DNA from: an uncultured Clostridium sp.
GTDB taxonomy: Bacteria > Bacillota > Clostridia > Clostridiales > Clostridiaceae
Reading direction: 5' to 3'
NCBI GenBank assembly: GCA_902785295.1
Contig: CACZYK010000002.1
Coordinates: 1 to 64,000, forward strand
Length of the DNA: 64,000 nt
Below, one piece after another: positions 1-64,000 of the stretch. Within the stretch, counting starts at the first letter, position 1. Every line of letters begins with the position of its first letter. Position numbers and translations under genes: made by a program. The notes beneath the pieces were generated by a model. That model was given only the letters and a program-made list of their open reading frames with translations, was not told where the DNA came from and did not search any database.

Positions 1-16
1 GTTTGGAGGGATAGAA

Positions 17-931
17 ATGATATATGGAATAATTGACGTAGGTTCAAATACTATAAGATTATCAATATATAAATATGAGAATAATAAGGTTATTCTTCTT
101 TTAAATAAGAAAACTATGGCAGGTCTTGCTGGCTATGTTAAAGATGGTGAGCTTTCAAATGCAGGTATAAAAAGAGCTTGTGAAGTGTTAAAAGCTTATA
201 GAGAGATAGTTGATAATTTTCAAATAGATAATGTATTTGTTTTTGCAACCGCATCTTTAAGAAATGTAAGTAATACTGATGAAGCTGTTCTTAGAATTAA
301 AGAAGAGACAGGCTTTAACACAGAAATTATTCTTGGAGAAAATGAAGCTATTTATGATTTTATAGGAGCTAGTCAAGTAGTTGATATATCAGATGGAATA
401 CTTATAGACATAGGTGGAGGAAGTACAGAGTTAGTAATGTATAAGAATAAAGAAATAATAAAGGCTTATAGTATACCAATAGGTTCATTAAGTATGTATT
501 CAAAATATGTAAGTAATCTTCTTCCAACAGAGAATGAAAGAACTGCTATAAAGGGTGAAGTTTTATATCATCTAAAGAAATTAGGTGGAATAAAAGAAAA
601 TTCTATTGCATGTGGTGTTGGAGGAACAATAAGAGCAACAGGAGAACTTTGTGAAAATATATTTAAAAAAGATTGTACAAGAAGTCTTATAAAATCAGAA
701 AATATAAAGAAGATTATTAAAAAATGTGATGAATCAGAAAATGCATTATTAAGAAAAATATTAAAAGTTGTACCAGATAGAGTCCATACCATAATTCCAG
801 GAATGATTATACTAAACACTATTGTAAAATTTTATGACATAAAAGAAATAAATGTAAGTCCTTATGGTGTAAGAGAAGGATATTTATTTAGCAAAGTATT
901 AGGAGGCGTTTATAATGGTAAAAAAGAATGA
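17..931 (+). CDS. ppx: Exopolyphosphatase (Ppx/GppA family)
   Basis: Predicted to hydrolyse inorganic polyphosphate (or pppGpp) in the cytoplasm. The N-terminal actin-like fold shows the phosphate-1 motif IIDVGSNTIRLSIY (residues about 5-18) and a second glycine loop ILIDIGGGSTELVMY near residue 130. At 304 residues it is the short clostridial form without the C-terminal HD domain of the E. coli enzyme. The start follows GGAGGG 7 bases upstream. Its last 17 bases overlap ppk, so the pair is translated together and controls polyphosphate turnover in both directions. Family assignment is firm; whether polyphosphate or pppGpp is preferred cannot be read from sequence. Confidence 0.93.
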   Translation: MIYGIIDVGSNTIRLSIYKYENNKVILLLNKKTMAGLAGYVKDGELSNAGIKRACEVLKAYREIVDNFQIDNVFVFATASLRNVSNTDEAVLRIKEETGFNTEIILGENEAIYDFIGASQVVDISDGILIDIGGGSTELVMYKNKEIIKAYSIPIGSLSMYSKYVSNLLPTENERTAIKGEVLYHLKKLGGIKENSIACGVGGTIRATGELCENIFKKDCTRSLIKSENIKKIIKKCDESENALLRKILKVVPDRVHTIIPGMIILNTIVKFYDIKEINVSPYGVREGYLFSKVLGGVYNGKKE

Positions 932-3302
932 TTTGGATATTAGTTATACCCAAAATAGAGAGCTTTCATGGCTTAAGTTTGATGAAAGGGTGTTAGAGGA
1001 AGGTAGAGATAAAAATGTTCCACTTTATGAAAGACTAAAATTCATATCTATATTTACAAGTAACTTAGATGAATTTTTTATGATAAGAGTAGGAAGTCTT
1101 TATGATATATCTCTTGTTGACCCAGAACATTATGATAATAAGAGCAAGATGACAGCAGCTGAGCAACTTAAAGCAATATTTAAGGCAGTAGTACCATTAT
1201 ATGAGCAAAAGGATAAAACTTTTGAAAAAGTTGAAGAAGAATTAAGAGAATATAATATAAAAAATTTAAATGTAAAGGACCTTAATAAGCAAGAAAAGAA
1301 ATTTTTAGATGATTATTTTAAGGATTATATATTACCAGTATTATCACCACAAATAGTAGATAATCTTCACCCATTTCCACATCTTCAAAACTTATCATTA
1401 AACATGACTGTGCTAATAAAAAATAGTGGAAATACTTTAGTAGGAATAGTACCTATTCCAAATTCAATTCCAAGAATTATTTATATTCCAGGAGAAGAAT
1501 TAAAATATGTATTAGTAGAAAAAGTTATTTTAGAATATGCAGATATGATATTTAATATGGGAAATATAGAAGATAGGACAATTGTACGTGTTACTAGAAA
1601 TGCAGATATTAATCCAGATGATGAAAGCTATGATATTGATGATGATTATAGACTACACATGAAAAAACTTCTAAAAAAACGTGGACGTTTAGCACCAGTA
1701 AGATTGGAAGTTTTAGATAAGATAAAACCAGAACTTGAAACATATTTATTAGATAGACTTAACATAAAGAAAGAGCAAGTATTTAAATGTAAATCTCCAT
1801 TAGATATGTCATTTGCTTTTTCTATACTAGATAAAATTCCAGTACATATAAAAGAAAAAATTACTTATGAAGATTTTACACCACAGATTCCATTAGGAAT
1901 TAATAGCAATGAAAGCATTATGAGCCAAGTAGAGAAAAAGGATATATTATTATCTTATCCTTATGAAAAAATGGATCCATTTTTAAGACTTATTAAAGAG
2001 GCTGCCAATGACCTAGATGTAATTTCAATAAAAATAACAATATACAGACTTGCAAGAAAAGCAAAATTAATAGAATATTTAACAACAGCTGCTGAAAATG
2101 GAAAAGAAGTAACTGTTCTTATGGAACTTAGAGCAAGATTTGATGAACAAAACAATATTGACTGGTCTGAAACATTAGAAGAATCTGGATGTAATGTTAT
2201 ATATGGATTTGAAAACTTTAAAGTTCATTCAAAGATATGTTTAATAACAAAGAAAGAAAATGATAAGATAAAATATATAACTCAAGTTGGAACAGGAAAT
2301 TATAATGAAAAAACAGCTAAGCTTTATACAGATTTAAGTTTAATTACTGCAAATCATTCAATAGGAATTGATGCAGCTAATTTCTTTAAAAATATGTCTA
2401 TTTCAAAGCTTGATGGACACTATGATTATTTATTAGTAGCACCAATAAGCATGAAGAGAACAATAATAAAGTTTATTGATAAGGAAATTGAAAAAACTAA
2501 AATGGGAGAAAAAGGAAAAATCATATTAAAAATGAATTCTTTAACTGATAGAGAACTTATAGATAAACTTTCAGAAGCTTCTCAAGCAGGAGTAAAAATA
2601 GATATGATAGTAAGAGGAATATGTTGTTTACTTCCTGGAATAAAAGGAAAAACAGATAATATAACAGTACAAAGTATTGTTGGACAATTCCTTGAACATT
2701 CAAGAGTTTATTGCTTTGGTGAAGGAAAAGACATGAAGATGTATATAGCTTCTGCAGATTACATGACAAGAAATATGGATAAGAGAGTAGAAGTTGGTTG
2801 TCCTATTTATGATGAGGATATAAAGGAACGTATTTTAAATATTGTTAATGTTATGCTTCATGATAATGTTAAAGGAAGAGTGTTACAAAGTGATGGTTCA
2901 TATAAAAAGAGAAAAAATGAATCAAATATTTTAATAAATTCTCAAGAATATTTTATGGAAGAGGCAGAAAAAAATGCAGCTAAGCAACTTGAAATAGAAA
3001 CTTCAATGAAAGAAAAAGAAGAGACTAGAAAGAAGAATTTATCAATTTCTCATTTTGAAGAAAGAGAAGCTGAATTCTTAAAGAAACAACAACAAGAACT
3101 AGAAAATATTATGGAACAGAAACAAGAATTAACAAAGATGAAGGAAGAAGCAACAGCTGCTGTACGTCAAGTTGAAGAAGAAATACAAAAACTTTTAAAG
3201 CTACAAAAACAGATGATATTAATGAACAGCATGAATATTCAAAATAAAGAAGTTGCTGTAACTTTAGATGAGCCTGAAGAAGATAATGAAAAATCTGAAT
3301 AA
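915..3302 (+). CDS. ppk: Polyphosphate kinase 1
   Basis: Makes polyphosphate reversibly from ATP. The N-terminal domain opens with NRELSWLKFDERVLEE, and the two histidines typical of PPK1 are seen at His438 (in FKVHSKICLI) and His595 (in LEHSRVYCF). At 795 residues it is about 100 longer than most PPK1 enzymes; the excess is a highly charged, Glu/Lys/Gln-rich, coiled-coil-like tail from about residue 690 to the end, which is not part of the canonical enzyme. The ATG lies inside the end of ppx behind AGGAGG at 902-907. Function is certain; the role of the tail is unknown. Confidence 0.95.
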   Translation: MVKKNDLDISYTQNRELSWLKFDERVLEEGRDKNVPLYERLKFISIFTSNLDEFFMIRVGSLYDISLVDPEHYDNKSKMTAAEQLKAIFKAVVPLYEQKDKTFEKVEEELREYNIKNLNVKDLNKQEKKFLDDYFKDYILPVLSPQIVDNLHPFPHLQNLSLNMTVLIKNSGNTLVGIVPIPNSIPRIIYIPGEELKYVLVEKVILEYADMIFNMGNIEDRTIVRVTRNADINPDDESYDIDDDYRLHMKKLLKKRGRLAPVRLEVLDKIKPELETYLLDRLNIKKEQVFKCKSPLDMSFAFSILDKIPVHIKEKITYEDFTPQIPLGINSNESIMSQVEKKDILLSYPYEKMDPFLRLIKEAANDLDVISIKITIYRLARKAKLIEYLTTAAENGKEVTVLMELRARFDEQNNIDWSETLEESGCNVIYGFENFKVHSKICLITKKENDKIKYITQVGTGNYNEKTAKLYTDLSLITANHSIGIDAANFFKNMSISKLDGHYDYLLVAPISMKRTIIKFIDKEIEKTKMGEKGKIILKMNSLTDRELIDKLSEASQAGVKIDMIVRGICCLLPGIKGKTDNITVQSIVGQFLEHSRVYCFGEGKDMKMYIASADYMTRNMDKRVEVGCPIYDEDIKERILNIVNVMLHDNVKGRVLQSDGSYKKRKNESNILINSQEYFMEEAEKNAAKQLEIETSMKEKEETRKKNLSISHFEEREAEFLKKQQQELENIMEQKQELTKMKEEATAAVRQVEEEIQKLLKLQKQMILMNSMNIQNKEVAVTLDEPEEDNEKSE

Positions 3303-3321
3303 AATTTAATTTATAAAGAGT

Positions 3322-3357
3322 AAAAAGTTGTCGCACTAATCTTAGCGACAACTTTTT
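3322..3357. terminator. Bidirectional terminator between ppk and putP
   Basis: A perfect 13-bp stem (AAAAAGTTGTCGC paired with GCGACAACTTTTT) with a 10-base loop lies between the convergent ppk and putP stops. T runs on both strands make it suitable for terminating both genes. Confidence 0.9.
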
Positions 3358-3361
3358 GTTT

Positions 3362-4999
3362 TTATCTGTTTTTAGCTCTATTTTTTCCTGCTATTTTTCT
3401 ACGTTTTTTTGATGCTTCTTTACGTTTTCTAGTTCCAACAACAGTTTTTTCATATTTAATTTTTTCTTCCTTAGCAGTTTGTTCCTTTGCTTTTTCTCTA
3501 GCCTTTTTAGCTTCAATCTTAACAGGGTCAGTACTATTTTTCATATCAATTCTGCTTACTATGAAAATAGCTAAAACTGCAAATAAGAAACCAGGAAGTA
3601 TTTCATAAAGCTGGAATATAGCAAGTGAAGAAATCTTCTTTAATAATGGCCATAATACAGAAGTAAGTCCACCAACTATCATACCAGCAGCAGCACCATT
3701 TTTAGTCATATTTTTATAAAATAATGATAAAAGAATTACTGGTCCAAAAGCAGCTCCAAATCCTGCCCAAGCATAAGAAACTAATCCAAGAACAGAACTA
3801 TTAGGATTAAATGCTATTATAAGGGCGATTATTGCTACAGAAAGTACTGTTAAACGACTTACTAATATAAGTTCTCTATCAGAAGCCTTAGGCTTTATCA
3901 TACCTTTATAAAAATCTTCAGATACAGTAGAAGCTGCAACAAGAAGTTGAGAATCTGCTGTACTCATTATAGCTGCTAAGATTGCAGACATTAAAATTCC
4001 AGTTAAAATAAGAGGTACACATTTATTTACTAAAAGCATAAATATAGTTTCGCTATCTCCACCATAAGCTGAAATATCAGGCATGATTGAATGTCCAACT
4101 AATCCAACAGCAGTTGCACCAAATAATGAAAGGACAACCCAAAACATTGCTATTATTCTAGATTTCTTTATTAAATCAGGATTTTTTATTGCCATAAATC
4201 TTGCTAAAATATGAGGCTGACCAAAATATCCAAGCCCCCATGCTAATGAAGAAATAATGCTTATAACTACTAATACAGTTGAAGATGAAGCACTTCCTGT
4301 AATAGAGGCTGCATTAAATGGATTTAAAAGTGAAGGGTCAATAGCTGAAATCACTTCATTTATTCCACCAGCCTTTACTAATACTACAACTGGTAATATA
4401 AGTAATGTAAAAAACATAAGAAGTCCTTGAATAATATCGGTCCAGCAAACTGCCATAAATCCACCAAGAAAAGTATATGCTACAACTACAACTGCTCCAA
4501 TAATTACAGAAACTTTATAAGGAACTCCAAATACTGTTTGGAATAACTTACCTCCAGAAACAAACCCTGAAGCTGTATAAACTAAGAAAAATAATAATAT
4601 AAATATTGATGATGCCTTTCTTAGTAATCTTGAATCATCATTGAATCTGTTCTCAAGATAAGATGGTATTGTAATAGAATTTGAATATTTTTGTGTGGAA
4701 ATACGAAGTCTTTGAGCAACTAACTTCCAATTTAAATATGTACCTATTGCAAGTCCAGTAGCCATCCACACAGAACCAGAAAGTCCTGTAGCATATGCAG
4801 CCCCTGGAAGACCAAGTAATAACCATCCACTCATATCAGAAGCTTGAGCACTTATAGAAGTTCCCCAGCTACCTAACCCTCTACCTCCAAGAACATAATC
4901 AGATAAATTTTTTGTTCGGTTGTAAAAATACAAACCAATTCCTAACATAATTAAAAGATATATACCAAAGGTAATACCTATAACTAGTTTTTCGTTCAT
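3362..4999 (-). CDS. putP: Sodium/proline symporter (SSS family)
   Basis: Predicted inner-membrane Na+/proline cotransporter of the solute:sodium symporter family. About 13 hydrophobic segments are visible; the conserved motif SAQASDMSGWLLLGLPG near residue 50 and the GYFGQPHILARFMAIKN region near residue 260 are typical of PutP. The family is usually about 500 residues; this one is 545 because of a strongly basic C-terminal tail of roughly 50 residues rich in Lys, Arg and Glu after the last membrane segment. The start has a good Shine-Dalgarno (AAGGAGGG). It is a single gene convergent with ppk and divergent from the his operon. Confidence 0.92.
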   Translation of the reverse strand: MNEKLVIGITFGIYLLIMLGIGLYFYNRTKNLSDYVLGGRGLGSWGTSISAQASDMSGWLLLGLPGAAYATGLSGSVWMATGLAIGTYLNWKLVAQRLRISTQKYSNSITIPSYLENRFNDDSRLLRKASSIFILLFFLVYTASGFVSGGKLFQTVFGVPYKVSVIIGAVVVVAYTFLGGFMAVCWTDIIQGLLMFFTLLILPVVVLVKAGGINEVISAIDPSLLNPFNAASITGSASSSTVLVVISIISSLAWGLGYFGQPHILARFMAIKNPDLIKKSRIIAMFWVVLSLFGATAVGLVGHSIMPDISAYGGDSETIFMLLVNKCVPLILTGILMSAILAAIMSTADSQLLVAASTVSEDFYKGMIKPKASDRELILVSRLTVLSVAIIALIIAFNPNSSVLGLVSYAWAGFGAAFGPVILLSLFYKNMTKNGAAAGMIVGGLTSVLWPLLKKISSLAIFQLYEILPGFLFAVLAIFIVSRIDMKNSTDPVKIEAKKAREKAKEQTAKEEKIKYEKTVVGTRKRKEASKKRRKIAGKNRAKNR

Positions 5000-5138
5000 T
5001 AGTGATTCCCTCCTTTTAGTTAATACTATTATATTTTATGAAATTAATACATATATATCAAGAAAAGAAATTTAAAAAAGTGCATTTTAAGGCGTATCGT
5101 GTTAATATAGTATAATGAAAGAAAAATTAACCAAAGTA

Positions 5139-5167
5139 TTGACAGAAAAATATTACTAGATTATTAT
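5139..5167 (+). promoter_or_regulatory. SigA-type promoter of the his operon
   Basis: TTGACA at 5139-5144, exactly 17 bases, then TATTAT at 5162-5167. It lies 68 bases before the hisZ start and reads towards it. Confidence 0.8.
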
Positions 5168-5182
5168 TAAAATAGAATTCAA

Positions 5183-5202
5183 CGATTTAACGTGCTAAAT
5201 CG
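5183..5202. promoter_or_regulatory. Palindromic operator-like site before hisZ
   Basis: Perfect 7-bp inverted repeat CGATTTA / TAAATCG with a 6-base centre (ACGTGC), placed just downstream of the expected transcription start. No His T-box leader is present, so a protein repressor is the likely regulator. A TrpR-family HisR/YerC-type repressor is known for his genes in Firmicutes, but assigning this site to it is inference. Confidence 0.6.
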
Positions 5203-5234
5203 ATAAAATAAAAATGATTTTAGGAGGATGCAAT

Positions 5235-6371
5235 ATGTCTAATAAGTATTTAATTCCTGAAGGAACAAGGGATTTAATATTAGGGGAGTGTTTAATAAAG
5301 AAAAAACTTCAACAAGATATTGAAGGAGTTTTGGATAAATGGGGGTATAAGGAAGTTGTAACTCCAACAATAGAGTTTTATAGAACTTTTAATTCAGAAT
5401 TTCAAAGCCTAAAAGAAGAGGATATGTATAAGTTCTTTGATGATAAAGGAAGAATAATGGTTTTAAGACCTGATATGACTATTCCAATAGCGAGAGTTGT
5501 AGGAACTAAATTTAAGGATTCAAATCCTCCTTTAAGATTTAGATATACAGCTAATGTTTTTAGAGTAAATGAAAGTCTTGGAGGAAAGAAAAACGAATAT
5601 ACAGATTGTGGAGTAGAATTAATAGGTTTAACTGATGAAGAATCTGATTTAGAAATATTAGTTACAGCTTTAGAATCATTAAAAGTTTTAAAAAATAATA
5701 AATTTAAATTTGAAATAGGAAATATTAATTTCTTTAATGCTGCTGTTTCAGGTTTAGACTTAAGTGAAGAAGAAAGAGAAAAATTAGCTGAACTTATTGA
5801 TACAAAGAGCTTAAAATCTTTAGAAGATTATTTAGAAGAACTTAATGTATCTGAAGATTATAAAACTTTCTTTAAAAAGCTTCCATGGCTTTTTGGTGGA
5901 GAAGAGGTTTTAGCAGAAGGAAAAAAATATGCTTTTAATGATGAACTTAAAAAGAATATTGAATACTTAGAAAAACTTGCAGCTTCATTAAAGGAATTAG
6001 GATATGGTGATATGCTTACCTTTGATTTAGGAATGGTTCCAGGAGTAAATTATTATACAGGAATAATATTTAGAGGATACTTTGAAGGAGTTGGAGTTAC
6101 TGTATTAAGTGGTGGAAGATATGATAATCTAATAGCTAGATTTGGTCGTGATATTCCAGCTGTAGGTTTTTCTATAAAAATTGATTCACTATTAGATGTT
6201 GTTGAATATGATGATACAAATAAACCATCTAAATATAAAATTTATTATGGTAAAGGATGTTCTTTAGAGGCAATTAAGAAAGGAAAACTTCTTAGAGATT
6301 CAGGACATGTAGTTGAATTAATACCTAAAAATGATATAGAAGGAATTGAATTAGAGGAGGAGTCAAAGTAA
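5235..6371 (+). CDS. hisZ: ATP phosphoribosyltransferase regulatory subunit
   Basis: A class II histidyl-tRNA-synthetase-like protein that lacks aminoacylation activity and activates the short HisG enzyme. The motif 2-like segment FRYTANVFRVNES and motif 3-like VLSGGRYDNLIARFGRDIPAVGFS are visible. The ATG at 5235 was chosen because AGGAGG at 5222-5227 precedes it; an in-frame ATG at 5214 lies upstream of that site. At 378 residues it fits HisZ rather than HisS (about 420). It is the first gene of the his operon, and its stop overlaps the hisG start by one base. Confidence 0.93.
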   Translation: MSNKYLIPEGTRDLILGECLIKKKLQQDIEGVLDKWGYKEVVTPTIEFYRTFNSEFQSLKEEDMYKFFDDKGRIMVLRPDMTIPIARVVGTKFKDSNPPLRFRYTANVFRVNESLGGKKNEYTDCGVELIGLTDEESDLEILVTALESLKVLKNNKFKFEIGNINFFNAAVSGLDLSEEEREKLAELIDTKSLKSLEDYLEELNVSEDYKTFFKKLPWLFGGEEVLAEGKKYAFNDELKKNIEYLEKLAASLKELGYGDMLTFDLGMVPGVNYYTGIIFRGYFEGVGVTVLSGGRYDNLIARFGRDIPAVGFSIKIDSLLDVVEYDDTNKPSKYKIYYGKGCSLEAIKKGKLLRDSGHVVELIPKNDIEGIELEEESK

Positions 6372-7000
6372 TGAGTATAAGTATAGCTTTAACAAAGGGA
6401 AGACTAGAAAAAGAAACTGTAAAGTTATTAGATAAAGCAAATTATGGAACAGAAGAGCTTAAAGATAAAGGAAGAAAACTTGTATTCAAGGATACTAAAA
6501 AAGATATAAAATATTTTTTAGTAAAGGCAGCAGATTCAATTACTTATGTTGAGCATGGAGTTGCAGATATTGGAGTTGTAGGAAAAGATACTTTAATGGA
6601 ATCTAACAATAATTACTATGAAGTGTTAGATTTAAACATTGGTAAGTGTAAGTTTATAGTAGCCTCTTTACCAGAAAAAAATATTTTTAAGAAGGTTGGA
6701 CACATAAAGATAGGTACTAAGTATCCAACAGTAGCAAGAGAGTACTTTAAAAAGAAAAACATAGATGTTGAAATTATAAAAATTGAAGGGTCAGTAGAGC
6801 TTGCACCAATTTTAGGATTATGTGATGCAATAGTTGATATCATGGAAACAGGAACAACTTTAAAAGAAAATGGACTTGTAGTATTTGATACAGTATGTCC
6901 AATAAGTGCAAGAGTGATTGTAAATAAGGCAAGTTTTAAGCTTAAGAGAAAAGAAATTGGTGACTTTATTGAAAGTTTACAATCAGTAATAGAAAAATAG
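6371..7000 (+). CDS. hisG: ATP phosphoribosyltransferase, short form
   Basis: Catalyses the first committed step of histidine synthesis, joining ATP and PRPP. It is the 209-residue short form, which lacks the C-terminal regulatory domain and needs HisZ, matching the upstream neighbour. Visible landmarks are the N-terminal IALTKGRLEKETVKLL and the PRPP-binding loop DAIVDIMETGTTLKENGL near residue 155. TAATG overlap with hisZ implies translational coupling. Feedback inhibition by histidine would act through HisZ in this type. Confidence 0.95.
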   Translation: MSISIALTKGRLEKETVKLLDKANYGTEELKDKGRKLVFKDTKKDIKYFLVKAADSITYVEHGVADIGVVGKDTLMESNNNYYEVLDLNIGKCKFIVASLPEKNIFKKVGHIKIGTKYPTVAREYFKKKNIDVEIIKIEGSVELAPILGLCDAIVDIMETGTTLKENGLVVFDTVCPISARVIVNKASFKLKRKEIGDFIESLQSVIEK

Positions 7001-7016
7001 GAGGTAAAAATTAGAT

Positions 7017-8303
7017 ATGTTAAAAGAATATGATTTAAAGCAAAAAGGCTGGGATGAGCTTTTAAAGGATTTAAAAGAAAGAGAAGATGAAGTAAGTGGA
7101 GATATAACTTCTGCAGTAACTAATATATTAAATGATGTAAGAAAAAATGGAGATAAGGCTTTAAGAGAATATACTGAAAAGTTTGATAAGGTTTTTTTAA
7201 AGGACTTACAAGTTGCAGAAGAAGAAATAGAAGAATGTTTTAATAAAATTGATAAAGAAGTAATAGAAAATTTAAAAGAAGCAAAGGAAAACATAGAATA
7301 TTATCACAAAGCACAAAAAAGTAGAGGATTTATATTAAATAAAGATAATGGTACATATTTAGGTCAAAGAGTTTTACCTTTAGATTCTGTTGGAGTTTAT
7401 GTACCAGGAGGAACTGCTGCTTATCCTTCTTCAGTACTTATGAATGTTATTCCAGCAAAGGTTGCAGGAGTTAAGGAAATAGTTATGGTAACTCCTCCAG
7501 GAAAAGATGGAGGAATTAATCCTATAATTGGAGTTGCTGCTAAGATTGCAGGGGTAACTAAAATTTACAAAGTTGGAGGAGCACAAGCAATAGGAGCTCT
7601 TGCTTATGGAACAGAAACAATTCCTCAAGTTGATAAGATTGTTGGTCCTGGAAATATTTTTGTTGCTGTTGCTAAGAGATTAGTTTTTGGAAGAGTTGAT
7701 ATAGATATGATAGCAGGTCCTAGTGAAATATTAGTAATTGCTGATGAAAATGCAAATCCAAAATATGTGGCAGCAGATTTAATGTCTCAAGCAGAACATG
7801 ATAAGCTTGCTTCAGCAATTTTAGTTACAACTTCTAAAAAACTATATGAAGACACTTTAGTTGAATTGGAAAAACAAGTTCAAACACTAGAAAGAAAAGA
7901 AATAATAGAAGCTTCTTTAAATAATTATGGAAAAGTTATTATATGTGAAACTATTGATGAATGTATAGAAATATCTAATAAAGTTGCACCAGAGCATTTA
8001 GAGCTTATGGTTGAAAATGCTATGGAGTATTTAGGAAAAGTAAGACATGCAGGTTCAGTATTCTTAGGATATAACACTCCAGAGCCAATAGGAGATTATT
8101 TTGGAGGAACAAATCACGTTTTACCTACTAGTGGAACAGCAAGATTTTTCTCTGCATTATCAGTTGATAGCTTTATAAAGAAATCATCATTTTTATATTA
8201 TTCAGAAAAAGCAATACAAAGAGATGGACAAAAGATTATAAATATTGCTAATCAAGAAGGACTAACAGCTCATGCTAATTCTGTAAAAGTAAGATTAAAG
8301 TAG
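7017..8303 (+). CDS. hisD: Histidinol dehydrogenase
   Basis: Zinc- and NAD-dependent enzyme that oxidises L-histidinol to L-histidine in the last two steps. Typical segments include GVYVPGGTAAYPSSVLMNVIP, the zinc-site region MSQAEHDKLASAILV and the C-terminal GTNHVLPTSGTARFFSALSV. Length 428 is normal. AGGAGG lies just upstream. In many clostridia hisC follows hisD; here hisB follows directly after 11 bases, so the aminotransferase step must be encoded elsewhere. Confidence 0.96.
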   Translation: MLKEYDLKQKGWDELLKDLKEREDEVSGDITSAVTNILNDVRKNGDKALREYTEKFDKVFLKDLQVAEEEIEECFNKIDKEVIENLKEAKENIEYYHKAQKSRGFILNKDNGTYLGQRVLPLDSVGVYVPGGTAAYPSSVLMNVIPAKVAGVKEIVMVTPPGKDGGINPIIGVAAKIAGVTKIYKVGGAQAIGALAYGTETIPQVDKIVGPGNIFVAVAKRLVFGRVDIDMIAGPSEILVIADENANPKYVAADLMSQAEHDKLASAILVTTSKKLYEDTLVELEKQVQTLERKEIIEASLNNYGKVIICETIDECIEISNKVAPEHLELMVENAMEYLGKVRHAGSVFLGYNTPEPIGDYFGGTNHVLPTSGTARFFSALSVDSFIKKSSFLYYSEKAIQRDGQKIINIANQEGLTAHANSVKVRLK

Positions 8304-8314
8304 GATGGTGAAAT

Positions 8315-8902
8315 ATGGAGAGAATATCATCTTTAGAAAGAAATACAAAGGAAACTCAAATAAAATTAACTTTAAATCTTGATGGTGAAGGAAAAACTAA
8401 TATAGATACTGGAGTAGGATTTTTTGACCATATGCTTAATTTGATGGCTTTCCATGGAGGATTTAATTTAGATATTAAGGCTCATGGCGATTTAGAGGTT
8501 TGTGACCATCATCTAGTAGAAGATACAGGAATATTACTTGGAAAAGCCTTCTTAGAGGCTCTAGGGGATAAAAGAGGCATAAATAGATATGGTACCTTCT
8601 TTCTTCCAATGGATGAAACCCTAGCACAGGTTTCTTTAGATATAAGTGGAAGAGCATTTTTAGTTTTTGATGGAGAATTTAAAAGAGATACTGTTGGTGG
8701 TTTTGCTACAGAAATGACAGAAGAATTTTTTAGAGCTTTTGCTTTTAATTCAGGTATTACTCTTCATGCAAGAATTTTATATGGAAACAATGACCATCAC
8801 AAGATAGAAGCTTTATTTAAGGCACTTGGAAGAGCTTTAAGAGAGGCTAAAACAGTTAATGAAAATGATATGCGATTACCTTCAACAAAGGGTATGTTAT
8901 AG
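8315..8902 (+). CDS. hisB: Imidazoleglycerol-phosphate dehydratase
   Basis: Manganese enzyme that dehydrates imidazole glycerol phosphate to imidazole acetol phosphate. The metal-ligand motifs [29 protein letters not shown] and [17 protein letters not shown] are intact. At 195 residues it is the monofunctional form, without the N-terminal histidinol-phosphatase of the E. coli HisB fusion, and no phosphatase gene is seen in this operon. Confidence 0.96.
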
Positions 8903-8913
8903 GAGGAATGAGT

Positions 8914-9522
8914 ATGGTAGTAATTATTGATTATGGCATGGGAAATTTAAAAAGTGTTTATAATGCTTTAAAAAAGCTTGAATGTGAATGTAAGATTTCC
9001 TCTGACATTGAAGAAATAAGAAAAGCAGATAAGCTTATACTTCCAGGGGTTGGAGCTTTTAAAGACTGTATGGACAATTTAAACAAAGCAGGACTTCCAG
9101 ATGTTATAAGAGAAGAGGTAGCGAAAGGTAAACCACTTCTTGGAATTTGTCTTGGAATGCAAGTTTTATTTCAAAAAGGTTTTGAAGGAGAAGAATGTGA
9201 AGGCCTTGGACTTCTTCAAGGAGAAGTAAGACTTATGGAGGACCCTGATGTTAAGATACCTCACATTGGATGGAACAATCTGGAAAAGAATAGAGATGAT
9301 GATTTATTAAATGGATTAAATGATAAGCCTTTTGTTTATTATGTTCATTCATATAGAGCAACAGGATATAGAGATGAGGATTTGGTAGGATTTTCTACAT
9401 ATGGCTCTTTAAAGATTCCTGGACTTGTAAGAAAGGAAAATGTTATAGGAGCACAATTTCATCCAGAAAAAAGTGGAGAAATAGGATTACAAATATTAAA
9501 AAATTTCAAGGAGTTGGTGTAG
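8914..9522 (+). CDS. hisH: Imidazole glycerol phosphate synthase, glutaminase subunit
   Basis: Class I glutamine amidotransferase that supplies ammonia to HisF. The nucleophile elbow GICLGMQVLF (catalytic Cys) and the His-Glu pair in AQFHPEKSGEIG are present. The start is the second ATG, at 8914: AGGAGG at 8901-8906 is only one base from the ATG at 8908 but 7 bases from this one. Length 202 is normal. Confidence 0.95.
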   Translation: MVVIIDYGMGNLKSVYNALKKLECECKISSDIEEIRKADKLILPGVGAFKDCMDNLNKAGLPDVIREEVAKGKPLLGICLGMQVLFQKGFEGEECEGLGLLQGEVRLMEDPDVKIPHIGWNNLEKNRDDDLLNGLNDKPFVYYVHSYRATGYRDEDLVGFSTYGSLKIPGLVRKENVIGAQFHPEKSGEIGLQILKNFKELV

Positions 9523-9525
9523 AAA

Positions 9526-10248
9526 ATGATAATATTACCTGCAATAGATATTATAGATGGAAAGCCAGTTAGATTATATCAAGGAGATTATTCTAAAAAG
9601 GAAGTAGTTGCTGAAGATATTTTAGAAACAGCAATGTCATTTCAAAAGCTTGGAGCTGAATATGTTCATTTAGTAGATTTAGATGGAGCAAAAAAAGGAG
9701 AACTTGTAAATAAAGAAGTTATAGTAAAGGTTGCTCAAACTTTAGATATTCCAGTAGAAATAGGTGGTGGAATAAGAACTTTTGAGACAATTAAATATTA
9801 CATAGACAATGGAATTTCAAGAGTTATTTTAGGAACAAGTGCTATGGAAGATGAAGCACTTTTAGTTAAGGCAATAGATAACTTTGGAGAAAAAATAGCA
9901 GTAGGAATTGACTGTAAAGATGGATATGCTTATGGAAGAGGATGGCTTGAAGGAAGTAAGCTTTATTACATAGATTTTGCTAAGAAATTAGAAAAGCTTG
10001 GAGTTAAAAATGTCATAGTAACAGATATAAGTAAAGATGGAACTTTAGAAGGACCAAATGTTGAAATGCTTAAGAAATTAAGTGAAGAAGTAAATATGGA
10101 TATAACAGCTTCAGGTGGAATTAGAGATATTCAAAATATAAAGGATTTAAATGCCTTAGGACTTTATGGTGCTATAACAGGAAAGGCTATATATGCTAAC
10201 ACTCTTTCATTAGAGGAGGCAATAAAGGTTACAAAGGGGGAAAAATAA
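9526..10248 (+). CDS. hisA: Phosphoribosylformimino-AICAR phosphate isomerase
   Basis: TIM-barrel isomerase that converts ProFAR to PRFAR. The catalytic Asp is seen in the N-terminal AIDIIDGKPVRLYQGDY and the second Asp in VIVTDISKDGTLEGPN, with the phosphate-binding glycines ITASGGIRDIQNI. Length 240 is normal. It starts 3 bases after hisH and abuts hisF directly. Confidence 0.96.
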   Translation: MIILPAIDIIDGKPVRLYQGDYSKKEVVAEDILETAMSFQKLGAEYVHLVDLDGAKKGELVNKEVIVKVAQTLDIPVEIGGGIRTFETIKYYIDNGISRVILGTSAMEDEALLVKAIDNFGEKIAVGIDCKDGYAYGRGWLEGSKLYYIDFAKKLEKLGVKNVIVTDISKDGTLEGPNVEMLKKLSEEVNMDITASGGIRDIQNIKDLNALGLYGAITGKAIYANTLSLEEAIKVTKGEK

Positions 10249-11010
10249 ATGCATACTAAAAGAATTATCCCTTGTCTTGATGTTAGAGAAGGAAAGGTTG
10301 TTAAAGGAATTAACTTTGTTGGAATTAAAGAAGTTGGAGACCCAGTAGAGCTTGCAGAAGAATATTATAAGCAAGGAGCAGATGAACTTGTATTTTTAGA
10401 TATTACTGCAACTCATGAAGGAAGAGGAATAATGGAAAAGGTAGTTGAAAGAGTTGCAGAAAAAATATTTATTCCTTTTACTGTTGGTGGGGGACTTAGA
10501 AGTATAGATGACATAAAAAGAATTTTAAGAGCAGGAGCAGACAAAATAAGCTTAAATTCAGCAGCTGTAAGAGATAAATCTTTAATACAGCAAGGAGCAT
10601 ATAGCTTTGGAAATCAGTGTATAGTTTTAGCAGTAGATGCTAAAAAAAGAGAAGATAATTCAGGATGGAATGTTGTTATAAACGGAGGAAGAATAGATAC
10701 AGGGCTTGATGCTTTAAAATGGATTGAAGAGGCAGTTTCATTAGGTGCTGGAGAAATTTTATTAACTTCTATGGATACTGATGGAACTAAAAAAGGTTTT
10801 GATATTGAACTTACTAAAGCAGTTTCTAATATAACTAATGTGCCAGTAATAGCATCAGGTGGTTGTGGTTCTTTAGAACACTTCTATGATGTTTTTGAAC
10901 AAAAGGCAGCAGATGCAGCATTAGCAGCTTCACTTTTCCACTATGGAGAGCTTACAGTAGGTCAAGTTAAAGAATATTTAAGAGATAGAGATATTCCAGT
11001 AAGATTATAG
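10249..11010 (+). CDS. hisF: Imidazole glycerol phosphate synthase, cyclase subunit
   Basis: TIM-barrel partner of HisH that closes the imidazole ring and releases AICAR. Catalytic aspartates lie in [18 protein letters not shown] and [11 protein letters not shown]; the second phosphate loop is [17 protein letters not shown]. Length 253 is standard. Its ATG follows the hisA stop immediately, with the Shine-Dalgarno AAAGGGGG inside hisA. Confidence 0.97.
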
Positions 11011-11022
11011 GAGTGTTAAGAT

Positions 11023-11361
11023 ATGAACAAAGAAGAAATATTAGCTAAAGCTGATTTAATAGATTTTGAAAAGGGCAATGGATTGGTTCCTGCAATTGCT
11101 CAAGACTATAAGACTAAAGAGGTATTAATGTTAGCTTATATGAACAAAGAGAGCCTTATAAAGACCTTAGAAGGGGATACAGCATGGTATTATAGTAGAA
11201 GTAGAAATGAGCTTTGGAATAAGGGAGCAACTTCAGGTCATTTACAATATGTAAAAGAGATAAAAGTAGATTGTGATAATGATACAATATTATTATTAGT
11301 TGATCAAGTAGGTGCAGCTTGTCATACAGGAAATAGAACTTGTTTCTATAGAGATTTATAG
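11023..11361 (+). CDS. hisI: Phosphoribosyl-AMP cyclohydrolase
   Basis: Zinc-dependent hydrolase acting on PR-AMP. The family core [19 protein letters not shown] and the metal-site cysteines in [13 protein letters not shown] and [13 protein letters not shown] are all present. It is a separate 112-residue protein, not fused to HisE as in many bacteria. A short 12-base gap separates it from hisF. Confidence 0.96.
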
Positions 11362-11371
11362 GAGTGATAAC

Positions 11372-11695
11372 ATGAGTCAAATAAAAGAAGAATTTAAAAC
11401 AATAATGGAAAGAAAAAATTGTGGTGAAGAGGGTTCATATACAAATTATCTTTTCAATAAAGGAACAGAAAAAATAACAAAAAAAATTGGAGAGGAAGCT
11501 ACAGAAGTTGTTATTGCAGCAATAAAAGATGATAAAAAGGAACTTGTTGGAGAAATATGTGACTTAGCTTATCATGTGCTTGTCTTAATGGCAGAAAAAG
11601 GACTTTCTCTTGAAGATGTAGAAGAAGAACTTAAAAAGAGAAGAGAAAAATCAAATAACTTTAAAGGTGAAAGAAAGCCAATAGAAAATCTATAA
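11372..11695 (+). CDS. hisE: Phosphoribosyl-ATP pyrophosphatase
   Basis: MazG-like helical enzyme that releases pyrophosphate from PR-ATP. The Glu-rich metal-binding helices KIGEEATEVVIAAIKDDKKE and LVGEICDLAYHVLVLM are visible. The ATG at 11372 has GGAG 7 bases upstream; an open frame extends further upstream but overlaps hisI without a ribosome site. At 107 residues it is standard and is the last gene of the operon. Confidence 0.94.
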   Translation: MSQIKEEFKTIMERKNCGEEGSYTNYLFNKGTEKITKKIGEEATEVVIAAIKDDKKELVGEICDLAYHVLVLMAEKGLSLEDVEEELKKRREKSNNFKGERKPIENL

Positions 11696-11699
11696 AATT

Positions 11700-11745
11700 A
11701 AAGGCTGTTAAACAATGAGTAAAAAATCATTGCTTAATAGCCTTT
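11700..11745 (+). terminator. Terminator of the his operon
   Basis: An inverted repeat starting AAAGGCTGTTAA pairs with TTAATAGCCTTT (one bulge) around a TCATTG/CAATGA inner stem and is followed by a T run. Confidence 0.85.
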
Positions 11746-11864
11746 TTGTATATTTAAAACTTAATAATTTATGAAATTATTTTAAATATTAAAGAAATAA
11801 AATAAAATTTAATGTATAATTATAATGCTAAATTTAAAAAAATATGTATAAGGAGAACAAAAAT

Positions 11865-12209
11865 ATGAAAGAATTATTTAAGATAAAAGATTTAACCTTT
11901 TATGAGGAGGATTATCAGGATGATATAGAAGATTATTCTGACATAATTCCAATAATTCAAGATTTTGCTGATAAATTAGACTATGAAAAAATTGTATGCA
12001 CAGAAATTAATGACTGTTGCAATAAAAGCAAAAATAATTATTTTATTCAAATTCATGGTTATATTAATAAAGAAGATGAATTCATAACAAAAGAGGAGCT
12101 TGAAAGCTTTAAAAATTGTTTAAATAGAAATGAATTAGATTTATTTGTTATAAGAATATATAAATGTTGTGATTGTGGAAAGTGGATAATTGATATTTTA
12201 GAAGATTAA
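11865..12209 (+). CDS. Hypothetical protein, 114 residues
   Basis: Not recognised. A soluble, acidic protein with no signal or membrane segment; five cysteines occur in the second half, including DCCNK and the pair KCCDCGK near the C-terminus, which could bind a metal. The ATG at 11865 was chosen because AAGGAG sits 9 bases upstream; an earlier in-frame ATG at 11844 lies before that site. It is separated from the his operon by a terminator and from the next gene by 37 bases. Confidence 0.7.
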   Translation: MKELFKIKDLTFYEEDYQDDIEDYSDIIPIIQDFADKLDYEKIVCTEINDCCNKSKNNYFIQIHGYINKEDEFITKEELESFKNCLNRNELDLFVIRIYKCCDCGKWIIDILED

Positions 12210-12246
12210 TAAAAATTATAAATGTATATTGAGGGAGTTGATTTTT

Positions 12247-13503
12247 ATGATAGAATCTTTAAAAGAAAAGATATTATCTGCAAAAAACGTTATTGTAGAA
12301 AAAGCATCTTCTTTGATATCATTTTTAGGGGACGTATATTTCTTTAAATTGATAAGAAAAAGATGGAAATTTACCATATTCATAATATTAATTTTCCTTT
12401 TATTTTTTGGATATTTTATTGGAAGAATCAATACATCTAGAGAATATATTTTATCAAGTCTTGAAATGGCACTAAAAAATAATGATATATCAGCACTTAG
12501 CGATATAGTTAAGGTAGATGGAGAGAGAGTAAATAAAAAAAGTTTAGAATCTCTAATTCAATATTATAGTAGTGGAAATAATAAAATAGATAGTTTAATT
12601 ACTAATTTAAAAACCAATAGTGAAACTAAGGATTTTAAATTAGAGTGTAAAAAGTATTTTTTTTGGGATATGTACTACTTAGAGGTTAAAACTTATAAAA
12701 TAACTATTAATAGTAATTTTGAAGATGGTAAATTTACTGTTGGCAATATTGGAAAAATAAAATCGGGAGAAGTTCTTAAAGGTGTAATTCCAGGAAGCTA
12801 TAATATAAATGGTGTCTTAAATAGCAATTATGAGACAATAAAAACTTTTAAAGAAGTAGTTATAATGGAAGATAAAAATATAGAGATAGATTTCCCAGCA
12901 AGAGTAATAAAAATAAATTCTGAGTTTCAAGATGCAGATGTTTATATTAATGGAAAAGATATAAGAAGAAAAGTTAAAGATATGAAAGATTTTGGACCAG
13001 TACCGACAGATGGAACTGTTTCAATACATTTAGAAAAGGAGTTTCCATGGGGACGAAATAAGGGAGAAGAAGTTGTAATAACAGATACCCCAGTAATAAA
13101 CATTACAATTCCAATAAGTAATGAAACTTTAGAAGAGGATATAACAAATGTTATAAATATATTCTATGAAAGTGTTTTTGTAGCATTAAATAAACAAGAT
13201 AAGAAATATATTGAAAATTGTATAGAAGAGACTAAAAATAAAATATATAGTTCTGTAGAAGAAAAGTATATTTTATTTAAAAATAAATATTCCAATTTAA
13301 AAATGGATATAGATTTTAAAAATAGTCAATATTTTTATGAAGACAATACTTATAGAGCCACTATAGTAGTAAATGTACAATATGATGTAAGCAAAGCTAT
13401 TTTAAACTTTAAAGAAACATATTCAAAAAGTTTTTTTACAAGAATTGTGTATAAAGATGATAATTGGATAGTTGATGATGTAGATAATTTTAATCTTGAA
13501 TAG
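12247..13503 (+). CDS. TcaA/YvbJ-like membrane-anchored protein
   Basis: A single membrane segment (FTIFIILIFLLFFGYFIG, about residues 40-57) follows a short cytoplasmic part; the remaining 360 residues should lie outside the cell. The external part resembles the TcaA repeat domains: a helical region, then beta-rich modules (VIPGSYNINGVLNSNYETI; FQDADVYINGKDIRRK), then a C-terminal NTF2-like segment. Unlike most TcaA proteins it has no N-terminal zinc ribbon. The ATG at 12247 follows GAGGGAG about 10 bases upstream. TcaA has been linked to cell-wall stress and glycopeptide response, but the role here is inference. Confidence 0.6.
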   Translation: MIESLKEKILSAKNVIVEKASSLISFLGDVYFFKLIRKRWKFTIFIILIFLLFFGYFIGRINTSREYILSSLEMALKNNDISALSDIVKVDGERVNKKSLESLIQYYSSGNNKIDSLITNLKTNSETKDFKLECKKYFFWDMYYLEVKTYKITINSNFEDGKFTVGNIGKIKSGEVLKGVIPGSYNINGVLNSNYETIKTFKEVVIMEDKNIEIDFPARVIKINSEFQDADVYINGKDIRRKVKDMKDFGPVPTDGTVSIHLEKEFPWGRNKGEEVVITDTPVINITIPISNETLEEDITNVINIFYESVFVALNKQDKKYIENCIEETKNKIYSSVEEKYILFKNKYSNLKMDIDFKNSQYFYEDNTYRATIVVNVQYDVSKAILNFKETYSKSFFTRIVYKDDNWIVDDVDNFNLE

Positions 13504-13520
13504 TATAGGAGGAATTCTTA

Positions 13521-13670
13521 GTGGATAAAATGAACATTTTAAAAGATTCACCTGATTATGAGGACTATACCCAGAATATTGTAAAAGAAAGTAAAGTGGG
13601 TTGTTTAGGGTGTTGTGGAAAGTGTGGCAGATGCAACAATACAAAATGTATGAAGGAAATATATAAATAG
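13521..13670 (+). CDS. Small cysteine-rich protein, 49 residues
   Basis: A GTG-initiated small ORF with a strong AGGAGG 9 bases upstream. Seven cysteines are packed into the last 22 residues (CLGCCGKCGRCNNTKC), preceded by an acidic N-terminus. The spacing suggests a metal-binding knuckle or a disulfide knot. It lies 17 bases after the TcaA-like gene and 19 before the next membrane protein, so it is probably in the same transcript. No family recognised. Confidence 0.7.
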   Translation: MDKMNILKDSPDYEDYTQNIVKESKVGCLGCCGKCGRCNNTKCMKEIYK

Positions 13671-13689
13671 ATTCTGGGAGGGAAATATT

Positions 13690-14529
13690 TTGGCTAAGCC
13701 TAGTATATTCAGTAGAGATTATGAAAGAAAGATGAAAAAAAGAAAAAAAAGAGTAATCTTAACTATTATTATAATAGCTTTAATAGTTGTCTGTGGTGTG
13801 TTTAAGTTTATAATATCAGATTTAGATTTTAGTAATTTAAGAGCAAGGCTTCAAGCTTGGGTAGATAGTGGAAAAACTCAAGAGGATTTAGATAAAGAGG
13901 CTCTTGTGGATAATAAAGATAAAAATGAAGATATAAAACCAGAAACAAGTACAGAATCAGATAAAACAGATGAATTACAAAAGAAGGAGCTTGATTTAAA
14001 AGTATCAGATGAAATTATATTAAAGGCTTCTTATGAAGAGAAAAATGGAAAAAAACAATTCACAAATATAGAAAAAAAGGAGGACTATGATTTTGATATA
14101 AGTCCTTCAAAAGAAAAAGTTATAGTAAGTACTCCCACACAAGATTTAAAGTTATTTAATGTAGATGGAAGTGAAAAAGTAATAACAAAAGGAGTTCACA
14201 CAAGCACAAAAGGAACAAAATTTTTAAAAGATAACATACTTGTACAAATGCCTAATTTTATATGGTGTAAAGAGCCTAGATTTATTGATGATAAAGTGGT
14301 AATATATATAAGTGAATTGCCTTATTTGGGAAATGGGTTAGTAGATAAATATGTATGGTTAAAAGATACAGAAAGTTTTGAAAGTCCTCAAAATCCAAAT
14401 GATACTAAGGTTTATGGAATTGTAGGAAGTGACATTCAAATTGGAGATATTAAACAGGAAAAAGGCATAGAAGTAACCGTAAATGGTACTGTTTATTATG
14501 TCAATGCAAATGGAGAAGTTTCAAATTAA
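13690..14529 (+). CDS. Membrane-anchored hypothetical protein
   Basis: Not recognised. A very basic N-terminus (KMKKRKKR) leads into a single membrane segment VILTIIIIALIVVCGVFKFI (about residues 22-41); the rest, about 235 residues, should be extracytoplasmic with an acidic Lys/Asp/Glu linker (residues 75-110) and a beta-rich C-terminal part. TTG is the start, with GGGAGGG 8 bases upstream. Clustered with two other small or membrane genes, so possibly an envelope function. Confidence 0.7.
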   Translation: MAKPSIFSRDYERKMKKRKKRVILTIIIIALIVVCGVFKFIISDLDFSNLRARLQAWVDSGKTQEDLDKEALVDNKDKNEDIKPETSTESDKTDELQKKELDLKVSDEIILKASYEEKNGKKQFTNIEKKEDYDFDISPSKEKVIVSTPTQDLKLFNVDGSEKVITKGVHTSTKGTKFLKDNILVQMPNFIWCKEPRFIDDKVVIYISELPYLGNGLVDKYVWLKDTESFESPQNPNDTKVYGIVGSDIQIGDIKQEKGIEVTVNGTVYYVNANGEVSN

Positions 14530-14558
14530 AAATAATTTATGTAAATGTAATAAAAAAT

Positions 14559-14588
14559 TTGATAATAATTAGGAATATGTGATATAAT
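14559..14588 (+). promoter_or_regulatory. Promoter of tig
   Basis: TTGATA at 14559-14564, 18 bases, then TATAAT at 14583-14588, about 54 bases before the start codon. Confidence 0.7.
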
Positions 14589-14641
14589 ATCCTAGTCTAT
14601 CAAGAGAAGTTAAGAACTATTTTAGGAGGAATATAAAAAAG

Positions 14642-15925
14642 ATGGAAGCTAAAATGGAAAAAATAGAAACCAATGTTGTTAAACTTGAAGTTAAGATTGA
14701 GGCTGAAAAATTTGATGCAGCTTTAAAAAAGGCTTATAACAAAAACAAGATGCACTTTAATGTACAAGGATTTAGAAAGGGAAAAGTACCAATGGCTATG
14801 GTAAAGAAATTCTATGGAATAGAAGTTCTTTATGATGATGCAGTAAATTTTGTAATTGATGAAACTTATCCTGCAGCACTAGCTGAAAATGATATTAAGC
14901 CTGTTGATTATCCAAAGGTTGATATTGTTGAAATAGGAGAAGGTAAGGATTTAGTTTATACTGCAGAAATAACTACATATCCTGAAGTTGAACTTGGAGA
15001 ATACAAAGGTCTTGAAGTTAAAAAGCCAACTTATGAAGTAAATGATGAAGAAGTAGAGAAGCAATTAGCTTCAATGCAAGAAAAGAATGCAAGAGTAACT
15101 ACTAAAGAAGAAGGAACAGTAGAAGATAAAAATATAGCTGTTATCGACTTTAAGGGTTATATAGATGGGACTCCTTTTGAAGGTGGAGAAGGAACAGATT
15201 TCTCACTAGAAATTGGTTCAGGTTCATTTATTGATAATTTTGAAGAACAATTAATAGGCCTATCTGTAGGAGATACAAAAGAAGTAAATGTTACTTTCCC
15301 AGAAAACTATGGTTCAGAAGAATTAAATGGAAAGCCAGCTAAATTTGATGTAACAGTAAAAGAAATAAAAGTTAAAGAAGTTCCAGCATTAGATGATGAA
15401 TTTGCTAAAGATGCTTCAGAGTTTGAAACTTTAGCTGAACTTAAGGAAGATATAAAGAAAAGTCTTCAAAAAGCAGAAGACCAAAAAGCAGAAAATGAAT
15501 TTGAAGAAAATATAATAACTGCTGTAATAGAAAATACTAAGCTTGATTTACCACAAGTTATGGTAGAAAAAGAAATAGATCACATGATGAATGACCTTGA
15601 AAATAGATTAAAATATCAAGGATTAACTTTAGAACAATATATGGAATTCACAGGAAATACTCCAGAAAAGATGAGAGATTTTATGAAAGAAAATGCTGAA
15701 AGAAAAGTTAAGGCTGACATAATAATAGATGCTATAGCTAAGGCTGAAAACATAGAAGCTACAGAAGAAGAACTTAAAGAAAAAGCTTTAGAAGTAGCTA
15801 AGATGTACTCTGGTGGAGACCATGAAAAAATGGCAGACTTATTAATTAAGGCACAAAAGCCAATGCTTGAAAATGAAATAAAAATTGTTAAAACTTTAGA
15901 TTTACTAAAGGCTAATGTTAAATAA
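14642..15925 (+). CDS. tig: Trigger factor
   Basis: Ribosome-bound chaperone with prolyl isomerase activity. The N-terminal ribosome-binding signature is modified but recognisable in [20 protein letters not shown] (residues about 38-57). The FKBP domain follows (about 150-240; [17 protein letters not shown]), then the long helical C-terminal arm. Length 427 is normal. The ATG at 14642 follows AGGAGG. It sits upstream of clpP and clpX as in most Firmicutes, with its own promoter and terminator. Confidence 0.97.
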
Positions 15926-15952
15926 TTAAAATTAAATGAATTAAATTTATAA

Positions 15953-15984
15953 AAATAATTGCCAGAAATTTTCTGGCAATTATT
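15953..15984. terminator. Terminator after tig
   Basis: Near-perfect hairpin (AATAATTGCCAGAAA with TTTCTGGCAATTATT), followed by T-rich sequence, between tig and the clpP promoters. Confidence 0.85.
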
Positions 15985-15988
15985 TCAC

Positions 15989-16028
15989 TATAATGGATAT
16001 TGCAATATAATGAAATTTGCAATATAAT
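15989..16028 (+). promoter_or_regulatory. Tandem -10-like elements before clpP
   Basis: TATAAT occurs three times at 15989, 16006 and 16023, an exact 17-base period; the last two lie within a direct repeat TTGCAATATAATG. One or more are probably -10 boxes for clpP. No CtsR-type heptad repeat was seen. Confidence 0.5.
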
Positions 16029-16085
16029 GTAATGTGAATAAGAAAAAAATTACAATATATTGGTAGAAAAATAGGAGGTAGAGTT

Positions 16086-16685
16086 ATGGCATTAGTTCCT
16101 ACAGTCATTGAACAAACAGGAAGAGGAGAAAGAGCTTACGATATATTTTCAAGATTATTAAAAGATAGAATAATCATGTTAAGCGGAGAGGTTACAGATG
16201 ATACTGCAAGCCTTATAGTTTCTCAATTACTATTTTTAGAAAGTGAAGATCCAGATAAAGATATTTATCTATATATAAATAGTCCAGGTGGTTCTGTCAC
16301 AGCAGGTATGGCTATATATGATACAATGAATTATATAAAGCCAGATGTATCAACTATATGTATAGGAATGGCAGCATCAATGGGAGCATTTTTATTATCT
16401 AGTGGAGCTAAAGGAAAAAGAATAGCTCTTCCTAATGCAGAAGTTATGATACACCAACCATTAGGTGGTTTCCAAGGTCAAGCAACCGATATAGATATAC
16501 ATGCAAAATGGATATTAGAAACTAAGAAAAGACTTAATACTATATTAAGTAAAAATACAGGAAAGCCATATGAACAAATCTGTCAAGATACAGAAAGAGA
16601 TAATTTCTTCCATGCAGAAGAAGCAGCAGAATATGGATTAGTAGATAAAGTTATAACTAATAGTGAAATTGGAAAAGATAAATAG
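16086..16685 (+). CDS. clpP: ATP-dependent Clp protease proteolytic subunit
   Basis: Forms the tetradecameric serine protease chamber. Catalytic Ser98 ([10 protein letters not shown]) and His123 (MIHQPLGG) are in the canonical positions, with the glycine-rich [18 protein letters not shown] loop. Length 199 is normal and the start follows AGGAGG. It lies 41 bases upstream of clpX, its unfoldase partner, so ClpXP is likely made from one transcript. Confidence 0.98.
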
Positions 16686-16726
16686 TATAATTAATATATA
16701 GATTTGATTATAAAAGAGGTGAGTAT

Positions 16727-18025
16727 ATGGCTAAGTATGATGATAAAAAACAATTAAAATGTTCATTCTGTGGTAAAAATCAAGATCAAGTTAAAAGACT
16801 TATTGCAGGTCCAGGAGTATATATATGTGATGAATGTATAGAATTATGTTCTGATATTATAGCTGATGAATTTGAAGAAACTATAGAATTAGATACAAAA
16901 TCATTACCAAAGCCTAGAGAAATAAAAAACTATTTAGACTCTTATGTTATTGGTCAAGAAAGAGCAAAGAGAGCACTTTCAGTCGCTGTCTACAATCACT
17001 ATAAAAGAGTAAATAGCAATGATAATAATAATGATGATGTAGAATTACAAAAAAGTAATATACTTTTACTTGGACCAACAGGTTCTGGTAAAACATTTCT
17101 TGCTCAAACTTTAGCAAAATTTTTAAATGTTCCTTTTGCTATAGCAGATGCTACAACTTTAACTGAAGCAGGATACGTTGGAGAAGATGTTGAAAACATT
17201 CTTTTAAGATTAATCCAAAATGCAGAGTATGATGTGGAAAGAGCTGAAAAAGGAATAATATATATTGATGAAATTGATAAGATTGCAAGAAAATCTGAAA
17301 ATCCATCAATAACAAGAGATGTTTCAGGAGAAGGTGTTCAACAAGCATTACTTAAAATATTAGAAGGAACTGTTGCTTCTGTTCCACCTCAAGGTGGAAG
17401 AAAACATCCACATCAAGAATTCATTCAAATAAATACATCTAATATATTATTTATTTGTGGTGGAGCTTTTGATGGAATGGATAAGATAATAGAAAAGAGA
17501 ACTAGAAAGAGTTCAATAGGATTTGGAGCTGAAATACAATCTAAAGAAGAAAAAGATGTAGGAAGCTTATTTAAAGAAATAATTCCAGAAGACCTTTTAA
17601 AATTTGGATTAATTCCTGAATTTGTAGGAAGATTACCTATAGTTGTTACTCTTGATTCATTAGATGAAAGTGCACTTATAAGCATATTGAGTGAACCTAA
17701 GAATGCATTAGTTAAACAATATACAAAATTATTTAATCTTGATAATGTTGAATTAGAGTTTACACAAGAAGCTTTAAAAGCTATAGCTCAAAAAGCTATT
17801 GAAAGAAAAACTGGAGCAAGAGGACTTAGGTCAATTATTGAAGATGTAATGACAGATATTATGTTTGATATTCCTTCAAATGAAAGAATTAATAAAGTAA
17901 TAATTACAGAATCTACAATTACCTCAGGAGAGAAACCAGAGGTTAAAATGGTTCCAGAAGGAGAAAAAAGACCTCCAATAAAAATATCAAAAAATAAGAC
18001 TAAGAAAACTGTAGAAACAGCTTAA
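16727..18025 (+). CDS. clpX: ClpX unfoldase
   Basis: AAA+ unfoldase that feeds proteins to ClpP. The N-terminal zinc-binding domain shows [11 protein letters not shown] and CDECIELC; Walker A is [14 protein letters not shown], Walker [11 protein letters not shown], sensor 2 region [10 protein letters not shown], and an IGF loop for ClpP docking appears as SSIGFGAEI. Length 432 is normal. The start follows AGAGGTGAG. Confidence 0.98.
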
Positions 18026-18049
18026 AAAGTGGCAATGCCACTTTTTTTT
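18024..18049 (+). terminator. Terminator after clpX
   Basis: Stem AAAAGTGGC / GCCACTTTT immediately at the clpX stop, followed by an eight-T run. Confidence 0.88.
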
Positions 18050-18139
18050 GATTTATAAAGAAATTTATTTTTAGGTGAATAAACTTTTTATATTCAGTCA
18101 ATAATTTTAAAAGAAATAAATAGTTGGAGGAATAAAATA

Positions 18140-19801
18140 ATGACTGAATTGCTTATAGTCTTACAAATAATATTAATGATATTAATGATTTATGTTATTT
18201 TATCTAATAATAATGTAAGGGCAAATAAAGTTATAATAGATAAAGAAAATAAAAAAGAAATGAATCACCTTAATAATATGAAAAAGCTTTCTTTAACAAT
18301 TCCATTAACAGAAAAGAGTAGACCACAAAAATTTGAAGAAGTAATAGGGCAAGAAAATGGAATAAAAGCATTAAAAGCTGCTTTATGTGGAGCAAACCCT
18401 CAACATGTAATTATTTATGGACCTCCAGGTGTAGGAAAAACAGCAGCAGCAAGGCTTGTACTAGAAGAAGCCATAAAAAGTGAAAAATCACCATTTACTA
18501 AAGAAGCTAAATTTGTAGAAATAGATGCAACTACTCTTAGATTTGATGATAGAGGTATAGCAGATCCATTAATAGGCTCTGTTCATGATCCAATATATCA
18601 AGGGGCAGGGGCTATGGGGTTAGCAGGAATTCCTCAACCAAAAGAAGGAGCAGTTACAAAAGCACATGGTGGAATGTTATTTATAGATGAAATTGGAGAA
18701 TTACATCCTACAGAATTAAATAAACTTTTAAAAGTATTAGAAGATAGAAAAGTATTTTTAGATAGTTCATATTATAGTTCAGAAGATCCTAATATTCCTT
18801 TATATATAAAAGAGATATTTGAAAAAGGATTGCCAGCAGATTTTAGATTAATTGCAGCAACTACAAGAAATCCAGAAGAAATACTTCCTGCAATAAGATC
18901 AAGATGTGTAGAAATTTTCTTTAAAGCATTAACAGATAAAGAAATCATACAAATAGCAAGAGAAGCAGTTAAAAAAATTCAATTAAAAATTCAAGAATCA
19001 GCTCTTGAATTAGTAGGAAAATTTTGTGTTAATGGTCGTGAAGCTGTAAATTTAGTGCAATTAGCAGCAGGAATTACTATAAATGAAGAAAGAAAGGTTA
19101 TAACAAATAAAGATATAGAGTGGTCTATAGAAAATGGAAGATACAATAAAAAATTAAACATAAAAATAAATGATAGTCCAGAGATAGGCATAGTTAACGG
19201 ACTTGCAATATATGGAGATAGTATTGGAACTATTATGAAAATAGAAACTTCAATAAAAAAGATAGATAATAGAGAAGGAAGAATAAAAATATCAGGAATT
19301 GTAGAGGAAGAAATATTATCTGGAAACAACAAGAAAATAAAAAGAAAAAGCACAGCTTTATCTTCAGTTGAGAATGCAATAACAGTATTAAATAATATAT
19401 ATGATTTAAATTTAGGTGAATATGATGTTCATGTAAATATTCCTGGAGGAATACCTGTAGATGGACCTTCAGCAGGTATAGCAATTGCTACAGTAATTTA
19501 CAGTGCAATAAAAGAAAAAGCTGTTGATAATACAATTGCTATGACCGGAGAAATAGGTTTATTAGGAGGAGTTAAGGCTGTTGGTGGAATAAAGGAAAAA
19601 ATTGAGGGTGCTAAAAGAGCTGGAGTTGAAGAAGTAATTATTCCTAAAGAAAATTTTGCAGAAAGTCTTTTAGAAATAGAGGATATAAATATTATTCCAG
19701 TAGAAAATATTTCAGAGGTTTTTAATTGTGTTTTTATTGAAGAGGAACAAAATAATTTCAATAGTATAAATATATTATTAACAGACAAAGAAGCAAAATA
19801 A
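18140..19801 (+). CDS. lonB: LonB, membrane-anchored sporulation Lon protease
   Basis: Lon-family ATP-dependent protease of the LonB type. A single N-terminal membrane segment (LLIVLQIILMILMIYVIL) replaces the large Lon N-domain; Walker A is [16 protein letters not shown]. The protease domain carries the dyad Ser444 (PVDGPSAGIA) and Lys487 (GGIKEKIEGA). In Bacillus LonB is a forespore protein made under sigma-F, next to lonA, as here. Length 553 fits. GGAGG lies 10 bases before the ATG. A forespore role here is by analogy. Confidence 0.93.
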   Translation: MTELLIVLQIILMILMIYVILSNNNVRANKVIIDKENKKEMNHLNNMKKLSLTIPLTEKSRPQKFEEVIGQENGIKALKAALCGANPQHVIIYGPPGVGKTAAARLVLEEAIKSEKSPFTKEAKFVEIDATTLRFDDRGIADPLIGSVHDPIYQGAGAMGLAGIPQPKEGAVTKAHGGMLFIDEIGELHPTELNKLLKVLEDRKVFLDSSYYSSEDPNIPLYIKEIFEKGLPADFRLIAATTRNPEEILPAIRSRCVEIFFKALTDKEIIQIAREAVKKIQLKIQESALELVGKFCVNGREAVNLVQLAAGITINEERKVITNKDIEWSIENGRYNKKLNIKINDSPEIGIVNGLAIYGDSIGTIMKIETSIKKIDNREGRIKISGIVEEEILSGNNKKIKRKSTALSSVENAITVLNNIYDLNLGEYDVHVNIPGGIPVDGPSAGIAIATVIYSAIKEKAVDNTIAMTGEIGLLGGVKAVGGIKEKIEGAKRAGVEEVIIPKENFAESLLEIEDINIIPVENISEVFNCVFIEEEQNNFNSINILLTDKEAK

Positions 19802-19813
19802 AAGAATATAAAT

Positions 19814-19880
19814 CTTTATTATTAAGCTAACAAGTTATTTACTGTTTAACAAATTATATAAATTCCTATTGAATAAAAAG
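19814..19880. repeat. Dispersed repeat R, copy 1 (partial)
   Basis: Matches the right two-thirds of copy 2 (24536-24625): shared blocks include TATTAAGCTAACAAGTTAT and ATTGAATAAAAA. It begins right after the lonB stop. The left third is missing. Confidence 0.6.
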
Positions 19881-19918
19881 GATTTGCTAGTTGAAGTAAC
19901 TCCTTTTTTGCATTGATA

Positions 19919-19946
19919 TTGAAAAAAAATGGGGTTATGGTATACT
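19919..19946 (+). promoter_or_regulatory. Promoter of lon
   Basis: TTGAAA at 19919-19924, 16 bases, then TATACT at 19941-19946; 45 bases before the lon start. Confidence 0.65.
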
Positions 19947-19990
19947 AATTAAGTCTAATAAAATTAAGAAGAATAGATGGAGGGAACATT

Positions 19991-22321
19991 ATGGAAAAAA
20001 ATAGAAGTATTCCTTTAATTCCTCTAAGAGGTTTAACTATTTTCCCTGATATGGTTATACATTTTGATGCAGGTAGAGAAAAGTCTATTATGGCAATTGA
20101 AAAGGCTATGTTAAACAGTGAAGATATATTTTTAGCAGCTCAAAAGGATGAAAAAAAGGAAAATCCAGAACAAGATGATATAAGTTCAATAGGAACTGTA
20201 TGTAGAATAAAACAATTAATTAAACTACCAGGCAATACTCTGAGAGTGTTAGTTGAAGGAATAAAAAAAGGAATAATAAAAGAATTTTTAGATAATGAAG
20301 ATTACTTTGAAGTTATAATAGAAGAGATTAATGAAGAATATTCAAATGATGATTTTGAAATAGAGGCACATTTTAAAATGTTAAAAAAATCATTTATTAA
20401 CTTTGTAAAGTTATTAGGTGATGAAAGTAATGAAATGCCTATGAATATTGAAGGTGAAGAGAATATTGGTGAATTTACTAATATGGTTTCAGGATATCTT
20501 CCTATAGATTATAGAAAAAAACAAGATCTTCTTGAAACATTAGATATAAATAAAAGAATAGAAAAGCTTCTAGTTATAATAGAAAATGAAATAAAGGTAG
20601 TAAAAGTTCAAAGAAAGCTTGCTGCTAAAATAAAGAAAAGTGCAGATGATTCTCAAAAGGAATTTTATCTAAGAGAACAACTTAAATTTATTCAAGAGGA
20701 GCTTGGAGAAGATTTTGATGAATCAAAGGAGTTAAATGAACTAAAGGAAAAAATAAATTCTTCTAAAATGCCTAAGATTGCAAAAGAAAAGTGTTTAGAG
20801 GAACTTAGAAAATTAAAAAATGTAAGTATGGCTACTTCAGAGGGAAATTCAATAAGAACTTATTTAGACTGGGTTTTAGATATTCCTTGGGGAAGATATA
20901 CAAGAGAAAGCTTAGATATAGAAAAAGTGGAAAAAATACTTAACGAAGAACATTATGGATTAAAAGATGTAAAAGAAAGAATATTAGAGTATTTATCAGT
21001 TAAGAAAATTAGTGGTTCTTCAAAAGGTCCTATACTTTGTTTAGTAGGTCCTCCTGGAGTAGGTAAAACATCAATAGCAAGCTCAATAGCAAAAGCTATT
21101 AATAGAAAGTATGTAAGAATGTCATTGGGTGGAATGAGTGATGAAGCTGAGATAAGAGGACATAGAAGAACTTATGTTGCAGCTATACCTGGAAGAATTA
21201 TTTATGCATTAAAAGAAGCTAAATCTATGAATCCATTAATGCTTTTAGATGAAATAGATAAGTTAAGCTCTAATTATAAAGGAAATCCAGCTGATGCTTT
21301 ATTAGAAGTATTAGATAGTGAACAAAACAAAACATTTAGAGATAATTTTATAGAGCTTCCAACAGATTTATCAAAGGTTTTATTTATAACAACTGCTAAC
21401 AGTTTAGAAACTATTCCAAGACCATTATTAGATAGAATGGAAGTTGTTGAAGTTTCTGGCTATACATATGAAGAAAAATTTCATATTGCAAAAGAACATC
21501 TTATTAAGAAAATCTTTAATCAATATTCTTTACCAATAAATAAGGTAAATATAACTGATGAAGCTATAAAACTTGTTATAGATGGATATACAAGAGAATC
21601 TGGAGTAAGAGAATTAGAAAGAAAACTATCATCATTGATTAGAAAATCAATGGCTTACATATTAAAAAATAAAAAAGAAGAAATTTTAATAGATGAAGCT
21701 ATGGTTGAAGAATTAATGGGCAAAAGAGAATTTACATTTGACAAGTCTCAAAATGAGGATAAGGTAGGAGTAGTAACTGGAATGGCATGGACAGCCTATG
21801 GAGGAGATACTTTACCAGTAGAGGCTGTTACTATGGAGGGTAACGGAAAACTACAATTAACAGGACAATTAGGAGATGTTATGCAGGAATCTGCAAAAAC
21901 AGCATATTCTTATGTAAGAGCAAATGCAAAGAAATTTGGAATTGATGAAGATTTTTATAAAAATAAAGATATTCATATTCATGCTCTAGAGGGTGCAGTT
22001 CCAAAAGATGGTCCTTCAGCAGGAGTAACTATGGTAACAGCATTAGTATCTGCATTAACAGGAAAAAAAGTTAGAGGAAATGTTGCAATGACTGGTGAAG
22101 TAACTTTAACTGGACAAGTCCTACCTATAGGAGGGTTAAAAGAAAAATCTTTAGCAGCTTATAGATATGGAATAGATACTATAATAATTCCTAAAGAAAA
22201 TGAGAAAGATATAGAAGATATACCTGATTCAATTAAAAATAATATAAAAATTATATTAGCAAAGCAAGTTGATGAAGTAGTTAAGAATGCAATAATTGGA
22301 GTTGATACTCATGGTAATTAA
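19991..22321 (+). CDS. lon: ATP-dependent protease Lon (LonA)
   Basis: Soluble hexameric quality-control protease. The N-terminal substrate domain begins [19 protein letters not shown]; a coiled coil precedes Walker [16 protein letters not shown] (about residue 350) and Walker [12 protein letters not shown]. The proteolytic dyad is Ser676 ([10 protein letters not shown]) and Lys719 ([10 protein letters not shown]), 43 residues apart as in E. coli Lon. Length 776 is normal. It overlaps ysxC by 11 bases, an arrangement shared with Bacillus. Confidence 0.98.
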
Positions 22322-22904
22322 ACAAAGCGAATTTATTATATCTGCAGTTAAAAAATCTCAATATCCAACGGATGGAAGAGTAGAGATAGCATTTGTAGGA
22401 AGGTCTAATGTTGGAAAAAGTTCATTAATAAATTCATTAACAAATAGAAAAAAATTGGCTAAAGTGAGTCAAACACCAGGAAAAACAAGACTTATAAATT
22501 TCTTTTTAATAAACAATGATTTTCATTTAGTTGATTTGCCTGGCTATGGATATGCTAAGGTTTCTAAAAAAGAACAAGAAAGTTGGGGTAATATTATAGA
22601 AACTTATCTTAATGGAAGAGAAGAGCTTAAAAGAGTTGTATTACTTGTAGATTCAAGACATAAGCCAACTAAAGATGATATAACAATGTTTGATTGGATT
22701 AAGCATTATGGCTATGAGGCTATAATAGTAGCAACCAAAAGTGATAAACTTTCTAATAATGATATTCCTAAAAGTAGAAAGCTTATTAAAGAAACATTAA
22801 AGCTTACAGAAGATGATAAGTTATATTTCTTTTCATCATTAAACAAAAAAGGAAAGGATGAATTAATAGATAATTTATTTTTAGACATAGCAAGAGAAGA
22901 ATAA
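22311..22904 (+). CDS. ysxC: Ribosome-biogenesis GTPase YsxC/EngB
   Basis: Essential small GTPase for assembly of the 50S subunit. G1 is [17 protein letters not shown]3 [13 protein letters not shown]4 ATKSDKLS. The ATG at 22311, inside the end of lon, gives 197 residues, the usual length; an alternative in-frame codon at 22296 adds five residues but is too close to the GGAG at about 22299. Co-translated with lon. Confidence 0.96.
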
Positions 22905-22909
22905 TAATT

Positions 22910-22945
22910 AAGAGTATGGATAGGATTTCCATACTCTTTTTTTTA
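22910..22945 (+). terminator. Terminator after ysxC
   Basis: Stem GAGTATGGA / TCCATACTC with a 7-base loop and a long T run. Confidence 0.9.
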
Positions 22946-23024
22946 TCAAATAGTGTCAAATACTATCAGGAAGAATAATATATATTATAAAAATAAATAA
23001 AATTTTCTTCTAGGAGGTAGAGTT

Positions 23025-23540
23025 ATGGAAATTAATGATATTATTAATGGCTTAAACTCCAATAATAGTACTAACTCAAATTGTTGTTGTGGAAATAATA
23101 GTTGTGGATGCAATAATTCGTGCATAGGAAATTGTGGTGGATTTGGAAATTGCGGTGGATTTGGTGGCTTCGGCGGATGGTGGATATGGATTATATTATT
23201 ATTCTTTTTCTTTGGTTGGGGTGGAAATGGATTTGGAGGAAATAGATATGGAGGCTCATATATGATGAATCCTTGCTGTTGTTGCTGTTGTGAAAAGAAA
23301 AAGAAAAAAAGAGATGAATGTTGCTGCACTTGTGGATGCCAACAAAATTGTTGTTGCCAACAAAACTGCTGCTGTAATGGAAACGCCAACAATAATTCCT
23401 TCTTCGGAGGCTCTTGGTGGTTATTCTTATTAGTATTATTATTTATTTGTTCTTGTGGAAATGGTTTTGGCGGCTGTGGAAATGGTTGCGGCTGTGGTGG
23501 TTCAATAGATGGATGTGGTTGTGGTAATTTAGGATGCTAA
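23025..23540 (+). CDS. Cysteine/glycine-rich protein with two hydrophobic segments
   Basis: Not matched to a named family. Of 171 residues, 33 are Cys, mostly in runs (NPCCCCCCEKKKKK; QQNCCCQQNCCC), alternating with glycine-rich stretches (GGFGNCGGFGGFGG). Two aromatic-hydrophobic segments, WWIWIILLFFFFGW (about 51-64) and WWLFLLVLLFI (about 131-141), each follow a Gly-rich lead. The layout recalls small YjcZ-type sporulation proteins and Cys-rich exosporium proteins such as CdeC, which is inference. AGGAGG lies 9 bases before the ATG. Start of a three-gene cluster. Confidence 0.75.
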   Translation: MEINDIINGLNSNNSTNSNCCCGNNSCGCNNSCIGNCGGFGNCGGFGGFGGWWIWIILLFFFFGWGGNGFGGNRYGGSYMMNPCCCCCCEKKKKKRDECCCTCGCQQNCCCQQNCCCNGNANNNSFFGGSWWLFLLVLLFICSCGNGFGGCGNGCGCGGSIDGCGCGNLGC

Positions 23541-23578
23541 ATTAAAGAGCTATCTAGTAATTGAGAGGAGAGATAGTT

Positions 23579-23842
23579 ATGTCAAAGAAAAAGCATAGGA
23601 ATGAGTGTTGTTCTTGCTGCTGTGAGCCATGTTGTTATGAACCATGCTGCTGTTGTGAACCTTGTTGTTGCAATCAACAAAGTATGATGGGAAATAATTT
23701 CATGGGATGTAATGGCTGCTGGGAAGCTATATTATTTTGGCTAATAGCTTGTGGAGCAGGACTTTTAAACACTAGTTCAATTTTAATAATATTACTATTC
23801 TTACTTTACGGATGGAGCCAAGGTAGCTGCCAAATGTTTTAG
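23579..23842 (+). CDS. Cysteine-rich small protein, N-terminal MSKKKHR
   Basis: 87 residues, 18 of them Cys, in repeats of the form EPCC (EPCCYEPCCCCEPCCC), followed by a hydrophobic C-terminal half (AILFWLIACGAGLLN; SILIILLFLLYGW). The ATG at 23579 has GAGAGGAGAG upstream; a TTG six codons earlier lies within that site. It lies 38 bases after the previous Cys-rich gene, and its first seven residues are identical to those of the next gene. Likely an oxidatively cross-linked or membrane-associated envelope protein; function unknown. Confidence 0.75.
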   Translation: MSKKKHRNECCSCCCEPCCYEPCCCCEPCCCNQQSMMGNNFMGCNGCWEAILFWLIACGAGLLNTSSILIILLFLLYGWSQGSCQMF

Positions 23843-23859
23843 TTGATAGTAAAGTTGGA

Positions 23860-23880
23860 TGGAGGGCTATATGCCCTCCA
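23860..23880. terminator. GC-rich hairpin between Cys-rich and Asn-rich genes
   Basis: Stem TGGAGGGC / GCCCTCCA with a 5-base loop, followed by seven A. On the + strand there is no T tract, so it may act as an attenuating or stabilising hairpin, or as a terminator for minus-strand transcription. Confidence 0.5.
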
Positions 23881-23963
23881 AAAAAATGCTTAAATTTATT
23901 AACCAACAAAAAATAAATACATATATTATAAATTATAAGCAAGTAAATTTAAGGAGGAGGGGA

Positions 23964-24371
23964 ATGTCAAAGAAGAAGCATAGAGAAAAACAAACTAGCA
24001 ATATGAATAATAACATGAATATGAGAAATCCTATGAATAATCCTTTTGGAATAAATCCTCAGCAGCTATTGAGTATGCTTGGAGGAAATATGGACATGAA
24101 TAAATTAGGAAACATATTATCTTCAATGAACAGAGAGGGATTTAATTTAAATAATATTAATTCTCAAATGAATAATGGAAATTTTAATATGAATAATCAA
24201 AGTAAAGAGTATAATGATGTAAGTAATGAAAGTGCAAATATTAATGTGGATGGAGATAATGATGATAACATGGAATTCTTACTATCATTAAGAAGAATAG
24301 TAGATTCTAGCAGACTAGATTTTATTGATAAAATTATAGAATTATATGATAAAGGAGCATTTAAAAAATAA
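23964..24371 (+). CDS. Asn/Met-rich protein, N-terminal MSKKKHR
   Basis: 135 residues. Starts MSKKKHREKQT, like the preceding gene, but then is Asn-, Met- and Gly-rich (NMNNNMNMRNPMNNPFGINP) with no cysteine, and ends in a charged helical segment (SLRRIVDSSRLDFIDKIIEL). The ATG at 23964 follows AGGAGGAGGGG; the open frame extends 35 codons upstream without a ribosome site. Composition resembles the gene at 54299. Probably low-complexity and spore- or envelope-associated; no family recognised. Confidence 0.7.
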   Translation: MSKKKHREKQTSNMNNNMNMRNPMNNPFGINPQQLLSMLGGNMDMNKLGNILSSMNREGFNLNNINSQMNNGNFNMNNQSKEYNDVSNESANINVDGDNDDNMEFLLSLRRIVDSSRLDFIDKIIELYDKGAFKK

Positions 24372-24446
24372 ATTTATTTTTATATGTATAAAAAAATAAA
24401 TTTGGGATAATACTAATAATGTACAAAGGAAATAAATCTTTTGTAA

Positions 24447-24490
24447 CTAAATAAAGCTAATACCTTTATTTAGAATCCCCCCCATCCCCC
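24447..24490 (+). other. Hairpin followed by a C-rich tract
   Basis: A perfect 10-bp hairpin (CTAAATAAAG / CTTTATTTAG, 24447-24473) is followed by seven C, AT and five C (24477-24490), strikingly C-rich for this genome. No gene is seen in 24372-24653 apart from this, a terminator and repeat copy 2. Confidence 0.6.
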
Positions 24491-24494
24491 TTTT

Positions 24495-24520
24495 AGGCCA
24501 CAGTTAATGTGGCCTTTTTT
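24495..24520 (+). terminator. Terminator of the Cys/Asn-rich cluster
   Basis: Stem AGGCCACA / TGTGGCCT with a GTTAA loop and a T run. Confidence 0.88.
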
Positions 24521-24535
24521 AAAACTTTTATAAAA

Positions 24536-24625
24536 AGGAAATTTCTAAACTTGTTTATTTTATTAAAATTTGTTATTAAGGTAACAAGTTATCCATAGTT
24601 TAATAAATTAAATAATTTTTTATTG
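24536..24625. repeat. Dispersed repeat R, copy 2
   Basis: Aligned without gaps against the reverse complement of copy 3 (33538-33625), 58 of the first 70 positions agree, starting from the same AAAGGAAATT end. Contains TTATCCATA at 24589-24597. Lies between convergent genes. Confidence 0.75.
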
Positions 24626-24634
24626 AATAAAAAA

Positions 24635-24655
24635 AGAACTACTAAAGGTAGTTCT
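24635..24655 (-). terminator. Terminator of the perR-like gene
   Basis: Stem AGAACTAC / GTAGTTCT overlapping the stop codon; read on the minus strand it is followed by a T run. Confidence 0.8.
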
Positions 24656-25064
24656 AATTTTGGCATTCAGGACAAACTCCATAAAAATAAACTTGATTTG
24701 ATAATATTTTATAATCACTGTATTCACTAGCTTGAGTATTTAAATTCTTTATAAGAAATTTTTCTATATCATCAACTCTTCCACATTTAACACATTGGAT
24801 ATGTGGATGTGGCATAGAATTTGCGTCATACCTAAAGTTACCTTCACCAACATTTAATTCTTGAATTAAACCAACTTCCTCTAAAGTCTTTAATGCTTTG
24901 TATATAGTAGCAAGGCTCATTGTTGGATATTCAGAATGTATAGCCTTATAGATAACTTCTGCTGAAGGATGTTCTTTAGTTGTTAGAAGATATTTATAAA
25001 CGGCTAATCTTTGTGGTGTTAATTTCAATTTTTTTTCTTTAAAAATTTTAGTAATCGTATCCAT
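24654..25064 (-). CDS. Fur-family transcriptional repressor (PerR-like)
   Basis: 136-residue metal-dependent repressor. The winged helix shows LTPQRLAVYKYLLTTKEHPSAE and TMSLATIYKALKTLEEVGLI; the dimerisation domain carries metal/zinc ligands in PHPHIQCVKCGRVDD and the C-terminal CPEC pair. Size and the structural zinc cysteines fit PerR, the peroxide sensor, but Fur or Zur cannot be excluded. The ATG at 25064 follows GAGGTG; the open frame upstream of it has no ribosome site. A palindrome in the divergent intergenic region may be its own operator. Confidence 0.8.
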   Translation of the reverse strand: MDTITKIFKEKKLKLTPQRLAVYKYLLTTKEHPSAEVIYKAIHSEYPTMSLATIYKALKTLEEVGLIQELNVGEGNFRYDANSMPHPHIQCVKCGRVDDIEKFLIKNLNTQASEYSDYKILSNQVYFYGVCPECQN

Positions 25065-25144
25065 AATAAACACCTCATTTATATATGAAATTATATAAAA
25101 ATATAAAGTAAGTGTCAATAATTATTTGTAAATTTTTATATTTA

Positions 25145-25160
25145 AATAATAATTATTATT
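25145..25160. promoter_or_regulatory. Fur/PerR-type palindrome
   Basis: Perfect 16-bp palindrome AATAATAATTATTATT in the divergent region between the PerR-like gene and 25256. It resembles the PerR box core (TTATAATnATTATAA) in composition and symmetry, but the sequence is so AT-rich that chance cannot be ruled out. Confidence 0.4.
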
Positions 25161-25255
25161 ATTATTAGATATAGAATAAGTTTATTGCAATTAGTGATAA
25201 GTGGTGCTAAACTTAATCTATAAATAATAGGAGTTTTACATAAGGAGTGATTAAT

Positions 25256-25585
25256 ATGGCAAAGTATAAAGTTGGAGATGAATTAATAATTGTTAATGAT
25301 CCTACTGAAGAAGCAGAAAGATTAAAAGAACTTACACATTTAAGCGTTGAAGATAATTTTGCTCAACTAACTTGGGGAATAAAAATTCTTAATGTTGAAT
25401 ATGATAAGCCTAATATAACATTAACTTACAAGAATGCTTTAGGGGAAAAGAATAAGGTGTTTGCAGTATGTAATAATGTTGAAAATTTTGACCAAGAAAA
25501 AGTATTGGAAAAAGCTTTACTTAAGGCTTTTCAAAATGAAATAATTAATATTTCTGTAATGAAAAACATAACATTAAAAAAGTAA
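25256..25585 (+). CDS. Hypothetical protein, 109 residues
   Basis: Not recognised. Begins MAKYKVGDELIIVNDP and appears to be a soluble mixed alpha/beta protein with a single Cys. The ATG at 25256 has AAGGAG 8 bases upstream. It is divergent from the PerR-like repressor and may share its control region, so an oxidative-stress link is possible but only by position. Confidence 0.65.
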   Translation: MAKYKVGDELIIVNDPTEEAERLKELTHLSVEDNFAQLTWGIKILNVEYDKPNITLTYKNALGEKNKVFAVCNNVENFDQEKVLEKALLKAFQNEIINISVMKNITLKK

Positions 25586-25639
25586 AAAGCATAATTTAAT
25601 ACTTTATTACTATGAAAGTAATTGTGCAAGATTTAGAGA

Positions 25640-25695
25640 AGATTGAATATATTGTTTTTGATTAAAAGAAAATAATATATTCAATCTATTTTTTT
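25640..25695 (+). terminator. Terminator after 25256 gene
   Basis: Perfect 14-bp stem AGATTGAATATATT / AATATATTCAATCT followed by seven T. Confidence 0.85.
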
Positions 25696-25834
25696 ATATT
25701 ATTTGCTAAGTTAAGGGGAATTTTTTAAGCTTAATAATTTTTACTTATATTATGTAAAAAATATACAAAAAAGATTTATTTTTCAAGATATTTATATTAT
25801 AATAAAAAGGAAAAAAATACAAGAAGGTGAGTCT

Positions 25835-25993
25835 ATGGAAATATGTCCATTTTGGTCAACAAAAAATGAAATGATAGAATGCTATGAAGAATGTCCTATG
25901 AATATTAAGATAACTAAGGAAGAATGTGTATTTAAGGAACTATTAATAGAAGATGAATTTTTAATAGAAGATGAATATAAAAAAGTTGTATAG
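25835..25993 (+). CDS. Small acidic Cys-containing protein, 52 residues
   Basis: Too short for most gene callers but with a good Shine-Dalgarno (AAGGTGAG) and a stop followed at once by a strong hairpin. Sequence begins MEICPFWSTKNEMIECYEEC; four Cys lie in the first 31 residues (CPFW, CYEEC, EECV), then the tail is acidic with a duplicated LLIEDE/FLIEDE motif. The spacing suggests a metal- or iron-sulfur-binding peptide. No family recognised. Confidence 0.65.
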   Translation: MEICPFWSTKNEMIECYEECPMNIKITKEECVFKELLIEDEFLIEDEYKKVV

Positions 25994-26001
25994 ATAATAG
26001 T

Positions 26002-26046
26002 GAATTATTACTTTGCACTTATATTTAAAAAGCAAAGTAATAATTC
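26002..26046. terminator. Perfect 15-bp hairpin between convergent genes
   Basis: GAATTATTACTTTGC pairs perfectly with GCAAAGTAATAATTC around a 15-base loop. The inner part (ATTATTACTTTGC) is identical to the stem of the structured hairpin at 33643-33706, but the loop differs and lacks that element's core. Likely a bidirectional terminator. Confidence 0.75.
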
Positions 26047-26058
26047 AAAATATTTCTT

Positions 26059-27528
26059 TTATAAATTAGTAGATTCGTGAAGAAGTTTTTGCTTTATTGA
26101 CCATAATTTATTTGATAAATCTACATAATAAGTGTGAGGATTTTCAAATCTTAAAATTTCTGGCCAAAGCTTTTTACATTCTTTTTTAGCAAATTCTTTT
26201 ATTTCTAAAACAGTAGGGTTATTATAAACAAGTTTTCCTTTTTCAAAAATAGGAACTAATAAATCTTTTGTATAATAGTTTGTTATTTTTTTTCTCTTCC
26301 AAGTGTGTACAGGGTTAAATATTTCAAGAGGAAGATTTTCATCAATAACTTCATCATGCATTGTAATTAAATCTGCAATTGCCATATTTGTATTTTTATC
26401 AAATATTCTTATTACTTTTTTAAAACCTGGGTTAGTTATTTTTTCTTCATTTTCACTAATTTTTATTTTAGGAATTAAAACATTATCTTTCTCAACAGCA
26501 GAAAGTTTATATACTCCGCCAAATACAGGTTCAGATTTTGCAGTAATTAATCTTTCACCAACTCCAAAAGAATCAATACAAGCACCTTGCTCTAAAACAT
26601 CTCTTATTATGTATTCATCAAGGGAATTTGATATAACAATTCCACAGTCCTCATATCCAGCTTCATCTAGTAATTTTCTACATTTTTTTGTAAGGTATGT
26701 TATATCCCCAGAGTCAATTCTTATTCCTTTTGGTCTTATTCCTTTTGGTTTTAACACTTCATCAAAAACTTTTATGGCATTAGGAAGACCAGATTTTAAA
26801 ACATTATAGGTATCAACTAAAAGAACAGAATTGTCAGGATATATTTCACACCAAGCCTTAAAAGCATCATATTCACTATCAAATAATTGTACCCAACTGT
26901 GAGCCATTGTACCAACTGCAGGAATATTAAATCTTTGATCAGAAATTGTGCATGCTGTAGAGCTACATCCACCTATTACAGCAGCTCTAGCACCATAAAT
27001 GGCTCCATCATATCCTTGAGCACGTCTTGAACCAAATTCCATAACAGGTCTTCCATTTGCAGAATTACATATTCTATTTGCTTTAGTAGCTATTAAAGTT
27101 TGATGATTTATTGTAAGAAGTATCATTGTTTCAATGAATTGTGCTTGAATCACAGGACCTTTTACAATTACTAATGGTTCATTTGGAAATACAGGATTTC
27201 CTTCTGGAACTGCCCACACATCACAGCAAAATTCAAAGTTTTCAAGATAATTTAAAAAGTCTTCAGAAAACATATTTTTATTTCTTAAAAATTTTATATC
27301 TTCTTCAGTGAATTTTAAATTGCTTAAGTACTCTGTTAGCTGTTCAACACCAGCCATTATGCAATAACCACCACCGTCTGGTACTCTTCTAAAAAACATA
27401 TCAAAGCAGGCAACTTTATTGATTAAATCTTTATTAAAATAACCATTTGCCATTGTAAGTTCATAGAAGTCAACCAGCATAGTTAAGTTTCGTTGATTGT
27501 TTAAGTCAAAAGATATAGTTTTTTCCAT
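26059..27528 (-). CDS. pncB: Nicotinate phosphoribosyltransferase
   Basis: Salvages nicotinate into NAD synthesis by joining it to PRPP with ATP hydrolysis. Typical segments are MLVDFYELTMANGYF, MEFGSRRAQGYDGAIYGARA, AHSWVQLF and the phosphate-site RIDSGDITYLTKKCRK. Length 489 is normal. GGAGG lies 9 bases before the ATG. Monocistronic, convergent with the small acidic gene and divergent from the helicase. Confidence 0.96.
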   Translation of the reverse strand: MEKTISFDLNNQRNLTMLVDFYELTMANGYFNKDLINKVACFDMFFRRVPDGGGYCIMAGVEQLTEYLSNLKFTEEDIKFLRNKNMFSEDFLNYLENFEFCCDVWAVPEGNPVFPNEPLVIVKGPVIQAQFIETMILLTINHQTLIATKANRICNSANGRPVMEFGSRRAQGYDGAIYGARAAVIGGCSSTACTISDQRFNIPAVGTMAHSWVQLFDSEYDAFKAWCEIYPDNSVLLVDTYNVLKSGLPNAIKVFDEVLKPKGIRPKGIRIDSGDITYLTKKCRKLLDEAGYEDCGIVISNSLDEYIIRDVLEQGACIDSFGVGERLITAKSEPVFGGVYKLSAVEKDNVLIPKIKISENEEKITNPGFKKVIRIFDKNTNMAIADLITMHDEVIDENLPLEIFNPVHTWKRKKITNYYTKDLLVPIFEKGKLVYNNPTVLEIKEFAKKECKKLWPEILRFENPHTYYVDLSNKLWSIKQKLLHESTNL

Positions 27529-27645
27529 ATGAAAAACCTCCTTGATTATTAAGTAAAGCTATTGTACCTCTATAAAAATATTATTACAATAGATATACTG
27601 AAGGTGTTTTTTGGATATAATAAAATTGAAAGGGGAAAAGAACAT

Positions 27646-29643
27646 TTGAAATTAGATAACTATCAAATAAAAGCAGTAAATGCAAAAGAAAGAAATATTT
27701 TAGTTGTTGCAGCCCCAGGCTCTGGAAAAACAACTGTTATAATAAATAGAATAAAACATTTTATAGAAGATTTATTAGTTAAAGAAGAAAATATTATAGT
27801 TTTAACATTTACTAAAGCTGCTGCCTTAAATATGAAGGAAAGATATAAAAAAACATTTAACAAAGAAAAATCTCCTTTCTTTGGAACTTTTCATGGGCTT
27901 TTTTATAAAATTTTATTAAGGGAAAACTATGAAATAAATATAATAAATGAATTTAATACAAGAAAAGTTATAGAGGGCATACTTAAAAAATATTCTGATG
28001 ATATAACAGAAGATAAAATAAAAGAAGTGATGAATAATATATCTTTATTTAAAACATCAAGAGAAAATATAGATAATTTTAAGTCATCAATAGAAAAAAA
28101 GATTTTTATAGAATGTTATGAAACTTATTCAAAATATAAAAAAGAAAATAACCTTTGGGATTTTGATGATTTGGCATTAACAATATTAAAACTTTTTAAT
28201 GAAAAACCAAAACTTAAAGAAGGTTATAAAAGATTATTTAAATATATACTTGTAGATGAATTCCAAGATTGTGACCAACTGCAAATAGACTTTTTAAAGA
28301 TGATGAATGAAGGAGGAAATACCTCACTTTTTGCTGTGGGAGATGAGGATCAGTGTATATATTCATTTAGAGGGTCAAAACCAGAATATATGGTTACCTT
28401 TGATAAGATGTTTGATGGAGGAAAGAAATATTTTCTTTCAAAAAATTATAGAAGTAATAAAAATATTATAGAAAGTTCTAAAAAGGTAATTTCATTTAAT
28501 AAAAAGAGAAATAACAAAGAAATATTATGGAACAAAGAAACAGAAGGAATAATTCTATGTAAAACTGTTATGGATGAAAGAGATGAGGGAAAAGAAATAG
28601 CTAAGAAAATATCAGAGCTCTATAATAAAGGAATAAATTATAAAGATAACATAGTTCTTTATAGAACTAACATGGAATCAATGTCTATAATAGATAGTTT
28701 TATAAGAAATAAAATTCCATTTACTATGTTAGATAAAGAATATAACTTTTTTAATCACTTTATATGTAAGGACTTATTAGCTTATTTATCTTTAGCAATT
28801 AATCCTTATGATAGAGAAGCATTTATAAAAATAATTAATAAACCATTTAGATATATAAGCAAAAGCAATTTACTTTATTTAAAGGAATATAAAATTGAGA
28901 AAGATTCATTTGATATTTTAATAGAAAAAGAAGATACTCCACCATTTCAAAAAAAGAAGTTAGATGAGTTAAAAAGAGACTTTAATTATATAAAAAAATC
29001 CTCACTTTCAACTGCAATTCAATTTATCATAACAGATTTAGGATATATGGACTATTTAATATCCTATGCAGAAAAGTTTAGAGGAAGCATAGAAGATTTA
29101 GAAGATATATTAGAAGAATTTAAGCTCTCAGCTTCAAGTTTTAAAACAATATTAGAATTTTTTAATCACATAGATGAGGTTGGAAAAAAGATTGAAGAAA
29201 GCAAAAGAGTTGGAAATGAAGATAGAGTGTTATTATCAACTATTCATGGAGTTAAGGGAATGGAATTTCCTAATGTATTTATTATTAACTGTAATGAAGA
29301 TACAATTCCTCATATTTCAAATGATAACATAGAAGAAGAAAGAAGATTATTTTATGTAGGAATAACAAGGGCTATAGATAATTTATTTTTGTATGCTCCT
29401 AAAGTAAGAAAAGGAAAATTTAAAGAGGCTTCTAGGTTCTTAGAAGAAGGAGAGTTTATTAAAAACAATATAATTACTTCAGGAATTAAAAAAGGAGTAA
29501 GAATAAATCATAAAGCCTTTGGAATGGGTACAGTTAAATCAGTTGATGGTGATGAAGTAAAAATTGAATTTAATAATGGAAGAGAAAGAAAATTTTCAGG
29601 AAAAGTACTTTTAGATAATGGACTTATTATTATTTTGTCATAA
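27646..29643 (+). CDS. UvrD/PcrA-type DNA helicase
   Basis: Superfamily 1A 3'-5' helicase. Motif I is VVAAPGSGKTTVIINRI, Ia LTFTKAAA, II LVDEFQDCDQLQ, III AVGDEDQCIYSFRGS, IV LSKNYRSNKNII, V STIHGVKGMEFPNVF, VI FYVGITRAIDNLFLYAP. The C-terminal 40 residues form a PcrA-like SH3/tudor domain (GMGTVKSVDGDEVKIEFNNG). At 665 residues it is about 70 shorter than PcrA, so it may be a second paralogue. The TTG at 27646 follows AAAGGGGA; an ATG at 27562 is in frame but has no clear ribosome site. Confidence 0.88.
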   Translation: MKLDNYQIKAVNAKERNILVVAAPGSGKTTVIINRIKHFIEDLLVKEENIIVLTFTKAAALNMKERYKKTFNKEKSPFFGTFHGLFYKILLRENYEINIINEFNTRKVIEGILKKYSDDITEDKIKEVMNNISLFKTSRENIDNFKSSIEKKIFIECYETYSKYKKENNLWDFDDLALTILKLFNEKPKLKEGYKRLFKYILVDEFQDCDQLQIDFLKMMNEGGNTSLFAVGDEDQCIYSFRGSKPEYMVTFDKMFDGGKKYFLSKNYRSNKNIIESSKKVISFNKKRNNKEILWNKETEGIILCKTVMDERDEGKEIAKKISELYNKGINYKDNIVLYRTNMESMSIIDSFIRNKIPFTMLDKEYNFFNHFICKDLLAYLSLAINPYDREAFIKIINKPFRYISKSNLLYLKEYKIEKDSFDILIEKEDTPPFQKKKLDELKRDFNYIKKSSLSTAIQFIITDLGYMDYLISYAEKFRGSIEDLEDILEEFKLSASSFKTILEFFNHIDEVGKKIEESKRVGNEDRVLLSTIHGVKGMEFPNVFIINCNEDTIPHISNDNIEEERRLFYVGITRAIDNLFLYAPKVRKGKFKEASRFLEEGEFIKNNIITSGIKKGVRINHKAFGMGTVKSVDGDEVKIEFNNGRERKFSGKVLLDNGLIIILS

Positions 29644-29655
29644 TTAAATTCTTCA

Positions 29656-29700
29656 AAAATATTAGGCTCCTTCTTCATAAGATAGGGAGCCTAATATTTT
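29656..29700. terminator. Bidirectional terminator after the helicase
   Basis: Perfect 15-bp stem AAAATATTAGGCTCC / GGAGCCTAATATTTT with T runs on both strands, between the helicase and the small minus-strand gene. Confidence 0.88.
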
Positions 29701-29729
29701 AATAAGAAAGATTATAATGTTATTATAAT

Positions 29730-29885
29730 TTAAAAACCACGTTTCTTTGCATCTAGTCCACTTTCATTCATTCCAGGCTTTTCTATTGTAGTATTAAAAC
29801 TACTTTTCCCATATTGCCCTTGAGTTTTATTACCATTTCTTAAAAAGTTTTCTTTTGAGTAATCTCTTTTATTATTGTTTTGCAT
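29730..29885 (-). CDS. Small basic forespore-type protein, 51 residues
   Basis: A short, hydrophilic, Asn/Lys/Gly-rich protein (MQNNNKRDYSKENFLRNGNK at the start; EKPGMNESGLDAKKRGF at the end) with no Cys, no hydrophobic segment, and a very strong AAGGAGG 8 bases upstream. A perfect sigma-G/F promoter lies 30 bases before the start. Size, charge and promoter suggest a small acid-soluble-type spore protein; it does not look like the alpha/beta SASP family, and I do not recognise the C-terminal motif. Confidence 0.75.
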   Translation of the reverse strand: MQNNNKRDYSKENFLRNGNKTQGQYGKSSFNTTIEKPGMNESGLDAKKRGF

Positions 29886-29914
29886 GAAAAAACCTCCTTA
29901 GTTTAATTTATCTT

Positions 29915-29945
29915 TAGTATGTGCACATAAAGGTTCTCATATTCA
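29915..29945 (-). promoter_or_regulatory. Sigma-G/sigma-F forespore promoter
   Basis: Read on the minus strand: TGAATA at 29945-29940, 18 bases, then CATACTA at 29921-29915. Both hexamers match the Bacillus sigma-G consensus exactly. It drives the 51-residue gene. Confidence 0.85.
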
Positions 29946-30105
29946 GAAAATAATTATTCATTTTTGTAATATTTGACATACTATTGTCAAAAATTTTTTT
30001 TATAATAAAATTATAATAAAGCTAAAAGTAAAAAAAAGTAAAGAATTTTATTTAAAAATATAGTATAATTATTTTAGTAGTTTAATATTGAAAAGAGGAA
30101 TGGGT

Positions 30106-31053
30106 ATGAAGGAAATATTAAAGAGTTTATGTGATTCAACTATAAACAATTATAGAAAAATGACAGAGGAATTTAGATTTGATGGTGAGTATGTAAATCA
30201 ATTTGCATCATTATTTTATAGCAATATAGGACAAGATTGTAATTTACAAGCAATAAAAGAAATTAGAAAATATTTTATAAAAAATACTTCTAGAATGTGT
30301 TATTTTAGAGGAGATGTTTTATACATTTTATCTTTTTTAATATCAATTGAAAGTGATAGAGCTACCTTTATCGAAAAAACAATAGATATATATGAAAGAT
30401 TAAAGAAAGAAGGATTTAAAGAAAGTAGTTATTCTACATTAGCCTCATATATAATAGTTAAGTATTCAAAAGAAGAAGAGCAAACTAATATCATAAAAAA
30501 AATGTATAGCTTATATATTTCTATGAAGAAAGAATATCCTGATATAACAGGAGAAGAGGATTACATTGCATGTGCAATATTAGCTATTGAAAATATAAGT
30601 GAAAAAGAATTATTAGAAAGTATGGAAAACATTTTATGTTATTTTGAAGAAAAGGACATGTTCTCTAAAAATAGTGTACAAGGTTTGGTAATGGCTTTCT
30701 TAACTAATACTAATAATATAAATTTAAATAAGATTGAGGAGTTATTATTAGAGTTTGAAAGAAGAGATATGAAGGTAAGTCATCAATTCTTGCCATTTAT
30801 AGGGGCAACAATAGGAAAGGAAAATGCTAAAAAGTATGTTGATAAGGTAGAAGAGGTATCACAATATCTTTGTGATGAAGAGTTTGAATATGAGTTTTAT
30901 ATGGATAAAAGCTTTAGAGAATTTATGGCAACAGCTATTATAGAATTTTCTAAAAAATCTAAATATAAATATGTAAATGAGCTTATAGTTATTTGTGTTT
31001 ATTCATTTTTAAATAGTAAAAATCAAGGTATATTTTCTGAAATATTAGCTTAA
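30106..31053 (+). CDS. DUF4003-like protein
   Basis: A 315-residue, mainly helical cytoplasmic protein resembling DUF4003: conserved-looking segments are FRGDVLYILSFLIS, ERLKKEGFKESSYSTLASYI and KEYPDITGEEDYIACAILAI. Function of the family is unknown; its members suggest helical repeats. The ATG at 30106 follows AAGAGG; upstream in-frame codons precede that site. It is a single gene before the LonC-like gene. Confidence 0.65.
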   Translation: MKEILKSLCDSTINNYRKMTEEFRFDGEYVNQFASLFYSNIGQDCNLQAIKEIRKYFIKNTSRMCYFRGDVLYILSFLISIESDRATFIEKTIDIYERLKKEGFKESSYSTLASYIIVKYSKEEEQTNIIKKMYSLYISMKKEYPDITGEEDYIACAILAIENISEKELLESMENILCYFEEKDMFSKNSVQGLVMAFLTNTNNINLNKIEELLLEFERRDMKVSHQFLPFIGATIGKENAKKYVDKVEEVSQYLCDEEFEYEFYMDKSFREFMATAIIEFSKKSKYKYVNELIVICVYSFLNSKNQGIFSEILA

Positions 31054-31146
31054 AATTGAATTTATAAAGAAAAATTAAAAAATTATTATCTAAAATCAAC
31101 ATTTTAGAATATTAATATTAGTAGATTACTAAAAGGAGGACTGCTT

Positions 31147-31170
31147 TTGAAATTTATTCAGAAGTGGTGA
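31147..31170 (+). CDS. Seven-codon upstream ORF before the LonC-like gene
   Basis: AAAAGGAGGA at 31131-31140 is placed 7 bases before a TTG that reads MKFIQKW then TGA, 7 bases before the LonC-like ATG. The main gene itself has only a weak site (GGTGA). This could be a coupling or leader peptide. Confidence 0.45.
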   Translation: MKFIQKW

Positions 31171-31177
31171 ATAAATA

Positions 31178-33457
31178 ATGAAAAGACAATTAACTCCTAG
31201 TGAAGTGTTATTTAATGTTGATTTTGATGAAAAAAATGAAAATTTAAAACTTAAGGATATTCCTGAGGTAAAAGCTTTTTATGAAAAGATAAAAAGAGGA
31301 ATAACTATAGAGGAAGATGGATATAATTTATATCTTATAGACTCTTTTTCAAAAGAAAAATTAAATAATATAATGAATTATATAAAAAATATATATAAGT
31401 CATCAAAAGCTCCAAGCGATATATGTTATGTCACATTAAAAGATAGAAAAAAACCAGAGGTCTTGATTCTTAAAAATGGAAGAGGAAAAGTCTTAAAGGA
31501 AACAATTGAGAAAATAAAAAAAGACTATTTAAATTCTGCTAGGAGCTTTTATAATGGTTCATCAGAGTCAGAAAAGGATTTAATTTTAGAAAAGATTCAT
31601 GATAAAAGGGCTTCTTATGTGGAAGAACTTGTTAAATTGTCTAAAGATGAAGGCTTTGATATTAAACCTACTAATGGAGGCTTTGCATTTTTCCCATTGA
31701 AAGGGGAAGGAGATGTGATGACTGAAAAGGAATATGATGATTTACCAGAAAATAACAAAGAAACTATAATAGTTAAAGCTTCATGTCTTAAGAAAAAGGC
31801 TGAAAAAGTCTTAGAAAAATTAAGAGTTATGGAGCTAGATGTTATTAAGGAATTAAAGATATTATATTCAAAATTTCTATCTGAGGATATGGAGCTTAAA
31901 AAAGAGGGATATCTTTTAAAATTTCTTACAGAAGATAAGGCATATGAATATTTAGAAAGACTTTTCATAGAAATAGAAAATGGACTTATTGAATGTTATA
32001 ACATTAATATAGAAGATGATGAAGAAAAAATAGAAAACCTTTTAAATGGTTTTGAAATTTCTGTTCTTGTTGATAATAGTAACTATAAACACCCTAGAGT
32101 TATTTATGAAGAAGACCCAACAATATCAAATTTGATAGGAAGTATAGAATATGAAAATCACAATGGAAATTATGTTACAAACCTTTCTTTAATAAATCCA
32201 GGGAAATTACTTTTAGCAAATGAAGGTTGTGTTATAATAAGGCTTAATCAACTTGCTAACAATGTATATAGTTATTATTATTTAAAAAAGGTATTATTAA
32301 CTGGAAAAGTAAGTTTAGAATGTTCTAAAAGCTATTTAGATGTATTAGCTGTAAATGGATTAAAGCCTGATTCTATAGAAGTTAAGGTTAAAGTTATTTT
32401 AATTGGAGATTATCAAAGTTATGATATTTTATATAGAGAAGATGAAGATTTTAAAAAGCTTTTTCCATTAAGAGTAGAATATCCAAGTATTATAAAAAAA
32501 GATGGAATATGCTTTAGTGAGATAAAAAAATATATTTATCATAGAGGATTATCAAATAATATAAAAAAAATAAGTGAAGATGGTATAAAAGAAGTAATTA
32601 AATATTTATCAAAAATAGCAGGTAGTAGAGAAAAAATAAGCATTGATAGTAGCTATATAGATAAATTATTGATTCTTGCTAAAAATAAAGACAAAAGCAA
32701 AAATGAGATAGATGTAGAGGACATAAGAGATATTATTTATTTAAAAGATAGTATTGAAAAGGAAGTATTAGAACAATATAAAGATGATAAGATGATTTTA
32801 TCATTAAATGGGAAAAAGGTAGGAGCTATAAATGCATTATCAGTTCTAGATACAGGATGGTGTTCTTTTGGTAAACCTATGAGATTAACTTGTGTTGTAT
32901 GTAAGGGAGAAGGAAAAATTCTTGATATTCAAAAAGAAAGCAATTTATCAGGAAGTATTCATGAAAAATCTATAAATATAATAAAGGGATTAATAAGTAA
33001 TTTAATTAATCCTTATGAAAAACTTCCAGTAGATTTTCATCTTAGTTTCGAACAAACATATGGAATTATAGATGGAGATAGTGCTTCTGTTGCAGAAGTT
33101 CTTTGTATATTATCTGGATTAAGTAAAAGGGGGATTAAACAAAATATTGCTGTAACAGGTTCAATAAATCAATTTGGAGAGGTTCAACCAATAGGAGGAT
33201 TAAATGAAAAGATTGAAGGCTTTTACAATGTGTGTAAGCTTAAGGAAGAAAAAAATATTGGAGTATTAATTCCTGAATCTAATATAAATGAACTTATTTT
33301 GAATAATGAAGTGGAAGAAGCCATTAAAAATAAAGAGCTTATTATATATACGATGAATTCTTTAGATGATGCAATTGAAACTATGATTTTAGAAGATGGC
33401 GAAAGCATAGATTGTTTTTATTCTGAAATAAAAAAGGAAATATTAAAATATAAATAA
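31178..33457 (+). CDS. Lon-like protease with degenerate AAA+ region (LonC-like)
   Basis: 759 residues. The C-terminal 180 residues are a Lon protease domain with the dyad intact: Ser635 (IDGDSASVAEV, replacing the usual DGPSAG) and Lys678 (PIGGLNEKIEGF), 43 residues apart. The central and N-terminal parts resemble an AAA+ module with an inserted coiled coil but show no Walker A (GxxxxGKT) and no clear Walker B, so ATP use is unlikely. This matches the LonC-type class. The ATG at 31178 may be coupled to a seven-codon ORF just upstream. A single gene with its own terminator. Confidence 0.8.
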   Translation: MKRQLTPSEVLFNVDFDEKNENLKLKDIPEVKAFYEKIKRGITIEEDGYNLYLIDSFSKEKLNNIMNYIKNIYKSSKAPSDICYVTLKDRKKPEVLILKNGRGKVLKETIEKIKKDYLNSARSFYNGSSESEKDLILEKIHDKRASYVEELVKLSKDEGFDIKPTNGGFAFFPLKGEGDVMTEKEYDDLPENNKETIIVKASCLKKKAEKVLEKLRVMELDVIKELKILYSKFLSEDMELKKEGYLLKFLTEDKAYEYLERLFIEIENGLIECYNINIEDDEEKIENLLNGFEISVLVDNSNYKHPRVIYEEDPTISNLIGSIEYENHNGNYVTNLSLINPGKLLLANEGCVIIRLNQLANNVYSYYYLKKVLLTGKVSLECSKSYLDVLAVNGLKPDSIEVKVKVILIGDYQSYDILYREDEDFKKLFPLRVEYPSIIKKDGICFSEIKKYIYHRGLSNNIKKISEDGIKEVIKYLSKIAGSREKISIDSSYIDKLLILAKNKDKSKNEIDVEDIRDIIYLKDSIEKEVLEQYKDDKMILSLNGKKVGAINALSVLDTGWCSFGKPMRLTCVVCKGEGKILDIQKESNLSGSIHEKSINIIKGLISNLINPYEKLPVDFHLSFEQTYGIIDGDSASVAEVLCILSGLSKRGIKQNIAVTGSINQFGEVQPIGGLNEKIEGFYNVCKLKEEKNIGVLIPESNINELILNNEVEEAIKNKELIIYTMNSLDDAIETMILEDGESIDCFYSEIKKEILKYK

Positions 33458-33477
33458 ATTTGAAAACTATATTTAAT

Positions 33478-33525
33478 AAAAACACTGTATATTGTTATAA
33501 ATTTAAAGCAATATATAGTGTTTTT
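33478..33525 (+). terminator. Terminator after the LonC-like gene
   Basis: Stem AAAAACACT and GTATATTG pairing with CAATATAT and AGTGTTTTT, followed by T-rich sequence. Confidence 0.8.
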
Positions 33526-33537
33526 ATTTAATACTAT

Positions 33538-33625
33538 AGGAAATTATTATATATTTTGAAAATTATGGATAACTTGCTAAGTTAATAATAAAGCTTAATA
33601 AAAGAAACAAGTTTAAGAATTTCCT
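33538..33625. repeat. Dispersed repeat R, copy 3 (full)
   Basis: Bounded by inverted ends AGGAAATT (33538) and AATTTCCT (ends 33625). Reverse orientation relative to copy 2. Contains TATGGATAA at 33564-33572. Followed at once by the structured hairpin at 33643. The 33458-33851 gap contains no gene: it holds a terminator, this repeat, the hairpin and the spoIIA promoter region. Confidence 0.75.
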
Positions 33626-33642
33626 TTCATTTAGCTAGAAAG

Positions 33643-33706
33643 TATTAATTATTACTTTGCGTTGACTTGGAGCCTGTCGACGGAAAAAGCAAAGTAATAA
33701 TTAATA
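33643..33706. repeat. Structured hairpin element A
   Basis: Perfect 18-bp stem (TATTAATTATTACTTTGC, 33643-33660, with its complement 33689-33706) enclosing a 28-base apical part with the core GACTTGGAGCCTGTCGAC at 33664-33681. The core ends themselves can pair (GTTGAC with GTCGAC). Element B at 35547 has nearly the same core but an unrelated perfect stem. Confidence 0.75.
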
Positions 33707-33788
33707 TTTTCTTATTGGTATAGGTGTTTTGAAGAAAAATATATCTATTAATAAAATGGATAATAAGTAAATATTATACATATAAAGA

Positions 33789-33818
33789 TTGACTTTAAAA
33801 AGGAATATATGTTAAAAT
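33789..33818 (+). promoter_or_regulatory. Possible promoter of the spoIIA operon
   Basis: TTGACT at 33789-33794 and TAAAAT at 33813-33818 (18-base spacing). The expected sigma-H control could use AAAGGAATA at 33799-33807, but a matching -10 at the right spacing is not clear. Confidence 0.4.
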
Positions 33819-33851
33819 ATGTAAAGAAATTAAATAAGGAGGAGCATATTT

Positions 33852-34187
33852 ATGCATTTAAAGTTTGATAAATATAATGATGTGCTTATTGTTTATTTGT
33901 TTGGAGAACTTGACCATCATAATGCAGAGATTTTAAGAGTAAAAATTGATGATAGAATAGATAGAGAAGGAGTAAAAAAAGTTATATTAAGCTTTCAAGG
34001 TGTTTCTTTTATGGATAGCTCTGGTATTGGAGCAGTAATTGGAAGATATAAAAAAATAAATAGCAAAGGAGGAAGTCTTTGTGTAGTAGATATTGATGAA
34101 AGAATAAATAGAGTTTTTGAACTTTCAGGACTATATAAGATAATAAAGCAGTATAAGAATATTGATGAAGCATTAAAGGTAATTTAA
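33852..34187 (+). CDS. spoIIAA: Anti-sigma-F factor antagonist SpoIIAA
   Basis: STAS-domain protein that frees sigma-F by binding SpoIIAB in the forespore. The phosphorylation site lies in [19 protein letters not shown] (Ser near residue 56), as in Bacillus. Length 111 is normal and AGGAGG precedes the ATG. First gene of spoIIAA-spoIIAB-sigF, the standard order. Confidence 0.97.
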
Positions 34188-34200
34188 TGGAGGAGGCTTT

Positions 34201-34626
34201 ATGAGCGATAATAAAATAAGGATTGAATTTCAAAGCAAATCTCAAAATGAAGGTTTTGCAAGAGTTGCTATTGCATCATTTATTTCTCAATTAGACCCTA
34301 CAATAGAGGAAATAACTGATGTTAAGACAGCTGTTTCAGAAGCAGTAACAAATGCAATTATTCATGGATATGAAGGAAAAGAGGGGGAATTTGTAGAAAT
34401 AGAGGCAGAAATTTCAGGGAGAGAGGTTAAAATATCAATAATTGATAAAGGAATTGGAATTAAGAATATAGAGGAAGCAAAGGAGCCTTTATATACTTCA
34501 AGACCTGATTTAGAGCGTTCTGGCATGGGATTTACTGTTATGGAAACCTTTATGGATAGTATGATAGTAGAAAGTGAAGAAGGAAAAGGAACTGTAGTCA
34601 CATTAAAAAAGAAATTTGCAGAATAA
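34201..34626 (+). CDS. spoIIAB: Anti-sigma-F factor / serine kinase SpoIIAB
   Basis: GHKL-type kinase that holds sigma-F inactive and phosphorylates SpoIIAA. N box [17 protein letters not shown]1 box [16 protein letters not shown] and G2 box [17 protein letters not shown] are intact. Length 141 is normal. GGAGGAGG lies just before the ATG, 13 bases after spoIIAA. Confidence 0.97.
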
Positions 34627-34641
34627 AGTTAGGTGAAGACT

Positions 34642-35400
34642 ATGGCAAATGTGAAATTGGAAAGAGAAGAATATAACTATGAAGATAATTCAAAACTAAT
34701 TCCATTAGCACAAAATGGAGATAGTAAAGCAATGAATAAACTAATAGAAATGAATCTTCCTTTGGTATCATCTATAAGTAAAAAGTTTCTTAATAGAGGA
34801 TATGATTATGAAGATATTTTTCAGGTTGGAAGTATTGGACTTATTAAATCAATAAAAAATTTTAATACAGGATTTGAAGTGAAATTTTCAACCTATGCAG
34901 TTCCTATGATAATAGGTGAAATAAAGAGATTTTTAAGAGATGATGGAATGATAAAAGTCAGTAGGTCAGTAAAAATTCTCGCAAAAAAAATTCACTTTGA
35001 TAAACAAGATTTAGTTAAAAAATTAAATAGGGAACCAACAATAGAAGAATTATCTGAATATACAGGAATAGACCAAGAAGAATTAATATTTGCCATGGAA
35101 TCATCAGCAAGTATGAACTATCTTTATGATACAATTCATCAAGATGATGGTGCACCAGTTTTATTAATAGATAAATTAAGCGAGGAAGCAGAAGAAAACT
35201 TTGATTTAGTAAATAAAATAGCACTAAAAGAAGCAATAAAACAATTAGATAGTAAATCAAGACAAGTAATAATGCTAAGATACTTTAAAGATAAAACCCA
35301 AAACCAAGTAGCAAAAATGTTAGGAATAAGTCAAGTACAAGTATCCAGAATAGAAAAAAAAGTCCTCCTTGCAATGAGAGAAAAACTAAACGAAGACTAA
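34642..35400 (+). CDS. sigF: RNA polymerase sporulation sigma factor SigF
   Basis: First forespore-specific sigma factor. Region 2 includes GYDYEDIFQVGSIGLIKSIK and FSTYAVPMIIGEIKRFLRDD; region 4 has the helix-turn-helix KTQNQVAKMLGISQVQVSRI. The ATG at 34642 follows AGGTGA; a GTG three codons upstream falls inside that site. Length 252 is normal. It directs genes such as gpr and probably the spoVA, lonB and 29885 genes with sigma-G. Confidence 0.97.
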   Translation: MANVKLEREEYNYEDNSKLIPLAQNGDSKAMNKLIEMNLPLVSSISKKFLNRGYDYEDIFQVGSIGLIKSIKNFNTGFEVKFSTYAVPMIIGEIKRFLRDDGMIKVSRSVKILAKKIHFDKQDLVKKLNREPTIEELSEYTGIDQEELIFAMESSASMNYLYDTIHQDDGAPVLLIDKLSEEAEENFDLVNKIALKEAIKQLDSKSRQVIMLRYFKDKTQNQVAKMLGISQVQVSRIEKKVLLAMREKLNED

Positions 35401-35402
35401 AC

Positions 35403-35517
35403 AAAAAAGTTGTTTGAGCTATTATGAAAAAAATTTGTAACAATATATACCACAATCTTACCTTAATAAATATATTGTATTAACATTTTTTAAATAACAG
35501 TTACAAACAACTTTTTT
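35403..35517 (+). ncRNA. Large nested stem-loop after sigF
   Basis: A perfect 14-bp outer stem (AAAAAAGTTGTTTG, 35403-35416, with CAAACAACTTTTTT, 35504-35517) encloses an inner 9-bp stem (ACAATATAT, 35440-35448, with ATATATTGT, 35470-35478). It begins right after the sigF stop and ends in a T run, so it is at least a terminator, but 115 bases is far longer than the others here and it could be a stable 3' RNA. Confidence 0.5.
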
Positions 35518-35546
35518 ATGTTTAACAAATAATAATTTTGTTTATT

Positions 35547-35633
35547 AAAATCTTAGGTATCTTATTTTATGAAGCAGTGACTCGGAGCTTGTCGACTAAA
35601 GCAGCTGAATAAATATAAGATACCTAAGATTTT
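35547..35633. repeat. Structured hairpin element B
   Basis: Perfect 19-bp stem (35547-35565 with 35615-35633; arm AAAATCTTAGGTATCTTAT) enclosing the core GACTCGGAGCTTGTCGAC at 35579-35596. Sixteen of 18 core bases match element A while the stems are unrelated. It lies between the convergent sigF and 35664 genes and could terminate both. Confidence 0.75.
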
Positions 35634-35663
35634 TGAAACAAGCCTATATTTTTTTAGAAAGTG

Positions 35664-36833
35664 TTACCATTCGCCAGGGCCAGCAACTAAATAAACAGTT
35701 ACTGCTCTTCTTCCAAAGGCAAAACATTCAGCTTCACTTAACATAAATAAATCAATTCTATTTCCCTTTATAGCTCCTCCACAGTCAGCAGCAATTGCAT
35801 ATCCATATCCAGGAACATATAATTTACTTCCATAAGGAATAACTGTTGGGTCTATAGCAACTGTACTTATTCCATTAGGGTCTCTATGAGTTCTTAAACC
35901 AGTAGAGGTATAAGCATCATTACAATATGCTGTAGCTACAAAAGAATAAGCCTTTTTAAATTTAGAAGTATCTACATTTTTTAATTCAAAAGAAAATTCA
36001 GCACTTGTATCATCTTCTTTTAAGGTCGCTAATTTAGAATTAGCAGCAGTAATAGCATCATTAGTTTTCTTTATTACAGATTCAGTTGAAATTTCAGGTA
36101 ACAAACTACTTAAAACAGAAATAGCTTCAGTAAGTTGTGCTCTGTTAGGAGAAGATGAATTTACCACTTCTATTTGATGTTTTACTAAGTTTTCTTCATT
36201 TTCTGCTATTTTTTCTTTTAATTTTTCAATTTCTTTAGAAACTTGTATCTTTTTCTCTTCAAGTAAGGATTTCTTTTCTTGAATTGTATTAAGATTATTT
36301 TTAACTTCATTATTTAAAGAATCTAATGCATTTTTTTGATTTTCTAAGTTAGAAACTGTTTCATTTAATTTATCTAAATTATCATTATGTTCTTCTATTA
36401 ACTTATTATCAGCATCTATTATTTTGTTTGTATAATTAATTCTATCTACAAGCTCTCCTAAACTTTCAGAACTTAATATAAAAGTTAATGTATTGAAAGT
36501 AGAGGTTGTCCCATTTTTGTATAATTCTCTAATTCTAGTAGAAAGCATTTCTTCATCATTTTCTATTTGTTTTTTTAATTCTGAAATATTATTTTCTTTT
36601 ACAGAAATTTCATCCTTAAATTTTTCTATTTCACCTTCATATTCAGAAACTTTTTTTTCAAGACTATAAATTTCTTTATTAAGATTAGAAATCTCATCAT
36701 TTATAGATGTAAGCTCTGATGACATATCATTAAATTGAATTTTATTTTGTTGCAAATCATTAGTTGCATAAACATAATGAGTATTTGCCATAATGAGCAT
36801 AGATGCTAATAAAAGCGATATTTTTTTCTTCAT
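35664..36833 (-). CDS. Secreted coiled-coil protein with a 3D domain
   Basis: Signal peptide MKKKISLLLASMLIMANTHY with likely cleavage near VYA, then a long coiled coil (about residues 30-215), then a C-terminal 3D domain with its three conserved Asp (ATAYCNDAYTSTGLRT; VAIDPTVIPYGSKLYV; AIAADCGGAIKGNRIDLF). The 3D domain is found in lytic transglycosylases such as YuiC, YocH and Rpf-like proteins, so this is a likely cell-wall hydrolase with a CwlO-like N-terminal stalk. AAGGTGG precedes the ATG. Flanked by sporulation genes but on the opposite strand. Confidence 0.85.
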   Translation of the reverse strand: MKKKISLLLASMLIMANTHYVYATNDLQQNKIQFNDMSSELTSINDEISNLNKEIYSLEKKVSEYEGEIEKFKDEISVKENNISELKKQIENDEEMLSTRIRELYKNGTTSTFNTLTFILSSESLGELVDRINYTNKIIDADNKLIEEHNDNLDKLNETVSNLENQKNALDSLNNEVKNNLNTIQEKKSLLEEKKIQVSKEIEKLKEKIAENEENLVKHQIEVVNSSSPNRAQLTEAISVLSSLLPEISTESVIKKTNDAITAANSKLATLKEDDTSAEFSFELKNVDTSKFKKAYSFVATAYCNDAYTSTGLRTHRDPNGISTVAIDPTVIPYGSKLYVPGYGYAIAADCGGAIKGNRIDLFMLSEAECFAFGRRAVTVYLVAGPGEW

Positions 36834-37046
36834 TGTAATCCACCTTTTTAATTCTAGTTCATTAATTTACGAATTATTATAACATAAAAAAAGAAAAAAT
36901 ACAAATGATGGAAAAAAGTTGAAAAAGATTAGGTTTACTAATTAAAATAGCTTGATATTTTTTAATAGAAAAATTAAAAAATAGTGTTTTTTATTTCTAT
37001 TATTAGGAATACTAAGTTATAGGAACAAGAAAGGAGATGAATTTTT

Positions 37047-37499
37047 ATGAAAAAAGAAAATACTATAAAACAAAAGTTCCAAGTAATAACAAATGAGACA
37101 AAACCAAAGCCTAAAATAATAAGCAATTGTGTTAAAGCCTTCTTAGTTGGTGGTGCTATTTGTACTATAGGTCAAATAATAATGAAAATATTAGAAAGGT
37201 TTCAATATAGTATAGAAGATACCTCAGCTTTAACCTCAATAATAATGGTATTTTTAGGTGCGTTATTAACAGGAATAGGAATTTATGATAAAATAGCTAA
37301 TTTTGCAGGAGCAGGAACCGTAGTTCCTATAACTGGTTTTGCTAATGCAGTTGTTGCACCAGCAATAGAATTTAAAAAAGAAGGATTTGTATTTGGAGTA
37401 GCAGCAAAAATGTTTACAATTGCTGGACCAGTGCTTGTATATGGCATAGGTTCATCTGTGATTATTGGGTTAATTTATTATTTTATTAATATATTTTGA
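37047..37499 (+). CDS. spoVAC: Stage V sporulation protein AC
   Basis: Membrane protein of the SpoVA channel that moves dipicolinic acid into the forespore and out during germination. Four hydrophobic segments are visible, with the family motif GALLTGIGIYDKIANFAGAG. Length 150 is normal. AAGGAGATG precedes the ATG. First of the spoVAC-AD-AE trio, the usual clostridial set. A sigma-G-like -10 (AATACTA, 37008-37014) lies upstream, but the -35 is not convincing. Confidence 0.96.
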   Translation: MKKENTIKQKFQVITNETKPKPKIISNCVKAFLVGGAICTIGQIIMKILERFQYSIEDTSALTSIIMVFLGALLTGIGIYDKIANFAGAGTVVPITGFANAVVAPAIEFKKEGFVFGVAAKMFTIAGPVLVYGIGSSVIIGLIYYFINIF

Positions 37500-37513
37500 T
37501 GGAGGTTTAAGAG

Positions 37514-38536
37514 ATGGAAGGTAAAGGAACAAAAAGGGTAGGAACTCAAACAGTTAAATTAAGTAATCCTCCAAAGATTATCTCAACTTTTTCAATTGTA
37601 GGGCCTAAGGAAGGGCAAGGTCCATTAAGGGAATATTTTGATGAAATTTTAAATGATGATACTTGTGGAAAAGATAGTTTTGAAAAAGCAGAAAGTGATA
37701 TGATGTTTACTGCAATAAATGAAGCCATTAAAAGGTCTAAAGTAAATGAGTGTGATATAAATTATCTTTTCTCAGGAGATTTATTAAATCAAATAATGTC
37801 TTCTAGCTTTGCAGCAAGAGAATTTTCAATTCCTTTTTTTGGACTATATGGAGCATGTTCAACTATGTCAGAATCCCTAAGCTTAGCTTCACTAATGATG
37901 GATGGAGGATTTGCAGAATATGTAGTAGCAGCCACTTCATCCCATTTTAGCTCATCTGAAAGACAATTTAGATTTCCATTAGAGTATGGTTCTCAAAGAG
38001 TTCCTACTGCACAATGGACAGTTACAGGCTCTGGAGCTATGGTTCTTGGAAAGCATGGTGAATATCCTAAAGTTACTTATGTGACAACAGGGCTTGTAAA
38101 GGACTATGGAATCATGGACCCTAATAATATGGGAGCAGCCATGACTCCAGCTGCAGTAGATACAATATATAGGCATTTTAAAGATACAGGAAGAAATCCA
38201 AAGGACTATGATATTATAGCCACAGGAGATTTAGGGTCTGTAGGAAAAGCTATGACAGATAAGCTTCTTTTAGAATATGGATATGATATAAGAGAAAATC
38301 ATATGGATTGTGGAGAAAGTATTTTTTATAATGAAGAACAAAATACATGCTCTGGTGGAAGTGGATGTGGATGTTCAGCAGTAGTAGCAACAGGATATTT
38401 ATATAAAAAATTAATGAGAAAAGAAATAAAAAATGTACTTTTAGTATCAACAGGTGCCTTAATGAGTCCAACTTCCTCACTTCAAGGAGAAAGCATACCT
38501 GGAATAGCACACGCAGTTTCAATAGAAATGGATTAA
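37514..38536 (+). CDS. spoVAD: Stage V sporulation protein AD
   Basis: Thiolase-fold protein of the SpoVA complex, which binds dipicolinic acid on the spore inner membrane. Recognisable segments are PKIISTFSIVGPKEGQGPL, PFFGLYGACSTMSESLSLA and SGGSGCGCSAVV near the C-terminus. Length 340 is normal. It starts 14 bases after spoVAC with GGAGG upstream. Confidence 0.97.
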   Translation: MEGKGTKRVGTQTVKLSNPPKIISTFSIVGPKEGQGPLREYFDEILNDDTCGKDSFEKAESDMMFTAINEAIKRSKVNECDINYLFSGDLLNQIMSSSFAAREFSIPFFGLYGACSTMSESLSLASLMMDGGFAEYVVAATSSHFSSSERQFRFPLEYGSQRVPTAQWTVTGSGAMVLGKHGEYPKVTYVTTGLVKDYGIMDPNNMGAAMTPAAVDTIYRHFKDTGRNPKDYDIIATGDLGSVGKAMTDKLLLEYGYDIRENHMDCGESIFYNEEQNTCSGGSGCGCSAVVATGYLYKKLMRKEIKNVLLVSTGALMSPTSSLQGESIPGIAHAVSIEMD

Positions 38537-38549
38537 AGGAGAGATAAAC

Positions 38550-38906
38550 ATGGAATTTATAAGAGCATTTATAGTTGGAGGGTTAATATGTGTTGTAGGA
38601 CAAATTTTAATGGATACTACAAAGCTTACTCCAGCAAGAATATTAGTTATGTTTGTTACCTTAGGGGCTATTTTAGGAGCCTTTGGATTATATGATAAGC
38701 TTGTAGATTTTGCTGGAGCTGGTGCAACTATTCCTCTTCCTAGTTTTGGAAATAGTCTTGCTAAGGCTGCAATAAAAGAGGTAAAAGAATCAGGATTTAT
38801 TGGAGCATTCTCAGGAGGAATTAAAGGAGCAGCTGCAGGAATAACAGCTTCAATATTCTTTGGGTACTTAATGGCATTAATATTTAATCCAAAGACAAAA
38901 AATTAA
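38550..38906 (+). CDS. spoVAE: Stage V sporulation protein AE (AEb)
   Basis: Small membrane protein of the SpoVA channel. It is a paralogue of SpoVAC: GGLICVVGQILMDTTKLTP and GLYDKLVDFAGAGATIPLPS match the corresponding SpoVAC segments. Length 118 is normal. Last gene of the trio, with AAGGAGAG upstream. Confidence 0.95.
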   Translation: MEFIRAFIVGGLICVVGQILMDTTKLTPARILVMFVTLGAILGAFGLYDKLVDFAGAGATIPLPSFGNSLAKAAIKEVKESGFIGAFSGGIKGAAAGITASIFFGYLMALIFNPKTKN

Positions 38907-38967
38907 TTTAAAATAGGTTTAAAATAAAGAAAATAGGATAGCATTAAATAATGAGGTGATGCTATCT

Positions 38968-40668
38968 GTGTATATAAAAAAGCTTGGAGAAATTAAAGCA
39001 CCAATTATTTACATATCCTTAACAATAATTATAGCTTCTATTGTGTATGGGCTTTATTTTCAATACTTTTGGCCAGCAGTTATTGTTGCTGGCTGTTTTT
39101 TCATTTTTATATTTTTTTCAACTAATAAGATTTTTACCATATTTATAGCTCTTATTTTCATATTAAGTATAGGAATAAATAAAAATTATTATAATGTAAA
39201 TATAAATAAAAATTTTACTGGAAAAGTAAGAATTATAGAAAATAAATCATACTATAAAATAATTTCATATAAAGGAAAAAGAATTTATGTGCAAGATGAA
39301 GCTTTTCAAGGAGAAGTTGGAGAAAGGTTTATTTTAAAAGGAGATTTTCTAAAAGAAAAAGATATGGCAAATGGCATTATAGGAAATTTAAAAATAACTT
39401 CTTCTAAAAAGCTTAAGGGAGATATTATATATAAATTATATGAAATAAGAAAGAAAATTTATTTCAAACTAGAAGAAAACATAGGCAAAAGAAAAGCAGG
39501 ACTTATTGTATCTTTAGCTTTTGGATATTCTGATTATTTAGATAATGAAGATTTAGAGGATATGAAAGGAATGGGTGTTATTCATGCAATCAGCGTGTCA
39601 GGCTTGCATGTAGCATTAGTATATGGAATTTTAAAAAAGATTTTAAAAAATAAAGGAGCTTTATTAGTAACTATTATTTATGTTTTACTTACAGGAGCAG
39701 AATTTTCTTCACTAAGAGCATTAATAATGATAATATTCTTAAGTTGTTCTTTAGATTTTAGAAAAAATTATAATCCTTTAGGGGGATTAGCACTTAGTGC
39801 ATTAATAATTACATTAAAAGCTCCATATGCTCCATTTCAGTTAGGATTTCAGCTTTCTTTTTTAGCAACCTTAGGGATAATAATTTTTTCACAAAAATTA
39901 AACAATAAACTTTATAAGTTACCTAAATATTTAAGAGAAAGTTTATCAATATCATTGTCTGCTCAAGTATTTACAATTCCAGTAATGATTATAGCTTTTA
40001 AAGAATTTTCTCTTGGTTTTATCATAGGAAATACAATACTTACACCCATTTTTGATATGTTAATAAAGCTTGGAAATTTACTTTTAATTGTATTACCATT
40101 TTCTTTATTATTTGACTTTGTAAGTTTTGTAATACTTAAAGTTATAAATTTTTTAGATTTTATTATGGATTATTTATATATTTTTCCACAGGAAATTATT
40201 ATAAATGATTGGTTTGCTCTTATATATGTATGTGCTTTTATAGGATTATATTATTCATTTAAAAAGGATAAAAGATTTATTCTCCTTCCCCTAATAGCTA
40301 ATATTGTATTTGTAATTCATATTTATAGTCCTTTAGTAAGAGTAGATTACTATAAAGAAGGAGCTATTTTAATATCATATAAAGGGGAAAGAGCCTTAGT
40401 TACTAATAAAAGAAATATAGATATAAAAACACTTAAAAAGGTTTCTTTAACTTCAAATGGATATAGAGAAGGAAAGAAAATATCAATAAAAAATAAAGTG
40501 GAGATAAATAGAAAAAGTAAAAATTTTATTATGAATATTAAAGGGAAACAATATATAATTAACATGGGTAAGGATAAAAATTTTGAAGAAGAATATGATA
40601 TAATAGACTTTAAGAATGATAATCTAAAGGGATTTTACATTTTAAAGGACAAAATTATTTTATATTAG
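38968..40668 (+). CDS. ComEC/Rec2-like membrane channel lacking the nuclease domain
   Basis: Predicted DNA-transport channel family. An N-terminal DUF4131-type membrane region is followed by the competence domain with the signature ISVSGLHVALVYGIL and repeated membrane segments to about residue 450. The usual C-terminal metallo-beta-lactamase domain (with HxHxDH) is absent: after VDYYKEGAILISYKGERALV only about 110 residues remain, beta-rich and without metal ligands. At 566 residues it is about 200 shorter than full ComEC. The GTG at 38968 fits AGGTGAT upstream; a GTG at 38956 lies inside that site. It precedes holA as in many Firmicutes. Confidence 0.85.
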   Translation: MYIKKLGEIKAPIIYISLTIIIASIVYGLYFQYFWPAVIVAGCFFIFIFFSTNKIFTIFIALIFILSIGINKNYYNVNINKNFTGKVRIIENKSYYKIISYKGKRIYVQDEAFQGEVGERFILKGDFLKEKDMANGIIGNLKITSSKKLKGDIIYKLYEIRKKIYFKLEENIGKRKAGLIVSLAFGYSDYLDNEDLEDMKGMGVIHAISVSGLHVALVYGILKKILKNKGALLVTIIYVLLTGAEFSSLRALIMIIFLSCSLDFRKNYNPLGGLALSALIITLKAPYAPFQLGFQLSFLATLGIIIFSQKLNNKLYKLPKYLRESLSISLSAQVFTIPVMIIAFKEFSLGFIIGNTILTPIFDMLIKLGNLLLIVLPFSLLFDFVSFVILKVINFLDFIMDYLYIFPQEIIINDWFALIYVCAFIGLYYSFKKDKRFILLPLIANIVFVIHIYSPLVRVDYYKEGAILISYKGERALVTNKRNIDIKTLKKVSLTSNGYREGKKISIKNKVEINRKSKNFIMNIKGKQYIINMGKDKNFEEEYDIIDFKNDNLKGFYILKDKIILY

Positions 40669-40686
40669 TTGGAAAGGTGGATTAAC

Positions 40687-41727
40687 TTGATTACTTATGC
40701 TGTTTTAGAAAAAGATGTAAAAAATAATTCTTTAAAAAATTCATATATATTTTGTGGATTGGATGAGGAACTTATAAAAGAGGAAATTAAGTTAATTTCA
40801 AAGCCATTTATGAGTGATGGACTTGGAGACCTTAATTATGTAAAGTTAGATGGACTAACAGTTACAGCAGAAGATATAAAAAATGCTTGTGAAACTCTTC
40901 CTTTTATGAGTGAAAAAAAATTAGTAGTTGTTTATAGAGCAAATTTTTTAAAAGAAAAAACTGATAGTACAGGAAATGCTATATTCAAAGAGATAAAAGA
41001 ATATTTAAAGGATGTTCCTCCTCATACAATATTAATTATGTATTATGTTTTTAATGATAAAAGAGAAACTCCTAAAAAAAATAAAAAGCTTATGTCTTTA
41101 GATAAAATAACTTCAATAGTATATTTTGAAAAACTAAAAAGAGATAAATTTGCAAAAAAGGTTGAGGAGATTTTTCAAGAGAAAGAAGGAAAAATAGGTA
41201 AAATTGAACTTAGATATTTCTGTGAAAGGGTAGCTAATAATTTTGATATAGTAAATAGAGAAATAGATAAGCTTATTGCTTATACAAATGGAAGAGAAAT
41301 TAAGAGAGAAGATATTAATAAGCTTCTTCCACCTAAAAATGAAGAGGATATTTTTGATTTAGTAGATTTAATTTCTCAAAGAAAAATAGATAAGGCTATG
41401 GACCTTATTGATGAACTTTTATTTAGAGCAGACCAACATATGCTTATTATAACTTCAATAGAAAATCAATTTAAGAGATTATATACAATAAAGATTGGAG
41501 TAATGGCAGGAAAAAAGACAGAGGATTTTGTAAAAGAATTTAGATTACCTTCATTTGTATGTGAAAAAATGATAAATTTAAGCAATAAATTTTCATTAAA
41601 GCAACTTAAAGAGCTTATACGATTATGTATGAAAACTGAAGAAAAATTAAAATCTTCTAATGTGGATAAAAAAATGGAATTAGAGATGCTTTTAGTTGGA
41701 ACTCTTACAATTAAAAAAACAGAGTAA
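40687..41727 (+). CDS. holA: DNA polymerase III delta subunit
   Basis: Clamp-loader subunit that opens the beta ring. The family is recognised from its size (346 residues) and from segments such as SYIFCGLDEELIKEEIKLIS, ETLPFMSEKKLVVVYRANFL and LLFRADQHMLIITSIENQFK. TTG at 40687 is the start, with AAAGGTGG upstream. Located between comEC and rpsT, the standard Firmicute order. Confidence 0.93.
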   Translation: MITYAVLEKDVKNNSLKNSYIFCGLDEELIKEEIKLISKPFMSDGLGDLNYVKLDGLTVTAEDIKNACETLPFMSEKKLVVVYRANFLKEKTDSTGNAIFKEIKEYLKDVPPHTILIMYYVFNDKRETPKKNKKLMSLDKITSIVYFEKLKRDKFAKKVEEIFQEKEGKIGKIELRYFCERVANNFDIVNREIDKLIAYTNGREIKREDINKLLPPKNEEDIFDLVDLISQRKIDKAMDLIDELLFRADQHMLIITSIENQFKRLYTIKIGVMAGKKTEDFVKEFRLPSFVCEKMINLSNKFSLKQLKELIRLCMKTEEKLKSSNVDKKMELEMLLVGTLTIKKTE

Positions 41728-41734
41728 ATATATT

Positions 41735-41790
41735 ATTCTTAACAAGTTATCTAAAGTTTAGCAATTAATATAATTTCCTTGTTAAAAAGT
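41735..41790. repeat. Dispersed repeat R, copy 4 (partial)
   Basis: TTAACAAGTTATCTAAAG and ATATAATTTCCT match the right half of copies 1 and 2, same orientation. Lies after the holA stop. Confidence 0.55.
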
Positions 41791-41794
41791 AAAT

Positions 41795-41818
41795 AACCGA
41801 CCTAATTATAGGTCGGTT
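41795..41818. terminator. Bidirectional terminator between holA and rpsT
   Basis: Perfect stem AACCGACCTA / TAGGTCGGTT with a 4-base loop between two convergent genes. Confidence 0.88.
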
Positions 41819-41827
41819 TATACTTAA

Positions 41828-42091
41828 TTAAGCTAAAGCATTTAACTTAGCAGCTAATCTTGATTTCTTTCTAGCAGCCATGTTCTTGTGAACTACTCCT
41901 TTTTGAGCAGCCATATCTAAAGCCTTAGTAGCCTTAACGAATGAAGTTTGAGCTTCTTCAACGTTTTTAGCAGCAACAGCAGCTTCAAACTTCTTTATAG
42001 TAGTCTTTAAAGCAGACTTAATCATTCTATTTTGAGCAGTCTTAACTTCAGTAACTTTAATTCTCTTCTTTGCTGATTTAATATTTGCCAT
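41828..42091 (-). CDS. rpsT: 30S ribosomal protein S20
   Basis: Primary 16S-rRNA-binding protein of the small subunit. 87 residues, very basic, starting [20 protein letters not shown] and ending [18 protein letters not shown], both typical. GAGGGGGTG precedes the ATG. It is monocistronic and opposite in direction to its neighbours, as in other Firmicutes. Confidence 0.98.
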
Positions 42092-42123
42092 TCTTAATTC
42101 ACCCCCTCAAATTTTTATAGGGC

Positions 42124-42156
42124 CTCTTGCAGTTTTTGGGGAAATCTGCGTACGAG
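42124..42156 (-). promoter_or_regulatory. Possible structured leader of rpsT
   Basis: In the roughly 77-base 5' leader of rpsT, read on the minus strand, CTC-GTAC-GCAG pairs with CTGC-AA-GAG around a loop of about 13 bases. It is unusually GC-rich for this genome. Ribosomal-protein leaders often bind their own product, but autoregulation here is inference. Confidence 0.4.
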
Positions 42157-42174
42157 TCATATTCAACAAACCTT

Positions 42175-42203
42175 ATTATAACATTGAAATTTCACATATT
42201 CAA
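42175..42203 (-). promoter_or_regulatory. Promoter of rpsT
   Basis: On the minus strand, TTGAAT (42203-42198), 17 bases, then TATAAT (42180-42175). Confidence 0.8.
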
Positions 42204-42330
42204 GTATTAAATTTATATAATATGGGAAAATAAATTATATGGATATTTAAAGCTATAGATAAATTTATATGTTTTGTAGCTACAAGTATTATCTATAAAC
42301 AAAAAATAATTTTATTTATGAGGTGTTATT

Positions 42331-43305
42331 ATGATTAATACAAGAACTGATTTAGCTTTAGAATCTAAGGAGATGTACAAAGAAAAAAATAACAAAGAAG
42401 CAGATGGAGTCATACTAGAGGAAGAAGAAATTGATGGAACCAAAATAAGTAAGGTAAGAATTATAAATGAAATTGGTTCAGAAAAATTAGGAAAACCAAT
42501 TGGAAATTATATAACCTTAGATATACCTCAATTTACAGAATACGATGGAGAATTAATGGATAGTGTATCAAAGGTTCTAGGGAAGATATTAAAGGAATTA
42601 ATAAAGGTAAAAAAAGATGATAGAGTTTTAGTAGTAGGATTAGGAAATTGGAATGTAACTCCAGATGCCTTAGGACCAAAGGTAATTGAAGGTATAATGG
42701 TAACAAGGCATTTAAGTGAAGTTATGCCAGAGGCTATGGAAGAAAATATGATATCTGTGGCTGCTATTTCACCAGGAGTTTTAGGAACTACTGGAATAGA
42801 AACAGGAGAAGTTATTAAATCTTTAGTTGATAAGATAAAGCCTTCTTTAATAATATGTATAGATGCTTTAGCAGCAAGAAGAATTCAAAGATTAAATAAA
42901 ACCATTCAAATAAGTGATACTGGAATTTCACCAGGGGCAGGAGTAGGAAATCATAGAAAAGCAATAAACGAGGAAGAACTTGGAGTAAAGGTAATAGCAG
43001 TTGGAGTTCCAACAGTAGTGGATGCTTCAACAATAGCAAATGATACTATGGATATGGTTTTAGATAATCTAATTAATGAAGCACAAGAAGGAAAGGAATT
43101 TTATAATATGCTTAAAAATATTGACAAGAATGCAAAAGAAGTTCTTATAAAAGAAATGCTTAATCCTTATTTTGGAGATTTAATAGTAACTCCTAAAGAA
43201 GTAGATTTAATTATAGATTCATTATCTAAAATAATTGCAAATGGAATAAATATAGCAGTACAGCCTAATATGACAATGGAGGATATAAATAAATTTATGA
43301 ATTAA
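42331..43305 (+). CDS. gpr: Spore protease GPR
   Basis: Aspartic-type protease that degrades SASPs at germination. It starts with the propeptide INTRTDLALESKEMYKE, and the catalytic core includes DRVLVVGLGNWNVTPDALGP and SPGVLGTTGIETGEVI. Length 324 includes the zymogen extension. GAGGTG precedes the ATG. Next to spoIIP, as usual in Firmicutes. Expressed in the forespore under sigma-F/G in relatives. Confidence 0.97.
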   Translation: MINTRTDLALESKEMYKEKNNKEADGVILEEEEIDGTKISKVRIINEIGSEKLGKPIGNYITLDIPQFTEYDGELMDSVSKVLGKILKELIKVKKDDRVLVVGLGNWNVTPDALGPKVIEGIMVTRHLSEVMPEAMEENMISVAAISPGVLGTTGIETGEVIKSLVDKIKPSLIICIDALAARRIQRLNKTIQISDTGISPGAGVGNHRKAINEEELGVKVIAVGVPTVVDASTIANDTMDMVLDNLINEAQEGKEFYNMLKNIDKNAKEVLIKEMLNPYFGDLIVTPKEVDLIIDSLSKIIANGINIAVQPNMTMEDINKFMN

Positions 43306-43380
43306 AAAAGTACTAATAATTATGTAAAATTTCCATATAATATAAAGTGATTTGATATAAATCTCAGGGGGGCTTTTATT

Positions 43381-44418
43381 TTGTATGGAACTATAATAAG
43401 AGTTAATAAGAATAAACATAAAATTAATGTAGGAATAATAATACTCTTAGTTTTTATATTAATATATGCTGGAAGATTTCTAAAGGTTCTAAAAAAAAAT
43501 ACAGAAAATGGAGCACTTCCATATGTTCAGCTCCTTAATTTTGGAATGCCTATCATAGAAAATGAAATTTATGATAAAAGTGCATATGCAGAAAATAAGC
43601 TTACAGTAAAAACAATAATGATTGAGACTTTAGGATTAAATAAACTGGACAGTAATAGCATAATTGGAAATGAGGTAAGCTATTTTGCAATAAAAACTCA
43701 ATCATCAGATAATATTCAATCTACTGATATTTCATCATTTAATATAGATGAAGAAACAATTATAAGAGTAGATAATATTAGCGATAATTCTTTAAAAAAA
43801 GAGCTTGATAAAAGTAAGCCTGAGGTTCTTATATATCATACTCACACTACTGAAGCATATGCAGAAGGAGGAATAGATTCAATTAATGAAGACTATAATA
43901 TTGTAGGAGTAGGAAATGTTTTGACAGAAGAGCTTGAAAATACTTATGGAATATCAGTAATACATGATAAAACAAACCATAGTGAGGTATATAATGATAG
44001 CTATGCAAGGTCTATAGAAACAGTACAAAAATATCTAAATGAATATGGAGATAATTTTAAACTTATAATTGACCTTCATAGAGATTCAGTTGAAAATAAA
44101 AATGCTGTTACAGCTATAGTAAATGGAGAAAGTACTGCTAAAATAATGTTTGTAACAGCAACTAAAAGCACTAGATATGAAAAAAATCAAGCATTAGTAG
44201 ATGAATTTTATAATAAAGCTAATGAACTTTTTCCAGGCTTTACAAGAAGTAATGTAATTTATAATTATGGAGCCATGAGAAGAACTCAAAGTTTAAGTGA
44301 TAGTACAATGCTAATAGAATGTGGAGCTAATGTAAATACAGCACAAGAAGCTAAGAACTCAGCAAAATTAATAGCAAGATTAATTGCAGAACATATAAAT
44401 AGAGAAAAAAATCCTTAA
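43381..44418 (+). CDS. spoIIP: Stage II sporulation protein P
   Basis: Membrane-anchored amidase and endopeptidase that degrades septal peptidoglycan during engulfment with SpoIID and SpoIIM. N-terminal anchor INVGIIILLVFILIYAGRF; active-site motif EVLIYHTHTTEAYAEG and second metal-site segment LIIDLHRDSV, then CGANVNTAQEAKNS. Length 345 is normal. TTG is the start, 8 bases after GGGGG; an ATG four bases later is out of frame. Confidence 0.95.
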   Translation: MYGTIIRVNKNKHKINVGIIILLVFILIYAGRFLKVLKKNTENGALPYVQLLNFGMPIIENEIYDKSAYAENKLTVKTIMIETLGLNKLDSNSIIGNEVSYFAIKTQSSDNIQSTDISSFNIDEETIIRVDNISDNSLKKELDKSKPEVLIYHTHTTEAYAEGGIDSINEDYNIVGVGNVLTEELENTYGISVIHDKTNHSEVYNDSYARSIETVQKYLNEYGDNFKLIIDLHRDSVENKNAVTAIVNGESTAKIMFVTATKSTRYEKNQALVDEFYNKANELFPGFTRSNVIYNYGAMRRTQSLSDSTMLIECGANVNTAQEAKNSAKLIARLIAEHINREKNP

Positions 44419-44488
44419 ACAATGTATAAAAATTAATATTTTGGTAATCCTTTATAAAGTATAGAAACAAAATTGAAGGAGAACATAA

Positions 44489-44752
44489 ATGTTAAAAAAA
44501 TATTTAACTATAATTGCATTAATAACTATATTTTCTTTAGCATGTATAGGTCTTATAAAAATAAATATGGTAAACACAAGAGCATTATCACCATTAGGAA
44601 ATGCAGACAATAATTATGAACTTGTAAGTAAAGAATTTGGAGAAGATTTTTCAAGCTTTTTAAAGGATAATTGCAAAATAAAAATATATTCTGAAAATGG
44701 AATAGTTATTAGAATAGGAGAAAAAGATTTTAAATTGACAATAGGTAAATAA
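44489..44752 (+). CDS. Small exported or membrane-anchored protein
   Basis: 87 residues with one N-terminal hydrophobic segment (LTIIALITIFSLACIGLIKI), whose LACI could be a lipobox-like site, followed by a hydrophilic domain of about 60 residues (ALSPLGNADNNYELVSKEFG). AAGGAG precedes the ATG. Between spoIIP and lepA; position suggests a sporulation or envelope role, but no family is recognised. Confidence 0.7.
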   Translation: MLKKYLTIIALITIFSLACIGLIKINMVNTRALSPLGNADNNYELVSKEFGEDFSSFLKDNCKIKIYSENGIVIRIGEKDFKLTIGK

Positions 44753-44791
44753 ATAAGGTATTATGTAGTTCTTGTAAATATGAGTATTTAT

Positions 44792-44821
44792 TTGCGACAA
44801 CTATAATTTATATGATATAAT
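44792..44821 (+). promoter_or_regulatory. Promoter of lepA
   Basis: TTGCGA at 44792-44797, 18 bases, then TATAAT at 44816-44821. Confidence 0.65.
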
Positions 44822-44840
44822 TTATCTAATTTCTAATGAT

Positions 44841-44880
44841 GGGGGTGAAGTAACTGCTAAAAGAAAGCAGTTTTAATATA
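44841..44880 (+). promoter_or_regulatory. Shine-Dalgarno separated from the lepA start by a hairpin
   Basis: The only Shine-Dalgarno (GGGGGTGA, 44841-44848) is 31 bases from the lepA ATG. Between them is a 7-bp hairpin (AACTGCT / AGCAGTT, 44852-44872). If folded, the effective spacing falls to about 10 bases. An in-frame stop at 44874-44876 shows the start cannot be further upstream. Confidence 0.6.
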
Positions 44881-46682
44881 TGAGTAATAGAAAAGAACAC
44901 ATAAGAAACTTTTCAATTGTAGCACACATAGACCATGGAAAATCTACATTGGCAGATAGATTATTAGAGCTAACTGGAACTTTAACAAAAAGAGAAATGG
45001 AAGCACAAGTTCTAGATAACATGGAAATTGAAAAAGAAAGAGGAATTACAATTAAATCACAAGCGGCAAGACTTATATATAAAGGTAAAGATGGAGAAGA
45101 ATATATCTTAAATTTAATAGATACTCCAGGTCACGTAGACTTTACATATGAAGTATCAAGAAGTTTAGCAGCTTGTGAAGGAGCACTTCTTGTAGTTGAT
45201 GCAACTCAAGGAATACAAGCTCAAACTTTAGCAAATTGTTATTTAGCTTTAGATAACAATTTAGAGATTGCTCCAGTTATAAATAAAATTGATTTACCAT
45301 CTCAAAGAGCAGATGAAGTAAAGCAAGAAATTGAAGATGTAATTGGAATTGAAGCTGAGGATGCACCAATGATATCAGCAAAAACAGGATTAAATGTAGA
45401 GGATGTTTTAGAAGAAATAGTTCAAAAGCTTCCAGCACCTCAAGGAGATGAAAATGCTCCTTTAAAAGCATTAATATTTGATTCAGTTTATGATAGCTAT
45501 AAAGGTGTTGTATGTTTTATAAGAGTTTTTGATGGAGAGGTAAAGCCAGGAACAAAAATAAAGTTTATGGCAACAGAAAGCACATGTGAAGTAGTTGAAG
45601 TAGGAGTATTTACTCCTAAAATGATGGCTATAGATAAATTAAGTGCAGGAGATGTTGGATATATTTGTGGCTCAATTAAAAATGTAAGAGATGCAAGAGT
45701 TGGAGATACAGTAACTGAAGCTGAAAGACCAACAAAAGAACCACTTCCAGGTTATAAGCCTGCAATACCAATGGTTTACTCTGGTATATATCCAGTAGAT
45801 GGAGCTAAGTATGATGAACTTAAAGAGGCTTTAGAAAAGCTTCAAATAAATGATGCAGCATTAAATTTTGAACCAGAAACTTCAGTAGCATTAGGTTTTG
45901 GATTTAGATGTGGTTTCCTTGGCTTATTACATATGGAAATAATTCAAGAAAGAATAGAAAGAGAATTTAATTTAGACATTATAACTACTGCACCTTCAGT
46001 TATATATAAAGTTACTAAAACTGATGGAGAGGTAATAGATATAACTAATCCAACAAATCTTCCAAAGCCAACAGAAATTTCATATATGGAAGAACCAGTT
46101 GTAAAAGCTTCAATAATAGCACCAAAGGACTATGTAGGTTCAGTTATGGAGCTTTGCCAAGAAAGAAGAGGTTCATATATAAATATAGAATACATAGAAG
46201 AAACAAGAGCTGTTATTTATTATGATATTCCATTAAATGAAATAATATATGACTTCTTTGATACTTTAAAATCAAGAACAAGAGGATATGCTTCTTTAGA
46301 TTATGAATTTAAAGGATATACAAGAACAGAGCTTGTTAAGCTTGACATATTGTTAAATGGAGATATTGTAGATGCTTTATCAATGATAGTTCCAGCAGAA
46401 AGAGCTTATCATAAGGGTAGAGGAATTGCAGAAAAATTAAAAGAAATAATTCCAAGACAAATGTTTGAAGTGCCAATACAAGCAGCTATAGGAAGCAAGA
46501 TTATTGCTAGAGAAACTGTTAAAGCAATGAGAAAAGATGTTCTTGCAAAATGTTATGGTGGAGATATTTCAAGAAAGAAAAAACTTTTAGAAAAGCAAAA
46601 GGAAGGAAAGAAGAGAATGAGACAGGTTGGTTCTGTTGAAGTTCCACAAGAAGCATTTATGTCTATACTAAAAGTTGACTAG
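44880..46682 (+). CDS. lepA: Elongation factor 4 (LepA)
   Basis: Translational GTPase that acts on stalled or back-translocating ribosomes. G1 [17 protein letters not shown]3 [17 protein letters not shown]4 NKIDLP are clear, and the LepA-specific C-terminal end ([20 protein letters not shown]) is present. Length 600 is normal. It heads the region lepA-terB-hemW-hrcA, a common clostridial order. Confidence 0.98.
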
Positions 46683-46788
46683 CATAATAATTATTTCCAT
46701 TCTATCTAAAATTAAGATGAATAATTATAAAAAATAATATATAATATATTTGAAGAGTATATACATTAGATGGGATGGAGGGAAATAT

Positions 46789-47229
46789 ATGTTTTTAAAT
46801 GAATTAAAAAAAGATGAAGCAATAGCATTTTTAGAATTAGTAAATCAAGTAGCAAATGTTGATGAAGTTTTTGCTGAGGAAGAGAAAGAATTAATAGAAG
46901 ATTATAAAGAAGAATTGAAATTACCAGATTATGAAGTTCAAAATATGAGTTATGAAGATATAATGAAGGTACTTTCAAAGGCAACTGTAAGAACTAAAAG
47001 AATAATATATTTTGAAGTATTAGGTTTAGCATTAATTGATGGAGAGTATGAAGCAAGAGAAGTAGAATTCTTAGAAAAAATAGAAGGAGACTTAGGTATA
47101 GAGAGAGCAAGAAGAATAGCTATTGCAAATTACTTCTTTATATTTACAGAGGTATACAATTTCTCAGTAGTAGATGCAGATAGTAAAATTGATTTATTAA
47201 GAGAACAAGCAGAAATAATATTAGGATAA
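46789..47229 (+). CDS. TerB-like protein
   Basis: 146 residues, all-helical, with the TerB-like signature LNELKKDEAIAFLELVNQVA followed by DEVFAEEEKELIEDYKEEL and VLGLALIDGEYEAREVEFLE, whose acidic residues can bind a divalent metal. The ATG at 46789 follows GGAGGG; an upstream in-frame codon at 46750 has no site. TerB proteins are linked to tellurite and stress responses, but the role here is unknown. Confidence 0.7.
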   Translation: MFLNELKKDEAIAFLELVNQVANVDEVFAEEEKELIEDYKEELKLPDYEVQNMSYEDIMKVLSKATVRTKRIIYFEVLGLALIDGEYEAREVEFLEKIEGDLGIERARRIAIANYFFIFTEVYNFSVVDADSKIDLLREQAEIILG

Positions 47230-47289
47230 TATAAATATTTAAGGAGGGCATTTAAATTAAGTGTCCTCCTTTATTTTGAGGAGAATTTT

Positions 47290-48417
47290 ATGAAAAAAGT
47301 AGCACTATATATACATATACCATTTTGCAAACAAAAATGTTTGTATTGTGATTTCCCATCATATTCACATAAAGAAGAGCTTATGGAGGAATATGTAGAA
47401 GCGTTAAGTAAAGAGATATTAGAAAAAACAAAAGAATATAAAATAGAAAGCTTATTTATTGGTGGTGGAACACCATCATATTTAAGTAATGAAAATTTAA
47501 AATTTTTATTAGATACAATAAACAAACTAGATTTTGTAGAAAATGCAGAAAAAACTATGGAATGTAATCCGGGAACAGTAAATAAAGAAAAGCTAGAAAT
47601 AATTTTTAATGGAGGGATTAACAGAATAAGCTTTGGACTTCAAAGTACAAATAATGAAATATTAAAAAAAATAGGCAGAATTCATACATATGAAGAATTT
47701 AAAGAAAACTATATTCTTGCAAGAAAAAGTGGATTTCAAAATATAAATATTGACATGATGTTTGGACTTCCAAATCAAAGCCTTAATATTTGGCTTGAAA
47801 GTTTAAAAGAAGTTGTAGAGCTTAATCCAGAGCATATTTCAAGTTATAGTCTTATTATTGAAGAGGGAACGCCATTTTATTCTTTATATGATAAGGATTT
47901 ATTAGATTTGCCTTCAGAAGAAGAGGAAAGAGCAATGTATGAAAAAGGAAGAGATTTTCTTGAATCTAAAGGATATAATCAGTATGAAATTTCTAATTAT
48001 GCAAAAGATAATAAGGAATGTTTTCATAATAAAATTTATTGGCAATGTAAAGAATATATAGGAGTCGGAGTTTCTTCAAGTTCTTATATAGATGGAAAGA
48101 GAATAAAGAACATAGATAATATAAAAAAGTATATAAAGAATATAAATGAAAACAATTCAATTATAGATGAAGAATTAGAAAATACAGAAAAAGATGAAAT
48201 TGAAGAATTCATGTTTATGGGATTAAGAATGATAAAAGGAATTGAAGAAAAAGAGTTTGAAAATAGATTTGGAAAAAAGGTTGATGAGTTATATAAAGAA
48301 ATTATAGAAAAACATATAAAAAATGGGCTTTTAATTAGGAAAGATGGAAGAATCTTCTTAAGTAAAAAAGGAATAGAATTATCTAATATAGTTATGAGTG
48401 ATACCATACTAGAATAA
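47290..48417 (+). CDS. hemW: Radical SAM protein HemW
   Basis: Coproporphyrinogen III oxidase-like enzyme, now thought to be a heme chaperone. The [4Fe-4S]-binding motif is HIPFCKQKCLYCDF (CxxxCxxCxF), and GGGTPSYLS follows for SAM binding. The internal Cys-Asn substrate residues of HemN are not apparent, favouring HemW. Length 375 is normal. Located between lepA and hrcA as in Bacillus. Confidence 0.9.
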   Translation: MKKVALYIHIPFCKQKCLYCDFPSYSHKEELMEEYVEALSKEILEKTKEYKIESLFIGGGTPSYLSNENLKFLLDTINKLDFVENAEKTMECNPGTVNKEKLEIIFNGGINRISFGLQSTNNEILKKIGRIHTYEEFKENYILARKSGFQNINIDMMFGLPNQSLNIWLESLKEVVELNPEHISSYSLIIEEGTPFYSLYDKDLLDLPSEEEERAMYEKGRDFLESKGYNQYEISNYAKDNKECFHNKIYWQCKEYIGVGVSSSSYIDGKRIKNIDNIKKYIKNINENNSIIDEELENTEKDEIEEFMFMGLRMIKGIEEKEFENRFGKKVDELYKEIIEKHIKNGLLIRKDGRIFLSKKGIELSNIVMSDTILE

Positions 48418-48501
48418 GAAGAAAAATGAAGTAAATTAAAGAAAAACAAAAATAAATTCATATTTAAGAATAAAACTAGCGTAGAAAGTTAATTATAATA
48501 A

Positions 48502-48530
48502 TTGACAAATAATTAGATAAAATATATATT
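48502..48530 (+). promoter_or_regulatory. Promoter of the hrcA-dnaK operon
   Basis: TTGACA at 48502-48507, 17 bases, TATATT at 48525-48530, just upstream of CIRCE. Confidence 0.85.
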
Positions 48531-48543
48531 TAAATCATAGTCG

Positions 48544-48570
48544 TTAGCACTCATCATTAATGAGTGCTAA
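48544..48570. promoter_or_regulatory. CIRCE element (HrcA operator)
   Basis: TTAGCACTC (48544-48552), 9 bases, GAGTGCTAA (48562-48570): a perfect match to the CIRCE consensus. It overlaps the start of the transcript, so HrcA would block the hrcA-grpE-dnaK-dnaJ operon until heat shock. Confidence 0.97.
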
Positions 48571-48588
48571 TAAAAAGAGGTGAGAACA

Positions 48589-49620
48589 ATGCCTATTGAT
48601 GATAGAAAAATAAAAATTCTTGAGGCAATAATAAATGACTATATAAGTACAGGAGAACCTGTAGGTTCAAGAACATTAGCAAAAAAATATAATCTTGGTG
48701 TAGGGTCTGCTACTATAAGAAATGAAATGGCTGACCTTGAGGATATGGGATTACTAGAACAACCTCATACTTCAGCTGGCAGAGTTCCATCATCAAAAGG
48801 TTATAGACTATATGTTGATAAATTAATGCAAAGTGCTCATTTATCTTCTGATGAGGAAATGCAGATAAAAAAATATATTATTGATTCTGCAATGCTTGAG
48901 GTTGATAAAATAGTTAAGCAAGCAAGTGCATTGTTATCAGAACTTACAAATTTAACATGCGTAGTTCAAACACCATCTGTAAGACAAAGTTATATAAAGT
49001 CAATTCAGCTTTTAAAGGTTGATGAGCATAATATAGTTTCAGTAATAGTTACAGATGGAGGAGTAATTAAAAATCATAGAATAAAAGTTGAAAAATCACC
49101 AACATCAAGAGAACTTCAAGTTATAAATACTATAATAAATAAAAGATTAAGTGGTTTAACAATTGATGAAATAAACCTTGAGGTAATAAATAACTTAAAG
49201 GGTGATTTAAAAGGCTTTGATGATTTATTTAATGCAATAGTTCCAGCACTTTATGAAACATTAAAGGAAGAAAATCCTTCAGAAGTATTTATGGAGGGAA
49301 CAACAAATATATTTAATTATCCAGAGTATAATGACATAGATAGTGCAAAAGAGATACTAAATTTACTTTATGATAAAGATTGTGTATTAGAGCTTATAGA
49401 ACCTAATGGAAAATTTTCAGTAAAGATAGGGGATGAAAATTTTATACCAGAAGCTAAAAATTGTAGTGTAATATCTGCTGAATATTCTTTAGGAAATAAA
49501 TCTATAGGAACTATAGGATTAATAGGTCCAAGAAGAATCAATTATTCAAAAGTAATAGCAATTATGGCTCAAGTAATGAAAGAATTAAATGATACATTAA
49601 AAAAGCATGAACTAGAGTGA
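48589..49620 (+). CDS. hrcA: Heat-inducible transcription repressor HrcA
   Basis: Binds CIRCE and represses class I heat-shock genes; activity needs GroEL. The N-terminal winged helix shows [20 protein letters not shown] and [20 protein letters not shown]. The ATG at 48589 follows AGAGGTGA; a GTG nine bases earlier falls within that site. Length 343 is normal. CIRCE lies immediately upstream. Confidence 0.97.
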
Positions 49621-49642
49621 ATAAGAGAAGAGGTGGAAATGA

Positions 49643-50257
49643 ATGATAGATGAAAAAAACAATGAAACAGTAGAAGAATCTACTGAAAACATTGAAAATG
49701 AAGAAGTAAAGGAAGAAGTAAAGGAAGAAGAGACAAAACAAGAAGAAGAACAAGAAACAGCAGAGGAATCTTCTGAAGATACTGACAAAAAGGATGAATT
49801 AGATATGCTAAGAAAAAGTAAAGATGAAATCAAGAAGCTTACAAATCAAGTAGAAACACTAAAAGATAGACTTCTAAGATTAACTGCTGAATATGAAAAT
49901 TATAGAAAAAGAACAGCTAAAGAAAAAGAAGGAATTTATACAGACGCTTGTACAGATGTATTAAAAGAAGTTCTTCCTACTTTAGATAATTTAGAAAGAG
50001 CTTATGCAGCAGATGGTTCTGTAGAAGACCTTAAAAAAGGAATTGAAATGACAATGAAGGGCTTACAATCATCCTTTGAAAAGCTTGGAGTTGAAGAGAT
50101 TCCAGTAGATGAAGGTTTTGACCCTAATCTTCATCAAGCAGTAATGCATGTTGAAGATGAAAATCTTGATAAAAATGTAGTAGCTGAAGTTTTTATGAAG
50201 GGTTATAGAAAAGGTGACAAGGTTATAAGACACACAGTTGTTAAAGTAGCCAATTAA
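49643..50257 (+). CDS. grpE: Nucleotide exchange factor GrpE
   Basis: Dimeric exchange factor for DnaK. A long acidic N-terminal stretch (about residues 1-50, Glu-rich with EVKEEVKEEETKQEEEQE) precedes the coiled coil and the beta domain (GFDPNLHQAVMHVEDE; VAEVFMKGYRKGDKVIRHTV). Length 204 is normal. GAGGTGG lies upstream, 22 bases after hrcA. Confidence 0.96.
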   Translation: MIDEKNNETVEESTENIENEEVKEEVKEEETKQEEEQETAEESSEDTDKKDELDMLRKSKDEIKKLTNQVETLKDRLLRLTAEYENYRKRTAKEKEGIYTDACTDVLKEVLPTLDNLERAYAADGSVEDLKKGIEMTMKGLQSSFEKLGVEEIPVDEGFDPNLHQAVMHVEDENLDKNVVAEVFMKGYRKGDKVIRHTVVKVAN

Positions 50258-50315
50258 TAAAAATAATAAAAAAGTAAATTGAACATAGAGTAATCTATAT
50301 TTTTAGGAGGAATAA

Positions 50316-52172
<1,857 letters not shown>

Positions 52173-52208
52173 TTTGCAAAAATAGGGTATAACCTTATAT
52201 AATATTAG

Positions 52209-52236
52209 AGGGAAGACACAGGTCGTCTTCCCTTTT
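52209..52236 (+). terminator. Hairpin after dnaK
   Basis: Stem GGGAAGAC / GTCTTCCC and TTTT, between dnaK and dnaJ. It probably reduces dnaJ relative to dnaK. Confidence 0.8.
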
Positions 52237-52271
52237 CTAAAGTTAAAAATAAACTAGGTGGTGAAATTCAA

Positions 52272-53399
52272 ATGGCAAGCAAAGATTATTATGAAGTTTT
52301 AGGACTTCAAAAAGGTGCAAGCGATGATGAAATAAAAAGGGCATTTAGAAAATTAGCTATAAAATATCATCCAGATAAAAACCAAGGAAATAAAGAAGCA
52401 GAAGAAAAATTTAAAGAGATAAATGAAGCTTATCAAGTTCTTTCAGACCCAGAGAAAAAAGCAAATTATGATAGATTTGGAACAGCAGAACCAGGCGGAT
52501 TTGGCGGTGGAGCTGGCGGATTCAGTGGCTTTAGTGATTTTGGAGACTTTGGTGATATATTCAGCGATATTTTTGGTGGCGGAAGAAGTTCTGCAAGAAG
52601 AAATGGACCAGTTAAAGGTGACGATATTGAATACACTTTAAATTTAACCTTTGATGAAGCTGTATTTGGTGCTGAAAAGCAGTTCTCAATTTCAAGAATT
52701 GAAAAATGTGAAGATTGTAATGGAACAGGAGCAGAAAAAGGAACAAATTTAAAAACTTGTCCTAAATGTAATGGGCAAGGTCATATAAATATGCAAACTC
52801 AAAGTTTTTTTGGAGTTTCTATAAGAACTGTTACATGTGACCAATGTGGTGGTAAAGGTAAAATTGCAGAAAAACCATGTCATACATGTAAAGGAAAAGG
52901 AACTGAAAGAAAGAGCAGAAAGATAACTATAAAGGTTCCAGCAGGTGTAGATACAGGAAGATATATGACTTTAAGAGGTCAAGGACATGCTGGCAAAAAT
53001 GGTGGTCCAGCAGGAGATTTACATGTTGTATTTAAGGTTGCACCATCTAAACAATTTATTAGAAAAGATAATGATATACATGTAGAAACTCATATTTCTA
53101 TGGGTAAAGCTGCTCTTGGAACAGAAATAAAAGTTCCAACAATTGATGGAGATGTTGTATATACAGTTCCAGCAGGTACTCAATCAGGTACTGTATTTAG
53201 ATTAAGAGGAAAAGGAGTTCCAATAGTTAATACAAAGAATAGGGGAGACCAATATGTTAAGGTAATAGTTGATATTCCTAAGAATCTTAATGAAAAACAA
53301 AAAGAAGCTTTAGCAGAATTTATGAGAGCTTGTGGCGAGGAAGTAGAAGGAGTAGAAACTACTAAAACTCATAAGAAATTTACTTTTGGCAAAAAATAA
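52272..53399 (+). CDS. dnaJ: Chaperone DnaJ (Hsp40)
   Basis: Stimulates DnaK ATPase. J domain with [20 protein letters not shown], Gly/Phe-rich linker ([20 protein letters not shown]), four CxxCxGxG zinc repeats (for example [22 protein letters not shown]), then the substrate domains. Length 375 is normal. Confidence 0.98.
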
Positions 53400-53427
53400 T
53401 AAATTTTGACAATCAAATAATATTTTG

Positions 53428-53487
53428 GTACTATCTAATTAAGATAGTACAAAGGTGTGCACTTTATTAAAGTGTGCACCTTTTTTT
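53428..53487 (+). terminator. Tandem hairpins after dnaJ
   Basis: GTACTATCT / AGATAGTAC (53428-53450) is followed directly by a perfect 15-bp stem AAAGGTGTGCACTTT / AAAGTGTGCACCTTT and a long T run. Confidence 0.9.
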
Positions 53488-53504
53488 AAAAAGGAGTGAT
53501 TATT

Positions 53505-54215
53505 ATGAGAGCCAAAATAGGAGTTTTACCATTATATGATTCAGAAAAAGATAGTTTATGGATGGTTCCAGGTTATATGAATGGAATAATAAAAGCAGGA
53601 GGAGTACCTTATATACTTCCTTTAACTACTGATAATAATATATTAAAAGAAGTATGTGATGAAATGGATGGTTTTCTTTTTACTGGAGGGCAGGATGTAA
53701 ATCCATTATTATATACAGACAAAATTCAATATTATTGTAATGAAATATGCTTTGAAAGAGACGAAGAGGAAAAATTTTTAATAGAGAGATTAATAAATAT
53801 GGATAAACCTTTATTAGGAATTTGTAGAGGTATTCAAATTCTAAATGTTGTTATGGGAGGAACATTATATCAAGATATTCCAACTGAAAGAGGGCATAAA
53901 ATAACACTTAATCATAAGCAAGGACATCCTTATAGTGAAGGAACTCATAAAGTGGAGATATTTAAAGATACGATGTTATATGAATGTATTCAAAAAGAAA
54001 CATTATTAGTAAATAGCTTACATCATCAAGGAATAAGAAAAAAAGCACCTAATGTAAAAATAAACGCTATGGCAACAGATGGATTAATAGAGGGTATAGA
54101 AATAGAAAAAACAAAAATGGCTATGGCAGTACAATGGCACCCAGAATTTTTATACAAAAATGATGAATCATCACAAAAATTATTTGATTTATTAGTTAAA
54201 AAGTCTAGTTTCTAA
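53505..54215 (+). CDS. Peptidase C26-type glutamine amidotransferase
   Basis: Class I glutamine amidotransferase-like hydrolase of the PuuD/gamma-Glu-GABA hydrolase family. Nucleophile elbow PLLGICRGIQILNVVMGG with Cys, and His-Glu in MAVQWHPEF; LVNSLHHQGIRK is also typical. Substrate may be a gamma-glutamyl compound but is not determinable. The ATG at 53505 follows AAGGAGTG. Length 236 is normal. Monocistronic. Confidence 0.88.
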   Translation: MRAKIGVLPLYDSEKDSLWMVPGYMNGIIKAGGVPYILPLTTDNNILKEVCDEMDGFLFTGGQDVNPLLYTDKIQYYCNEICFERDEEEKFLIERLINMDKPLLGICRGIQILNVVMGGTLYQDIPTERGHKITLNHKQGHPYSEGTHKVEIFKDTMLYECIQKETLLVNSLHHQGIRKKAPNVKINAMATDGLIEGIEIEKTKMAMAVQWHPEFLYKNDESSQKLFDLLVKKSSF

Positions 54216-54298
54216 ATAAACTTTGATAAAGCATTTTTGTATCATTTTGTGATTTAAAAAATAATATATTATAAGCATTAATTTATATAGGTGAGAGA

Positions 54299-54655
54299 AT
54301 GAATCCTTTAATAAATATATTATTAAGCCTTCTTATGAATGGTGGAATGTTAAACAATAATGGAATGAATAGAGGAATGCTAAATAATGGAATGATGAAT
54401 GGGATGAATAACAATATAATGAATGGCATGAATAATCCTTTATTAAATATGCTTATTGGAAGTGTGGGAGGAAATAATAATCCTTTGTTTAATATGCTTC
54501 AAGGTATGATGGGACAAGGAGGAAACAATAATTCTCAGAATGATTTTGTTAACTTTTTTAATATGATGATGAATAATCAAAATGGTGGAATGAATAATAT
54601 GAATGAAAATAATATGAATAATTTTAATAATAGTAAACATTCAAAGAGAAGATGA
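54299..54655 (+). CDS. Asn/Met/Gly-rich low-complexity protein
   Basis: 118 residues starting with a short hydrophobic segment (MNPLINILLSLLMNGG), then repeats of NNGM and GMNN type (NRGMLNNGMMNGMNNNIMNG) and two copies of a NPLLNML / NPLFNML motif, ending KHSKRR. No Cys. Composition resembles the gene at 23964. AGGTGAG precedes the ATG. Function unknown; a spore or envelope structural role is possible. Confidence 0.65.
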   Translation: MNPLINILLSLLMNGGMLNNNGMNRGMLNNGMMNGMNNNIMNGMNNPLLNMLIGSVGGNNNPLFNMLQGMMGQGGNNNSQNDFVNFFNMMMNNQNGGMNNMNENNMNNFNNSKHSKRR

Positions 54656-54699
54656 GTCATTTACTACATTTAAGCAATATTTTATTAACAAAATTATAC

Positions 54700-54728
54700 T
54701 TTACAATGAGAAAAAACAAGAATATAAT
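54700..54728 (+). promoter_or_regulatory. Promoter of the thi operon
   Basis: TTTACA at 54700-54705, 17 bases, TATAAT at 54723-54728. Confidence 0.75.
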
Positions 54729-54753
54729 ATGTTTTGTAATAAGATATTAAAAG

Positions 54754-54845
54754 GCTAGGGGCACCAACTATGAGTTGGTTGAGAGATGTTCTGTTAGAAC
54801 TGAGACTCTAAAACCTGATGTGGTTAATACCACCGTAGGGAAGCA
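54754..54845 (+). promoter_or_regulatory. TPP riboswitch
   Basis: THI-box aptamer: GCTAGGGGCACC at the 5' side, the conserved CTGAGA (here ACTGAGACTCT), then AACCTGATGTGGTTAATACC and the closing CGTAGGGAAG. It is followed by a terminator hairpin, so binding of thiamine pyrophosphate should stop transcription of thiS-thiF-thiE. The 54656-54985 gap holds this riboswitch, its terminator and repeat copy 5. Confidence 0.97.
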
Positions 54846-54869
54846 ATAAAAGTATGATTTATGAGATTA

Positions 54870-54900
54870 AAGACTTGCCTATAATGGTAAGTCTTTCCTT
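54870..54900 (+). terminator. TPP riboswitch terminator
   Basis: Stem AAGACTTGCC / GGTAAGTCTT followed by TTCCTT, downstream of the aptamer. Confidence 0.8.
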
Positions 54901-54907
54901 ATATTAT

Positions 54908-54966
54908 AAGGAATTTATATTAGTTGCTAAGCTTAATAAAAGAAAAAAGTTTAGAAAAATATATTT
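54908..54966. repeat. Dispersed repeat R, copy 5 (partial)
   Basis: AAGGAATTTAT then GCTAAGCTTAATAAAAGAAA and AAGTTTAGAAA match copy 3, same orientation, with the middle (the GGATAACTT block) deleted. It lies in the thi leader, after the terminator. Confidence 0.6.
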
Positions 54967-54985
54967 ATCTAAAGAAGGTGAGTAA

Positions 54986-55180
54986 ATGAAAGTTAATGGT
55001 AAAGAAATGAATCTAGATGATGGAATAACTATTGATGAATTATTATCAAAGATTAAAATTAACAAAGATAGAGTTGTTGTTGAAGTAGATGGAGAAATAG
55101 TTCTTAAAGATGAATTTAGTTCATTTAAGCTTAAAGAAAATAATACTATAGAAGTTGTGAGCTTTGTTGGAGGAGGCTAA
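54986..55180 (+). CDS. thiS: Sulfur carrier protein ThiS
   Basis: 64-residue ubiquitin-like sulfur carrier for thiazole synthesis, ending in VVSFVGGG with the C-terminal Gly-Gly required for adenylation by ThiF. GAAGGTGAG precedes the ATG. First gene after the TPP riboswitch, 3 bases before thiF. Confidence 0.95.
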   Translation: MKVNGKEMNLDDGITIDELLSKIKINKDRVVVEVDGEIVLKDEFSSFKLKENNTIEVVSFVGGG

Positions 55181-55183
55181 GAT

Positions 55184-55987
55184 TTGGAAATTTATATTAA
55201 TGAGAAAAAAGAAACTGTAGAAGAAAATACTTTATTTAAGATAAGAGATAAATTTAAAAGTGATGCAGATATAATAATTTTAAATGGATTTCCAATTAAA
55301 GAAGATAAAAATATTAAAAATGGAGATAAAATTACTCTCATAAAAAGAGGAGAAATTCCTAAAAAAGAAGAACTTGAGGCATTAATGATAAGCAGACATA
55401 CTCCTTATGTATATGAAATGCTAAAAAAAGGGAGAATTGCTATAGCAGGAGCAGGTGGGCTTGGCTCTAATGTAGCTTTATCTTTAGCAAGAATAGGAGT
55501 TGGATTTATAAAAATAATAGACTTTGATGTGGTTGAGCCAAGCAATCTTAATAGACAACAATATTATGTAAAACATATTGGAATGAAAAAGGTTCATGCA
55601 ATTAAAGAGATTTTAAAGGAAGTAAATCCATTTGTAAATATTGAAGCTATTGATAAAAAAATTGAAAAAGAAAATATACAAGAATTATTTAAAGATGTAG
55701 ATATTATTGTAGAAGCTTTTGATAATCCAGAATATAAAGCAATGCTTGTAAGTGAAGTATTAACTAAATTTAAGGATAAAAAAATAGTATCAGCTTCAGG
55801 AATGGCAGGATTTTATTCAAATAATATAATACAAACAAAAAAAATAAATAAAAGATTTTATATTTGTGGAGATTTTGTTAATGAAGCAAAAATTAATGAT
55901 GGATTAATGGCTCCAAGAGTAGCAATAGTTGCTAATCATCAAGCTAATATGGTTGTTAGATTATTGCTTGGAGAAGAGGAAATTTAA
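55184..55987 (+). CDS. thiF: ThiS adenylyltransferase ThiF with an N-terminal ThiS-like domain
   Basis: E1-like enzyme that adenylates the ThiS C-terminus. The nucleotide-binding motif is RIAIAGAGGLGSNVALSLAR (about residues 84-103) and the downstream DVVEPSNLNRQQYY is conserved. Residues 1-60 (MEIYINEKKETVEENTLFKI to the GEI segment) resemble a second ThiS fold without a Gly-Gly end. Only one Cys is present, so the usual zinc cysteines are missing. TTG start; the ribosome site GGAGGAGG lies in the end of thiS. Confidence 0.88.
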   Translation: MEIYINEKKETVEENTLFKIRDKFKSDADIIILNGFPIKEDKNIKNGDKITLIKRGEIPKKEELEALMISRHTPYVYEMLKKGRIAIAGAGGLGSNVALSLARIGVGFIKIIDFDVVEPSNLNRQQYYVKHIGMKKVHAIKEILKEVNPFVNIEAIDKKIEKENIQELFKDVDIIVEAFDNPEYKAMLVSEVLTKFKDKKIVSASGMAGFYSNNIIQTKKINKRFYICGDFVNEAKINDGLMAPRVAIVANHQANMVVRLLLGEEEI

Positions 55988-56008
55988 AGAGAGTAAGGAT
56001 AGAGTTTT

Positions 56009-56560
56009 ATGAATATAATAGGAGTTACAAATAGAAAACTTTGTGATGATTTTTATAGTAGAATAGAGGAAATATCTAAAAGTAATTTAAAGTATCTTAT
56101 TTTAAGAGAGAAAGACTTAGAACATAAAGAATTATTGATTATGGCTAAAAAGATAAAAAATATATTAAATAATAATGGTGATATAAAGTTAATAATCAAT
56201 AGTGATGTAGAAGTAGCAAAAGAAATTAATTCTTTTGGAATTCAACTATCTTTTAAGGATTTTTCTGAAAATAAAGGAAATGATTTTAAAGGAATAAAAG
56301 GGGTATCTATTCATAGTTTATGTGAAGCTTTAGAAGCAGAGAAAAAAGGTGCTGATTATATACTTTATGGTCATGTGTTTGCTACAGAATGTAAAAAGGG
56401 ATTAAAGCCAAGAGGATTAGAAGAACTTAAAGAAATATGTAGCAAAGTAAAGATACCTGTATATGCAATAGGTGGAATTAATAAAGAAAATTACAAAAGT
56501 GTATTGGAAGTAGGAGCAAGTGGTATTGCAATAATGTCATCTCTTATGAAAAAGATTTAA
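56009..56560 (+). CDS. thiE: Thiamine phosphate synthase / TenI-like protein
   Basis: TIM-barrel joining the thiazole and pyrimidine phosphates. KYLILREKDLEHKELLIMAK (residues about 30-49), YILYGHVFATECKKGLKPRG and VYAIGGINKENYKSVLEVGA are typical. At 183 residues it is shorter than ThiE (about 210), so a TenI-type aminase or a minimal ThiE is possible. In the typical clostridial order thiG and thiH lie between thiF and thiE; here only 21 bases separate them. Confidence 0.75.
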   Translation: MNIIGVTNRKLCDDFYSRIEEISKSNLKYLILREKDLEHKELLIMAKKIKNILNNNGDIKLIINSDVEVAKEINSFGIQLSFKDFSENKGNDFKGIKGVSIHSLCEALEAEKKGADYILYGHVFATECKKGLKPRGLEELKEICSKVKIPVYAIGGINKENYKSVLEVGASGIAIMSSLMKKI

Positions 56561-56569
56561 GATAAGCTT

Positions 56570-56606
56570 AAAAGACTGTTGTTATATAAAGCAATAGTCT
56601 TTTTTA
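56570..56606 (+). terminator. Terminator after thiE
   Basis: Stem AAAGACTGTTG / CAATAGTCTTT (one mismatch) and a T run. Confidence 0.8.
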
Positions 56607-56726
56607 AAAATAAATTTTAAATTCAGAATTTTCGAGTATATTCGAATATTAAATATGATATAATAAAAATCATATGAATTTTTTAATAAAATAGGTTATT
56701 TAATAAATAAAAAGGGTGAGGGATAT

Positions 56727-57044
56727 ATGTTTAATTTTAAATTTGGTGAAAATAATGTACGATTGGATTGTGAAAAAATAACATTTTTTGAAAAGTTAGA
56801 AGAAAAGAAAAAGGTTATTGTACATGGAGTTGATGAAAAAATAATAATTAATGCAACATTAAGAGATATAGAAGATAAATTAGGAAAAAACTTCTATAAA
56901 TGTCACAAGAATTTTTTAGTAAATATAAATAATATATCAGATGTTAATAAAGAAAAAAGAATAGTTAAAATGAATAATAATGATGAATGTATGGTTGGAG
57001 AAAGGCATTTAAACAAATTATTAAGAATTTTAAATGAAGATTAG
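56727..57044 (+). CDS. Stand-alone LytTR DNA-binding protein
   Basis: 105 residues consisting of one LytTR domain: ITFFEKLEEKKKVIVHG, ATLRDIEDKLGKNFYKCHKN and FLVNINNISDVNKEKRIVKM, ending MVGERHLNKLLRIL. There is no receiver domain and no kinase beside it, so it is an orphan regulator. LytTR proteins bind TAC-type direct repeats and control virulence or envelope genes in relatives. AGGGTGAG precedes the ATG. Confidence 0.85.
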   Translation: MFNFKFGENNVRLDCEKITFFEKLEEKKKVIVHGVDEKIIINATLRDIEDKLGKNFYKCHKNFLVNINNISDVNKEKRIVKMNNNDECMVGERHLNKLLRILNED

Positions 57045-57050
57045 ATTTAA

Positions 57051-57100
57051 AAAGTATAAATCTTAAGTAAGAATTTTACTAAGATTTATGCTTTTTTATT
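57051..57100 (+). terminator. Terminator after the LytTR gene
   Basis: Stem ATAAATCTTAAGTAA with TTACTAAGATTTAT (one bulge) and a T run. Confidence 0.75.
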
Positions 57101-57117
57101 TTTTTATAGGAAATTAT

Positions 57118-57190
57118 ATTATTCTCTAAGTTGAGGATAACTTACCAATATAATATTAAAGTTTAATAAAAGATAAGTTTAAATTTTTTT
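57118..57190. repeat. Dispersed repeat R, copy 6
   Basis: AGGAAATTAT at one end, then GGATAACTTACC and AAGTTTAATAAAAG; same orientation as copy 3 and, like it, followed directly by a structured hairpin. Confidence 0.65.
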
Positions 57191-57206
57191 GTTTAATTAG
57201 AAATTA

Positions 57207-57267
57207 TTAATTATTATTTTATGTTGAGTTGGGGTCCACAGAGAGGAAAAAGCAAAATAATAATTAA
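57207..57267. repeat. Structured hairpin element C (degenerate core)
   Basis: Perfect 14-bp stem TTAATTATTATTTT (57207-57220) with its complement at 57254-57267. The apical part begins GTTGAGTTGGGGTCCACAGA and ends GGAAAAAGC, matching element A at both ends but with a degenerate core. Between the convergent LytTR and 57305 genes. Confidence 0.55.
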
Positions 57268-57304
57268 CACTTTTTTTATGGTTTCTACGTAAGATATAAA
57301 AGAA

Positions 57305-58006
57305 TTATAAAGTTAGAAGGCTTCCTCTATCAATTAGTTTACCTTTTCTTAGGTAGATAGGTTCTACATCTAACTTATATAAAAAAGAATAGATATCTTG
57401 ACCATAAGCATAATTTGAAAGTTCTCCAAAAAAGGCAATTTTATTTTTACTAATCATTCCTCCAGTACCTCCAATAAAACCATAATTTAATGTTGGAAGA
57501 AGAATGTCTCCAGAAGGAATAAGAAGAACATTAAAATTGTAATTTAGAAGTTCTTTAGCAATATTTTTATCACTTGTTATAATAGAGTCTTCTCTTATAG
57601 GAAGAACTGAACATTTAGTATAGCCTTGCTTTACATGAATGTTTTTTTTATTTTTTTGGCTTTCTAGAAGAGTTTTATCAGTAAAGTTTAGATTATGAAT
57701 AAAAAATTTTTCTAAAATAAGTCCATTTAATATAATATCATCAGGATATTTAAAACCTAAAGAATTATGAGATAACACATAATTTATTTTTTTATCTTTC
57801 AAAGAAGAAAGAAAACTTTTATTTATATCTTTAGATACAATAACAAGTTTATCTTTTTTGCTTAAAATATTAAGTTGAATGTCAACATGACCATTAATGG
57901 CTTCATAAACTAAAGGAGTTTTTGGAATAATAATTGGTTCTAATCCTAATTTATATAAATTATTTAATTCTTCTTTTGTGGTTCTATAATCAATAAAACA
58001 GTACAT
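57305..58006 (-). CDS. Pentein-fold protein (DUF6873-like)
   Basis: 233 residues. The pattern KQGYTKCSVLPIREDSIITS, then TLNYGFIGGTGGMISKNKIA and the C-terminal RKGKLIDRGSLLTL resembles DUF6873/GME-fold proteins, relatives of DDAH-type guanidine-modifying enzymes. A Cys is retained at KCSVLP. Whether it is catalytic is unclear. GGAGG precedes the ATG. Monocistronic. Confidence 0.65.
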   Translation of the reverse strand: MYCFIDYRTTKEELNNLYKLGLEPIIIPKTPLVYEAINGHVDIQLNILSKKDKLVIVSKDINKSFLSSLKDKKINYVLSHNSLGFKYPDDIILNGLILEKFFIHNLNFTDKTLLESQKNKKNIHVKQGYTKCSVLPIREDSIITSDKNIAKELLNYNFNVLLIPSGDILLPTLNYGFIGGTGGMISKNKIAFFGELSNYAYGQDIYSFLYKLDVEPIYLRKGKLIDRGSLLTL

Positions 58007-58138
58007 GATTACCTCCTATAAATTTTCTAATGATAACATTACTATTTCATACTAAAAAAATCAACAGATAAAGAATTATAAATTTTGAATAGAGCTTAAA
58101 TTTTTAAAGCATACTATTATCAGAAGGGAGTGAAATCC

Positions 58139-58993
58139 ATGCTTGTACTGAGATTAGCTTATTCAGAAGAACTAGACTTTATTGAGGAACTACAAGGATT
58201 AAGAAAGCTTTTAAAGAAAAAAAATATAAATATTGGGTTAATTGAAAGTTTAGAAAAAAATACACATATAATAAAAATTATATGTGATGATGATAATTAT
58301 AATGAAAAAATAAGAAAAAAGATAATAATATATGTAAGTAATATAATGTATAAAATAATAATAGAAAAGTACAGAAAAAAAGAATTATTTGAGTTTTTAA
58401 CAGACAATTACTTTTTTTTAAGGCAAAGCGAGTTATTAGAATTAGAAGAAATCATTATGAAGGTGTTAAGATTAGAAAATTTTAATAAAGGTAATGATTT
58501 TTTGTATTATTCTAATATAATAAATGAAATAATAGATAAAATAAAAGTATGTATAGAAGAAAATAATGAGTTTAATATAAATGGCTTTCTTTTATTTAGA
58601 ATGAAAGATTTAAGATTAAATATAGAAGTTCTTATAGATAGAGTCATTGAAAATTATATAATAGATAAAGAATATGAAGAGTTTATAAGACTTTTAAAAT
58701 ATTTTGTTAATATTCAAGATAGCAAACTTTCAGAGGTTAACCTTACAATACAATCATTAGGAGAATATTCTCTAACAGATGGAGAAGGAAAAGATATACT
58801 TAATGAATTTATTAAAGAACTTACAGGATGTAAAATTGGAGTAGATGCAAACGTGGAAGATATAATAATAAGTGGTTTAATAACAAACTCTCCAGAGCAT
58901 ATAATAATTCACAGCAAAGAAAAGTGCCTTAATAAAGAATTTATTGATACTATTGTTAAAGTCTTTGGAAATAAGGTGACTTTTTGCAAATAA
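58139..58993 (+). CDS. ytxC: YtxC-like sporulation-associated protein
   Basis: 284 residues, mainly helical, with charged Glu/Lys composition. Resembles YtxC, known from the Bacillus dnaI-ytxC-thrS-infC region; here it lies just upstream of infC, which supports the call. NYFFLRQSELLELEEIIMKV and FLLFRMKDLRLNIEVLIDRV are typical. The ATG at 58139 follows AAGGGAG. YtxC is described only as a putative sporulation protein. Confidence 0.7.
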   Translation: MLVLRLAYSEELDFIEELQGLRKLLKKKNINIGLIESLEKNTHIIKIICDDDNYNEKIRKKIIIYVSNIMYKIIIEKYRKKELFEFLTDNYFFLRQSELLELEEIIMKVLRLENFNKGNDFLYYSNIINEIIDKIKVCIEENNEFNINGFLLFRMKDLRLNIEVLIDRVIENYIIDKEYEEFIRLLKYFVNIQDSKLSEVNLTIQSLGEYSLTDGEGKDILNEFIKELTGCKIGVDANVEDIIISGLITNSPEHIIIHSKEKCLNKEFIDTIVKVFGNKVTFCK

Positions 58994-58997
58994 AGTA

Positions 58998-59026
58998 TTG
59001 ACATTAAAAAATAATGATGATACAAT
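58998..59026 (+). promoter_or_regulatory. Promoter of infC-rpmI-rplT
   Basis: TTGACA at 58998-59003, 17 bases, TACAAT at 59021-59026. Confidence 0.88.
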
Positions 59027-59033
59027 AACTTAG

Positions 59034-59146
59034 GTCAAGAAGAAACAGCCGTTTCTCACCATACAACAGAAAGTTCTAGTTAGTATGGTTAATTATCTAA
59101 AGTAATTGAGGTAATATACAGGACGGCGTTAAGTCGTCCTTTTATT
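59034..59146 (+). promoter_or_regulatory. L20-type leader of infC-rpmI-rplT
   Basis: A roughly 140-base leader with hairpins GAAACAGCCGTTTC (59042-59055) and ACCATAC / GTATGGT (59058-59089), then a terminator AGGACG / CGTCCT (59120-59140) with T run. This is the layout of the L20 leader, where ribosomal protein L20 represses its own operon by premature termination. Assignment is by position and structure. Confidence 0.8.
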
Positions 59147-59182
59147 ATATAATGCTTTTTATTTTTTTCGGAGGTGAAAATT

Positions 59183-59695
59183 ATTAACAAAAAATATATA
59201 GTTAATGAAGAGATAAAAGAAAAAGAAGTTAGAGTTATTAAGACAGATGGAACTCAACTAGGTGTTTTAAAAACTGCAGAAGCACAAAAATTAGCTGATG
59301 AAGCAGAACTAGATTTAGTAATGATATCACCAGGGGCAAAGCCACCTGTTTGCAAAATAATGGATTTAGGAAAATTCATTTATGAACAGTCAAAGAAAGA
59401 AAAAGAAGCTAAGAAAAATCAAAAAGTTATCAGTATCAAAGAAATTAGAGTTTCTTTAACTATTGAAGAACATGATATTGATATTAAAGCTAAAAATGCA
59501 AGAAAGTTCTTATTAGATGGAGACAAAGTAAAAATCACTGTCAGATTCAGAGGAAGAGAAATGGAGCTTTCTCATCTAGGATTAAAGATTTTAGATAAAT
59601 TTGCAAGCAAGCTAGAAGACGTATGTATAGTAGAGAAGCCTGCTAAAAAAGAAGGAAGAAGTATGACAATGGTTTTAGGCCCTAAGAAGGCGTAA
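59183..59695 (+). CDS. infC: Translation initiation factor IF-3
   Basis: Prevents premature 30S-50S joining and checks the initiator tRNA. The start is ATT at 59183, 8 bases after GGAGG; reading from it gives [18 protein letters not shown], which lines up with known IF-3 N-termini, whereas GTG at 59174 overlaps the ribosome site. Rare AUU starts are characteristic of infC and support self-repression. [20 protein letters not shown] and the C-terminal core are typical. Length 170. Confidence 0.93.
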
Positions 59696-59716
59696 TCAGA
59701 GAGGAGGAAATTTATC

Positions 59717-59914
59717 ATGCCAAAAATGAAAACTCATAGAGGTGCAGCAAAAAGATTTAAGAAAACAGGAACAGGAAAGTTAAAGAGAGCAAAGGCTTTT
59801 AAGAGCCATATCTTAACTAAGAAAACTACAAAGAGAACAAGAAACTTAAGAAAAACTGGCTATGTTGCAGCAAATCAAGAAAAAGTAATGAAGAAATTAT
59901 TACCATACCTATAG
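59717..59914 (+). CDS. rpmI: 50S ribosomal protein L35
   Basis: 65 basic residues starting [20 protein letters not shown], the family signature. AGGAGG precedes the ATG. Middle gene of infC-rpmI-rplT. Confidence 0.98.
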
Positions 59915-59940
59915 GATTTAGGATACAGGAGGTCTAGAAA

Positions 59941-60300
59941 ATGGCAAGAGTAAAGAGAGCGGTTAATTCTCGTAAAAATCATAAAAAAGTATTAAAACTT
60001 GCAAAAGGATACTATGGTGGAAAGAGCAAGTTATTTAAAACTGCTAATGAATCAGTTATAAGAGCATTAAGAAATGCATATGTAGGAAGAAAGTTAAAGA
60101 AGAGAGATTATAGAAGACTTTGGATAGCTAGAATAAATGCAGCTACAAGAATGAATGGTCTTTCATATTCTAAGTTCATGAATGGAATGAAGTTAGCTGG
60201 AGTTGACATAAACAGAAAGATGTTATCTGAAATAGCTATCAACGATCCAAAGGCTTTTGCTGAATTAGTAGAAGTAGCTAAGAAACAACTAAATGCTTAA
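59941..60300 (+). CDS. rplT: 50S ribosomal protein L20
   Basis: 119 residues; binds 23S rRNA early in assembly and represses its operon through the leader at 59034. [20 protein letters not shown] and [20 protein letters not shown] are typical. AGGAGG lies 8 bases before the ATG. Confidence 0.98.
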
Positions 60301-60317
60301 TTTTGCAATAACATTAT

Positions 60318-60346
60318 AAATGCGACTAAAGTCGCATTTATTTTTA
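60318..60346 (+). terminator. Terminator after rplT
   Basis: Perfect stem AAATGCGACT / AGTCGCATTT and a T run. Confidence 0.9.
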
Positions 60347-60381
60347 TATGGGAAAATATATAGCCTTTGGAGTGATTATTA

Positions 60382-61731
60382 ATGAATTATATGAAAAAAA
60401 GTAAAACTTCACAATTAAGTGGAGTTCAAATTTTGGCATTAGGATTTGCTATAGTTATTCTTGTAGGAGCAATAATTTTAACTCTTCCTATATCATCTAA
60501 AAGTGGTAATTTTACAAATTTTTTAGATTCACTTTTTACAGCAACTTCAGCAGTATGTGTAACAGGGCTTGTAACATTGGATACTGGAACATATTGGAAT
60601 GAATTTGGTCAAATTGTAATTATGCTTTTGATAGAAGTTGGTGGACTTGGGTTCATGGCATTTACAACCCTTTTAGCAATTTTATTAAAAAGGAGAATTA
60701 CATTAAGAGATAGACTTATAATGCAAGAGGCTATGAATACCTTTAGCATTCAAGGATTAGTAAAAATGGTAGAAAGAATAGTCTTATTTACTATTTTAGT
60801 ACAAATTATTGGGGGATTGTTACTTGCAACACAGTTTATTAAAGACTATGGACCTTTAAAAGGATTATATTTTGGAATATTTCATTCAGTATCAGCTTTT
60901 TGTAATGCAGGTTTTGACTTATTTGGAGGGTATAGTAGTGTAACTTCTTATTCAACTAATGCTATAGTTTTATTAACTCTTAGTATAATAATAATAGTTT
61001 CAGGTTTAGGATTTACAGTCGTAATAGAACTTCTTAAATATAAAACAGATAGAAGATTATCTACTCATACCAAGTTAGTGCTTTTAATGACTTCAATACT
61101 TTTATTTGGAGGAATATTATTTATGTTTGCACTAGAGTATAATAATCCAGAAACATTAGGACCTATGAGCATTAAAAATAAAATATTAAATGCAATATTT
61201 TCTGGGGTATCTCCTAGAACTGCCGGTTTTAATAGCATATCCTTAGATAAAATGACTTCTGGAGGAAAATTTTTAACAATAATCCTTATGTATATTGGAG
61301 GTTCACCAGGTTCAACAGCTGGAGGATTAAAAACTGCAACCTTTGGTATAATTGTATTAACTGTAGTAAGTGTTATTAAAGGAAGAGAAGACACAGAACT
61401 ATTTGGAAGAAGACTATCTAAAGAATTAGTTTATAGAGCATTTGCAATACTTATGATAAGTTTTAGTCTTGTTGTTGTTGTTACAATGTTATTATGTATT
61501 ACACAACCAAAAGAACAATTTATAGATTTATTATATGAGGCTACATCAGCTTTTGCAACAGTTGGATTAACTACTGGTGTTACACAAAGATTAAATTTTA
61601 TTGGAAAAATAATTATAATGATAACAATGTACTTTGGTAGAGTTGGGCCATTAACTGTAGCATTAGCTTTAACAAATAAGAGAAAAAATAAAGGTTATAG
61701 ATATCCAGAAACAAAGATATTAATTGGTTAG
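60382..61731 (+). CDS. ktrB: Potassium uptake protein KtrB (TrkH family)
   Basis: Membrane K+ channel/transporter subunit. Four P-loop-like filters are seen: TATSAVCVTGLVTLDTG, HSVSAFCNAGFDLF, SGVSPRTAGFNSIS and EATSAFATVGLTTG, each with its pore glycine. Length 449 fits KtrB. GGAGTGA precedes the ATG. It is 11 bases from ktrA, its regulatory partner. Confidence 0.95.
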   Translation: MNYMKKSKTSQLSGVQILALGFAIVILVGAIILTLPISSKSGNFTNFLDSLFTATSAVCVTGLVTLDTGTYWNEFGQIVIMLLIEVGGLGFMAFTTLLAILLKRRITLRDRLIMQEAMNTFSIQGLVKMVERIVLFTILVQIIGGLLLATQFIKDYGPLKGLYFGIFHSVSAFCNAGFDLFGGYSSVTSYSTNAIVLLTLSIIIIVSGLGFTVVIELLKYKTDRRLSTHTKLVLLMTSILLFGGILFMFALEYNNPETLGPMSIKNKILNAIFSGVSPRTAGFNSISLDKMTSGGKFLTIILMYIGGSPGSTAGGLKTATFGIIVLTVVSVIKGREDTELFGRRLSKELVYRAFAILMISFSLVVVVTMLLCITQPKEQFIDLLYEATSAFATVGLTTGVTQRLNFIGKIIIMITMYFGRVGPLTVALALTNKRKNKGYRYPETKILIG

Positions 61732-61742
61732 AGGGTGATTTT

Positions 61743-62408
61743 TTGAGTAAAAAACAATTTGTAGTAATTGGGCTTGGTAGATTTGGTTCATCAATTGCAA
61801 CTACATTATATTCTTTAGGAAATGATGTATTAGTAATAGATAAAAATGAAGATTTAATTCAAGATATTGCAAGTGAAGTAACTCATGCAGTACAGGCAGA
61901 TGCAACAGATGAAAATGCATTAAAAGCTTTAGGAATAAGAAATTTTGATGTGGCAATAATATCTATTGGTGGAGACATACAATCAAGTGTTATGGCAACA
62001 TTAATTCTTAGAGAACTTGGAGTTAAGTACATAATTGCTAAGGGAAATGGAGAATTACATGCAAAAGTTTTATATAAAATTGGAGCAGATAGAGTAGTTT
62101 TACCAGAAAAAGATATGGGAGTAAGAGTAGCTCATAACATAATTTCTTCTAGTATACTTGATTATATTGAATTATCATCAGATTATAGCATAATGGAAGT
62201 AAAGGCTTTTGAGGATTGGGTAGGAAAAGACTTAAAAAGTCTTGACCTTAGAAAAAAATATGGAATAAATGTAATAGCTATAAAAAAAGGAGAAAAGATA
62301 AATTTAAATCCCGCAGCAGACGATATAGTTTGTAAAGATAATGTAATAGTAGCTATAGGTTCAAAAGAAGCATTAACTAGTCTTGAAGGTGCAATAATAA
62401 AGGATTAA
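61743..62408 (+). CDS. ktrA: Potassium uptake regulator KtrA (RCK protein)
   Basis: Cytoplasmic RCK ring subunit that gates KtrB with ATP/NAD. N-terminal Rossmann motif FVVIGLGRFGSSIATTLYSL, then a C-terminal RCK_C domain. Length 221 is normal. TTG start with GAGGGTGA upstream. The ktrB-ktrA pair gives a complete Na+-dependent K+ uptake system. Confidence 0.95.
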   Translation: MSKKQFVVIGLGRFGSSIATTLYSLGNDVLVIDKNEDLIQDIASEVTHAVQADATDENALKALGIRNFDVAIISIGGDIQSSVMATLILRELGVKYIIAKGNGELHAKVLYKIGADRVVLPEKDMGVRVAHNIISSSILDYIELSSDYSIMEVKAFEDWVGKDLKSLDLRKKYGINVIAIKKGEKINLNPAADDIVCKDNVIVAIGSKEALTSLEGAIIKD

Positions 62409-62420
62409 GAGGTGTAATTC

Positions 62421-63209
62421 TTGATTTTTATAGGAAGCAAAGAAAATAGTTTATATAAAGAAACAAAAAAATTAAAAGAAAGAAAAATAAGAGATAAGAA
62501 AGGTAAGTACATAATTGAAGGTTTTAGACTTATTGAAGAAGCTTTTAGAGCAAATTTAAATATAGAATATATTTTTGTAAATGATGAAGAAAATAAAAGA
62601 ATACAAGAATATTTAGGAAGATATTTAAATGAAGATATAAAAGTATATGGATTAAGAGATAGCCTTATTAAAGAATTATCTTCTACAGAAAAGCCTCAAG
62701 GAGTAGTAGCAGTAGTTAAGATGAATGTTGTAAATTTAAACCTTCAAGGAAGTTTTTATCTTTTATGTGATAAACTACAAGACCCTGGAAATCTTGGAAC
62801 TATAATCAGAACAGCACATGCAGCAGGAGTAGATGGAATTATTTTAACAAAGGGGACTGTAGATATATATAATGAAAAAACAATAAGAGCTAGCATGGGT
62901 TCATTATTTCATATTCCAGTAATTTATGATGATAAAGATAATACAATAGTAAAAGAATTGTGTAATAAAGGATTTTCACTTTTATCAACCTCTCTTGAAG
63001 GAGATAAAGACTTTTTTGAAGAGGATTTAAGTGGCAATTTAATAATTTCTGTTGGAAATGAAGGTAATGGAGTAAGCAAAGAAATATATGAATTATCAGA
63101 TAAAAAAGTAAAAATACCTATGCCAGGAGGAGCTGAATCTTTAAATGTAGCAATAGCAGCCTCAATAATTTTATATGAAAAAGTTAGGCAAAATAAGTTG
63201 AATTTTTAG
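62421..63209 (+). CDS. SpoU-family RNA 2'-O-methyltransferase
   Basis: SPOUT-fold RNA methyltransferase of the RlmB/TsnR group. Motif 1 is KLQDPGNLGTIIRTAHAAGV, motif 2 LIISVGNEGNGVSKEI and motif 3 IPMPGGAESLNVAIAASI. An N-terminal substrate-binding domain starts near IEGFRLIEEAFRANLNIEYI. Length 262 is normal. TTG start with AGAGGTG. Probably methylates 23S rRNA; target uncertain. Next to pheS as in Bacillus (ysgA). Confidence 0.9.
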   Translation: MIFIGSKENSLYKETKKLKERKIRDKKGKYIIEGFRLIEEAFRANLNIEYIFVNDEENKRIQEYLGRYLNEDIKVYGLRDSLIKELSSTEKPQGVVAVVKMNVVNLNLQGSFYLLCDKLQDPGNLGTIIRTAHAAGVDGIILTKGTVDIYNEKTIRASMGSLFHIPVIYDDKDNTIVKELCNKGFSLLSTSLEGDKDFFEEDLSGNLIISVGNEGNGVSKEIYELSDKKVKIPMPGGAESLNVAIAASIILYEKVRQNKLNF

Positions 63210-63226
63210 AAAAACATCTGTATAAT
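63198..63226 (+). promoter_or_regulatory. Promoter of pheS
   Basis: TTGAAT at 63198-63203, 17 bases, TATAAT at 63221-63226. The -35 lies within the end of the methyltransferase gene. Confidence 0.75.
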
Positions 63227-63249
63227 GTAAAAGTAATAAAATAATAACA

Positions 63250-63481
63250 AAACTGTGAATGAGAAAGTAGGTATAATTAAGTTTTCAGGGAGAAGTGGTC
63301 ATGGACTGAAAGCCATTTTAAATAAGGTTATATTGAAGTTCGCTCAGGAGTTCTAGCTGTGAAATTTTTAGTAGTAGCTAGCGGGAAACCGTTAAATTAA
63401 TTTGAGTTGGGTTTTTTATAAAAGCCAATTAGGGTGGTAACGCGGAAATATTTTCGTCCCTTTTTAGGGACGGATTTTTTT
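63250..63481 (+). promoter_or_regulatory. T-box leader of pheS (Phe-specific)
   Basis: tRNA-sensing leader. The T-box AGGGTGGTAACGCG is at 63431-63444, followed by a terminator (CGTCCCT / AGGGACG, 63455-63472) and T run. Upstream stem I contains GGAGAAGTGGTCATGGACTG. A UUC at 63339-63341 could be the phenylalanine specifier, which fits the downstream gene, but I cannot fold it fully. Uncharged tRNA-Phe would promote readthrough. This fills the 63210-63546 gap. Confidence 0.9.
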
Positions 63482-63546
63482 TATACAAAAAAATAATTAG
63501 TGTATTTTTTTAATGTTTTATAGAAAAGAAAGGAGAAGAAAATATA

Positions 63547-64000
63547 ATGCAAAATAAGTTAAATGAAATTCAAGAAACTGCTTTAAAGTTAATTGAAGAA
63601 GCCAAAGACAGTGCTACTCTTCAAGATATAAGAGTAAAGTACTTAGGTAAAAAGGGAGAATTAACTACTATTTTAAAAAGTATGAAAGATTTATCTAAAG
63701 AAGAAAGACCTGTTATGGGTAAGCTTGTTAATGATGTAAAGAAAGTAGTTGAAGAAAAGCTTGATGAAGCAGTTAATAAAATAAAGGAAGAAGAAAAGAA
63801 AAAGAAACTTGAAAGTGAAATTATAGATATAACTCTTCCAGGAAAGAAAAATGTTATAGGAAAGAGACATCCATTAGAATTAACAATAGAAAAGATAAAA
63901 GATATATTCATATCAATGGGATTCTCAGTTGAAGAAGGACCAGAGGTTGAACTTGATTATTATAACTTTGAAGCTTTAAATATTCCTAAAAATCATCCAG
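63547..64000 (+). CDS. pheS: Phenylalanyl-tRNA synthetase alpha subunit (partial)
   Basis: The first 151 codons only; it continues beyond the window. N-terminal coiled coil, then [20 protein letters not shown] and [20 protein letters not shown], which is motif 1 of the class II synthetase. AAAGGAGAAG precedes the ATG. Charges tRNA-Phe as (PheS-PheT)2; pheT presumably follows. Controlled by the T-box directly upstream. Confidence 0.97.

Follow-up and report, generated by a model that had tools for sequence, protein, structure and literature searches.

We suggest that two long hairpins, A and B, in a 64,000-nt stretch of DNA from an uncultured Clostridium sp. (hereafter the window) represent two related families of mobile, non-autonomous hairpins, and that the tip common to both is the recognition site of one putative trans-acting factor (probability about 0.62). 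The two main families are called type 1, which includes A, and type 2, which includes B. The repeat family as a whole is small and scattered; dozens of copies occur in this Clostridium, and a few relatives have it too.

Hairpins A and B and their common tip

The earlier note on this DNA had described two hairpins with perfect stems, and a core common to these unrelated stems. Repeat search and folding against shuffled sequences confirmed both hairpins, with a perfect stem of 18 bp in A (33643-33660 paired with 33689-33706) and of 19 bp in B (35547-35565 paired with 35615-35633). The core was confirmed as well, with two matches within the window and zero expected from 100 shuffles. The hairpins and their tips are located as follows.

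33637..33712, + strand: hairpin A, arms 33637-33663 and 33686-33712 (27 nt, 93% complementary)
33664..33684, + strand: tip of A, GACTTGGAGCCTGTCGACGGA
35547..35633, + strand: hairpin B, a type 2 element, arms 35547-35568 and 35612-35633 (22 nt, 95% complementary)
35579..35596, + strand: core of B, GACTCGGAGCTTGTCGAC, followed by TAA in place of GGA (decayed tip)

RNA folding gave z = -9.1 for A and z = -7.2 for B, and none of 200 shuffles was equally stable. The arms of A and B are unrelated, and the tip is common to both. The conserved unit extends past the core to a GGA, which stands next to the core in A and in most relatives; B is without this GGA and looks like a decayed copy of a type 2 hairpin repeat. 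The proposal that the ends of the core pair with each other stood in part: the GAC...GTC pairing holds in A and B, but it is not kept in other species, where tips such as GACTTGGAGCTTGCGACGGA or GACTTGGAGCGCATGCGACGGA are found.

The letters of the tip suggest a pairing of GAC-TT-GGA opposite GAC-GGA, with two tandem G-A mismatch pairs around C-G and G-C and a TT bulge, below a two-pair mini-stem. The suggested G-A pairing scheme rests on letters that are invariant. For the mini-stem, a closing Watson-Crick pair is present in 11 of 18 distinct loop sequences, a result matched by 90 of 2000 shuffles, so that its covariation is weak and the mini-stem only suggestive; in the window's genome its second pair is usually a C-T mismatch.

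A and B match no Rfam family. Both gathering and relaxed thresholds gave only chance-like weak matches over the elements (the best being mir-2154, E 0.22, below the gathering score), and the search of 12 related loci returned only a T-box and no intron domain V. A T-box leader (63246-63464, + strand) and a TPP riboswitch (54747-54858, + strand) were the sole Rfam matches of the window at the gathering threshold. A terminator scan that needs three G-C pairs detected no terminator-like site in 33440-35700, and by this consensus neither A nor B has the combination of short G+C-rich stem, small loop and T-run of an intrinsic terminator, though B could still be the terminator of the minus-strand gene.

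Between A and B lies a trio of genes, STAS - HATPase - sigma-70, which by its domain order we take to be the spoIIA operon with sigF. Copies of type 1 and type 2 adjoin many other genes, and for this reason we draw no tie between the elements and sporulation.

Repeat families, paired arms and placement

According to the earlier note, a selected structure or a mobile palindrome should have further genomic copies, with the core kept where the stems differ. Such copies are present: the window's genome (G000, 3.2 Mb in 151 contigs) contains 73 core matches with up to three mismatches, 38 of them exact, and four matches of the reversed pattern. Constancy of the core on differing stems holds, also between species. 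We read the copies of this genome in 76 distinct contexts, with up to four mismatches; some of the type labels come from rough regular expressions.

Type 1 is a composite of about 190 bp, in which a 5' domain of about 110 nt is followed by the hairpin, and the 5' domain is matched at least 42 times in this genome, with 40 of 212 candidates scored. The type 1 element starts with TTTTAT and ends with the T-rich TTTTTTAT; TTTTAT or a near variant stands at most of the type 1 starts listed, and the right ends were judged by eye. Type 2 is one long hairpin, and its arms share nothing with the type 1 arms. Type C is type 2 with a second, larger cap (10 full-length matches in the genome), a branched structure that replaces GTCGAC-GGA and whose inner helix pairs perfectly in 14 of 14 caps found by regular expression, in four versions. 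The covarying inner helix is flanked by GAG and CGA in several type C copies (L199, L148, L195 and others), and type C variants carry GACGCAAGAG instead of GACTTGGAG.

Among the type 1 variants, some carry another cap (L168, L193), some have lost the tip (L170, L171) and some are deleted internally with both ends intact (L182, L186). In the chimeric copy L048 two type 1 stems meet at the tip, and the matching site in the related genome SUG910 (L098) has agreeing arms. Of 51 copies, 7 overlap a mechanical ORF of at least 100 aa. The window itself contains, beside A and B, the following related features.

33527..33639, + strand: type 1 5' domain ending in hairpin A, 94% identity to the 110-nt consensus
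33470..33533, + strand: AT-rich palindrome that includes a T-run, immediately 5' of the element of A, arms 33470-33501 and 33502-33533, 88% complementary
57099..57273, + strand: older type 1 copy, 5' domain 57099-57201, hairpin arms 57201-57220 and 57254-57273, decayed tip
24534..24632, - strand: type 1 5' domain without hairpin, 83% identity
19807..19878, - strand: type 1 5' domain fragment, 81% identity over 72 nt
26001..26047, + strand: probable remnant stem without core, 14 nt per arm common with A, relation judged by eye
36954..36984, + strand: empty site, occupied by a type 1 element in SUG910, flank identities 93.7% and 98.2%, with 175 nt found in SUG910 only

The arms vary in sequence and stay paired. 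In a set of 28 hairpins, 18 of 20 arm pairs were changed on both sides, one-sided G-U changes were few, and the covariation score was 0.548, compared with 0.151 for shuffles and 0.123-0.176 for slid versions, a score biased upwards because the 28 rows were hand-picked from 69 candidates with the pairing in view. The slid controls and the independent copies of other genomes agree with this result. Fixed positions in the type 2 stem stay mismatched while the flanking pairs change, and plain correction of an imperfect palindrome would erase such mismatches. On the tip-sense strand, G-T mismatches exceed A-C mismatches (17:11, 40:14 and 55:30 in sets of 39, 45 and 44 hairpins), which hints that the tip-sense strand is the folding strand, the test being not a clean one because related copies are included.

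The placement of the elements relative to genes differs between the two types. A terminator-like stem whose end lies no more than 13 nt from the type 1 start precedes 16 of the 36 copies in the window's genome and 16 of the 28 in the related genomes SUG910 and RUG296 (some of them at the same sites); the controls gave such a stem at 206 of 3000 random positions and at 159 of 2157 TTTTAT positions, which include the elements' own starts. Upstream of A, the palindrome at 33470-33533, with a stem score of 14 in this adjacency test, is the probable terminator of the upstream lon-like gene and is taken as the insertion target. For type 2, with tandem copies counted singly, the right-hand neighbour is on the opposite strand in 35 of 39 copies, and the cap lies 49-68 nt past the neighbour's stop codon in 17 of 41 copies and 98-125 nt past it in nine. 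B, viewed on the minus strand, starts about 30 nt past the stop codon of a 3D-domain gene (35664-36833). Type 1 and type 2 are oppositely oriented relative to their neighbouring genes.

Distribution and same-site changes between genomes

In a first set of 59 genomes, the core within one mismatch was found only in the window's genome and its relative G016. A scan of named genomes gave 83 stretches, and among the 80 loci listed, 36 belong to Clostridium sp. SUG910 (G083) and 11 to RUG296 (G088); four further loci (L099, L155, L115 and L151) are hairpins with other stems, the MAGs JAQSYC, CAKZUB and JAAYPK have the core on wholly different stems, and the other 29 loci were judged by eye to be chance matches. 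The covariance model (E of at most 0.001) had matches in 13 of 206 family genomes, with up to 26 candidates scored per genome, and in one of 398 phylum genomes, the window's own, under strict filters by which weak matches are lost in both searches.

The tip pattern GACTTGGAG-loop-CGACGGA, searched as GACTTGGAGN{3,7}CGACGGA, was detected in 14 of 225 order genomes, one of which (G168) has a single unchecked match. The matches numbered 131 in G064, 38 in SUG910, 36 in the window's genome, 31 in G016, 23 in G004 and 17 in G067, and the reversed pattern occurred once among the 225 genomes, in G049. The copies that we read in other genomes follow the type 1 plan, with a first hairpin that starts near GGAAA and ends in TTTC, a linker like TCCTTCAGT, a long tip hairpin and a T-run. 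G064 combines the same linker and tip with no fewer than two unrelated stems, and in the G067 copies L449, L451, L453 and L455 the gene's own terminator-like hairpin seemingly replaces the first hairpin, the linker and tip hairpin following directly. One RUG296 copy (L135, about position 6582) carries the type 1 5' domain inverted and at the opposite side of its hairpin, an arrangement that a flip of the cap between its two arms would give.

Five viral contigs had the exact core, with no matching arms by eye, and the looser tip pattern gave 45 viral stretches, with at least 9 of 12 arm positions paired in none of the matches listed, so that there is no sign of a phage vehicle. Plasmids searched with the type 1 consensus gave no match.

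The same sites were compared in SUG910 and RUG296, whose flanks are mostly 90-99% identical where compared, and collinear flanks were obtained for 44 of 105 elements of the window's genome in the DNA compared. One clean presence/absence site is among those listed, the site at window 36954, filled by type 1 in SUG910, and its T-rich ends (TTTTAT) leave a target-site duplication, such as a MITE would show, ambiguous. The apparent empty sites L177/L086, L178/L322 and L143/window 18032 have poor flanks or extra sequence.

Filled sites differ in their stems and caps. The site of A in SUG910 has the same 5' domain and tip on another stem, with the orthology resting on the right flank and the next gene because the SUG910 contig starts within the element. 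B differs from its SUG910 counterpart at three stem pairs, all of them compensated (A-T to G-C, G-C to A-T, A-T to G-C), and the SUG910 copy retains the GGA that B lost; L038/L149 have one compensated difference, C-G to A-T. Exchange of the whole cap, type 2 versus type C on matching arms, was detected at at least four sites (L201/L092, L202/L157, L016/L093 and L211/L148), with flanks 99% and 100% identical for L201/L092. Both the cap exchange and the stem change might have arisen by gene conversion among old copies and not by transposition. A tandem array has five tips in contig C75 of the window's genome (L023/L061) and three in SUG910 (L134), with a unit of about 202 nt gained or lost.

Known repeat systems, partner enzymes and competing explanations

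The bcr repeats of the Bacillus cereus group are described as intergenic, about 100-400 bp long, present in tens of copies per genome, with mobile features and linked to TTTAT, and the account of them in the part of the source used here names no known transposase (PMC6542083). Compared by description, our elements are similarly intergenic, in tens of copies and with TTTTAT ends on type 1, and the TTTAT link is suggestive (PMC6542083). The TTTAT end motif of bcr1 is found on type 1 at most of the starts listed, with right ends judged by eye, and the bcr repeats sit in another bacterial group. To our knowledge, bcr1 has no conserved tip on exchangeable stems.

REP elements of the GTAG and CGTC families are high-copy intergenic palindromes with stems that vary by family, and in the part of the source used the CGTC REPs are without a dedicated transposase (PMC3733652). 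Our elements are likewise high-copy intergenic palindromes with differing stems. Unlike REPs, which are 20-40 bp long with the tag at one end, they are about 100-190 bp long and the conserved tag is the apical tip; neither a GTAG/CGTC end tag on a 20-40 bp palindrome nor a repeat-flanked Y1 gene was found. The elements work like REP and bcr repeats, yet both by tag and by transposase they fall outside the REP definitions tested. Clop-1 of C. perfringens (93 nt) and Clot-1 of C. tetani (74 nt) are intergenic stem-loop repeats in the part of the source used (PMC2267715), and our elements, likened to them by description, may overlap with one or the other.

The searches for a partner enzyme found no association with carriage of the elements, either for the Y1_Tnp profile (9 of 13 carriers, 9 of 19 non-carriers) or for the RVT_1 profile (7 of 13 carriers, 12 of 19 non-carriers). 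Y1_Tnp is absent from the copy-rich window genome and SUG910, and RVT_1 from the carriers G016, G064, G086, G067, G076 and G010. None of the 12 Y1 loci examined, nine of them RAYT-like in length, has a tip hairpin, and a RAYT origin was dropped for that reason. The genes beside 25 loci of other genomes include no recurring transposase-like family and no parent transposon.

Group IIC introns insert beside DNA stem-loops such as terminators. The elements differ from them in that G064, with its 131 tip matches, has no reverse transcriptase domain and no domain V was matched in Rfam, and the carriers do not consistently have the reverse transcriptase that derivatives of such introns call for (RVT_1 in seven of the 13). 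The single RVT_1 match of the window's genome, a 355-aa frame (C11:36383-36943, L370), gave the impression of being unlike a group II intron protein. Among the publications listed by the literature search, none was described as dealing with this tip-hairpin family.

The results taken together suggest that a putative cellular factor holds the tip and promotes the spread of the hairpins between genes. Type 1 would be placed, as 5' domain and long hairpin, at the T-run immediately behind a terminator-like hairpin, and type 2, as one long hairpin, would be placed just past the stop codon and antisense to the gene. The tip GACTTGGAG-loop-CGACGGA would form on the tip-sense single strand (ssDNA or RNA) and be recognised by one putative trans-acting factor, which would be common to all families, because only the tip is constant across stems, caps, 5' domains and species. 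A copying step that required the folded hairpin would keep the arms complementary, while stems, caps and copies could be exchanged; arms that must pair and are free in sequence are as expected if the spread step requires a folded strand. This explanation, in which mobility is the probable cause of the copy number, is favoured by the 73 core matches against four of the reversed pattern, the unrelated stems with the same tip in one genome and in other Clostridia, the covarying arms, the fixed mismatches of type 2, the differences at the same sites, the terminator-like stems before type 1, the sporadic high-copy distribution and the G-T excess. Counted against it are the searches (Y1_Tnp, RVT_1 and neighbouring genes) in which no mobilising enzyme was found, the single clean presence/absence site and the opposite orientation of type 1 and type 2. 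The earlier note had named three options, a selected RNA structure, a loop bound by protein and a mobile palindrome; its reading gained support, with the evidence leaning to the mobile palindrome, and the role of the tip as a binding site is our inference.

A family of regulatory RNAs dispersed over the genome, with the tip-sense strand transcribed, the tip bound by a cellular protein and the copies kept for their function, would also have covarying stems around an invariant tip, and the G-T excess on the tip-sense strand and the terminator-like T-run at the end of type 1 are consistent with it; the two GGA motifs of the tip resemble CsrA sites. We consider this explanation improbable in view of the lack of an Rfam match, the presence of the elements in only 13 of 206 family genomes, the gain and loss of sites between close genomes and the antisense position of type 2 (35 of 39 right-hand neighbours on the opposite strand), which means that the transcript of this neighbour contains the tip's complement. 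Much the same low probability is given to ordinary terminators grown into long palindromes, with arms kept perfect by replication template switching and a tip that gene conversion would have spread without any dedicated factor. Type 2 does lie at a terminator-like distance past the gene (49-68 nt in 17 of 41 copies, 98-125 nt in nine), and chimeric, converted copies exist (L048); the same tip is found in other genera and MAGs without stem similarity, the fixed mismatches of type 2 survive, type 1 follows a separate terminator-like hairpin, and the insertion at window 36954 is clean, all of which argues against such an origin.

The elements might also be non-autonomous derivatives of IS200/IS605-type transposons (Y1, ssDNA), REP- or PATE-like, with the transposase lost from this genome. 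Structured hairpins with an apparent functional strand, TTTTAT at the type 1 ends and Y1 genes in the genus are compatible with such a descent, which is nevertheless very improbable given that the copy-rich window genome and SUG910 have no Y1_Tnp and that the tip hairpin was at none of the 12 Y1 loci. Returning to mobile hairpins with a common tip-binding factor, a bolder version is a new transposition system of clostridia, in which one conserved enzyme, encoded away from its substrates, would recognise the folded G-A-paired tip (ssDNA or RNA) and place hairpins beside hairpins, with stems, caps and 5' domains as modular cargo; we regard it as unlikely, though conceivable.

Repeats as large as these have effects on intergenic DNA, on gene ends and on genome assembly, and for orphan repeat families such as the CGTC REPs and the bcr repeats the moving enzymes are not known. 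One tip on many unrelated stems, together with close genomes in which sites are filled, empty, re-stemmed and re-capped, forms a natural experiment that isolates what the putative factor would have to recognise, with the tip as a bait for finding it.
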